DNA of 41,245 bases from Sulfurovum sp. (GTDB lineage: Bacteria > Campylobacterota > Campylobacteria > Campylobacterales > Sulfurovaceae). Where the stretch lies: NCBI GenBank assembly GCA_026990595.1, contig JALXCZ010000044.1, positions 1 through 41,245 on the forward strand, read 5' to 3'. Positions 1-41,245 of this stretch are shown piece by piece. Both the position numbers and the translations under genes were made by a program. Positions within the stretch are counted from its first letter, which is position 1, and the number at the start of each line of letters is the position of its first letter. The notes below the pieces were generated by a model, which worked only from the letters and a program-made list of their open reading frames with translations, was not told where the DNA came from and did no database searches.

Positions 1-43
1 TGCTACAATGCCAAAAATTTCTATATATAAAAGAAAGTCATTC
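1..43 (+). promoter_or_regulatory. Likely topA promoter and leader
   Basis: A TACAAT hexamer at 4-9 fits a sigma70 -10 box and would put the transcript start near 16. Only the last part of the intergenic region is in the window. The region just before the topA ATG is A-rich with a weak AAGAAAG in place of a strong Shine-Dalgarno. Confidence 0.4.
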
Positions 44-2245
44 ATGAAAAATCTGATCATAGTCGAATCACCGGCAAAAGCACGCACCATCACCAACTTC
101 TTAGGCAAAGATTACAAAGTCATCGCCTCCAAAGGGCACATACGCGACCTTCCAAAAAGTACTTTTGGTATCACGATAGATGATGAAACCGGGGATCTGG
201 TTCCTAAATACTCCATTCCCAGAGATGCCAACCCTACCGTCAAAGAGTTAAAAAAACTTGCCAAAGCCGCAGAGACAGTCTATATCGCGACCGATGAGGA
301 TCGTGAGGGGGAAGCCATAGGGTACCACATCGCCAAAGCTATAGGTAAAGAACCTACAGAACTTCCGCGTATCGTCTTTCATGAGATCACCAATTCAGCC
401 ATACAGCATGCACTTGAAACACCACGCAAGATAGACATGGACTCCGTGGATGCACAGCAGACGAGACGTCTGCTTGACAGAATAGTCGGGTATAAACTCT
501 CTCCCCTGCTTGCCAGCAAGATACAAAAGGGACTTAGTGCCGGAAGAGTACAGAGTTCTACACTCAAACTCGTTGTGGACAAAGAACGTGAGATCAAAGC
601 ATTTAAACCTGAAGAATACTGGACTATAGATGCACTTTTTGAAAAAAACATAGATGCAAGTATCTACGACTATAATGGACTTAAAATAGAAAAACTCACT
701 ATCAAAACCCAATCAGATGCAACAGAGATAGTCACCTCTGCGAAGTCTGAGTCTTTTGTGGTAGCTTCTATCGACAAAACAAAACGTAAGACAAAAACGC
801 CACCACCATTTATGACCTCTACGCTGCAACAGGCAGCATCTACACAGTTAGGATTTTCTCCCAAAAAAACCATGATGGTAGCTCAAAAGCTTTATGAAGG
901 AGTCAAGACAGACAAGGGGACGATGGGTGTGATCACCTATATGAGAACCGACTCGATGAACCTTGCCAAAGAAGCTGTAGAAGCTGCCAGAGAGTACATC
1001 AAAGCTACCTATGGAGATAAATATCTTCCAAGCAAGGCAAAAAATTATGTGACTAAGTCAAAAGGAGCGCAGGAAGCCCATGAGGCTATCCGCCCTACTA
1101 TGGTTGAGTTTGACGCCAAAAAGGCTGCAGATTACCTCTCTGTAGATGAACTGAAACTTTACAGACTTATCTATAACCGTTTCTTGGCCTGCCAAATGAC
1201 TGAAGCAGAACTTGAGTCGCAAAGCATTCTTTTTAAAGGAGACAAATGTACCTTTAAAGCCTCTGGCAGAAAACTTCTCTTTGATGGTTTTTACAAAGTC
1301 ACAGGACACGGGGATAAAGACAAGCTCTTGCCTGACCTTACCAAAGGACAATCAGTGAGTCTGGATGACATCAAACCTGAGCAGCACTTTACAGAGCCTC
1401 CTGCACGCTACAATGAAGCCAGTCTCATCAAAAAGCTGGAATCTCTAGGTATCGGACGTCCGAGTACCTATGCCCCTACCGTAACTATTTTGCAGACACG
1501 TAAATACATTGAGCTAGAGAAAAAACGTATCCATCCCACAGAAATAGCCTTTACTGTGATTGAGATGCTGGAAAAACATTTTCCGGAAATCGTTGACAGT
1601 GGGTTTACCGCAAATATGGAAGAGACACTGGACAAGGTTGCTGAGGGAAAAACAGACTGGCAGACCATACTCAAAGCATTTTATACCCCATTTATGCAAA
1701 AAATAGAAGAAGGTAAAAAAAATATTAAAAGTCTTAAAGTAGCTATTCCTACCGGAGAGAACTGCCCAAAATGTGGTTCGGAACTTCTTTTGCGTAAAGG
1801 ACGTTACGGTGAATTCATCGCCTGTTCGAATTTCCCTAAATGCAAATATACCAAAAATACGGATGGTACGGAAGTAGAAGGTCCGGAAGAGACAGATGAA
1901 AAATGTGAAAAATGTGGTTCCATGATGGTCATAAAAAATTCCAAAAGAGGGAAATTCCTTGCATGTTCTGCTTACCCTAAATGCAAAAATGCAAAATCTC
2001 TTGAGCCGGCAAAAGAAATTAATGTGCCTTGTCCGGAGTGTGGGGGAAAACTTCAGGAGAGAGAAGGACGCAGAGGAAAATTCTTCGGTTGCACCAACTA
2101 TCCTAAATGTAAATTCATAGCCAACTTTGAACCTGTCGATAAAAAATGCCCAGAATGCGGATACACTATGGGCATAAAAACATTAAGAGGCAAAGAAGTC
2201 TATGAATGTTTTAAATGCAAGCACAAAGAAGAGGTCAGCTCTTAA
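44..2245 (+). CDS. topA: DNA topoisomerase I
   Basis: Type IA topoisomerase that relaxes negative supercoils through a 5'-phosphotyrosine intermediate; cytoplasmic, DNA-bound. The 733-residue protein opens with the TOPRIM motif (IIVESPAKA, residues 5-13), has the Mg-binding acidic run TDEDREGE (83-90), and carries the active-site tyrosine in ITYMRTDS at Tyr299. The C-terminus holds four Cys4 zinc ribbons (about 573-733, CPxCG...CxxxPKC pattern); the fourth is the most divergent. An upstream in-frame ATG at position 8 exists, but the family N-terminus begins at the ATG at 44. Its stop overlaps the converging kinase gene by 11 bp. The order topA-bioB-transporter is, as I recall, also seen in Campylobacter, with the signalling pair here inserted between topA and bioB. 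Confidence 0.97.
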   Translation: MKNLIIVESPAKARTITNFLGKDYKVIASKGHIRDLPKSTFGITIDDETGDLVPKYSIPRDANPTVKELKKLAKAAETVYIATDEDREGEAIGYHIAKAIGKEPTELPRIVFHEITNSAIQHALETPRKIDMDSVDAQQTRRLLDRIVGYKLSPLLASKIQKGLSAGRVQSSTLKLVVDKEREIKAFKPEEYWTIDALFEKNIDASIYDYNGLKIEKLTIKTQSDATEIVTSAKSESFVVASIDKTKRKTKTPPPFMTSTLQQAASTQLGFSPKKTMMVAQKLYEGVKTDKGTMGVITYMRTDSMNLAKEAVEAAREYIKATYGDKYLPSKAKNYVTKSKGAQEAHEAIRPTMVEFDAKKAADYLSVDELKLYRLIYNRFLACQMTEAELESQSILFKGDKCTFKASGRKLLFDGFYKVTGHGDKDKLLPDLTKGQSVSLDDIKPEQHFTEPPARYNEASLIKKLESLGIGRPSTYAPTVTILQTRKYIELEKKRIHPTEIAFTVIEMLEKHFPEIVDSGFTANMEETLDKVAEGKTDWQTILKAFYTPFMQKIEEGKKNIKSLKVAIPTGENCPKCGSELLLRKGRYGEFIACSNFPKCKYTKNTDGTEVEGPEETDEKCEKCGSMMVIKNSKRGKFLACSAYPKCKNAKSLEPAKEINVPCPECGGKLQEREGRRGKFFGCTNYPKCKFIANFEPVDKKCPECGYTMGIKTLRGKEVYECFKCKHKEEVSS

Positions 2246-4721
2246 GGTAGAGCTCCATCTCTCTTCTAAGCCTGCTCCACTCCTTTTTATAGATAGGGAT
2301 ATACTCTTCCAAAGAGATACCCTTCTTGTTTGCCAAAAAGACCAGGATCTCTTTAAATATCTTTGTTAAACGCACTGCTCCGACAGTTTCTACCAAGCTT
2401 AGGGTATCACGGGAAAATACCTGCAACTCTGTAAATTTTCTTTTGGAGATCATTGAAAGAAAATGCTCATTGGAATTTTCCAGTAACGTTTTTACCTCTT
2501 CAAGTATCTCTCGGTAAAATACTTCATTATGTGCATTCATAATACCCTGCTGTACATCCAGTACCTCTTTGTTTGGCATATATCTCTCAACAACATGATT
2601 CTCTTTTATATTTGAATCTATCTCTTCCTGTATCAGATATCTGTCCATAGCTGTATAAAGTTGCCCTATTTTAAAAGGTTTTACGATACAGGCATCCACG
2701 CCTGCCTGACCCATACGTTCTATTTCATGGTTAAAGCCCAATCCTGTTACCGCTATGATAGGTATGTCTTTTAGCTCTGGATCCTCTTTTATTTTTCTTG
2801 TTGCCGCAAAACCGTCCATGACCGGCATACTCATATCCATCATGATCAGATCAATATCATGTTCTTTGAGTATGTCCAATACCTGAAGACCATTTTCTGC
2901 TTTATATACATGCATATTGGAAGCACTCAGTATACTGCTCATTACTTTTTGATTTACAAAATTATCTTCTGCGATCAAAATATTCCTGCCTGCAAATTTA
3001 TGGAATTCCTCCCTAGAAACTTCCGGCGCTTCGGTGATCTTGATCGTTTTTTGATTATGCTCATAAGGCACGGGGCTTGTCTCTTCTGTTGCAACATCGG
3101 TCTCTTTGGGTACCAGGAAAAGCTGGAACAGTACCTCTTCAACGTCTCCGGGTATGACAGGGCTGTAAATCTCTGCATCTGTGATCTGAAGAGCAATATC
3201 CGCCAGATCCTCTGACTCAAAGATCTCATGCATAAGAATCACTTTCAATCCTTTTGTGTGACGCATCTGCTGAAAAAATTCCAAATGCATAGGTGTGATA
3301 TCTTTTGAATTCAGTACTACAATATCCCAATCTGCATTTTTCGGTTTATGTTGTCTAAAGTGAGAGGTCAGTTCTCTTTCAACTTTTACATCAAAAGATT
3401 CCAAAATATATTTTAAGGTTTCCATATTCAATGTGTCATCATCAATAATATGAACATTTTTTCCTTCCAGTATCTCTCTGAGTCTTTCTTTATTGCTTCT
3501 TGCCTCAGGATCTTTGATGTAGGGCAGTTTCAACGTATAGGTTGTACCATTTTTTAGACTGCTTTCAATCAAAAATTCTCCATCCATTTGGGAAACAAGT
3601 TCGTTGGTGACAAAGAATCCGAGATCTTTATTTGTTTTTTGAAGATCCTCCCAGCTGCTTGGGACAAAAAGTGAATCTATCTCATCCTGATCCAGAAACT
3701 GGTTCTCATTCAATATATTAAAAAGCAGTTCTTTTTCTTTCTCATCAACCTTTATGGTTAGCATTATTTTACCGTTTGTACTCTCTTCATCATCTAAAGA
3801 GTTGGAAAGTACATTATGCAATACTTGAAAAATACGAAGAGAATCTCCTACCAAATATCGTGTCACATTTGTTTTGACATTATAATAAAAAGTATTATTA
3901 TTCTTTTGCAGTAGTCCCGATATGGCATTCGTTAGTTTGTGTAGCAGCATACTTAGCTGAAACGGCTCATGATGAATAATGATATTTCCTGATTTTATTT
4001 TAAGAAAATCGATCATTTCATACGTAGTATTAAGCAGATCATCATCATGTTTTTTGATATTTTCTATCTTGCCTTTTATCTCAACAAGTTCCTTGTTTTT
4101 TACAGGTGTCTCAAGTATCTTTGTTTCATTTTTAAGGTTCTCTATGACTGCATCTTGGATCTTTTCTCCCATCTTTGAGAGAATGAAGTTCTGTCTTTTC
4201 TCTGTCTCTTCTTGCTTTTCCTGCATTTTTGCATGTCTTTTTTTAATGTGCTTGATCTGATCGGAGGAGAGGAAAAGTGCCAAAATACCAATGATCGCCA
4301 GCCCAAATAAAGCAGTCCACAATGTCGGATCTTCTTTTTCAATATAGACTTTCTTTTCTACGTATTTTGTTTTAGGCACAAAAACTTTTTTTGGTGTTGT
4401 ATTTTCTAAAATAAAAGCTTGAGGAAAAACATCTCTACTTTTTAGATACACTAGCGTCAATGTATCGCTATTGGCAAAAGGACCCACTTTCAATATATAT
4501 TTGTTATCTGTCCCTAGGATATTTGCACGAAAATCTTCCTTACGCTCCAGTTTCGACAATGTTTGATCCTGCGCTATAAGTAAATTATATTTATCCAATG
4601 CTTTATGTATAGTGCTGTTGGATTCGCTTGCTGTCAAAGCAATAAAATTTGATGAGGACCCTGCCAGCAAAAGGGCTGAAAAAAAGATCATCCATGCCAT
4701 ATAATGGAATATTCTATTCAT
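2235..4721 (-). CDS. Degenerate membrane hybrid histidine kinase / response regulator
   Basis: 828-residue signalling protein. Order: signal or first membrane segment (about 8-22), periplasmic SPOR-like module (about 40-110), membrane segment (about 134-152), cytoplasmic coiled coil (155-230), histidine-kinase core (175-400), receiver-like domain (420-540), a second receiver (578-697) and a C-terminal helical Hpt-like domain (715-828). The kinase looks dead: Glu186 stands where the H-box His should be, the G1 DxGxG box is replaced around 338-342, and the G2 glycines are lost around 366-370; Asn307 of the N box survives. The first receiver has Asn471 at the acceptor position. The Hpt position is Asp772. 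Only the second receiver is complete (Glu585/Asp586, Asp629, Thr659, Lys681). It overlaps the upstream companion gene by 8 bp with a clear AGGAG, so the two are probably co-translated. It could act as a phosphorylated scaffold or phosphate sink for another kinase (inference). Confidence 0.85.
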   Translation of the reverse strand: MNRIFHYMAWMIFFSALLLAGSSSNFIALTASESNSTIHKALDKYNLLIAQDQTLSKLERKEDFRANILGTDNKYILKVGPFANSDTLTLVYLKSRDVFPQAFILENTTPKKVFVPKTKYVEKKVYIEKEDPTLWTALFGLAIIGILALFLSSDQIKHIKKRHAKMQEKQEETEKRQNFILSKMGEKIQDAVIENLKNETKILETPVKNKELVEIKGKIENIKKHDDDLLNTTYEMIDFLKIKSGNIIIHHEPFQLSMLLHKLTNAISGLLQKNNNTFYYNVKTNVTRYLVGDSLRIFQVLHNVLSNSLDDEESTNGKIMLTIKVDEKEKELLFNILNENQFLDQDEIDSLFVPSSWEDLQKTNKDLGFFVTNELVSQMDGEFLIESSLKNGTTYTLKLPYIKDPEARSNKERLREILEGKNVHIIDDDTLNMETLKYILESFDVKVERELTSHFRQHKPKNADWDIVVLNSKDITPMHLEFFQQMRHTKGLKVILMHEIFESEDLADIALQITDAEIYSPVIPGDVEEVLFQLFLVPKETDVATEETSPVPYEHNQKTIKITEAPEVSREEFHKFAGRNILIAEDNFVNQKVMSSILSASNMHVYKAENGLQVLDILKEHDIDLIMMDMSMPVMDGFAATRKIKEDPELKDIPIIAVTGLGFNHEIERMGQAGVDACIVKPFKIGQLYTAMDRYLIQEEIDSNIKENHVVERYMPNKEVLDVQQGIMNAHNEVFYREILEEVKTLLENSNEHFLSMISKRKFTELQVFSRDTLSLVETVGAVRLTKIFKEILVFLANKKGISLEEYIPIYKKEWSRLRREMELYLKS

Positions 4722-5325
4722 ACTGTTCTCCTATATGATCCATTTGTATTTCTACTTTTTCCTGATATTTTTCAAGCTTTTTTTGTAATTTCTTGATCTT
4801 GTTAATCTGCCGTGTACTGCGATAGACCAAAAGAAGTCCTGCCAAGGCAAGTACGATCAGTGCCAGCCACTCGTTTGGAAGCCCTTTGATCAAGGAGGTT
4901 TTTTGAACTATACGTTTGTTTATCTCCAAGCTACTCTTTTTTAACACCACAGGCTCTGTTTTCTTTTTTACCAAAGACTTCACAGGATGTATGGCTTTGG
5001 TATTTTTTTTCTTTCTTTCCTGTACAATGAAAGCATCCGGATATTTTGTCTGAAGCAATAGTTTTAACTGGTTTTTTAACGAAACTGTTTGAATAGGTTT
5101 GATCACCGTAAGCACATATTCATCAAGTAATTCCATACCCAATTCCAGATGCTCTTCTCTCTGTAACTTTTTTGCCGCAGGATTTTCCTGAAAGAATTTC
5201 TCCAGTTCATAGAGGGATCTAGCAGCATCAGAACTCTCTTTCTGTGCACTTATGACCATTTTATCATTGATCGCCTGTGCAAAAACCGTATGAATGAGGA
5301 AGAATATGATCATTAACTTTTTCAT
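4714..5325 (-). CDS. Single-pass membrane protein, paralogue of the kinase sensor half
   Basis: 203 residues of unknown function: signal peptide (1-18), periplasmic part with a SPOR-like stretch (about 65-105, pattern Y-x-L-x-V...L...P-D-A-F-I-V), a Lys-rich linker, one membrane helix (about 152-169) and a short cytoplasmic coiled coil (170-200). The same layout and a matching YxLxVxPF...PxAFI pattern occur in the first 200 residues of the next gene, so the two look like products of duplication, one of which kept a cytoplasmic signalling half. They overlap by 8 bp, so a complex of the two is a reasonable guess. A GGAGGAG lies about 15 bases before the ATG, a rather long spacing; no better start is visible. 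Confidence 0.75.
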   Translation of the reverse strand: MKKLMIIFFLIHTVFAQAINDKMVISAQKESSDAARSLYELEKFFQENPAAKKLQREEHLELGMELLDEYVLTVIKPIQTVSLKNQLKLLLQTKYPDAFIVQERKKKNTKAIHPVKSLVKKKTEPVVLKKSSLEINKRIVQKTSLIKGLPNEWLALIVLALAGLLLVYRSTRQINKIKKLQKKLEKYQEKVEIQMDHIGEQYE

Positions 5326-5558
5326 TGGTTCACAACGTTACTCCTCCCCCAAAGTATCCTATTATAATGTATGATTGTATCATAAAATTAATAGAGTTAG
5401 ATAAATAATTACTTCGTCTTGGCTATAGCCAGGTGTTGTAAATCTCTTGCACAATCTTACATTAGGAAAGCCCATTGTGAATGTCTAGATTATTCAGACC
5501 CAAATATAATACGCTTTAGCTATAATTAGAACCAAAATTCAATATAGCGAGACACTGT
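5326..5558. promoter_or_regulatory. Divergent intergenic region with bioB promoter
   Basis: The region separates the minus-strand signalling pair from bioB. Two TATAAT hexamers (5505-5510 and 5521-5526) lie 33-54 bases before the bioB ATG and are good -10 candidates. A perfect 12-bp palindrome TGGCTATAGCCA sits at 5420-5431, in a place where a repressor of bioB could bind; which protein, if any, reads it is unknown. No open frame with a ribosome site was found here. Confidence 0.45.
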
Positions 5559-6416
5559 ATGCCCAATCGTAAAGAGATATTTTTATGTGCTATCAATAAT
5601 ATATTAAGCGGTACATGCCAGGAAGACTGTAAATTCTGCACACAAAGTGTACGGTATCATGCAGATATACAACGCTACAACTACAAAGACATCTCTCAGA
5701 TCGTTACAGAGGCAAAGATGGCTAAAGCCAATGGTGCTTTGGGGTATTGTCTGGTGACTGCAGGAAAAGGTCTGGATGATAAAAAAGTAGATTTTGTTGC
5801 CCGTGCTGCACAAGCGATAAAAGCTGAAATCGAAGATCTGAATCTTATTGCCTGTAACGGTACGGCAACAAAAGAGCAGCTACGTTACCTCAAAGCACAT
5901 GGAATAGACAGCTATAATCATAATTTAGAAACTTCTGCACGGTATTATGCCCAGATCTGTCAGACCCATACATGGCAGGAACGCTACGAGACTTGTGAAA
6001 ATGTTAAATCCACAGGACTGGCACTCTGCAGCGGTGGTATTTTCGGCATGGGAGAAACCCTTGAAGACAGAGAGGAACTTCTCTCTGCCATTGTCTCACT
6101 CTCTCCGGAATCCACACCGCTGAATTTTTACCACCCCAACCCTGCATTGCCTATAAAAACCCGCAATATAGCACTTGAAGAATCTCTACAGATCATTTCA
6201 AAAGCACGTTCCATGCTGGGAGAAGATACGCTTCTCATGGTTGCCGGAGGCAGAGAGCTTCTCTTTACGGGGAAAGAGGAAAAAATGTTTGAAGCCGGTG
6301 CAAATGCTATCGTCATAGGAAACTACCTGACTACAAAGGGGCTTGCACCCAACAAAGACAGGCATATGTTGGAAAATTTAGGCTATGAGGTTGCTGTAAA
6401 TTGTGATACACACTAA
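5559..6416 (+). CDS. bioB: Biotin synthase (short epsilonproteobacterial type)
   Basis: Radical SAM enzyme inserting sulfur into dethiobiotin to make biotin, the last step of the pathway. The 4Fe-4S/SAM motif CxxxCxxC is Cys20, Cys24, Cys27, followed by TQS, and the BioB-typical stretches YNHNLETS (about 127-134) and CSGGIFGMGE (about 155-164) are present. At 285 residues it lacks the extensions of the E. coli enzyme (about 346) but matches the short form expected in Campylobacter and Helicobacter. The ATG has only a weak ribosome site. The last 14 bases overlap the following antiporter gene, so the two are likely translated together. No other biotin genes are in the window. Confidence 0.95.
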   Translation: MPNRKEIFLCAINNILSGTCQEDCKFCTQSVRYHADIQRYNYKDISQIVTEAKMAKANGALGYCLVTAGKGLDDKKVDFVARAAQAIKAEIEDLNLIACNGTATKEQLRYLKAHGIDSYNHNLETSARYYAQICQTHTWQERYETCENVKSTGLALCSGGIFGMGETLEDREELLSAIVSLSPESTPLNFYHPNPALPIKTRNIALEESLQIISKARSMLGEDTLLMVAGGRELLFTGKEEKMFEAGANAIVIGNYLTTKGLAPNKDRHMLENLGYEVAVNCDTH

Positions 6417-7557
6417 CATTTCCCTCATACTGACCCTCTCTTTGTTAATATGGGGAAGTCCCTTTGTAGCAAAGCTCATCCGGATACCTATCCCACCCGT
6501 GGAAATTATTTTAGGTTCTCTTTTTGCCTACACAGGTCTGATCGGACACAATGAATATTTTGATCTTATTGCAGAAGTAGGTTTTCTCTATCTTATGTTT
6601 CTTGCCGGTATGGAAGTAGATCTAAAACAGATCACAAAAAGCTCCAAAGTAATGATTCAAAGATCTATGCTCTTTTTGTCCCTTATGGTTTTTTTCTCTA
6701 TTTCTTCAGGTATCTTGTTTCGTCTCAATACCATCACCGTTATTTCTATGCCGCTTATTTCCATAGGATTGCTCGCTTCCCTCTCTAAAACATATGGCAA
6801 AGAGCAAACATGGATACGTGTGGCTTTTATTGCCGGGATATTAGGGGAGATCCTCAGTATTACAGCACTGACAGTATTTGATGCAGCCAGTACAACCGGC
6901 TTCAGTATCGCACTGATCATAAAAATAGGATATCTCGTTCTTTTTATTGCTTCAGTATATCTGCTTTACAGATTTTTGCATCTTCTTTTCTGGTGGTTCC
7001 CTGAACTCAAACATACTCTTGTTCCCAAATTCAATATCTCCGATCAGGATGTTCGTTTATCTATGGCACTCTTTTTTATTCTAATCGCCGTCATGCTCTC
7101 TTTGGAACTTGAACTGGCACTGGGTGCATTTATTGCCGGTATGGCGATCTCTGCATTTTTCCATCATGAGAAAAAACTGGAAGAGAAGATGTCAAGTCTG
7201 GGGTTTGGATTTCTGGTTCCCCTGTTTTTCATACATGTAGGAAGTTCATTTGACCTGAGATCACTTATGGTAGAGGGCGTGGTCTCAGGAGCACTACTGA
7301 TCACTTTTTTAATGATGCTTTCCAGAATATTGGCTGCGATTGTGCTAAAACACATCAGCGGCTCCAGAGATGCACTTCTGATAGCACTTTCTCTCTCTAT
7401 GCCGCTGACACTGCTTGTAGCTGTTGCCACGATCGGATATGAAACAAAACTATTGGATATTTTGAGCTACTATCAACTCATTTTGGCAAGTATTTTTGAA
7501 ATATTGATCTCTATGGTGATGATCAAGATTTTACAGACAAAAAGAGAAGAGGGCTAA
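6403..7557 (+). CDS. CPA2-type cation:proton antiporter, membrane domain only
   Basis: Polytopic inner-membrane protein of 384 residues with about 12 hydrophobic segments, resembling the Na+/H+ exchanger domain of KefB/NapA-type CPA2 transporters (PPVEIILGSLFAYTGLI near 31-47, LMFLAGMEVDL near 65-75, LALGAFIAGMAIS near 235-250). It has no cytoplasmic RCK/TrkA-N domain, so it is shorter than Kef-type exchangers. Ion specificity cannot be read from sequence. The start is GTG inside the 3' end of bioB. Its stop codon overlaps the stop of the converging coiled-coil gene by 4 bp. Confidence 0.85.
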   Translation: MIHTNISLILTLSLLIWGSPFVAKLIRIPIPPVEIILGSLFAYTGLIGHNEYFDLIAEVGFLYLMFLAGMEVDLKQITKSSKVMIQRSMLFLSLMVFFSISSGILFRLNTITVISMPLISIGLLASLSKTYGKEQTWIRVAFIAGILGEILSITALTVFDAASTTGFSIALIIKIGYLVLFIASVYLLYRFLHLLFWWFPELKHTLVPKFNISDQDVRLSMALFFILIAVMLSLELELALGAFIAGMAISAFFHHEKKLEEKMSSLGFGFLVPLFFIHVGSSFDLRSLMVEGVVSGALLITFLMMLSRILAAIVLKHISGSRDALLIALSLSMPLTLLVAVATIGYETKLLDILSYYQLILASIFEILISMVMIKILQTKREEG

Positions 7558-8321
7558 TCCTCCTCATCCATCTCTTTTACAGCATTTAGATACTCTTCTT
7601 GGGCTTTTTGTGTTGCTTGGGCTTTTTCACGTGTAATATTGATATCTGTTCCCTCTGCTGCAACTTCAGATTCTTTTGGGGAAACTTCTTCTTTCACTGT
7701 GCTCTCTTGAGGAAGATTGGTTTGGACAGCTTTTTGTTCTTCTTTTTGTGAAATATTATCCTCTTGCACTTTCATTTCAGCTCCTTTTTGAGCCTCTTCT
7801 CTCTTTTTAGCAAGTCTTTGGGCTTCATAGGCTTTAACCTCACGCTTTTCTTCTTCCAGACGTTTTTGTTCTTCCTCTGCTTTTTCTTGTGCTATTTTTG
7901 CTTCTTCTGCTTTTTTAAGCTTCTCATGTTCAGCCCTTGCCTGTTCTATTTTTTCCTGTTCTGCTTTAACTTTTTTAATTCTCTCTTCTTCTGCAGTCAG
8001 TTCGGCTGTTTTTTGCTGAGAAACTGTTTGTTTACTGTTATTGCCCTCATTATTTGCGCTGTCACTATTTTCCTGTGCTGCTGTATTTTTCTCTGGGCTA
8101 TTTGCTTCTTTCCCAGTTTCTTTTGGCATGGCAGCATCCTCTGCCGCTTCTGCTTTTTCTTCTTCCTGCTCTTTTTTCTGGGTCATTTTCTTTAATTCCG
8201 AAAGAAGACTGTCCTGATCCTGATCTATCTTTTTTAAATTTTCTCCCAGATCAAATGGATTATCCGATGCATTCGCACCTACCAATACAAATATTACTGC
8301 TGCCCATAAATATTTTTTCAT
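7554..8321 (-). CDS. Secreted low-complexity Glu/Lys/Ala coiled-coil protein
   Basis: 255 residues; not a recognised family. A signal peptide (1-18, ending near NAS) is followed by a very charged region dominated by Glu, Lys, Ala and Gln, with long coiled-coil stretches (about 100-195) of the kind seen in TolA-like spacers. No membrane anchor follows the signal, so the product is probably periplasmic. It is the third gene of eno-ftsB-like-this gene; its AAGGAG ribosome site overlaps the last codons of the FtsB-like gene, so the two are coupled. A small protein plus a periplasmic protein after eno is, as I recall, also found in Campylobacter and Helicobacter. A cell-envelope role is a guess from position. 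Confidence 0.75.
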   Translation of the reverse strand: MKKYLWAAVIFVLVGANASDNPFDLGENLKKIDQDQDSLLSELKKMTQKKEQEEEKAEAAEDAAMPKETGKEANSPEKNTAAQENSDSANNEGNNSKQTVSQQKTAELTAEEERIKKVKAEQEKIEQARAEHEKLKKAEEAKIAQEKAEEEQKRLEEEKREVKAYEAQRLAKKREEAQKGAEMKVQEDNISQKEEQKAVQTNLPQESTVKEEVSPKESEVAAEGTDINITREKAQATQKAQEEYLNAVKEMDEED

Positions 8322-8325
8322 ACTA

Positions 8326-8577
8326 TTACTCCTTTGGTTCTAACTGTTTTAATTCAAAAAATTCTTTTTGAAGCCTTTGATTTTCTGTTTTCAAAATTCT
8401 CTCTTCTTGAATTAATCCTTGTTTTTTCTCTTTTAACTGATTCAAAACAGTTAGTGAGTTCTCTCCATAGATCAAAACACCAAGATAGATACCAAAAAGC
8501 AAAATACCGATCGCTGTGATCAAAAGTGTCTTGATCGACAGTCCGGCAATTTCCTCTACTTTTTGTACACCTGACAA
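8326..8577 (-). CDS. FtsB/DivIC-like septum protein
   Basis: 83-residue bitopic protein: short cytoplasmic N-terminus, one membrane helix (about 15-36), then a periplasmic coiled coil (about 40-80, leucine heptads with Glu/Lys/Gln). This is the FtsB/DivIC architecture, whose members bridge FtsL and FtsQ in the divisome; the sequence is too short and divergent to be sure. The start is a TTG, with the AAGGG that serves as ribosome site overlapping the eno stop codon; a nearby ATG (8582-8584) is in a different frame. Translational coupling to eno is therefore likely. Confidence 0.7.
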   Translation of the reverse strand: MSGVQKVEEIAGLSIKTLLITAIGILLFGIYLGVLIYGENSLTVLNQLKEKKQGLIQEERILKTENQRLQKEFFELKQLEPKE

Positions 8578-8586
8578 ATCATACCC

Positions 8587-9888
<1,302 letters not shown>

Positions 9889-10092
9889 CTATATTTTATC
9901 CAAAATCTTCTGATAATTCGTATAGATAGGATTTGTCCCTTCAAAATATTCCAAGATCACCTTGCTGTAACGGTCATATGGGTTCTTCTCTTTGCCAAGT
10001 CTAAAACGCTTTTTATAAGAGAGGTCATAACTATTTAATAAAGTGAGTACATGGTATAGGAAAGGATGGGTATGTATGTCTATGGTTTGCAT
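9889..10092 (-). CDS. Small hypothetical protein, 67 residues
   Basis: Not recognised. The product is hydrophilic and rich in Tyr, Lys and Asp, with no signal peptide or membrane segment. It begins MQTIDIHTHPF, which looks like the metal-binding start of TatD or amidohydrolase enzymes, but nothing else of such a domain follows. A good AGAGGAT ribosome site lies 2 bases before the ATG, and the gene sits 17 bases after the DUF2339 gene and 27 bases before the eno start, on the same strand. The good ribosome site and tight packing argue that it is a real gene. Confidence 0.5.
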   Translation of the reverse strand: MQTIDIHTHPFLYHVLTLLNSYDLSYKKRFRLGKEKNPYDRYSKVILEYFEGTNPIYTNYQKILDKI

Positions 10093-10109
10093 GAATCCTC
10101 TTTTTCTTT

Positions 10110-12680
10110 TTAATTATTTATTTTCTCTTCATTGGGAGGCATAGGAACAAAATACCCTATCAGCAAGAGCAGTGTTCCTACCACAATGAAAGAGATAATC
10201 CTCTCTATCGTCCCTGAATGTGCAAGCTCCACAAAGAAGAGTTTGAGTACTACCAAGATAAGCAGCCCAAATCCACCTAACCACAATGTACGTTGTTTGT
10301 ACACTTTTGAAAACACCATAGCCACAATCGCCACTACACTCCACAAAATGGAGATACCCGTTTGAAAGTAGCTACTTTGCCATAAGGCAGTAGATGTATA
10401 AGCTATCCCTTGTAAAGCATGTACATATCTTGCAAAAATAACCGTAAGGAGTACCCATTCCAACACCGTTATGCCACTATACATCTGTAATATGCTTGAC
10501 TTAGCCCATATTTCACTCTGTTTACGTACCCCGTAAACCATCGTTCCAAGTACAGACAGTTGCATAAAGTCTATGGGGTTTAGAAGAGGGAAATAGTCTA
10601 TGCCTCTAAAGTCTGAGGGTACCCCAAATGCACGTATTTCCCACAATGCAAGGCATACAAACAGCCCAGCCAAACCAATGTTTTGATAGGCTTGTTTATG
10701 TTTGCCCAGATACTTGGAAAACAGTAAGATACCCATAGCAAAAAGCAGTGTTACTATGCCCCAAGAAATCAACATCATACTCTGCCCTACCTGAGCCAAT
10801 GCCATATGGTAATGCACTTCAAAAGTAAGCACACTCACCATAAACCACAGGGTCAAGACATGCAAGACTTTTGCATAACGCCAAAGCTTGTCGTAAAGAG
10901 AAAGCAACAGATACTGCACCCCAATCAAACCAACAAATGCCCACAGACCATACGACAGAAAAGGGTGGACAGTGTCAAGATAATCCCCTACATCTTTAGA
11001 AGCATAAAATAGAAATGCACCTAAAGGCAAAAAGCCCTGTAAGTTCATAGAAAGAAGTCTCCATTTAATGGCTTGTACTACAGCAACACAAATGAGTGCA
11101 GCGACTATGAGACTAAACACATAAGCATCATCGCCAAAATACGCTAACTGAGAAGGGGTAGCCGTAAACCATAATATCAAAGAGAGTAGTAAAAAGAGGT
11201 AGATAAAATAGTGCGTAAAACGATGCAATATCTCTCTGTGCGTATCTAACAGCCATGCAACAGTCATCGTACTTGTAATGACAATGAGGAAGCCCAAATA
11301 CTCCACCATGCTAATGCCACCATAACTTACACTTTCAGGATACACCACCACAGAAACCAGCAATAAGAAGATACCAAAATAGCGTGCTATCACCTTGTTT
11401 TGTTTGAGCGATACCCAGATGATGGCGGCACTCTCCAGCGACCATAAGGCAGCACTCACATCTCCATCGAAGATGTACGGAACAGCGATAGTAAAAAATA
11501 CCACAGACAAAGCTAAAAATGACTGTGCCAAAAGCCCTGTACGCTCTTTGTTTTTGAGTATCCAATACAAGAGAGCATACAGCATACCCAATGCCACGGC
11601 ACTATAAGCTTCGCCATAAGCAAAATGTTGCACCAAACTAAGTTGTAAAGGAAAGGTAACCACAGGCAGACCAAAGACCAAAGTGCCATCGACTAAGTTT
11701 TTAGGCTCGTAAGGGTGCTTGAGGGTAAAAAGTATCGAGATGACTAAGTACATCGCAAAGAAGATGAGTAAAAACGGTTCTGTACTCTCAAACATTCCAG
11801 AGCGGTAACGCAGCACACCCCATGCCGTAGCGATGACAAAGGTAAAGACAAACCCTAGCAGATTTAACACACGCCAAGAACGGTACCAAGCCACAATGAA
11901 AATACCAAGATTCAAGAACACATAGTAAGAGAACAGCATCACATGAGAGCCGTCACCACTAGATGTCAAGATGGGTACCAAAAAACCACCTGCTGAGGCA
12001 AACAATGCCAGAGGTAAGGCATCTTCTAACACCGCCAAGAGCGAAGCGATGATGACCACCAGTAACATAAGTGCAAAGGCAGTCTCAAGGGCTAGCAGTC
12101 CATAAAATTTGGATGCCCCATAGATGACAAGGTAAAGCATCGCCACACCAAGCCCTTGAAGCACTTGCCCATACGCCCCTTCCCTCTCCCGAAGCCGCCA
12201 TCCAATCCCCATGAGTACCACCGCCACAAATGCTATCGTCCAAAGTCGCATTTCCATACTGATGACACTATGCTCCGCTGCATACTTCACCAAAAATGCC
12301 AACCCAATGAAGAGTACTACCCCACCGATGCGCACAAGGAGATTTCCTCCTGTAAAGTAGTTCGTGAGCCATGCCGTTATAACAGACGGTTCTGCCACCT
12401 GTTGCGGGACTCTAGGTTCTCGGTGTTTCTGCTTAAAGATTTCTACCTTTGAGACTTCCTCTACAACATCTTGCACCTCAACAGTCTCGTTCATAATAGG
12501 TTTTTCTACTTCCTCTACGCTAGACATGGGCTCTTGGACTACTTCTTTAAAAACCTCTGTTTGTTTTTTATCTTTACGCGATGTAAGTCCATAAACCAGC
12601 TTCTCAAGATGTTTGATTTTGCTCTGCAAAACAAAGACCCAAAAGACCAAGATGATGAAGAATAGTGCTTCTGTGTTCAT
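10110..12680 (-). CDS. DUF2339 large polytopic membrane protein
   Basis: 856 residues. A first hydrophobic helix (1-18) and a short coiled coil with a KHLEKLV motif are followed by a charged region (about 35-95), then more than 20 predicted membrane helices down to a PMPPNEE tail. The GLAFLVKYAAEH stretch (about 125-136) and the repeated short hydrophobic helices are typical of DUF2339, an uncharacterised family. It lies 14 bases after the LplT-PlsC-AAS gene on the same strand, so it may be transcribed with it. Function is unknown; envelope lipid or polymer work would suit the neighbour but is only a guess. Confidence 0.85.
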   Translation of the reverse strand: MNTEALFFIILVFWVFVLQSKIKHLEKLVYGLTSRKDKKQTEVFKEVVQEPMSSVEEVEKPIMNETVEVQDVVEEVSKVEIFKQKHREPRVPQQVAEPSVITAWLTNYFTGGNLLVRIGGVVLFIGLAFLVKYAAEHSVISMEMRLWTIAFVAVVLMGIGWRLREREGAYGQVLQGLGVAMLYLVIYGASKFYGLLALETAFALMLLVVIIASLLAVLEDALPLALFASAGGFLVPILTSSGDGSHVMLFSYYVFLNLGIFIVAWYRSWRVLNLLGFVFTFVIATAWGVLRYRSGMFESTEPFLLIFFAMYLVISILFTLKHPYEPKNLVDGTLVFGLPVVTFPLQLSLVQHFAYGEAYSAVALGMLYALLYWILKNKERTGLLAQSFLALSVVFFTIAVPYIFDGDVSAALWSLESAAIIWVSLKQNKVIARYFGIFLLLVSVVVYPESVSYGGISMVEYLGFLIVITSTMTVAWLLDTHREILHRFTHYFIYLFLLLSLILWFTATPSQLAYFGDDAYVFSLIVAALICVAVVQAIKWRLLSMNLQGFLPLGAFLFYASKDVGDYLDTVHPFLSYGLWAFVGLIGVQYLLLSLYDKLWRYAKVLHVLTLWFMVSVLTFEVHYHMALAQVGQSMMLISWGIVTLLFAMGILLFSKYLGKHKQAYQNIGLAGLFVCLALWEIRAFGVPSDFRGIDYFPLLNPIDFMQLSVLGTMVYGVRKQSEIWAKSSILQMYSGITVLEWVLLTVIFARYVHALQGIAYTSTALWQSSYFQTGISILWSVVAIVAMVFSKVYKQRTLWLGGFGLLILVVLKLFFVELAHSGTIERIISFIVVGTLLLLIGYFVPMPPNEEKINN

Positions 12681-12694
12681 AGTGCATCCTTTAT

Positions 12695-15600
12695 TTAATC
12701 GTTAATACTCAATTCCAAAGCAACTTTTTTAGCCCCTTTAAAATCTGCCTTCCCCGTACCAAGTTTAGGGAGTTCTTCTACTTTATAATATTCACTCGGC
12801 ACAAACAGAGGATTCATCTCCAAAGTTTTTATTTGCTCTTTAAGCGTTTCCGTCTCCAGTTCTCCCTCAAGCAACAACACCAGTTTTTCACCCTTCTTCT
12901 CATCAGGCAATGCAGCAACAGCTATCTGGTCATTTTCCCCAAGTATCTTGGATATTTCGCTCTCTACAAGCCCTAAGCTAACCATCTCTCCGGCTACTTT
13001 GGCAAAGCGGCTGTAACGGTCAACAATGGTGAGGAAACCATCTTCATCTAAGCGTCCTTTATCACCTGTTACATACCAGCGTATGCCGTCGAGTTCTTTG
13101 ATGACAGAGGCAGTCTTTTGGGGGTCACCGATGTAGCCTTTCATGATCTGTGTACCACCGATAAGGATCATCCCCTCTTCACCTGTAGGCAGCTCCTCAA
13201 AACATTCAGGATCAACGATCTTGAAACTGCTTCCGGGAAGAGGAAGTCCTACAGTACCTGCTTTATTGCCAATTTGTACCTTCCAACTGTCCTGCATAAG
13301 TACATCAGGTATGTTGACCGAAGCCACCGGTGTGGTCTCTGTAGCACCATAGCCTTCATAAATATTCCGTCCAAATTTATTTTTGAACGCTTCTCGTATT
13401 TCATTTGGCAGTTTCTCTGCACCCGCCACCACCATACGCAGGCTCTTGAACATCAAAGGATGCAACTTACGGTTTCTTGTGTAAAGCCTAAAGAAAGTAG
13501 CAGTGGCAAAAAGCATGGTTCCTTCATACTTTGCTGCCATTTTTCCTATGCCAAAGCCATCGGTAGGGTCTGGGTGACAAGCTACAGGAATACTCTCAAT
13601 CAAGGGAAGAAGTGTTGTTACTGTCAATCCAAATGAATGGAAAATAGGCAGTGTTCCCAACATCACATCTTCATCTGTCGGATTGAGCAGTGTAGTGATC
13701 TGCTTAATGTTACCCATCATATTCCGGTGGCTCAGCTCTATACCTTTTGGAGTACCTTCGCTTCCACTGGAGAAGAGAATCGCAGCCGTATTATCCAAAG
13801 CACTTTTTTGAATAAACAAAAGACTCAATAATGAAGAAGGGAGAAATTTAACAAGTAAAAACATCCATGCACTGCCTGCTTTACTCATATGTTTTTTCAT
13901 CTCTTCAAGGTAGATCACCTCTACATCCTGAAGTACCGCAGCCATATCAAATCCTTTAGCTTTGAGTTTTGTGACAAACTGTCTGGAAGCCACCACTTTT
14001 GTAATGTTGGCAATCTTTAAGGCATGCAACAGACTCTCTGTTCCACTGGAGTAGTTTAGGTTCACGATCGTTTTACCCAGTGTAAGCAGTGCCATATTCC
14101 CCATCGACCCCCCTACTGATGTAGGCAGTAGCAAGCCGATATTTTGACTTCCTCTCACTTTTGCTTTAAGTATCCGAGCGATCATCAGTGTTCCTGCAGC
14201 AAATTTCTCTCCACTGACTTCCACACCTGTTGAATCAGCTATACAGAGTTTACCGCCGGTCTCCTTGGCAGCATCTATCCATGCTTTTTGCACACAAGGC
14301 AATGTCTCAGCATACTGTTTCCAGCTTGCAACAGAGAGATCAAACACTGCTTTCTTTACCTCACTGGCATTGGTATGAATATCCAATGCTTCTCCAAAGT
14401 TCACAGAGATCTCTCTGGTCGTGTTGCGTTTCATTTTTTTAGAAGCATAAGAGAAGTTGTCTTCCCACAGTCCTCTTAGGTAAAAAGGAATAATGATCGC
14501 ATCTTCTACCTCTTTGGTGGCTATCTCAAATCCTCTTTGGAACGTTCCTAAATGTCCATTTCTTGAAAGATGACCCTCCGGAAACAGTGCCACTGTCTCC
14601 CCACGATTGAGTGCTTCTGTCACTTTGACCAGAGCTCCTTTGCTCCCTCTGCTTGAGATAGGGATCACTCCAAAGAAATCTAAGAACGGTCTAACATACC
14701 ACTTCTCATAATAACTTCTCTCCATCACAAAACGAATCTGTTCAGGGTATGCCATTTGCAAAATCGCCCAGTCTAAAAACGAGATATGGTTCCCTAAAAG
14801 AAGTACCCCTTTATTGGATTCTATGTTTTTAAGCCCTTCTACATACAGACGATACTTCAACCCAATGATCATCTTGACCAGATAACGTACCAACGATTGA
14901 GGCAGTTTAACGAGTGTATACCCCATTCCCAGTAGTGCCACCACTGCTATCAAATAGAATAAAGCCCTGCTGGAGAGGTCGAAATAGCCAAAGATTGCTG
15001 TCACTGTCAAAAAGAGGAACATCGAGAGATTTTGCATAAAATTGTTGCCGGCAAGTACTTTACCCAATATCTTTGAGGGGGTAGCAAACTGTATCATCGC
15101 ATTAAGCGGCACGATGAACAATCCAGCAAAAAAACCAAAGAGAAACAGTACACTGCCCAAAGCCCAAAGATGGCTGAGAGTTGGGATAAGATAAAGTGTG
15201 ACGGCAATACCCAATGCACCTAGGGGGATGATCCCTGTCTCTATGTAATTCCTGCTCACACGTCCAGCAAAAAGTGACCCAAGTACAATACCTACACCAG
15301 AAAGAGAAAGCAATCCTTGGGCTATAACGGTATCAGTGATCCCAAGATTCCCTTTGAGATAATCTCCAAAGATCGCAACAACCACTTGGGATATTCCCCA
15401 AAATATACTTAATCCAATAATACTCAACCATACCGCATCATTCTTTTTTATAACATTTAAATTATTCTTAAGATAGTGCAGATTCCTATATTCTTTAGGC
15501 TCAAAGATCATCTCCTTATCCAACTCAACAGATTGAAACTCTTTTGCTAATTTTTTTGCAGAAAGATACTCGATAATACTTGCACCTATAAGCAAATACC

Positions 15601-16150
15601 CCACTGGAGCAATATAGGTTAATATCTCTGAAGGGAGCATTGTGGCATCCTGTAGCAAATACTCAAAAACCATAGAGTAGATCACTGCACCTGCCAGAAT
15701 GGAGACAATAGTCACTGCCTGCACCAACGCATTGGCTTCAGCCAGTTTTTCATTACCTGTCATCTCTTTAATAAGTCCATATTTAGCCGGAGAATAAATG
15801 GCACTTTGTGCCGCTAAAATAAATGTCAAAATAAATGCCATCCAGAACCATCCCATATAATAGGTAAAAAGTATCAATGTTGTAATACCAATCGCTGCAA
15901 ACGATGCATACTCGATCACTTTTGTTTTAGGGAATTTATCTGAGAGAAATCCGGCAGGAGAAAAAAGAAAAATAAAAGGCAAAAGGATCAATGCGTTGAC
16001 AATAGCAGTCAGCACAATAAGTTCAGACCCTTCATAGGCTTTAAAGATTGTATTTTGAAGAATGATCTTGTGCCCAAGATCGGTCATAGCGTTTAGAAAA
16101 ATAATAAATATGTAGGGAATAAATCCGGCTATTTTGAAAAGCTGTTTCAC
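12695..16150 (-). CDS. aas: Fused lysophospholipid flippase / acyltransferase / acyl-ACP synthetase
   Basis: 1151-residue membrane protein combining three steps of lysophospholipid repair. An LplT-type MFS transporter (about 1-420, 12 helices) is followed by a PlsC acyltransferase domain (about 430-610) with NHxxxxD at His455-Asp460 and FPEG at 523-526, and by an AMP-binding acyl-ACP synthetase (about 640-1151) with the SSGSEGTPKG loop at 794-803. In E. coli the first activity is the separate LplT and the other two are Aas. The predicted cycle is flipping lyso-PE inward, charging ACP with fatty acid and re-acylating. The start is GTG, sharing one base with the stop of the MerR-like gene, which points to coupled translation and dedicated control. 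Confidence 0.93.
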   Translation of the reverse strand: MKQLFKIAGFIPYIFIIFLNAMTDLGHKIILQNTIFKAYEGSELIVLTAIVNALILLPFIFLFSPAGFLSDKFPKTKVIEYASFAAIGITTLILFTYYMGWFWMAFILTFILAAQSAIYSPAKYGLIKEMTGNEKLAEANALVQAVTIVSILAGAVIYSMVFEYLLQDATMLPSEILTYIAPVGYLLIGASIIEYLSAKKLAKEFQSVELDKEMIFEPKEYRNLHYLKNNLNVIKKNDAVWLSIIGLSIFWGISQVVVAIFGDYLKGNLGITDTVIAQGLLSLSGVGIVLGSLFAGRVSRNYIETGIIPLGALGIAVTLYLIPTLSHLWALGSVLFLFGFFAGLFIVPLNAMIQFATPSKILGKVLAGNNFMQNLSMFLFLTVTAIFGYFDLSSRALFYLIAVVALLGMGYTLVKLPQSLVRYLVKMIIGLKYRLYVEGLKNIESNKGVLLLGNHISFLDWAILQMAYPEQIRFVMERSYYEKWYVRPFLDFFGVIPISSRGSKGALVKVTEALNRGETVALFPEGHLSRNGHLGTFQRGFEIATKEVEDAIIIPFYLRGLWEDNFSYASKKMKRNTTREISVNFGEALDIHTNASEVKKAVFDLSVASWKQYAETLPCVQKAWIDAAKETGGKLCIADSTGVEVSGEKFAAGTLMIARILKAKVRGSQNIGLLLPTSVGGSMGNMALLTLGKTIVNLNYSSGTESLLHALKIANITKVVASRQFVTKLKAKGFDMAAVLQDVEVIYLEEMKKHMSKAGSAWMFLLVKFLPSSLLSLLFIQKSALDNTAAILFSSGSEGTPKGIELSHRNMMGNIKQITTLLNPTDEDVMLGTLPIFHSFGLTVTTLLPLIESIPVACHPDPTDGFGIGKMAAKYEGTMLFATATFFRLYTRNRKLHPLMFKSLRMVVAGAEKLPNEIREAFKNKFGRNIYEGYGATETTPVASVNIPDVLMQDSWKVQIGNKAGTVGLPLPGSSFKIVDPECFEELPTGEEGMILIGGTQIMKGYIGDPQKTASVIKELDGIRWYVTGDKGRLDEDGFLTIVDRYSRFAKVAGEMVSLGLVESEISKILGENDQIAVAALPDEKKGEKLVLLLEGELETETLKEQIKTLEMNPLFVPSEYYKVEELPKLGTGKADFKGAKKVALELSIND

Positions 16151-16815
16151 TACGCATCCTTTTTGATAATATTTTGATGAGTTTGCACGGTGTGCATATT
16201 GAAGATGTAAGGTTTGAGCGTTAAAACTAGATCAAAAAGTAGTTCGTATCTCGCATTGTGAGACTCTTCATCATCTTTAAGGAGTTTTGCACCCACTTCA
16301 TTCTCTTTTTGCGCCAATACTTTAGCATCTGTCACATAAGCATCCAGCAAAGAGATGTCCAATCCCAAAGCTTCTGTACGTAACAGTATTTCTCCTATCT
16401 CTACTTCTTTGGAAGAAAATCCTTTTGCACGCTCAAACAGGTAACCTTTTTCTTGGTAAACCTTTAACTTTTTTTCATCTATATGCAAGAGGGCTAAAAA
16501 TGCTTTTTTACTATACCACTGGTTATCACGTCCTCCGGAGATAAGCTCCAAAGAGCGTACCATCATCTCGAATGAACCATCAAAATCAAAGTTGTTATCC
16601 TGAAAAATCGTTTTTATCTCTGCAAGAGAGTAAGAAAAATTATGTTGTAAATATTTGATAAATTTAAGTATCTGCACACAAGATGCGTCATAGAGGTGTA
16701 CGTTGGGTTTGGGTTTTTGAGGCTCAGGCAAAAGCCCTTCTTTGATGTAAAAAAGTATTGTTGATTTACTCTCTTGGCTCAATGCCATGAGTTCTTTCAT
16801 TTTAAATGCCATCAT
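16150..16815 (-). CDS. MerR-family-like transcriptional regulator
   Basis: 221 residues. Residues 1-75 form a MerR-type winged helix (MKELMALSQESKSTILFYI, then a turn and the wing with PNVHLYDAS), where the usual second-helix Arg-Tyr pattern is changed to ILFYIKEGLLP. A second, weaker MerR-like helix-turn pattern appears about 100-140 (KAFLALLHIDEKKLKVYQEKG), so the protein may hold two DNA-binding modules. The C-terminal part is helical with no cysteine cluster for metal sensing; a fatty-acid or lipid signal would fit because its only clear target is the phospholipid repair fusion. An AAGGAT ribosome site lies before ATGATG; either Met could start. Confidence 0.8.
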   Translation of the reverse strand: MMAFKMKELMALSQESKSTILFYIKEGLLPEPQKPKPNVHLYDASCVQILKFIKYLQHNFSYSLAEIKTIFQDNNFDFDGSFEMMVRSLELISGGRDNQWYSKKAFLALLHIDEKKLKVYQEKGYLFERAKGFSSKEVEIGEILLRTEALGLDISLLDAYVTDAKVLAQKENEVGAKLLKDDEESHNARYELLFDLVLTLKPYIFNMHTVQTHQNIIKKDA

Positions 16816-16854
16816 AAATCCTTTAATTGATTTATGACAGTATAGGAAATTTTA

Positions 16855-16889
16855 CCTTAAAGTGTGAAGCATCACTTTACACTTTAAGG
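16855..16889 (-). terminator. Hairpin after recA
   Basis: Perfect 11-bp inverted repeat (CCTTAAAGTGT at 16855-16865 against 16879-16889) with a 13-base loop, beginning 3 bases after the recA stop. The minus-strand 3' side continues TAAAATTTCC, only a modest U run, so termination may be partial. It lies just upstream of the MerR-like gene and probably insulates it from recA. Confidence 0.55.
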
Positions 16890-16891
16890 TT

Positions 16892-17926
16892 TTACTCTTG
16901 CATCTCACTTTCATCTACAGTCAGTCCTGCACCAAAACCAAGTGCCTCTTTTACTTTCTTATCTATCTCTGCCATCATCTCAGGATTCTCTTTAATAGTA
17001 AGTTTTGCATTCTCTTTACCCTGTCCAAGTTTTTCAGCCCCATAAGAGAACCACGCACCAGATTTATCGACAATGTCCATCTTAATACCATAGTCTATAA
17101 GCTCCCCAATATATGAGATCCCCTCTCCAAACATAATATCAAACTCTGCCTGTCTAAATGGAGGTGCAACTTTGTTTTTCACCACCTTGGCTTTGACACG
17201 GTTACCTATGCTAGATTCTCCTTGTTTAAGTGTTGCGATACGTCTTACATCAATTCTTACAGAACAGTAAAACTTCAATGCATTACCGCCAGTAGTTGTC
17301 TCTGGAGAGCCGTATCCCATCGTCCCAATCTTCATACGAATTTGGTTAATGAAAATGACTGTGGTGTTCGTCTTATGCAAAATAGCTGTAAGTTTACGAA
17401 GTGCCTGTGACATAAGTCTGGCTTGAAGCCCAACATGTGTATCTCCCATATCTCCTTCTATCTCTGTTTTAGGTGTCAATGCAGCAACGGAATCCACAAC
17501 TATCAGGTCAACAGCTCCTGAACGCGCCAATGTTTCAAGTACATCAAGAGCTTGCTCACCGAAGTCTGGCTGAGATACCAACAGATTATCTGTATCAACA
17601 CCTAAGTTCTTAGCATAAACTACATCAAGTGCATGCTCTGCATCTATAAAAGCACACACCATCTCTTTTTTCTGAGCAGAAGCGATGGTTTGTAGCGCTA
17701 AAGTTGTCTTACCAGACGACTCTGGTCCATAAATCTCAATAATACGCCCTTGAGGAATACCACCAATCCCTAGAGCCATATCTAGCCCAAGTGAACCTGT
17801 AGAGATAGACTCTATCGGTTCAAATGCTTTATCACCAAGTCTCATAAGCGTACCCTTACCAAACGTCTTATCTATCTGTTTGATTGCCATATCCAGTGCT
17901 TTTTGTTTGTTTGCATCCATTGCCAT
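16892..17926 (-). CDS. recA: Recombinase A
   Basis: DNA strand-exchange ATPase for homologous repair; 344 residues. Walker A GPESSGKT is at 67-74, and the L1/L2 region contains [19 protein letters not shown] and [27 protein letters not shown] in pieces. The start is taken as the ATG at 17926, because the protein then begins MAMDANKQK like Helicobacter RecA and a GAAGG lies 8 bases upstream; an upstream GTG (17941) and ATG (17932) are in frame but sit on or too close to that ribosome site. Most epsilonproteobacteria lack LexA, so an SOS operator is not expected, but a palindrome lies in the promoter region. Confidence 0.97.
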
Positions 17927-18023
17927 AGTCATATCCTTCACCTTTATCTGTTGAATTTTATCTAAATAATCATTAGTTACTTAGTCATGTTGGCAGTTTA
18001 ATACAAATTTGAAAAAAAAGACA

Positions 18024-18048
18024 AAAATATGTCAAATTGTCATATTTT
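18024..18048. promoter_or_regulatory. Palindromic operator candidate between recA and mqnD
   Basis: Arms AAAATATG (18024-18031) and CATATTTT (18041-18048) are perfect inverted repeats. The 9-base spacer TCAAATTGT is itself nearly symmetric, giving a core with matching positions ATG-N-CAA-N-TTG-N-CAT. It is placed about 98 bases before the chosen recA start and 66 before mqnD, so it could control either gene. Confidence 0.4.
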
Positions 18049-18077
18049 TTCGATAATTTACCTTTTTGCACCCTTAT

Positions 18078-18085
18078 GATAAAAT
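18078..18085 (+). promoter_or_regulatory. Probable -10 of mqnD
   Basis: GATAAAAT preceded by TTAT matches the extended -10 style common in epsilonproteobacteria. The implied start near 18092 gives a leader of about 22 bases that contains AAGG before the mqnD ATG. Confidence 0.5.
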
Positions 18086-18113
18086 ACATCTACTATAAAA
18101 ACAAGGTAAACCT

Positions 18114-18980
18114 ATGCCAAACCCAATCGAACTTGCCCACTCTCCAGATGCTGATGATATTTTTATGTACTTTGCTATCAAATTTGGCTGGGTAGATACC
18201 AAAGATTATGAGTTTACGAATGTCGGACTAGATATTGAAACGCTAAATGTTGAAGCCCTTAAGGGTACCTATGATGTAAGTGCCATTAGCTTTGGAATGT
18301 ACCCGCTGATAAAAGATGAATATGCCCTGCTTCGTACCGCAGTGAGTTTTGGTGAGGGGTATGGACCTAAGCTCATTCGCCGTAAAGACAAAAAGTTAAA
18401 ACGCAACTTTAAAGTAGCACTCTCCGGTAAATACACGACCAATGCCATGCTCTTTAGACTCTACTACCCTGAAGCTCGTCCAGTCTATATGGATTTCCTT
18501 GAGATAGAAAAAGCAGTAGTCTCTGGAAAAGTAGATGCAGGGGTACTCATACATGAATCTATACTAGATTTTGATGAGAGCTTGGAAGTAGAAAAAGAGG
18601 TATGGGACATCTGGGTGGAACTTGCAGGCGAGGGCCTACCTCTGCCTCTTGGCGGCATGGCGATACGTCGAAGCCTGCCACTTAACCGTGCGATTGACAT
18701 AGAGAATATCCTCATAGATGGTGTCAAAGTCGCCAATGATAAAAAAGAGGAACTGTGTAAAAAACTGGAAGACGAAAACCTTGTACGCATCTCTGATGAG
18801 ATGCTGACAAAATACTTAGATATGTATGCTTCAGATGAATCCGTAGAGCTGAGTAATCTGCAACTCAAAGCCTTAAACAAACTTTATCAGATCGGTTTTG
18901 AACATGGAATGTGGGACTGTCCTATGACAACTGAAGACTACCTCATTCCCAAAGAGTATGAAGCTTTACGGAACAGCTAA
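18114..18980 (+). CDS. mqnD: 1,4-dihydroxy-6-naphthoate synthase (futalosine menaquinone pathway)
   Basis: MqnD converts cyclic de-hypoxanthinyl futalosine to 1,4-dihydroxy-6-naphthoate in the alternative menaquinone route used by Campylobacterota. The 288-residue protein has the family start LAHSPDADDIFMYFA (6-20), VSAISFGMYPL (about 55-65), and the GLPLPLGGMAIRR stretch (about 175-187), all typical of the periplasmic-binding-like fold of MqnA/MqnD. It is followed immediately (no gap) by murB. Menaquinone is the likely acceptor for the SQR-like enzyme and other respiratory proteins nearby. Confidence 0.93.
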   Translation: MPNPIELAHSPDADDIFMYFAIKFGWVDTKDYEFTNVGLDIETLNVEALKGTYDVSAISFGMYPLIKDEYALLRTAVSFGEGYGPKLIRRKDKKLKRNFKVALSGKYTTNAMLFRLYYPEARPVYMDFLEIEKAVVSGKVDAGVLIHESILDFDESLEVEKEVWDIWVELAGEGLPLPLGGMAIRRSLPLNRAIDIENILIDGVKVANDKKEELCKKLEDENLVRISDEMLTKYLDMYASDESVELSNLQLKALNKLYQIGFEHGMWDCPMTTEDYLIPKEYEALRNS

Positions 18981-19757
18981 ATGTTTTTTAAAACCATCGA
19001 CTTCTCCAAATACTCCAGCATCAAAGTAGGACAACCTACCGAAGTTCTGATGATAGAAAAGGGGGATGCTATCCCCAACGATAGATATCTCATCGGTGGT
19101 GCAAACAACCTTTTGGTATCACCTACCCCTCCACCTCTTATGATGCTCAGCAAAGATTTTGCATATATCATACAAAACGAAAATATACTGGAAATTGGTG
19201 CAGCTATGCCAACAGGACGTATTGTCTCCTATGCAAAAAAACACAATATCACAGGATTTGAGTTTTGCTCCAAGCTTCCCGGTACACTAGGCGGTATGCT
19301 GGCAATGAATGCAGGTGTAAAAGAGTATGAAATCTTCAATATCCTGCACAGTATTGAAATCAATGGGAAATGGATTGCCAAAGAAGAGATTGCACATGGG
19401 TACAGGTTTGCACATCTTGGAGGCACAGCAACAGCTGCAAGATTTGAAACACAAGAAGGATTTAGCCAAAAGCTACTTGATTCCCTTCTTGATTTACGCG
19501 CAAATCAGCCCCATGATCCAAGTGCCGGTTCTGCATTTAAAAACCCTCAAAAAGATGCAGCAGGTAGACTTATAGAGGCTGTAGGACTTAAGGGATTTAA
19601 AAAAGGGAATATGGCATGGAGTAATATCCATGCCAATTTTTTAGTCAATTTGGGAAATGGATCATTTGAAGATGCCAAATATCTTATTGATCTAGCTAAA
19701 GAAAAAGTATTGCAAAAGTTTGATATTACTTTGGTGGAGGAGATCAAGCTCCTCTAA
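18981..19757 (+). CDS. murB: UDP-N-acetylenolpyruvoylglucosamine reductase
   Basis: FAD/NADPH enzyme making UDP-N-acetylmuramate, the second committed step of peptidoglycan synthesis. The 258-residue form is the short one of epsilonproteobacteria. Visible motifs are GGANNLLV (39-46, FAD contact), GFEFCSKLPGTLGGMLAMNAG (about 92-112, in two pieces) and GSAFKNP with the probable catalytic Ser184. The ATG directly follows the mqnD stop codon, so translation is coupled. Its stop lies 8 bases from the converging DUF1566 gene. Confidence 0.95.
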   Translation: MFFKTIDFSKYSSIKVGQPTEVLMIEKGDAIPNDRYLIGGANNLLVSPTPPPLMMLSKDFAYIIQNENILEIGAAMPTGRIVSYAKKHNITGFEFCSKLPGTLGGMLAMNAGVKEYEIFNILHSIEINGKWIAKEEIAHGYRFAHLGGTATAARFETQEGFSQKLLDSLLDLRANQPHDPSAGSAFKNPQKDAAGRLIEAVGLKGFKKGNMAWSNIHANFLVNLGNGSFEDAKYLIDLAKEKVLQKFDITLVEEIKLL

Positions 19758-19765
19758 AACAATCA

Positions 19766-20329
19766 CTATCTGCTTCTAAAGGTAGAGACTTCTTTTTCTC
19801 CGGCCACAGTTCCGAGTCTTGAGCCACTTCTTTTTTCCGATTCACGTATACAACGTACACATCTGATATAATTTGTCTCTTTTTTAACTCTTTTATATTG
19901 ATAGGCATCTGCAGGGAAGACCACATAATATCTATTTTCGGTAGTAGGCGTTGATGACCAGAAATCATTCCCTCTGTAATAGGTAAAGACCTGTCCTGTT
20001 TTTCTATGCACATGCATAAGTTCGTCTGCTGTAGGAAGTCTCCAGTCTGTATATCCTGCATAATTCAATCTACGGCAATAGTTCATTGCATGATTCCAGG
20101 TTCCCGCTTTGGCGACTGAATGGTGACGCTTATAGGCACCATCTTCCGCATCGGTATACGCTTGATCCTGCCACATAAGCTGAGCATCTTTTTCTATATA
20201 TATTTTGTTTGCTTTACATATCTTGTTAGGGATATCTGCAACTGCCGATAGATTGGGGCTTATATTCCCCCCTGCTATAAGCAGTGCAGTTGATAAAAAA
20301 ACCCATAACATCACCACTGTTTTCTTCAT
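19766..20329 (-). CDS. Secreted DUF1566 (Lcl-like) domain protein
   Basis: 187 residues with a signal peptide (1-20). The mature part has the DUF1566 pattern: LMWQDQAY near 52-59, then WNHAMNYCRRLNYAGYTDWRLPTADEL (about 78-104, in pieces) and DFWSST near 122-127. Two cysteines near the end (CVRC) may pair with others. Such domains sit on secreted or surface proteins and their role is mostly unknown. The ATG at 20329 has AAGGAGAAAGTA in front; an upstream TTG (20344) lies on the ribosome site and is rejected. It is probably the last gene of the minus-strand L,D-transpeptidase group. Confidence 0.75.
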   Translation of the reverse strand: MKKTVVMLWVFLSTALLIAGGNISPNLSAVADIPNKICKANKIYIEKDAQLMWQDQAYTDAEDGAYKRHHSVAKAGTWNHAMNYCRRLNYAGYTDWRLPTADELMHVHRKTGQVFTYYRGNDFWSSTPTTENRYYVVFPADAYQYKRVKKETNYIRCVRCIRESEKRSGSRLGTVAGEKEVSTFRSR

Positions 20330-20406
20330 TACTTTCTCCTTCAAAATCCAATATTATTCAATATGATAATATAACCTTTATCAAACTAAGCTAAATTTTT
20401 TAATAA

Positions 20407-20994
20407 TTATGAATTAATTGTAATCGGTACACCGTTCTCTACTGCTACCCAAAGTCTGTCCATTGCTCGATTTGGCACTGCCATACACCCTTCTGTCCAG
20501 TCATGTGAAAGCGTATAATTGTCTCCATGTCCGTCTGCATTCCATTTTGGTTGCCCATGTATCGTAATATATCCTCCCGGTGTTGCCCCATGCGCTCTTG
20601 CTCTTGCCTTATCTGCAGCATTCGGATAAGAGATCATTAAAGATCTATAGAGTCTGGGATCACATTTTTTTCTTACAATACAATAACTCCCTTCCGGTGT
20701 TCTATAATCTCCGGCACTGATCTTATTTCCTTTATCTCCATTTTTTCCCAAAGAGATACGAAATTCATCCACCACTTTTCCATTACGATAGGTATAGAGT
20801 CTTCTTTTCTTTTTATAGACAACGATCTTGTCTATTTTTTGACTTTTGATAATTTCAGAACCTGAAGCCAACTGCTTACGGCACTCTTTTGTCGCATAAG
20901 GTGTTTTATCTACTTTACCATAGGCTGTAGGCTCTCCGCACCCTCCAATAAAAAAAACTGTTACCGCTGCTAAAAATCCTAATATTACTTTCAT
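20407..20994 (-). CDS. Lipoprotein L,D-transpeptidase (YkuD family), copy 1
   Basis: 195 residues. The lipobox FIGGC puts the lipid on Cys19, so it is membrane-anchored on the periplasmic side. The YkuD catalytic motif is HGQPKWN followed by SHDWTEGCMAV, with catalytic Cys170, and TPEG and PGGYITIHG upstream. Family members cross-link peptidoglycan stem peptides or attach or release proteins. The ATG at 20994 has GGAG before it; an earlier in-frame ATG (21009) is rejected because it would swallow that ribosome site. It is about 21 bases after the small helical gene and is about half identical by eye to copy 2. Confidence 0.88.
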   Translation of the reverse strand: MKVILGFLAAVTVFFIGGCGEPTAYGKVDKTPYATKECRKQLASGSEIIKSQKIDKIVVYKKKRRLYTYRNGKVVDEFRISLGKNGDKGNKISAGDYRTPEGSYCIVRKKCDPRLYRSLMISYPNAADKARARAHGATPGGYITIHGQPKWNADGHGDNYTLSHDWTEGCMAVPNRAMDRLWVAVENGVPITINS

Positions 20995-21015
20995 TTTTTC
21001 TCCTGTCATTTATAT

Positions 21016-21402
21016 TTAACCCCAGTCTTCATTTTGATGTCTGGATCTGTGTTTATCTTTTTTGTACGATGTACCGTTTTTTAGCTTCTGCAAACGGTTG
21101 AGATTACTCATTTCAGCCTCTCGCATGTCACTAAAAACTTTATCATTAAAATCTTCAGACAAACAAGTTTGTTGATAGATTCTTTCAATATACGATTTAA
21201 GTTGCTGATGATATTCTGAATCCAACTGCACTTCCGCTTTTTCATCAAACTTTTTTTTCAGCTGTTCAAATTTTACCATAAAACTTTGAGAACATGCCTG
21301 CTCATCCCGGAACATTCGAAAAAGATTTTTACTTATCTTTTCCAATTCTGTTATATATTTCTGACGATTGAATTTATCGATCTGTTTTTGCGTGTATCTA
21401 AT
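21016..21402 (-). CDS. Small helical protein with probable ATT start
   Basis: Unrecognised charged, mostly helical protein of about 128 residues without signal peptide or membrane segment; rich in Lys, Glu, Gln and Arg. The only normal start in frame, a TTG at 21345, has no ribosome site. Reading upstream, the frame stays open to an ATT at 21400-21402 preceded by AAGGAG with 5-base spacing, and that AAGGAG directly follows the stop codon of L,D-transpeptidase copy 2. No ATG or GTG lies between. ATT initiation, known for infC, would give a coupled third cistron. Otherwise the TTG start or a sequence error applies. Confidence 0.55.
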   Translation of the reverse strand: MRYTQKQIDKFNRQKYITELEKISKNLFRMFRDEQACSQSFMVKFEQLKKKFDEKAEVQLDSEYHQQLKSYIERIYQQTCLSEDFNDKVFSDMREAEMSNLNRLQKLKNGTSYKKDKHRSRHQNEDWG

Positions 21403-21411
21403 ACTGTCTCC

Positions 21412-21993
21412 TTAGCGAATAATGATCGGTACACCTTCTCGTACCGCATACCATAATTGTCTCATAGCAGTGTTTGTCACGGCAACACAACCTTCCGTCC
21501 AGTTATGGGAAAGAGTATAAGTGTCTCCTTTCCCGTCCGCATTCCATACAGGTTGTGCATGAATAGTAATATCACCTCCTGGATTCACTCCTTTGGCTTG
21601 TGCTTTTTTCACATCTTCAGGACGAGGGTAAGAGATGCAAAGCGAACGATAATATTTGGGAGAGCATAACTTTCTCTGTATCCAAAAAGTACCCTCCGGA
21701 GTTTTATAATCCCCTTTTTGTTCCTTCGTTCCTACAGGATTTTTTCCTAAAGAAACAGGGATCGTACTTTGTACTTTGTTATTTTTATAAAGATACATTT
21801 TACGTTCTTTTTTTTCAACGATGATCAGATCGATACTCTCGCCTTCTATATAATCCTCAGCATCCAAAAGCTCTTTTTTACATTCATCCAGAGTATAGCG
21901 GTTTCCTTGGACTTCCGGATCTTTTCCACAGCTGGATAAAGCCAGTAAAAAGAAAAATAGAAAATAGAAAATAATTCTGTGGCTTAAAAACAT
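21412..21993 (-). CDS. Lipoprotein L,D-transpeptidase (YkuD family), copy 2
   Basis: 193 residues if started at the ATG at 21993: hydrophobic signal then lipobox ALSSC with Cys22. YkuD motifs match copy 1: TPEGTFW, PGGDITIHAQPVWN, and SHNWTEGCVAV with catalytic Cys169. An upstream TTG (22059) would add 22 hydrophobic residues but falls within the hairpin after tpx. The ATG has no ribosome site; TACAAT only 5 bases before it could be a -10 box, which would make the message almost leaderless. The pair of paralogues around a small gene suggests a local duplication with an acquired or divergent partner. Confidence 0.85.
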   Translation of the reverse strand: MFLSHRIIFYFLFFFLLALSSCGKDPEVQGNRYTLDECKKELLDAEDYIEGESIDLIIVEKKERKMYLYKNNKVQSTIPVSLGKNPVGTKEQKGDYKTPEGTFWIQRKLCSPKYYRSLCISYPRPEDVKKAQAKGVNPGGDITIHAQPVWNADGKGDTYTLSHNWTEGCVAVTNTAMRQLWYAVREGVPIIIR

Positions 21994-22054
21994 AAGTGAT
22001 TGTAACGAAATTCGAAATAAAGATAAATAAAATGGGAGAAAAAATGGGAGAAAG

Positions 22055-22078
22055 TTCAAAACCCGGAAGGGTTTTGAA
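22055..22078 (-). terminator. Hairpin after tpx
   Basis: Perfect 10-bp stem TTCAAAACCC / GGGTTTTGAA with a 4-base loop, starting 5 bases after the tpx stop on the minus strand. The downstream side is CTTTCTCCCATTTTTT, a broken U tract. It separates tpx from the L,D-transpeptidase group. Confidence 0.6.
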
Positions 22079-22083
22079 AAAAA

Positions 22084-22599
22084 TTAAAGTGCTGCTTTAG
22101 CTGCTGCGATAGCTTCTTCATAGTCAGGCTCTTGTGTAATTTCAGGAACAACTTGCTTATAAGTGATTTTTCCGTCTTTTCCTACAACAAAGATAACTCT
22201 GGCAGTTACACCCGCCAAAGGACCGTCTGCAAGAAGTACACCGTAAGCATTTGCAAACTCTTTATTTCTGAAGTCAGAACATACTTTTAAATTTTCGATT
22301 CCAGCTGCTCCACACCATCTAGCCGCTGCAAATGGAAGATCCATAGATACAGTGATCACTTCTACACCGTCTAGTGACGCTGCTTCTTGGTTGAATCTTC
22401 TAGTCTCTGCATCACATACACCAGTGTCCAGTGAAGGAACTGCAACTACAAGTTGCACTTTACCTTCTCCCCCTACTTGTTCGTCTTGAAGCATTGGATC
22501 ACAGTTTACTACTGTGACTACCGGTGCTGTATCACCTACGTTGATTTCTGTACCGCCAAGGTTACATACGATGTCATTTTTAAATGTTACTGTTGCCAT
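22084..22599 (-). CDS. tpx: Thiol peroxidase (2-Cys, Tpx type)
   Basis: Thioredoxin-dependent peroxidase of 171 residues protecting against alkyl and hydrogen peroxides; expected in periplasm or cytoplasm without an obvious signal peptide here. The peroxidatic Cys62 lies in SLDTGVCDAETRRFN, and the resolving cysteine is Cys96 in RWCGAAG, the E. coli Tpx pattern (Cys61/Cys95). An extra Cys107 follows. The ATG has an AAGGATATT in front. Downstream hairpin suggests it is monocistronic. Confidence 0.95.
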   Translation of the reverse strand: MATVTFKNDIVCNLGGTEINVGDTAPVVTVVNCDPMLQDEQVGGEGKVQLVVAVPSLDTGVCDAETRRFNQEAASLDGVEVITVSMDLPFAAARWCGAAGIENLKVCSDFRNKEFANAYGVLLADGPLAGVTARVIFVVGKDGKITYKQVVPEITQEPDYEEAIAAAKAAL

Positions 22600-22862
22600 T
22601 TAATATCCTTTAAATTGTTTTGATAGGAGCATTATGACTTAATTCGGATAAATTTAGTCTTAATTAAGCCATTTCCATTGATTTGTATCTGTTTAAACAT
22701 TATCTCAACTGCCGTTGTAACGTATTATTTAAAGGCTTCTGTTTCTTATCGTAACATATAAATTTAGTTTTGTTTGGGAAAGTGGTATAACTACTATATC
22801 ATACCAGGGAGAACTTCTTTCCCACTTCTTTGTATAGAAAGAAGTAAAAAAGGAAAAGAGAT
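22600..22862. other. Intergenic region before tpx, with an inverted repeat
   Basis: No gene seen. ACTTCTTT (22824-22831) and AAAGAAGT (22838-22845) form an 8-bp stem with a 6-base loop, 17 bases after the end of the next minus-strand gene, without a clear U tract. The half nearer tpx holds its promoter (minus strand) but no single -10 stands out. Confidence 0.4.
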
Positions 22863-23255
22863 TTATTTATTTGCGATTGCTTTTACCCATTTTTCCATGG
22901 CTGCATTGGCATCCGGATTTGGTGCTTCCAAAAAGCTTATGACAAAACTCTTGTGCATTTCAGCAATACCAAAAGAACGTGGTCTTACCCCAAGCACTTC
23001 CGGCTTAGGCAATACTTTCCCAAAACAACAAATAAGATTTTTAGCATCTTTAATATTCTCTGAAATTTCTCCGACTTTAAGACCCGACGTATGGGCATAA
23101 TGATCAAAAACACCAATAACCACTGCTACAGGATGTGCTTCTATCTGAGTTTTCAAATATGTGATAATTTCATCTACATTGTTATAGGTTGTCTCATTTT
23201 TTGCTATTTCAATGGTAAATACTGGATATTTTTCCATGACTGTGATTTGTTTCAT
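22863..23255 (-). CDS. Conserved hypothetical protein, 130 residues
   Basis: Soluble alpha/beta-looking protein without signal peptide; I recall similar proteins (DUF6858-like) in sulfur-oxidising epsilonproteobacteria but cannot confirm it. Features: a YHAHTSG-like DHYAHTSG (about 51-58), an internal ICCFGKVLPKPEVLGVRPRS (about 74-94, in pieces) with adjacent Cys-Cys, and a C-terminal helix. The paired cysteines next to a conserved Gly-Pro-rich loop could be a redox or metal site. An AAAGGA ribosome site precedes the ATG. It follows the repeat block after the SQR-like gene. Confidence 0.65.
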   Translation of the reverse strand: MKQITVMEKYPVFTIEIAKNETTYNNVDEIITYLKTQIEAHPVAVVIGVFDHYAHTSGLKVGEISENIKDAKNLICCFGKVLPKPEVLGVRPRSFGIAEMHKSFVISFLEAPNPDANAAMEKWVKAIANK

Positions 23256-23300
23256 TTTTCTTATTTTCCTTTGTATCGTAAAATTGTATTTTAGGTTATA

Positions 23301-23482
23301 GCGTTTTCTTAACGCACAGCCTCCGCGGCTTCACTTCGTTACGACCGCTTCGGTTTCGACGCTACAAAAGACACGCAGATGTCGTTAGACTAAAGTAGTT
23401 CCAGCCTCCGCGGCTCCGCTTCGCTATGACCGCTCCGGTTTCGACACTAAAATCGACACGCAGGTGTCGATTTCTTAACGTG
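23301..23482. repeat. GC-rich tandem structured repeat, two units
   Basis: Two units of about 70 bases (23317-23386 and 23402-23473) with a period of 85 are about 85 percent identical, each starting CAGCCTCCGCGGCT. Both contain the palindromic core CCGCGG and end in a hairpin: unit 2 has a perfect 10-bp stem AAATCGACAC / GTGTCGATTT around GCAG (23450-23473). The string TTTCTTAACG occurs before unit 1 and after unit 2. GC content is far above the surrounding DNA. It lies downstream of the SQR-like gene and its last hairpin is followed by TTTT on the minus strand, so it may also terminate that transcript. Confidence 0.75.
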
Positions 23483-23484
23483 TC

Positions 23485-24654
23485 TCACATTCCAGGGATT
23501 CTTGGGATCTTTCCCAGTTTGGAATTACGGCAGTACCATCCCCACCCTTTTTTCATCCAGTGTCCTATGATCGGCATAGGGATCATTTTGCCCCCTTTAT
23601 TGTCTCTGTAAACAAAAGCTGCTCCATTACCAGTATCCATGACACACAAAATATTGAGATGCTCTTCATAGCTGTATTTTGAATCAATATTCTGGATCTT
23701 CATCGCTATATTGTAGGCTGTATTTTTAGCCATAACCTCAGCCACATGTCCTTGTTTGGCTCTCCACTCCGGACCCATAAGTGAAGCAGAATCACCAATA
23801 GCATAAATACCTTCAAATCCCTCTATCTCATTGTATTTATTGGTCACAACAAAGCCTGCTGCACTCAATGGCAATCCAGACTCTGCTAAAATACTATGTC
23901 CCGTTCCTGCAGAGATGAACATGGTGAGATCAGATACTATCTTCTCCCCATCCTCAAAGAGGATGCCATCTTCTATAAATTCTGTAATTTTTGTACCGAC
24001 TTTTTTCTTGATATTGGTCATTCCGAACATCTTGTCCATCATCACCAATGCTTTGTCACCCATTTTCTGTCCAGGTTTTTCCATAGGTGCAAAGAAAGTC
24101 AATTCAAAATTTTCTCTGATACCTTTGTTCTTTAGAAAATTATGGACATTGAAAAGCACTTCAAAAGCAGGACCTCCACGGACAGCAGAACTGTCTTTTG
24201 GGTTTCCGCCAAAACCCATAGCGATCTTCCCACTATCTTTAAGAACAAGGGCATCCAAACGTTTGTAAAGTTCTTCTGCCTCTTCAGGTTTCCCGCAAAT
24301 AGAAAGTGTGTGCTCCATCCCTTTATGTTTCATCTTGTCCTGTCCAAGTGCAACAACAATATATGCATAATCATCTAATACCCGACCACTTTCAAGTGTT
24401 ACCCTTTTTTCTTTTGCTTCAAAAGAGACTACCGGATCAATGATCAGCTTAAATCCATGCTTAAAAGCGATCTTGTCAAGAGGTACAGAAACATCCTCTT
24501 TGGTTACCTCTCCTGTCGGTATCCAGATTGAGGTAGGATAGATATAAAAATAATCCCTCTCACTTACCAGTGTTACATCAAGTTCCTGTTTTCTGAGGTA
24601 AATTGCCGCTTCAACACCCGCAAATCCACCACCTAATACTAAAATTTTTGACAT
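23485..24654 (-). CDS. SQR-like FAD-dependent oxidoreductase
   Basis: 389-residue flavoprotein of the sulfide:quinone reductase/FCSD/NDH-2 superfamily. FAD binding GGGFAGVEAA (8-17 from the chosen start), an ALGQ (about 102-105) and a C-terminal GDSASL near 295. The SQR-type cysteines are Cys120 (SICGKP) and Cys337 (NILCVMD), with the usual central cysteine absent: the matching place has SSAVRGGPAFE. Sulfide oxidation by the usual three-Cys mechanism is thus uncertain. The WGWYC tail (Cys375) looks membrane-associating. Start ATG 24654 has AAGGAG; an upstream GTG (24660) is rejected. It follows ccoG by 9 bases, so both share an operon. Confidence 0.85.
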   Translation of the reverse strand: MSKILVLGGGFAGVEAAIYLRKQELDVTLVSERDYFYIYPTSIWIPTGEVTKEDVSVPLDKIAFKHGFKLIIDPVVSFEAKEKRVTLESGRVLDDYAYIVVALGQDKMKHKGMEHTLSICGKPEEAEELYKRLDALVLKDSGKIAMGFGGNPKDSSAVRGGPAFEVLFNVHNFLKNKGIRENFELTFFAPMEKPGQKMGDKALVMMDKMFGMTNIKKKVGTKITEFIEDGILFEDGEKIVSDLTMFISAGTGHSILAESGLPLSAAGFVVTNKYNEIEGFEGIYAIGDSASLMGPEWRAKQGHVAEVMAKNTAYNIAMKIQNIDSKYSYEEHLNILCVMDTGNGAAFVYRDNKGGKMIPMPIIGHWMKKGWGWYCRNSKLGKIPRIPGM

Positions 24655-24663
24655 TATCACTCC

Positions 24664-26118
24664 TTACTTTTTAAGGAGATCTGAACGAGGATAGACAAAT
24701 ACAGTGTGTCTTTCTACTGCAATTTTCTCTTTGTCATCCGTTGCAAATGCCTTGATCGTTACAGGGATCGGTGTATCTTTTCTTGCATTATTCGCTAAGC
24801 GTTCTTTGGTTCTAAGCACAACCACTTTTTTACGTTTTTTGCCCGGGGCAATAGAAAAAGGCTCTTTAGGTCTAATGATCTTGATTTTATTTTTCAAATC
24901 TCCTTCTATCTCAAAGTAATAGGTATGTTTTTTGCTGTCTGTATTGGCAAAAAGGAAAAGGTAATCATTCTCTACCCTACCATGATCAAGTACTTTATAA
25001 AGTCTCGTTGTTTTATTGACATTCAACAGCATATGTTCTTTTTTGCTTCCCATAACAAACAGTGCAACAAGTACAATTGCCAATACTGTAAAGTACGCAA
25101 TCACTTTAGGTCTGAAATAATTTGTTTTACCTTTTTGATAGATTGTCTCATTCTCACTTGACCATTTTACCAGTGAAGGTTTACCTAAGGCACCCATAAC
25201 TGTCGTACAGGCATCAACACACTCCAGACAGTTAATACACTCAAGCTGTAATCCTTTACGGATGTCGATGTGCGTAGGACAGACCGTTACACAACTCTCA
25301 CAGGTCGTACACTCTGCTGTAGGATCCGCAGCAAGCAGCTCTTTTGTTTTACTATACTCTTTGTGTCTGTCATGTCCATGCCCCTGGTAGATCTCTCCTC
25401 CACGATTAGGATCGTAGATCGCCATGATCGTATCATCATCATACAGTACTGACTGTACACGGCTGTAGGGACAAATATAAACACAAAAATCCTCTTTAAT
25501 AAAGATAACATCAACAATAATAAAGAGAGCAATACCGATCAGCATTCCAAATAGCATCATGTGTTCACTTGGATTTTGCAAATACTTGAAAAAATCTTCC
25601 GGCGGCACAAAGAACCAAAGAAAGTCTGCAGCAGCAATAAACGCCAGAATCGACCAGAGCAGAATCGCGATCACTTTTTTCACCTGATTTTCAGGTTTAC
25701 TCATGTCCGGATCTTTTTGCTTGTTTTTAATACGCTTTCTCAAGCCAAGCAGTTTTGTTTCTATTCCATCTCTGTAGATGACTCGGAAAATCGTTTGAGG
25801 ACAGGCCCATCCACACCATGCTCTACCACCTACTGCTGTTACAGCAAAAATACCCAGAAAAAGCAACATAAGCAAAAACGGCATCAAATACAGTTCCTGC
25901 ATATCAAATGCCACACCTGCCAAGTGTAGTTTTTTATGGTCAAAACTAAGTAGAAAAAGGTGATTCCCCCCAATAGTGATCCAGGGCATTACAAGTGCTA
26001 CGATCGTCGCCGCTACATATGCCCAATAACGTTTAATACGATAAGGTACCCACCCCTTTAAATACTCTTTTGCTTGGTTCTTTTTGGATTTTGTCTCTTC
26101 ATTCACAATTGCTTCCAT
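24664..26118 (-). CDS. ccoG: Cytochrome c oxidase accessory protein CcoG
   Basis: Integral membrane iron-sulfur protein (484 residues) of the CcoG/FixG/RdxA family needed for copper handling during cbb3 oxidase assembly. Several membrane helices; CGWACP at 102-106; then a 2[4Fe-4S] ferredoxin region with Cys269, 272, 275, 279 and Cys293, 296, 299, 303; the last 130 residues are an immunoglobulin-like periplasmic domain. Start ATG at 26118 follows AAAGGAT; the longer frame upstream belongs to the regulator gene, whose stop codon ends one base before. It sits between a degenerate resolvase-like regulator and an SQR-like enzyme, suggesting joint control of respiration. Confidence 0.94.
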   Translation of the reverse strand: MEAIVNEETKSKKNQAKEYLKGWVPYRIKRYWAYVAATIVALVMPWITIGGNHLFLLSFDHKKLHLAGVAFDMQELYLMPFLLMLLFLGIFAVTAVGGRAWCGWACPQTIFRVIYRDGIETKLLGLRKRIKNKQKDPDMSKPENQVKKVIAILLWSILAFIAAADFLWFFVPPEDFFKYLQNPSEHMMLFGMLIGIALFIIVDVIFIKEDFCVYICPYSRVQSVLYDDDTIMAIYDPNRGGEIYQGHGHDRHKEYSKTKELLAADPTAECTTCESCVTVCPTHIDIRKGLQLECINCLECVDACTTVMGALGKPSLVKWSSENETIYQKGKTNYFRPKVIAYFTVLAIVLVALFVMGSKKEHMLLNVNKTTRLYKVLDHGRVENDYLFLFANTDSKKHTYYFEIEGDLKNKIKIIRPKEPFSIAPGKKRKKVVVLRTKERLANNARKDTPIPVTIKAFATDDKEKIAVERHTVFVYPRSDLLKK

Positions 26119-26119
26119 T

Positions 26120-26791
26120 TTATGATATCCTTTCTTGTTGTTGTTTCTCTTGTTCAAATGGACATACCAATATCGTATTGTCCACGCCTGAAATATCCTG
26201 AGGTTGATTGATCTCCATCCAAGATCCTTCAACCAATTCTTTTATCCCTCTTGACTCGATATAATCTTTCAAAGAACTCCTGCTGACCTTTAATTCTCTT
26301 GCAATGGCACTGACATTCATCCCTCCTTTAAGTAAAGCGATGATCTGCGGCTGATACTCATCAAACTTTGAGGAAGATCGGCTTCCTTTCGGACGACCAA
26401 TCTGATTTGATTTTGCTTTTTGTGCTTCTCGAAGATCATTGAGTAAAGGGAATATCTCTACAACTGTTGTCTCCTTATTGATCCGTCTCTTCGCACTGGC
26501 AATATACAGATCAATTTTCCGACTCAACATACAGTTTATGATTTTGATCAACTCTTCAGCACGATCACTCAAAACAGAAAGAGTATCAACAACAAGGCTA
26601 CTCCCCTCTTCTAAAGAATGCATGAACTCTTCAAACTTTTTTCTCTCTTCTATAAGGTGGTTTTTACTAGAATACTCTATCACTTCCTTATCTATTTCCA
26701 GATTTTGAGCCAATGAAAATGAGAGGATATTACGCTGCTGTTCAGACATATTGTGATTGTCCGGCATTTGTCTTAAATACGCATAATTCAT
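26120..26791 (-). CDS. Resolvase-like DNA-binding regulator without recombinase active site
   Basis: 223 residues. Residues 1-105 have the fold pattern of a serine-recombinase N-terminal domain, starting NYAYLRQMPD, but the catalytic Ser position is Met9 and the LDRLGR region is LSVLSDR (71-77), so strand cleavage is not expected. Residues 130-182 form a Hin/resolvase helix-turn-helix (GRPKGSR then ARELKVSRSSLKDYI). A 40-residue tail with Cys210 is extra. The stop codon falls one base before the ccoG ATG, so it is the first gene of the operon, and it most likely works as a transcription factor. Confidence 0.7.
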   Translation of the reverse strand: MNYAYLRQMPDNHNMSEQQRNILSFSLAQNLEIDKEVIEYSSKNHLIEERKKFEEFMHSLEEGSSLVVDTLSVLSDRAEELIKIINCMLSRKIDLYIASAKRRINKETTVVEIFPLLNDLREAQKAKSNQIGRPKGSRSSSKFDEYQPQIIALLKGGMNVSAIARELKVSRSSLKDYIESRGIKELVEGSWMEINQPQDISGVDNTILVCPFEQEKQQQERIS

Positions 26792-26949
26792 ACTTCTCCT
26801 TATAACCTTTTGCCCACTTTAACAAAAATGATGTTAAAAATACATTATTTTTCTACTAAAAGCGTCATTTTATCTCTTTTTTCGTCATTTTTCTTCATTT
26901 ACATCATTTTTTATGTTAAAATCTATAAAAATAAATAGTAGGTAACATT
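26792..26949. promoter_or_regulatory. Divergent promoter with phased TCATTTT repeats
   Basis: Between the resolvase-like gene and moaC. CGTCATTTT at 26863-26871 and 26883-26891 and CATCATTTT at 26902-26910 are direct repeats spaced 20 and 19 bases (two helical turns). Nearer the regulator gene, TTTAACA (26818-26824) and TGTTAAA (26832-26838) form an inverted repeat around AAAATGA, with another TGTTAAA at 26914-26920. The sites lie 45-130 bases from both starts, fitting an operator array for the neighbouring regulator (inference). Confidence 0.5.
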
Positions 26950-27420
26950 TTGAATTTAACACATTTAGATGAACAGAACAAACCAAAAATGGTTGATGTA
27001 GGCGACAAAGCAGCAACAACTCGTATTGCAACAGCAAGTGGAATTATAGAGGTTGGACAGGAGGCTTTTGATGCAGTAGTAGCCAACAGAGCCAAAAAAG
27101 GTCCGGTTCTCCAAACAGCCGTCATCGCAGCCATTCAAGGTACTAAACAGACAAGCACTCTCATCCCTATGTGCCACCCACTCATGCTGACCTCTGTGAA
27201 AACCGATATAGAAGAGCTGCCTAAACTACCTGGATTTAAACTCACCGTGACTGCCAAACTTACAGGACAGACAGGGGTAGAGATGGAAGCACTCACGGGA
27301 GTAAGCATAGGGTTACTTACCATTTATGATATGCTTAAAGCTATCGACAAAGGAATGATTATTAAAAATATTCAACTAGAAAGTAAATCAGGAGGTAACA
27401 GCGGTGATTTTAGACGATAA
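26950..27420 (+). CDS. moaC: Cyclic pyranopterin monophosphate synthase
   Basis: MoaC makes cyclic pyranopterin monophosphate in molybdenum-cofactor synthesis together with MoaA. The 156-residue protein shows the family stretches PKMVDVGDK (12-20), [16 protein letters not shown] (about 73-81) and [11 protein letters not shown] (about 117-127), with the expected Cys and His in MCHP. The start is a TTG preceded by TAGG. The cofactor would serve SoxC and other molybdoenzymes. Its end overlaps the DUF493 gene by 17 bp; moaC followed by DUF493 is, as I recall, also the arrangement in Campylobacter. Confidence 0.95.
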
Positions 27421-27673
27421 AACACAGAACAAACCAAAGATAGAGTATCCGACAAACTGGGGCTTTAAACTCATAGGAAAAGACAAAGAGAAATTACTGG
27501 CATGCATTAAGGAAACAATGGGAGAGAAAGAACACCTCTGCTCTCTGGGAAATGCTTCAAAAACAGGCAAATTCCACAGTTACAATGCCAGTTGTACCGT
27601 AGAAAGCAAGGAAGAGCGCGACAAACTCTTTAAATGTTTTCAGGACCATGATGATGTGGACATGGTGATCTGA
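27404..27673 (+). CDS. DUF493 (YbeD-like) family protein
   Basis: 89-residue ferredoxin-fold protein of the DUF493 family. It has the pattern [17 protein letters not shown] (15-31, in pieces), a middle [13 protein letters not shown] and an ending VDMVI, as in YbeD, which resembles ACT-type regulatory domains; no function is established. The start is GTG, using GGAGGTAACAGC inside the end of moaC as ribosome site, so it is translated in coupling. Its stop is 6 bases from the converging PqiA-like gene. Confidence 0.8.
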
Positions 27674-27679
27674 TTCCTG

Positions 27680-28498
27680 CTATGCTTTTAATCGGTGCAG
27701 CATCCTGTCCGCACTCAGACTTACCAGCATAGAGACTATCACATACGCCAAGAAGAAATAAAGTCCTACTTCAACCTCAGCACGGCTGACATCCCCTTTG
27801 TTTGCTGTAAGATAGACAAGAAAAGTAGCCACAACGAAAACATCAACCATGGACCACTTTCCTATCATTTTAAAGAACTTGACGATGCTATGGGCAAATT
27901 TGCTCTCCATAAAAACAGAGACAAAGAGCAAAGAGAGTGTTTTGACAAAAGGAACCAGTACAGAAAAGAGCAAAATGACCACAGCGACCACCACATCGCC
28001 ATTTTCAAAAAGTTTTGAGATGGAACCTATAACACCTTTAGATTCAAAAGAGAGTACCACATCCCCAAGGTATTCTACTTCTTTGTGGATCGTCACCATC
28101 ATAATGGGGGTAATCAAGCCAAAGATGAGTGTGATCAAAGCACCCATAGCACCAAAAAAAGTAAATGCCTGCAAGGAGAGGAGCATGTAACTCCCCAAAA
28201 TACCCATGAGCGGCAAAAGTGCATACAGAGCATAGGTTTTACTTTTTATTTTATGCTGTTGTACCTCTTTGCGCAATATTTCAAATTTCTTTTTTTTACC
28301 ATTTTTATACAATCCCAAAGAGACTGTTTCTGCAAGCTCTTTGAGTTGGAACTCTGCCAATTTTTTGGCACTCATCTGCTTTACAAGCGATGCCGTTGAC
28401 ACCTCGTATGCCTTTGCATGCGTGTAGGCTTTTGATCCAAAAAAGACCATCATCCCCAAACACAGGACCAAAACAGTGTATATAATATTTTTCATCAT
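27680..28498 (-). CDS. PqiA-like membrane protein
   Basis: 272 residues with a first membrane helix (about 5-25), a soluble stretch (30-95) and about four further helices. The GKWSMVDVFVVATFLVYL segment (about 215-232) is the signature of paraquat-inducible protein A, whose partner PqiB links inner and outer membrane. There is no zinc-ribbon and only one repeat of the usual two. Last gene of the glmM operon; its ATG overlaps the stop of the phytase-like gene by 4 bp (ATGA). Confidence 0.75.
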   Translation of the reverse strand: MMKNIIYTVLVLCLGMMVFFGSKAYTHAKAYEVSTASLVKQMSAKKLAEFQLKELAETVSLGLYKNGKKKKFEILRKEVQQHKIKSKTYALYALLPLMGILGSYMLLSLQAFTFFGAMGALITLIFGLITPIMMVTIHKEVEYLGDVVLSFESKGVIGSISKLFENGDVVVAVVILLFSVLVPFVKTLSLLFVSVFMESKFAHSIVKFFKMIGKWSMVDVFVVATFLVYLTANKGDVSRAEVEVGLYFFLAYVIVSMLVSLSADRMLHRLKA

Positions 28499-29445
28499 TG
28501 CTGCAATACCTCAAAATAGATCAACAGTGTTTTTTGGAAGAAATTGTCATTGTCATCGCTGATCATCACATAACGATGCCTGCCTACCTTTGCTAGCCCT
28601 TCAAAGTTATCTACACTCCAGCCCTTGTGGCTGTTCATCTTGGCAAGTACTTTGGTTTGACACCAGCCCTTTTTGCATCTGTGCAGATAAACCTTTTTAA
28701 GCGTGATGACAAAAGGATTTAACAATCCCGTATAGGAACGCTCCAGCACAAGCACATTGCCATCATCCATCACTTCCATCGCAACAACCGCAGAATTCCC
28801 TTCAGGCTCCGCCTTAAAATGCCATTTTCGCCCATTAAGTGCATAAATAGTCTGCCTCTTTCTGTTCTCTCTCTTCAGCGGCCACTCTGCTGCAGTCAGT
28901 AAACCGTACCTGGGATGCCAGGCAAGTGCTTCAAGTGATTTATTGCGGCTTCTGTAGTTTTTAGGATCTCTTAATACTTTCGGCAAGCTGTATTTTCGTA
29001 TCAAAGAGCCAAATTTACTGCTGTTCTTGTGAAACCATGCAATTTTTGCTTTGCCTTCAAAAGAGACGAGCAGTCTTCCTTTTCCATCAAGCACAAGCCC
29101 CTCACTGTCTCTTTTATATTTTTTGAAACGCTTACCTTTCTTATTTTTCAAGGTTGTTGCACGAAGTGGTATGAATGTATCTATTTTTTTTGTAAATTTA
29201 ACACGAAAAGCGAACAGTGTTCCTTTGTCTCCTACAAGGTACAGGATCCTTGTTTTTCTTCGGTACGCAATATCTGAAAGTTCAGAAAATTTTACACCGT
29301 TTATCTGCTCAAAAGAGAGCTGCTTCTGATCAAGTATCTTTATACCCATAAAACGGTTTTCTTTTAGAAGAGGGGCAATGTCTATTAAAGAGACAGAGGC
29401 CTGAAGCATTCCTGCATATACTATTAAAAGAAAAAAAAATCTCAT
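28495..29445 (-). CDS. Secreted esterase-like activity of phytase family protein
   Basis: 316 residues with a signal peptide (1-16). The mature part resembles the phytase-like esterase domain: LSDIAYRRKTRILYLVGDKG (about 55-75, in pieces), DSEGLVLDGKGRLLVSFEG (about 113-130), LEALAWHP, and the closing DNFEGLAKVGRHRYVMISDDN. Acidic repeats like these coordinate calcium in beta-propellers. Catalytic activity is not established. It overlaps lspA by 4 bp on its 5' side and the PqiA-like gene by 4 bp on its 3' side, so it is translationally coupled within the glmM-lspA operon. Confidence 0.8.
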   Translation of the reverse strand: MRFFFLLIVYAGMLQASVSLIDIAPLLKENRFMGIKILDQKQLSFEQINGVKFSELSDIAYRRKTRILYLVGDKGTLFAFRVKFTKKIDTFIPLRATTLKNKKGKRFKKYKRDSEGLVLDGKGRLLVSFEGKAKIAWFHKNSSKFGSLIRKYSLPKVLRDPKNYRSRNKSLEALAWHPRYGLLTAAEWPLKRENRKRQTIYALNGRKWHFKAEPEGNSAVVAMEVMDDGNVLVLERSYTGLLNPFVITLKKVYLHRCKKGWCQTKVLAKMNSHKGWSVDNFEGLAKVGRHRYVMISDDNDNFFQKTLLIYFEVLQQ

Positions 29446-29891
29446 TTTTCTTCAGACTTTTCAGGGAAGAAATAAGCCACAAGGATAATCCAGGCAATAG
29501 CAATATCTATCGCCACGTCTGCAAAGTTAAATACTGCATAGTTAAATCCGCAATGCCATGCTACATAATCCACCACCCCCTCATGCACAAAACGATCATA
29601 AACATTACCCAATGCTCCACCGAGAAGCAGTCCTATCGGGAAAGCATATCGCTTGATATATCCCTCTTTAAGTACCACATAGAGTATGCCTGCGACAAGA
29701 AGTGCCTGTATCCATTTCAAATATGGTCCAATGAAAGCAAACATAGAAAAGGCAACTCCTTTGTTATAATGCAACTCCAGATCAATACACGCTCCTGCCC
29801 GGTAGTACCCTTCAACAAAAAGTGTTTTGATATTTTGGTCTATGATGAACGTACCTATGGCTACAAGCAAAAAAATAAAAAAAGAACGCAT
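29442..29891 (-). CDS. lspA: Lipoprotein signal peptidase
   Basis: Signal peptidase II, an inner-membrane aspartyl protease removing the signal from diacylated prolipoproteins. The 149-residue protein has four hydrophobic segments, NKGVAFSM (43-50), GNVYDR (95-100) and the catalytic pair Asp108 (VVDYV) and Asp125 (NFADVAI). The two lipoprotein L,D-transpeptidases in this window are among its likely substrates. Its first base overlaps the glmM stop codon, and its end overlaps the phytase-like gene by 4 bp. Confidence 0.95.
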   Translation of the reverse strand: MRSFFIFLLVAIGTFIIDQNIKTLFVEGYYRAGACIDLELHYNKGVAFSMFAFIGPYLKWIQALLVAGILYVVLKEGYIKRYAFPIGLLLGGALGNVYDRFVHEGVVDYVAWHCGFNYAVFNFADVAIDIAIAWIILVAYFFPEKSEEK

Positions 29892-31228
29892 TAAACAAGA
29901 GCACCTTTAAAAAATACTTTGCACTCTTCCATCATAGCTTCAAGTTTATGTTCATCTTTGCCTTCGAGCAAAAGACGGATCTTATTCTCTGTTCCAGAAT
30001 ATCTGAAAAGGTGACGCATCCCTTTATCCTCTACTTTCTTTTTAAGAGTATCGAGTCCTTCTATCTCTTCAAAAGGTCTCTTCTCATTTACCAATAGATT
30101 CACCAATGTTTGAGGATAGGATTCATATGGGTTGAATGCTTCACTTGCTTTTTGTTCTGTTTCTATCAAATAAGCCAAAGCCTGCAAAGCACTGGAAATA
30201 CCATCACCTGTTTTTGCATAATCAGAAAAGATAATATGTCCACTCTGCTCTCCACCGAAATTCATTCCGTTCTCCTGCATCATCTCTACGACATTCTTGT
30301 CTCCTACGGCTGAGCGAAGCAATTTTAATCCGTTGTCAGAGAGATATTCATCAAGTCCCTGGTTACTCATAACTGTAGCTACCATACCCCCACCTTGTAA
30401 CATGCCGTGTTTCTTTAAATGTACTGCAAGTACACCCATGAGTTTATCCCCATCGATCACTTCCCCTTTTTCGTCAACCATTACAAGTCTGTCTGCATCT
30501 CCATCAAGAGCGATACCCACATCTGCACGTTTATCCAAGACTACTTTTGCAAGAGTCTCAGGATGCATCGCACCACATCCTTCATTAATATTAAAACCAT
30601 CCGGTTCATCACCTATGACAATAACCTCAGCTCCGAGTTCCTGCAGGATCGTAGGTCCGACAATATATCCTGCCCCATTAGCACAATCAATAACAATTCG
30701 CTTTTTCCATAAGGTAGAATTCTCAGGAAAAGAATTTTTAATATGCACAATATATCTTCCTACGACATCATCAATCCTTTTAGATTTACCGATCTCTTTT
30801 CCTGTTACTTGTGCTTTCTCTATCTGTTCAATATCTCCATATATCTTTTCTATCTCTTCTTCTTTTTCACGATTAAGTTTATTTCCAAACCAATCAAAAA
30901 ACTTGATTCCATTATCAAAATAGGGATTATGGCTTGCAGAGATCATGATCCCCGCATCACAACGCATATTGGAAGTTAAAAACGCTATGGCAGGTGTAGG
31001 CATAGGACCTATTTGAATCACATCAAAGCCTACAGCTGTTAATCCTGAAACTATTGCATTTTCTATCATATATCCGCTTCTTCGTGTATCTTTTCCCACT
31101 AAAATTTTATTTGTTCTAGAAAATTGTTTAAAATATATTCCTGTAGCCATTGCCAATCGCATAGCATTGATCGCACTTACTTTTTTACCTGCTTTTCCGC
31201 GTACGCCATCTGTTCCAAATAGTGTCAA
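29891..31228 (-). CDS. glmM: Phosphoglucosamine mutase
   Basis: Interconverts glucosamine-6-phosphate and glucosamine-1-phosphate on the route to UDP-GlcNAc. 445 residues with the phosphoserine loop ISASHNP (catalytic Ser99), the Mg-binding DGDADR (about 243-248), GEQSGH (about 328-333) and [10 protein letters not shown] near 414. First gene of glmM-lspA-phytase-like-pqiA-like. The ATG has AAGGAAAT in front, and the 194-base gap before rpsT must hold divergent promoters. Confidence 0.97.
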
Positions 31229-31422
31229 AATAATTTCCTTAATTTTAATTGCTTAATTTTAACGCAAATTAGTTAACATATCTATTATAGTGAATATAAA
31301 GCATTTAAATGTATTTTGCAATATATTTAATAAATCTTTAATCTTTTTTTAGCTATTATTCGCGAACTATTTTCACTCTATATCAGGGTGATAACAAACA
31401 CTATACCTAAAAGGAATTACCT
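31229..31422. promoter_or_regulatory. Divergent promoter region glmM/rpsT
   Basis: AT-rich, with several TATTAT/TATAAA-like hexamers and no certain -10. A small hairpin TATCA-GGG-TGATA (31382-31394) lies in the rpsT leader, 28 bases before the ATG, after which comes AAAGGAATT as ribosome site. A leader structure could take part in S20 control, but nothing here proves it. Confidence 0.35.
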
Positions 31423-31689
31423 ATGGCACATCATAAGTCAGCAAAGAAACGTATTTTGCAAACTGCTGTAAGAACTGAAAGAAACAGATATTACAGAACA
31501 AGAATTAAAAACATTACAAAAGCGGTACAGGAAGCAGTAGACGCAGCAGATAAAACTGCAGCAGCTGAAGCATTTAAAACTGCAAATAAAAATATCCACT
31601 CACTCGTAAGCAAAGGATTTATCAAAAAATCTACTGCAGCAAGAAAAGTAAGCCGTCTACATAAAATGGTAAATAAAATCGGAGCATAG
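31423..31689 (+). CDS. rpsT: 30S ribosomal protein S20
   Basis: Small basic ribosomal protein of 88 residues, made of three long helices that bind 16S rRNA. It begins [20 protein letters not shown] and ends KMVNKIGA, matching S20 with its SAKKR N-terminal basic patch. It has its own ribosome site and a strong hairpin behind it, and prfA follows on the same strand, the order I recall from other epsilonproteobacteria. Confidence 0.97.
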
Positions 31690-31709
31690 TTCTTCAATTT
31701 TACTTCATC

Positions 31710-31730
31710 AACTAGCCTTCAAGGCTAGTT
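31710..31730 (+). terminator. Hairpin between rpsT and prfA
   Basis: AACTAGCC (31710-31717) pairs with GGCTAGTT (31723-31730) around TTCAA. It lies 21 bases after the rpsT stop and is followed by ATCTTATAAT; the TATAAT at 31735-31740 is a likely -10 for prfA. The U tract is short, so this may be partial termination. Confidence 0.6.
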
Positions 31731-31770
31731 ATCTTATAATACCTCAAATATTCCAACATAAAGAACAAAA

Positions 31771-32838
31771 ATGTTCAAAGAAAAACTACAACCTTTTATA
31801 GATAGATATAACGAACTCAATGAGATGCTAAGTTCTCCTGACATTGCTTCAGATATCAACCGTATGACTGAACTCAGTAAAGAACAATCAGCATTAGCAG
31901 TCCTCGTAGAAAAAGCTAAAGAATATATAGAAACTGCCAATGCCATAGAGGAGAATAAAGAGCTTCTAGGGGATGCCGAACTAGGTGATTTAGCTAAAGA
32001 AGAACTCTCAGAGCTTGAGCCTGTATTACCTATATTAGAAGATGAAATCAAAGTACTTATGATCCCTTCTGATCCCAATGATGACAAAAATATTTACTTG
32101 GAGCTCCGTGCTGGTGCAGGAGGAGATGAAGCCGCACTTTTTGTAGCGGATGTCTTCAGAATGTATACACGCTATGCTGAGCAGATGGGATGGAAAATAG
32201 AGCTTATGAGTACTAGTGACGGTACAGCAGGTGGATACAAAGAAGTCATTGCACTCATTAAAGGGAATGCTGTATATTCTCAACTTAAATATGAAGCCGG
32301 TATTCACCGTGTGCAGCGTGTACCTGACACAGAAACACAGGGACGTGTACATACCTCGGCCATCACTGTAGCAGTCATCCCTGAAGTAGATGATGTAGAA
32401 GTAGATATTAAGCCTAATGAAATCAGAATGGATGTTTTCCGTGCCAGTGGATGTGGAGGACAGTGTGTCAATACTACTGACTCTGCAGTAAGGCTTACAC
32501 ACATACCTACAGGAATTACTGTTTCCATACAAGATGAAAAATCACAACATAAAAACCGTGATAAAGCGATGAAAGTACTCAAAGCCAGAGTCTATGAAGC
32601 AGAACTCGAAAAACAGCTGGCCGAAACCTCCAGTCAAAGAAAACTACAAGTAGGGTCTGGCTCACGTTCAGAAAAAATACGTACCTATAATTACCCGCAA
32701 AATAGACTCACAGATCACCGTATAGGGCTTACCCTCTATGCACTGGATGATATCATGAATAACGGCAACTTAAAACTGCTAATTGACCCTCTTATCGCCC
32801 ATGCGCAAACAGAGGCTATTCAGGAAGCAGGACTGTAA
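31771..32838 (+). CDS. prfA: Peptide chain release factor 1
   Basis: RF1 reads UAA and UAG and triggers peptidyl-tRNA hydrolysis. 355 residues with GAGGDEA (115-121), the codon-reading PxT motif at Pro185-Asp186-Thr187 and the catalytic GGQ at 229-231 in [12 protein letters not shown]. The x of PxT is Asp rather than the common Ala or Val, and Cys flanks GGQ on both sides; I recall other variation at these places in Campylobacter and Helicobacter. The [10 protein letters not shown] and [25 protein letters not shown] regions are standard (quoted in part). RF2 would have SPF in place of PxT. Confidence 0.96.
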
Positions 32839-32931
32839 AAGTCTACTCTTCCATCTTCAAAAAATACTTTCCTTTTGGCAATACATTAATAAATAAGCTA
32901 TAATACTTCTAAAATATACCAATGGAGTTCC

Positions 32932-33399
32932 ATGCACGCATTTAAACAAATTGCATCAAATAACGATCTTCAAGCAGTAGTAAAATCAGCCTTTGATACA
33001 GATTTTTCGATTAACGGTGCTTGGGGCTATACGCAGGCACAGGCAACCATTATAGAAGAAAATGAACATACCCTGCCTCTTTCTCAACTGGAGCATACTC
33101 TTACCTCTATGCGTACCTATCTGGAAATGAATATGACACTTCAAAAAGAAGAGAGATATGGCAGTATCAACGTCAATGAAATTAATAGAGAAGAGCTCAA
33201 AACAGATGAGCTTATTTATCATAAAGTCACCTATGAAATAACCGCAATGAAAGAAGATATTTACGCTGCGTTTATCAGTGAATACAAAGAGGGTTACGGT
33301 AAAGAAGATTTTGATCTAAACGATCATTTTAAAAGAAGAAAAGAGGCAACCCTAAATAGAGTACTTACCCATTGGTTTGAAGTTGGTAAAGTCATATAA
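32932..33399 (+). CDS. Conserved hypothetical protein, 155 residues
   Basis: Not recognised. Soluble, acidic, no signal peptide; mixed helices and strands. Visible features are WGYTQAQATIIE near the N-terminus (31-42), ISEYKEGYGKEDFDLNDHFKRRKE (about 115-138, in pieces) and a C-terminal VLTHWFEVGKVI. A TATAAT-like box and GGAG lie in front of the ATG. It is independent of prfA (93 bases away) and converges on soxZ across a hairpin. Confidence 0.65.
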   Translation: MHAFKQIASNNDLQAVVKSAFDTDFSINGAWGYTQAQATIIEENEHTLPLSQLEHTLTSMRTYLEMNMTLQKEERYGSINVNEINREELKTDELIYHKVTYEITAMKEDIYAAFISEYKEGYGKEDFDLNDHFKRRKEATLNRVLTHWFEVGKVI

Positions 33400-33430
33400 A
33401 CCACTCAAAAGTAACTCACATCACCTTACT

Positions 33431-33448
33431 TTGGATCCGAAGATCCAA
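33431..33448. terminator. Hairpin between converging hypothetical gene and soxZ
   Basis: TTGGATC (33431-33437) and GATCCAA (33442-33448) form a perfect 7-bp stem. Read on the minus strand the loop is UUCG closed by C-G, the ultra-stable tetraloop. It lies 5 bases after the soxZ stop. A second stem AGATTAAA/TTTAATCT spans the stop itself. No long U tract is present. Confidence 0.55.
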
Positions 33449-33453
33449 GCAGA

Positions 33454-33768
33454 TTAAAGACCTTTAATCTTCTTATCTTCAGTAACTGTTTTCCCTGAAA
33501 GATCTGTCCAGGTAATAGCGATCTTGTCCCCATCTTTGAATCCATCTTTTTTAAATTTAAATTTAAACTGAGGATTTTTTGACCAGAACTGACTTGTAGA
33601 AACATCATATACTATTTTATCACCTACTTTGGCTGTAATATGTGTAATGAAGTTTGCCTCTTTACCTTTAGCTTTTGCCTGATCGTATGTAAGCATATCA
33701 TGTTTTGCCAACACTTTAACACCAACTACATCACCTTTAACTTTTGCTTTAATTTTCATATTTCCCAT
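33454..33768 (-). CDS. soxZ: Thiosulfate-oxidising carrier subunit SoxZ
   Basis: 104-residue partner of SoxY in the SoxYZ carrier to which sulfur intermediates are covalently bound. It has the immunoglobulin-like pattern of SoxZ: MKIKAKVKGDVVGVKVLAKHDM (about 4-25, in pieces), FITHITAKVGDKIVYD, and WSKNPQFKFKFK. No signal peptide of its own; it would be carried out as a complex with the Tat-exported SoxY. It is the last gene of soxCDYZ with 45 bases between it and soxY. Confidence 0.93.
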   Translation of the reverse strand: MGNMKIKAKVKGDVVGVKVLAKHDMLTYDQAKAKGKEANFITHITAKVGDKIVYDVSTSQFWSKNPQFKFKFKKDGFKDGDKIAITWTDLSGKTVTEDKKIKGL

Positions 33769-33813
33769 AATTTTGTTCCTTTATATTTTCTTTAATACTT
33801 GAAAGAGAGGGGA

Positions 33814-34287
33814 TTAACCTTCACATCCGCCTTTTGCAACTTGTAATGCTACTGTACCTTTATAGAATTTACCGTCTTTCCCTTCTGCTATAGCAGTAAT
33901 CACACCATTACCACCATTTGCATCTGTTGCTTTCAGCTTCATTTTAAGAAAATAATCAACGATGCCATTCTCAGGTACATTAAATACTGCTACGGCACTC
34001 TCTGGATCCATATTTTGGAATACTGCTACTGTTTTTGCATCTATATCAGATTTAATTGTTACCGGCACTGCTCCACCGTTACTTGCTACTTTTGGTGCTT
34101 TTACTGTTACACCACTCTCTTCCGGTTTAATATCACCATACAGTGCTTTAATCGCATCCTCAACTGTTTTTGCTTTCCATGCATCCGGTTTGGTCGCTCT
34201 AAAATCAATACTGCTCAATGCACTTAATGTTGCTGGTATCGCAGCAACTGCTAAAACACTTACACCTAAAAATTTTCTTCTATTCAT
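33814..34287 (-). CDS. soxY: Thiosulfate-oxidising carrier subunit SoxY
   Basis: 157 residues with a twin-arginine start RRKFLG (3-8) and hydrophobic stretch to about residue 24, so the SoxYZ complex is periplasmic. The C-terminus is KGGCEG with sulfur-binding Cys155, where classical SoxY ends in GGCGG, so one glycine of the flexible swinging arm is Glu here. Middle region has the SoxY-type immunoglobulin pattern (VTIKSDIDAKTVAVFQN near 73-90). It follows soxD by 97 bases and precedes soxZ. Confidence 0.93.
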   Translation of the reverse strand: MNRRKFLGVSVLAVAAIPATLSALSSIDFRATKPDAWKAKTVEDAIKALYGDIKPEESGVTVKAPKVASNGGAVPVTIKSDIDAKTVAVFQNMDPESAVAVFNVPENGIVDYFLKMKLKATDANGGNGVITAIAEGKDGKFYKGTVALQVAKGGCEG

Positions 34288-34384
34288 ACTGTTTCCTTTA
34301 ATATATATTTACTATGATACAAAAGTTTTTGTTAAACTTCTGTAACATCTTACTGACCCATTGTGAAGCAAAAGTGAAAAATCA

Positions 34385-35524
34385 CTATTTTGCTTGGCTT
34401 ACCATATAGTCAACGACTTCTTTTACCTTATCGTCCGGTAGGGATGTTCCACCTTTTGGAGGCATACCATTTACACCGTTAAGTGCATTAAGATAAACTT
34501 TGTCAATACCTTTCTTAAGTACTGCAGCCCATGCTTTTTTATCACCCACTTTAGGTGCTCCCATTGCATCTGTCGCATGACATACGGCACAAGAAGCCTC
34601 ATAGGTTTTCTTCCCTGGAGCATCTGCACCTGCCGCACCCTCTTTTTGAACCGGCAATGATCTTTTTGTAGAAATAGGTGGTTGATAATCACTAATCCCC
34701 GATCCTGAGATTCTTGAAAGTACAGGCTTCCCGTCAAAACAGTTTTTCATACAGCGTGTACCATTTCCATAATTTTTAAAATCATTAAAGAATTTACGTG
34801 CATTTTCAACACCATGCGGTCCATCAATTTTAGGAATAAATCCATCTTTGTTTGGCATCACAATCTTCAGGAATTTTGCTCTATCGAGCTCATAATCATC
34901 ATCTAGCTCTTCACCATCTATTTTTATCTCATTAATAGATAAAATATAGGCACTTAGGGCATACACTTGATCATTTGTCAAAGACATTGGTGCAGGATGC
35001 GGCATACCGGTTTTAATATACCACCAAAGTGTACTTGCTCTTGGCCAATATGAACCAAATACACGGATAGGTCCATCTGCATCAGGGCTTGTTCTTTGGT
35101 TTGTAAGTGTTTTTTGCGCTTCATAGGCATTCCCTTTTTGAAGTGCCGGGTATCCCGAACCACCTGTACCAAAGTCAAAGTGACATGCAGCACACTTTTC
35201 TTCATACAAAGAGTCACCTTCCTCTACAGTCCCATGACCTTCAGGTAGTCCTGTACCATCCGGCATTACATCAATATTCCAGGCTTTGATCTCATTTTTG
35301 GTTGGTGTTCTACCAAATGTAAATCTACCTTTATCTGCTTTTGTATTCACATAATAGGCTGATGTTTTATTGCTTTTAACAGGGTAGGTTGAACCACCGT
35401 CAATCACTTTTTTCCCATTGCTATATGTACGGGATGCATCTGCATATTTGGCACATACTGTACTTGTTGCTGCGCTTGCAAGCAACACCGTCGATAAAAT
35501 AATTTTATGATAAGACTTGAACAT
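34385..35524 (-). CDS. soxD: Diheme cytochrome subunit of sulfur dehydrogenase SoxCD
   Basis: 379 residues; a signal peptide (1-25) leads to the periplasm. Heme sites are CAACH (111-115) and CAVCH (312-316), with axial methionines probably Met173 (GMPHP) and Met354 (GMPPKGG). A further RCMKNC pair (Cys258, Cys262) probably forms a disulfide. SoxD passes the six electrons taken by SoxC from SoxY-bound sulfane to a c-type cytochrome. The gene overlaps soxC by 20 bp, so they are translated together. No SoxAX or SoxB is in this window, which fits the split sox arrangement known from Sulfurimonas and Sulfurovum. Confidence 0.93.
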   Translation of the reverse strand: MFKSYHKIILSTVLLASAATSTVCAKYADASRTYSNGKKVIDGGSTYPVKSNKTSAYYVNTKADKGRFTFGRTPTKNEIKAWNIDVMPDGTGLPEGHGTVEEGDSLYEEKCAACHFDFGTGGSGYPALQKGNAYEAQKTLTNQRTSPDADGPIRVFGSYWPRASTLWWYIKTGMPHPAPMSLTNDQVYALSAYILSINEIKIDGEELDDDYELDRAKFLKIVMPNKDGFIPKIDGPHGVENARKFFNDFKNYGNGTRCMKNCFDGKPVLSRISGSGISDYQPPISTKRSLPVQKEGAAGADAPGKKTYEASCAVCHATDAMGAPKVGDKKAWAAVLKKGIDKVYLNALNGVNGMPPKGGTSLPDDKVKEVVDYMVSQAK

Positions 35525-36818
35525 TGTTCACCTCCCCTTTTTCTGTTACTTCCCAGGTAAATATTCCATTTCTATGATACACAGACTCTACACCCATGAC
35601 TTCTCTTTCATGCTTAACTGTAGGCTGAATATGTCCAGCATCATCTCTGGCACGGCTTGAGAGCAACAAAGGTTTACCTTCATATTTATACATCAGACTG
35701 AATCTTGTCCATGCTTTTGGAAGTACCAATCCTTTAAGACTTGCTTCCACCCAGTTCTTTCCACCGTCAAAAGAAAGATCAACACCTTCAATAGTACCCA
35801 TACCAGACCATGCCAATCCTTCAATCTCAACAAGATCACCTTTTTTAAGGTCAGTCCATGGCTTCTCAGGACAAGGTGATGTGATAACAGAGTTTACTTC
35901 ATTCGCATAAAAATGCTGGATCGCTTTACCACTTGGTTTAAGTGCTGTATATTTTGATGTTTCTTCTTTTGCATACCAAGGTTCAGAACCAAATTCAAGT
36001 CTCCCTAACCACTTCACGCAAAGGTTTCCTTCCCATCCAGGGACAAGGAGTCTGATCGGATATCCCTGCTCAGGACGCAAAGCTTCACCATTTTGTCCCC
36101 AAACGATCATTGCATCATCAAGTACTTTGTCAATAGGTACTGTTCTACCCATATGTGCATTATCAACACCTTCTGCCAGCATCCATAAAGCTTCTTTTTT
36201 AAGCCCAAGATCTTTGAGGATATCTTTGATATAGACACCAGTCCACTCCGCACAAGACATCATCCCTTTGGCAAACTGAATAGAAGGGAACTGAGGTCCT
36301 CTCCACTCCGGTCCACCGTTTGCCGGACATTCGATAAAGTGAATTCTGCTTACGCTTGGATATTTTTTAAGCTCATCCATTGTCAAGACAAGTGGTTTTT
36401 CAACCAAACCGTGGATCATTAATCTATGTTCGTTCGGATCGATCTCTGCAACACCACCATGTTCACGGTTAAAGAATAGTCCATTAGGTGTAATGATACC
36501 CATTGATTCATGAATAGGGCACATAGCGATTGAAGCATAATAGTTTCCTGAAGAAAGAAGTTTTGTATATCTTCGTGTCACATTATGTTCATAAGGAGAT
36601 GGTTGTCCATATAAATTATGTGTTACAGGATAACCAAATGTTGTTCCCCATTTTTTTTCTTCTACGATCGCAGGATCATCTTCTGCGTTTATTTTTACCG
36701 GTGCCATAACACTTGCTGCTGCGAGTGCGCTAACCGAATACGCTGCTGTTTTTCTAAAAAAGTCTCTTCTGTCAGATTGTTCTGCTGTCATCTGAGAAGC
36801 TTTACTTATCTTAGTCAT
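35505..36818 (-). CDS. soxC: Molybdopterin subunit of sulfur dehydrogenase SoxCD
   Basis: 437 residues of the sulfite-oxidase family. A twin-arginine signal (RRDFFRK, Arg17-Arg18) exports the folded, cofactor-loaded protein. The molybdenum ligand is Cys164 in HFIECPANGG, and the pterin region includes the GPQFPS and QGYPIRLLVPGWEG stretches; the C-terminal dimerisation domain contains ESVYHRNGIFTWEVTEKGEV (in part). With SoxD it oxidises the sulfane bound to SoxY, preventing polysulfur deposit, and so allows complete thiosulfate oxidation. Strong AAGGAGG lies before the ATG. The divergent MOSC gene may help load or sulfurate its cofactor. Confidence 0.95.
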   Translation of the reverse strand: MTKISKASQMTAEQSDRRDFFRKTAAYSVSALAAASVMAPVKINAEDDPAIVEEKKWGTTFGYPVTHNLYGQPSPYEHNVTRRYTKLLSSGNYYASIAMCPIHESMGIITPNGLFFNREHGGVAEIDPNEHRLMIHGLVEKPLVLTMDELKKYPSVSRIHFIECPANGGPEWRGPQFPSIQFAKGMMSCAEWTGVYIKDILKDLGLKKEALWMLAEGVDNAHMGRTVPIDKVLDDAMIVWGQNGEALRPEQGYPIRLLVPGWEGNLCVKWLGRLEFGSEPWYAKEETSKYTALKPSGKAIQHFYANEVNSVITSPCPEKPWTDLKKGDLVEIEGLAWSGMGTIEGVDLSFDGGKNWVEASLKGLVLPKAWTRFSLMYKYEGKPLLLSSRARDDAGHIQPTVKHEREVMGVESVYHRNGIFTWEVTEKGEVNNVQVLS

Positions 36819-37165
36819 ATAACCTCCTTGTTTTGTTAGTAAGACTCGATTTTTCTTGTTGTAGAGTTACTATTGTCTTTGATTGTAATAGAAAATAAAT
36901 TAAAATGTCAAGTGATACAAGAAATATTATCATCTATTCTAATATATTTGTAAAATGTATACAAATTATTATCTTTTACAATAGTTAATCAATAAAATAT
37001 TTGAATATAATCAATATAATATATGTTCCTCAAAATCAAGAATCTTTGCAAGTATAATAGAGATATATTACCTCAGTGTTAACACTTTTCTTTATCTTGT
37101 TTCTTAACAATTATCTAATACTTTTATGCTAAAATGAGGCAATTTTTAATGAAGGAATTACAGTT
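36819..37165. promoter_or_regulatory. Divergent soxC / MOSC control region
   Basis: About 350 bases, very AT-rich, without a gene. Features: a perfect 12-bp palindrome AGTGTTAACACT (37075-37086); TGTATACA (36956-36963); an 8-bp inverted repeat TTGTAAAA/TTTTACAA (36948-36955 and 36974-36981); and a good -10 TATGCTAAAAT for MOSC (37125-37135) with start near 37142. The palindrome is about 39 bases upstream of that -10, a place for an activator or repressor. Confidence 0.5.
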
Positions 37166-37603
37166 ATGCAAGAAGTAGGAAAAGTCTTATCTCTCTATAT
37201 TTCAAACAAAGAAATGCCTCAGCCTGTTGAAAAGAAAAAAATAAATGTAGATATAAAAGGTATTATAAATGACAAGCATTATAATAAAGATATTGAACGT
37301 GCTATACTGATTTCTTCTACAGCAAGCTATGCACTTGTCAAATCACATCTGATAGATATTCCTTATGGCATACTCGGTGAAAACCTACTTGTTGACTTTA
37401 ATCCATATGCTCTGCCTACAGGGTCACAACTTAAAATAGGAAATGCTGTTTTGGAAATCTCCCAAAATTGTACGCTGTGTAATCATCTTTCAAAAATAGA
37501 TAAAAAATTACCAAAACTTTTAAAAAATGACAGAGGTATTTTTGGGAAAGTAGTTCAGGAAGGGACTATATCTGAAGGAGATGCAATCTATCTTCTCGAT
37601 TAA
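37166..37603 (+). CDS. MOSC-domain protein
   Basis: 145-residue single-domain MOSC protein; this family contains the beta-barrel domain found at the end of molybdenum cofactor sulfurases and in YiiM-like proteins that move sulfur or bind Moco. Visible features: IPYGILGENLLVD (65-77), LPTGSQLKIGNAVLEIS (83-99) and a CxxC pair Cys102-Cys105, then RGIFGKVVQEGTI, the standard MOSC ending. It is divergent from soxC, a molybdoenzyme. A -10 and a GAAGGAATTA ribosome site precede the ATG. Confidence 0.85.
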   Translation: MQEVGKVLSLYISNKEMPQPVEKKKINVDIKGIINDKHYNKDIERAILISSTASYALVKSHLIDIPYGILGENLLVDFNPYALPTGSQLKIGNAVLEISQNCTLCNHLSKIDKKLPKLLKNDRGIFGKVVQEGTISEGDAIYLLD

Positions 37604-37617
37604 TTGCCTTTATCTTG

Positions 37618-37643
37618 TTTTATGGGCATAAGTGCCCATAAAA
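37618..37643. terminator. Hairpin between MOSC and DUF302 genes
   Basis: 11-bp perfect inverted repeat TTTTATGGGCA / TGCCCATAAAA around TAAG, between converging genes (14 bases after MOSC, 10 before the DUF302 stop). Neither side has a U run outside the stem, so it is an atypical but likely shared terminator. Confidence 0.55.
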
Positions 37644-37653
37644 TAGTGTTGGC

Positions 37654-38631
37654 TTATTTCGAAAGTTTAGCCAACATTGCCTCAAATTTTTTCTGTGCAT
37701 CAAGAAGCACATCAATAGATGCTTTATCTGTAATATTCAGTGCCGCAATCCATTTATAAACGTTAGGGAATGCCATATGGACTGTTTTTTCACCTTTTTT
37801 CTGATATTTATAAGCAGAACAAGGAGCAAATGCACCAGCTTCTGGATGAAGTTTTGCTACCTCATAAATCACTGCGATCTTACAGATTGAATAAACATCA
37901 TAAAAAAGATAATCCTCGATGTCATGTTCATCAAGATCATAATTGACATCTGTAAAACCTGCCATAACAAAACCGTTTGGCGCTAACTCTCCTTCAAATG
38001 CTGTTTCAAAATCATCTTTTGCATCTTCCCAATCATCACCCTTTTGCTCAAACGAAATACGTGTAATAATATCATGTGTAGGTTTTTTCATCTTATATGG
38101 AAGCTTAATGAACGTACCTTTTGGCATGGCTGATTTGAGTGCTTCTTCCACCTTTTTACCCAATGCCACCATAGCAGGATTATCTTCAGGTATTTTCATG
38201 ATCTTTGCCATCGCTGATGCTTTTAGAGAAGAAACAGAAATAGTTTTATCACCTTTTTTACACCAGATAGATAAACTCATTGGAGTAAACAACCCAATGT
38301 CTGGGTACTTTGTAGCCAATGCCAATGCCGTATCTTTTCTATAAACCACCATCAAATTATAGTAATCAAAAGAGGTTTGATTAAAATCTCTTTTAAACGG
38401 AAAATTCATATCATTGTTCGCAGCAATAGTGAATCCTGCTTTTTTAAATGCTTCTTCTACTGTTTTTGCAGTAATCTTTCCATCTGCATTGTCAGATTTA
38501 AATACTCTTACATCATTTGTCTGGGCCGTTTCTGCTTTAGGTGCAGCTGCCGCTGGAGCCGTTTTTTCTACTGCCATAAGTCCTGTCGATACCAACAGTG
38601 ACAATACTAAACCTTTTGTAATTAATTTCAT
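37654..38631 (-). CDS. Secreted tandem DUF302 protein
   Basis: 325 residues with a signal peptide (1-20) followed by an Ala/Pro-rich linker. Two DUF302-like modules follow, about 55-165 and 205-325, matching each other in FDYYNLMVVYRK.../DYLFYDVYSICK... and in the later ...KKGDKTISV/...KKGEKTVHM. DUF302 folds are widespread in thiosulfate- and sulfide-oxidising bacteria, but no activity is established. One Cys in the first module (Cys124) and two in the second (Cys250, Cys271) could be redox or metal sites. Start ATG 38631 follows AAAGGAACATA; the longer frame upstream has no ribosome site. It lies beside the sox genes. Confidence 0.75.
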   Translation of the reverse strand: MKLITKGLVLSLLVSTGLMAVEKTAPAAAAPKAETAQTNDVRVFKSDNADGKITAKTVEEAFKKAGFTIAANNDMNFPFKRDFNQTSFDYYNLMVVYRKDTALALATKYPDIGLFTPMSLSIWCKKGDKTISVSSLKASAMAKIMKIPEDNPAMVALGKKVEEALKSAMPKGTFIKLPYKMKKPTHDIITRISFEQKGDDWEDAKDDFETAFEGELAPNGFVMAGFTDVNYDLDEHDIEDYLFYDVYSICKIAVIYEVAKLHPEAGAFAPCSAYKYQKKGEKTVHMAFPNVYKWIAALNITDKASIDVLLDAQKKFEAMLAKLSK

Positions 38632-38838
38632 TATGTTCCTTTGTGTAAATAATTCGATCATAACATAGATACATTACCTATATATAAATATCTATATCAT
38701 GATCATAAAATTCCGATAGTTCCTCAGAATTAACGCAACCATTATAACCGAACTTCTTTTAATTCAAATTTATAACTTACGTTTATATAGTATAAAAAGT
38801 AAAAGTGTGTAAAATGTGGAAAGAAGTAAAAGAGAGAG

Positions 38839-38863
38839 TAACAAAGGGAAATACCCTTTGTTA
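38839..38863 (-). terminator. Hairpin after the porin gene
   Basis: Perfect 10-bp stem TAACAAAGGG / CCCTTTGTTA with a 5-base loop, ending 8 bases after the porin stop, followed on the minus strand by CTCTCTCTTTTACTTC. A good intrinsic-type terminator, though with a mixed U tract. Confidence 0.7.
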
Positions 38864-38870
38864 AATAATT

Positions 38871-40448
38871 CTAAAATCTGTATCTAAGATAGAATCTTGC
38901 ATCTTGTGCTGATTCAACAATAAAAGGTAACATTGCCTGAGCTTGTGGATCACCCATAGCAGCTCCCATTTTTACATCACTTATTTTCATAGGTGTACCT
39001 CCTCGACCAAAGAATCCGTTACTTCCGGTATAGTCATAATCAATCTTTGTATATCTTAACTGTGCACTCAAAGCATCTGTTAACTGGTATGTAAAGTATG
39101 CTTCGAAAGCATTACCACGTGCTGCAATTTTGGATCCGATCATGGTATCTTCTCCATACGTGAACGATCTCCAGTATTTGCTTCCATGATTATATTCTAG
39201 TCCAAACTTTCCTTTTTCTGTCACAGGAACTTGAGCACCAAGCCAATATGATGTTCCTGTCTCGCTATCTGTAGAACCTAACATTGTATTAGGTTGTCCT
39301 CCTGCATCTATTCCTGCATTTGGTCTTGTTTTACTCCAGGCAAAAGAACCAAATACTTTTGCATCTGCAAAATAACCTTCATCCGTCAAACCATCAACTA
39401 ATACAGAAATTGCTGCACCATCCATATCACCGACGGTACTCATAGCAGGGTTATATCCTACAATAGCTCCGGTAATATCACGAGTATATGATCCTCCTAG
39501 TACTGTTGCGGGAACTTGCGCCCCCATTGCTGCACCAAATTCTGTCGAAGAATAACCAGGTAAACCAAATGCTCTAAATGCCGTAGTCTTAACAATAAAT
39601 TGCCCATCATTGTATGGTTCAAAAATAAAACCTGCAAGCTTAATATCTTCTAACTGATCGCCCTCATTACTATAAGCAGTACTGTCAAATCTACTAAAGA
39701 CCGGCGCAGCATTTGTAGAACCTTGTCCCATACATATTTTAAAAGACATCCCTGGAACACCAGTAACATTAGAGAGATCCAATTTAGAACTTAAGCCGTC
39801 AAATTCAACATTTATTGTATGTCCAAGTGGGGATTGTGCAGCATCATCATCTCTTAAATTTGCAAGGAATCCATTGGTTGAAGGTCTTCTTCCTACAGAA
39901 AATGTCCAAGGAATATCTGCACCAAAGAAGTTATCTCCTAAATAAAGCCAAAATGCTTGTCTTACTTTTAAAGAATCACCAGTTAATGCTTCATTAGTAA
40001 TCCAATCAAAAGTATCCATACCAAATCCTCTAGGTCGACCCGAATCATTTCCAAAATCTGCACCAAAAGCTTTGTTAAAGGCAAGTTGACCCATAAAAAT
40101 ATTATGTTTATCTGGAGCATATGCCATATTTAACCAAAGTCTTGTTGACATAAGGTCATTTTTACTTCTGTCGCTTCCATCTGCCATATCATAGTTAATA
40201 CTATCGATAGACGTTCTTAGATCAGCACTCCATTTTATATTATCATTAGCATCATGTGCTTTAACTGTATTTATCTTTTTAGTTAATTTCTTGATTTTTG
40301 CCGGACTTCCACTCTTTTTAAGTGAAGATACTTCTGCTTTAAGTTTAGCAATTTCTACTTTCATCGCTCTAAGATCACTAGCTGTAGATCCAAACGCCAT
40401 CGTTGTACTCATCGCTGCCACAAGTGACAAAGTTACAATTTTTTTCAT
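38871..40448 (-). CDS. DUF3373-like outer-membrane porin
   Basis: 525 residues with a signal peptide (1-20), an N-terminal coiled coil (about 24-62, ions of Lys/Glu) and a long beta-barrel part with alternating hydrophobic residues ending ARFYLRYRF, whose final Phe is the outer-membrane insertion signal. Layout and motifs (SADLRTSIDSINYDM; MSTRLWLNMAYAPDKHNIFMGQL, in part) match the DUF3373 proteins of epsilonproteobacteria, which are presumed porins. Substrate unknown; thiosulfate or other anions are possible from the neighbourhood (inference). AAAGGAG precedes the ATG; a terminator hairpin follows. Confidence 0.82.
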   Translation of the reverse strand: MKKIVTLSLVAAMSTTMAFGSTASDLRAMKVEIAKLKAEVSSLKKSGSPAKIKKLTKKINTVKAHDANDNIKWSADLRTSIDSINYDMADGSDRSKNDLMSTRLWLNMAYAPDKHNIFMGQLAFNKAFGADFGNDSGRPRGFGMDTFDWITNEALTGDSLKVRQAFWLYLGDNFFGADIPWTFSVGRRPSTNGFLANLRDDDAAQSPLGHTINVEFDGLSSKLDLSNVTGVPGMSFKICMGQGSTNAAPVFSRFDSTAYSNEGDQLEDIKLAGFIFEPYNDGQFIVKTTAFRAFGLPGYSSTEFGAAMGAQVPATVLGGSYTRDITGAIVGYNPAMSTVGDMDGAAISVLVDGLTDEGYFADAKVFGSFAWSKTRPNAGIDAGGQPNTMLGSTDSETGTSYWLGAQVPVTEKGKFGLEYNHGSKYWRSFTYGEDTMIGSKIAARGNAFEAYFTYQLTDALSAQLRYTKIDYDYTGSNGFFGRGGTPMKISDVKMGAAMGDPQAQAMLPFIVESAQDARFYLRYRF

Positions 40449-40769
40449 GTTTACTCCTTTAAATTATGTTTGTCCAAAAACATGTGCATATAGTCTAAGG
40501 CATAATCCCTAAGTTTTTACTTAAAGTAAAGATTAAAATAGATAATAAAAAGTTATTTTAATAAATATGTTACTTTTATAAGATATGCATAGAGAGTTTA
40601 TAAAGTTTTCATTACCTAAATGTTAATATGGTGAGACAATCAGAATGTGTCTATCACAGATACTGAGATTTTATAAAAAGTGTTAAAAAACAAATAGGCT
40701 TAAAGATAAAGAATAAAAGTTCTAATAAAAGTAGATTGATTGAAGATATAGAAGAAGTTATAAACTCAA
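40449..40769. other. Intergenic region between 5S rRNA and porin
   Basis: About 320 AT-rich bases with no credible gene. It must hold the porin promoter and the end of the rRNA transcript. A near-perfect palindrome TTTACTT-A-AAGTAAA lies at 40516-40530, 68 bases before the porin start. No classic hairpin with U tract was found directly after 5S. A weak match to the sox-region motif is at 40611-40632. Confidence 0.4.
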
Positions 40770-40884
40770 AGTGGCAGCGACCTACATTCCCACAGACGTA
40801 GCCTGCAGTATTATCGGCGATGGGAGGCTTGACTTCCAGGTTCGGAATGGAGCTGGGTATGACCCTCCCTCTAGCCCCACCACT
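40770..40884 (-). rRNA. rrf: 5S ribosomal RNA
   Basis: Read on the minus strand, the first bases AGTGG pair with the last CCACT, and the internal TTCCGAACCTGGAAGTCAAG matches the conserved loop of 5S rRNA. Length about 115 bases; ends may be off by 1-3. The open frame on the plus strand here is a shadow. Confidence 0.9.
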
Positions 40885-41155
40885 AAGAGAAGTAAAAGCA
40901 CCGTGATGCGTTTAATTCTCTTTGCTTTGGAAAGCTTGAGAAACTTAGTATTGTTAAGAGCCTAATATAAATTAGAAATTAGAAGTTAGTAATTAGAAAT
41001 TAATTACGATTTTCGTATTGTCTAATACTGTTGCTCAATTACAATTTTGATACTCACTGAAGTGTTTGTCAGGAACAATTTCTCATTCCTAATTTCTCAC
41101 TTCTAATTCATTAAGTGCTTGCACTTAATAAGGTAGTACCTATTGAAGAATAAAG
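40885..41155 (-). other. 23S-5S internal transcribed spacer
   Basis: About 270 bases between the 23S end and 5S, without a tRNA. Two nearly complementary arms (about 40970-41006 and 41077-41113), built from ATTAGAA-like units, could fold into an imperfect stem of roughly 30 bp. A separate 9-bp hairpin ATTAAGTGC/GCACTTAAT lies at 41110-41129. These may serve rRNA processing. Confidence 0.6.
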
Positions 41156-41245
41156 TAAATACAAACGATCTATTAGTACTGGTCAGCTAAATGACTTTCA
41201 TCACTTACACACCCAGCCTATCAACGCAGTAGTCTTCTGCGGATC
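41156..41245 (-). rRNA. rrl: 23S ribosomal RNA, 3' end (partial)
   Basis: On the minus strand the sequence reads GGCTGGGTGTGTAAG and then CTGACCAGTACTAATAGATCG, the conserved 3' end of 23S rRNA. The gene runs off the window end; its 3' boundary is placed near 41156 by similarity and is uncertain by several bases. Confidence 0.9.

Follow-up and report, generated by a model that had tools for sequence, protein, structure and literature searches.

Within transposons, repression of resolvase genes by their own products is established; in Tn3, binding of resolvase at res brings tnpR and tnpA under autoregulation (PMC7157771). Serine recombinases such as Hin and gamma-delta bind inverted sites with a helix-turn-helix (HTH) at each outer end and with their GRxx arms in the A/T minor groove, and in Hin a GRPxG arm is followed by the HTH, an arrangement shared by the protein described here. 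Sin, an active enzyme whose task is recombination, illustrates a regulatory DNA-binding role for a serine recombinase when seen at its regulatory site (PDB 2r0q). Serine recombinases for inversion and excision are covered by a review of proteins recruited from mobile elements (PMC8987985), with no mention in its relevant sections of a dead serine recombinase acting as a transcription factor. SqrR controls sqr together with a rhodanese gene and has two cysteines, between which a tetrasulfide is formed (PMC9995734).

We analysed a 41,245-nucleotide stretch of DNA from Sulfurovum sp. (GenBank assembly GCA_026990595.1, contig JALXCZ010000044.1), hereafter the window, in which a gene termed rec encodes a relative of these enzymes lacking their catalytic residues. 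It is likely that this recombinase has been domesticated as a transcription factor which regulates its own gene together with oxidase and sulfide-quinone genes, probably under thiol control, with binding, direction of control and signal all being inferred. The features discussed are the following.

22863..23255, minus strand: gene for a DUF6858 protein (DUF6858 also lies behind the operator in locus L281 and in the L228 operon)
23485..24660, minus strand: gene for an SQR-like FAD oxidoreductase (Pyr_redox_2; NCBIfam SQR_III_seleno only 86 bits, cut-off 525)
24664..26118, minus strand: ccoG, cytochrome c oxidase accessory protein of the cupric reductase family (TIGR02745, 500.8 bits, cut-off 316.7)
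26120..26791, minus strand: rec, dead serine recombinase of 223 aa, predicted autoregulatory transcription factor
26829..26867, minus strand: predicted core operator, a 39-bp inverted repeat TGACG...CATCA, lying over the rec -35 element in most relatives and degenerate in the window
26883..26887, minus strand: predicted upstream TGACG direct-repeat half-site, 20 bp from the core TGACG
26902..26906, minus strand: predicted third half-site, a degenerate TGATG 19 bp further upstream (20-bp arrays in relatives)
26950..27420, plus strand: divergent gene across the operator region from rec, which we take to be moaC-like, used as a synteny marker

The rec protein shares with the TnpR of Tn3 and gamma-delta the resolvase fold, the HTH and coverage of its own promoter (predicted in the case of rec), whereas TnpR is an active transposon recombinase and rec is chromosomal, tied to ccoG and without catalysis, with a cysteine-bearing tail and a 39-bp inverted-repeat core. 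The best NCBIfam match of its N-terminal 104 residues is Mpi (NF009949), although at 58.8 bits the protein falls far below the 272-bit cut-off for membership of that family, and unlike the Mpi/Hin-type invertases it has neither the serine nor the LGR arginines. Sin at its regulatory site was a top Foldseek match. As with SqrR, a sqr-like gene and, at one site, a rhodanese-like gene lie behind the rec-family operator; the fold however is that of a serine recombinase, and sensing by the rec protein is only inferred. No description of the rec family was found in the literature searched, which was limited to open-licence papers, and the words recombinase, resolvase, cco and cyd do not occur in the main text of a Sulfurovum indicum transcriptome paper (PMC10045233). 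If true, this would be a plain example of a recombinase turned metabolic regulator, its enzyme function gone and its regulatory role fixed across different families within an order. For bacteria abundant at vents and redoxclines, oxidase and sulfide-quinone genes would then have a candidate regulator, with an operator that can be searched for.

The rec protein family and its linkage to ccoG

Pfam identified Resolvase (PF00239, E 1.8e-8) and HTH_7 (PF02796, E 8.4e-7) within the 223-aa product of rec (26120-26791, minus strand), both above cut-offs, and the protein further contains a GRPKGS arm (residues 132-137) preceding the HTH (about 144-181) and two conserved cysteines, C87 and C210. An AlphaFold2 model (113 sequences, mean pLDDT 83, pTM 0.69) was of low confidence in the tail, with the C210 stretch at a pLDDT of about 55. 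Foldseek searches of the PDB with this model returned serine recombinases at all of ranks 1-31 (best 2gm4, E 3.2e-8), as did the top 30 rows of VIA-align, which mainly spans residues 1-132 and includes 4bqq (Z 13.8, rmsd 2.5, 125 aligned) and 3pkz (Z 13.1, rmsd 2.6, 115 aligned). The rec protein, present as a single copy in its own genome, is by this homology test a small serine recombinase with a PF00239 fold and a C-terminal HTH_7.

At the position of the nucleophilic serine (YxRxS), residue 9 of the rec protein is a methionine. Intact plasmid and Arcobacter-like recombinases align as R-V/T-S-T and SRxxR where the rec protein reads RQM and TLSVLSD; the intact comparators were three named plasmid recombinases (L290-L292) and L152, which keep the serine, both arginines and the helix E stretch. 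Among 151 ccoG-linked relatives a serine occupies the catalytic column in two (L202 and L204) with a gap in 11, and column 9 holds 15 different residues with no conserved nucleophile. The first arginine of LDRLGR is present in none of these sequences and the second in one, and the equivalents of R7, Q18 and R50 are kept in 134, 148 and 149 respectively. Helix E is shortened, with 13-15 columns absent relative to the four intact recombinases; the predicted model has a helix at residues 110-129. Lacking the serine and the LGR arginines and having a short helix E, members of the rec family cannot recombine in the known way.

A family profile (A1) built from 24 relatives of the rec protein matched 215 of 398 Campylobacterales genomes at E<=0.001, which we split by hand into 156 clear members (E under about 1e-25) and 59 weak matches. 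Most of the latter are likely to be ordinary recombinases; at least G412 and G163 look like fragmentary or divergent family members, and G186 and G396 may possibly belong to the family. Scores in a draw of 150 genomes from the phylum were bimodal, with 28 genomes having a best match of 1e-66 or better, none falling between 1e-66 and 1e-23, and ordinary recombinases thereafter. ccoG (TIGR02745) was found in 383 of the 398 Campylobacterales genomes, 348 of them above cut-off, and the regulator therefore spans only part of the range of ccoG.

We sampled 207 loci, consisting of best matches and regions hand-picked for diversity, and found the family protein in 199 (156 unique sequences), with ccoG directly downstream, within 900 bp, in 151 of the 156. 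The ccoG start codon in the window (26118) lies one base past the rec stop codon (26120-26122), and the moaC-like synteny marker was found in 28 of 30 loci. The five unlinked sequences are L124, which has both cysteines and for which no ccoG was found, L153, L227, and L151 and L152 of family f8; the last, with RVST...SRLGR intact, resembles an ordinary recombinase. Median pairwise identity across 150 family sequences is only 0.40, and the columns conserved in these at >=99% are Q18, R50, C87, the GRPKGS..S.SK.D arm, R171, S173, D176, S180, R181 and C210, the last counted over the 111 sequences with an alignable tail.

C87 and the tail cysteine are each present in 150 of the 151 ccoG-linked sequences, the exception being the truncated L237. 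Exactly one tail cysteine is found in 147 ccoG-linked sequences, and 91 have only two cysteines in the whole protein, as does the rec protein, which is without a CxxC or His-rich motif. C87, within a model helix spanning residues 78-90, is the sole near-invariant Ser or Cys before the DNA-binding arm; no contact between C87 and C210 can be claimed because of the low pLDDT of the C210 stretch. Neither cysteine is present in four of the five unlinked family sequences, including the f17 relatives L153 (1315-1866) and L227 (510-1058). In L153 a 39-bp palindrome lies between the family member and a SLAC1-like gene, and the cysteines are therefore not needed for that site.

A sequence-only reading of the window had proposed that the recombinase fold and a resolvase-type helix-turn-helix were kept, that the catalytic serine had been replaced by Met9 with loss of the LDRLGR arginines, and that the gene was coupled to ccoG. 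The first of these held in Pfam and in the predicted fold, the second in the alignment with intact recombinases and the third in the ccoG-linked orthologues (151 of 156); orthologues with intact Ser and Arg sites were looked for and not found among the 151 unique ccoG-linked relatives, two having the serine and none the first arginine. The added tail with a cysteine also held (C210), while the second conserved cysteine, C87, had been missed.

The predicted operator and the genes behind it

On the minus strand of the window TGACG is found at 26867-26863 and 26887-26883 and TGATG at 26906-26902, with an inverted arm, CATCA, ending at 26829. In 28 homologous intergenic regions of the Sulfurovum type the rec strand has 57 copies of TGACG and four of its complement, where about 2.3 would be expected on both strands together, and the spacing of TGACG is exactly 20 bp in 25 of 29 cases. 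With a count so far above expectation and a fixed spacing the upstream array is not due to chance.

Promoters were compared for 150 of the 156 sequences, leaving out L151, L152, L237 and those with under 150 bp upstream. TGACG is present in 142, an inverted TGACG/CRYCA pair of 37-40 bp in total in 131 (exactly 39 in 94) and a direct TGACG pair at 20 bp in 53. A -35/-10 pair was seen in 125 promoters, TTGAC starting 23 or 22 bp past TGACG in 79 and 26 of them. The 39-bp operator consensus is TGACGAaAAtAa...ATTGACTTTTAtCATCA, and it follows that the -35 element and the inner half-site share bases. In the window both operator and promoter are degenerate, with a CATCA arm and no good -35; a single-hexamer promoter scan of the window gave nothing above shuffles and missed the rec promoter, which is visible only in relatives.

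A composite operator pattern gave 82 matches in 79 of the 398 genomes against three for the reversed-pattern control, and was found in 77 of the 156 clear-member genomes versus 2 of 242 others (Fisher 2.5e-35, shared ancestry ignored). Inside family f16 the operator was found in 18 of 30 genomes with the gene versus 0 of 15 without it (p 5.9e-5), a contrast which lessens the effect of ancestry on this association without removing it. A genus scan with the 20-bp array pattern gave 32 matches in 20 of 61 genomes and none in the control, directly upstream of rec wherever the position of rec is known. Stricter operator patterns found no site in the window's own genome (G000). What the sequences show, as expected of an autoregulator, is a conserved operator in the gene's own promoter that co-occurs with the gene; physical binding and an effect on transcription are inferred.

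Other patterns were set aside. TTGACTTTNNTCRTCA with one mismatch gave many chance matches in 20 genomes, about equal to the control in several, and the composite pattern was used instead. A looser palindrome matched 175 of 398 genomes, with many control and coding-region-like matches such as a recurrent gene-start site in f4, and for this reason was used only to choose sites, mostly those matching on both strands.

By hand comparison with rec positions, 14 of the 82 composite rows lie away from rec. Candidate targets among these are G052, G086, G401, G417, G317 and G412, the gene behind the G412 site having no Pfam match, and the off-rec matches in G116, G254, G078, G073, G246 and G351 may be due to chance. 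The other two rows, which are not among the candidate targets, are in G157 (L233) and on contig C67 of G176. Target genes could be named in 17 of 21 operator loci (L283, L284, L286 and L289 being unresolved); as these were hand-picked they show what the sites face and not how frequently. The operator lies directly before a sqr-like gene in L229, at 42 bp from one in L285, and before an operon of sqr-like, NifX-like and DUF6858 genes in L228. It also precedes DUF6858 in L281 and NifX-like genes (PF02579) in L226, L230 and L267, with L227 and L228 alike by eye, and a rhodanese-like gene lies behind it in L230. cydA follows the operator in L226 and in five f6 loci, L267-L271 (checked with Pfam in L268, and by eye for cydB and the remaining f6 loci); DUF4492 intervenes in L268 and, by eye, in L271. 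Behind the operator in nine f16 loci (L272, L275-L280, L287 and L288) are a 63-78-aa membrane-type protein and then an M48 peptidase (Pfam-checked in L275), and SLAC1 is found in L282 and, by eye, in L153, where the gene is divergent from the f17 member.

The sequence-only reading had also pointed to an array at 26818-26920 and to control of ccoG, and with it cbb3-oxidase assembly, and of the SQR-like enzyme. The array is real, conserved and specific to gene-carrying genomes, its binding being inferred from sequence alone. Control of ccoG is supported by the ccoG linkage and the conserved upstream array (binding and expression inferred), and control of the SQR-like enzyme by operators directly before sqr-like genes outside the ccoG operon in L229 and L285 (expression inferred).

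L283 and L284 (G301 and G225) contain perfect-looking 39-bp palindromes without an assignable target gene. By eye, a small membrane-type protein similar to that of the f16 loci follows cydB in L226. A lipoprotein-like ORF with a shared LG(S/A)DFDGY stretch lies near operator-controlled genes in L228 (4558-4974, no Pfam match), L226 (5347-5730) and L229 (2225-2647).

Proposed mechanism and rival explanations

We propose that a Campylobacterales serine resolvase/invertase has been domesticated into a site-specific transcription factor. By sequence the dimer fold is retained in the rec family, along with the resolvase HTH and the GRPKGS arm for the minor groove. A dimer would bind the 39-bp inverted repeat (TGACGAWAAA...TTTWTCRTCA) with one HTH per outer TGACG and its arms on the inner A/T tracts, and in Sulfurovum further subunits would occupy the upstream TGACG sites, whose 20-bp separation would place them on one helix face. 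That the protein is a DNA-binding autoregulator at this operator we consider very likely, in the absence of binding data. As the inner half-site lies over the -35/spacer of its own strong promoter, its own operon is most likely repressed, and a repressor is the likely reading rather than an activator, no expression data being available. The repressed operon would comprise rec-ccoG, with sqr-like and DUF6858 genes in several families, and elsewhere in the genome the regulator would act on cydAB, NifX-like, SLAC1 and small-protein/M48 genes.

A thiol reaction at C87/C210, involving reactive sulfur or redox species or a metal such as Cu, would then alter DNA binding. We lean, without redox data and by inference only, towards C87 in the dead domain and C210 in the added tail forming such a thiol-based switch. 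Reactive sulfur would suit the sqr-like, rhodanese-like (L230) and bd oxidase targets, though we rate sulfur species as the signal no more than a possibility, slightly ahead of copper. In a bolder reading, which we neither favour nor discount, dead serine recombinases with a two-cysteine switch (C87 and the tail Cys) would form a new class of transcription factor, widespread in Campylobacterales, coupling ccoG, cydAB, SQR-like and associated genes, by way of a resolvase-type operator of 39 bp, to the thiol, sulfur or copper state of the cell.

Copper or another metal could instead be what a true regulator senses through C87/C210, tuning Cu handling for oxidase assembly rather than responding to redox or sulfur species. 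This is possible, and copper is a serious alternative signal since the permanent partner CcoG belongs to the cupric reductase family (PMC8267372) and the f17 gene in L227 lies beside SCO1/SenC and PCuAC genes; by eye, NosL-like ORFs also lie near the L289 site. However the other targets (sqr-like, DUF6858, cydAB and SLAC1) are not Cu proteins, the protein has only two cysteines and no CxxC or His-rich motif, and the f17 relatives beside Cu chaperones are without the cysteines. It is unlikely that the operator belongs to another, unidentified transcription factor, with the dead recombinase being only a target of unrelated, for instance structural, role. The link between protein and site is a sequence association only, and the site is also found before several genes not in the rec operon; against this, site and gene co-occur across and within families, the position is autoregulatory, few parts of the protein are as conserved as the arm and HTH, and the polarity of the motif (a GC-containing outer half-site and an inner A/T tract) fits a resolvase-type DNA-binding domain. 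Hin and gamma-delta are the basis of that comparison of polarity.

Recombinase ancestry and the loss of catalytic residues could mark a decaying resolvase remnant of a lost mobile element. We regard this as all but excluded by the single copy in the genome, the vertical-looking synteny in 151 of 156 unique sequences, the lack of a match in the phage collection, and DNA-binding residues and cysteines that hardly vary although median identity is 0.40, which indicate purifying selection. Scarcely any room is left either for a still active recombinase using another nucleophile, with the repeats as recombination sites. The retained R7, Q18 and R50 equivalents (134, 148 and 149 of 151) speak for it, but column 9 has no conserved nucleophile, both LGR arginines are lost, helix E is shortened, the repeats lie over the promoter at fixed spacing, and the only near-invariant Ser or Cys before the DNA-binding arm, C87, is within the model helix at 78-90.

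Some further observations concern the genes around the predicted regulator. In certain genomes ccoG is present two or three times, in widely separated copies whose scores are equal or nearly so, as on contig C1 of G206 (1108913, 1219930 and 1330947); multiple copies are also found in G039, G053, G072, G100 and G116, some without the regulator adjacent, and duplication versus an assembly effect is undecided. In the window a thiol peroxidase gene (22084-22599, minus strand; NF001808, 195 bits, cut-off 123) lies just below the DUF6858 gene, and a paralogous ORF pair at 20407-21009 and 21412-22059 (minus strand), with a small ORF between, appears by eye to be L,D-transpeptidase-like.
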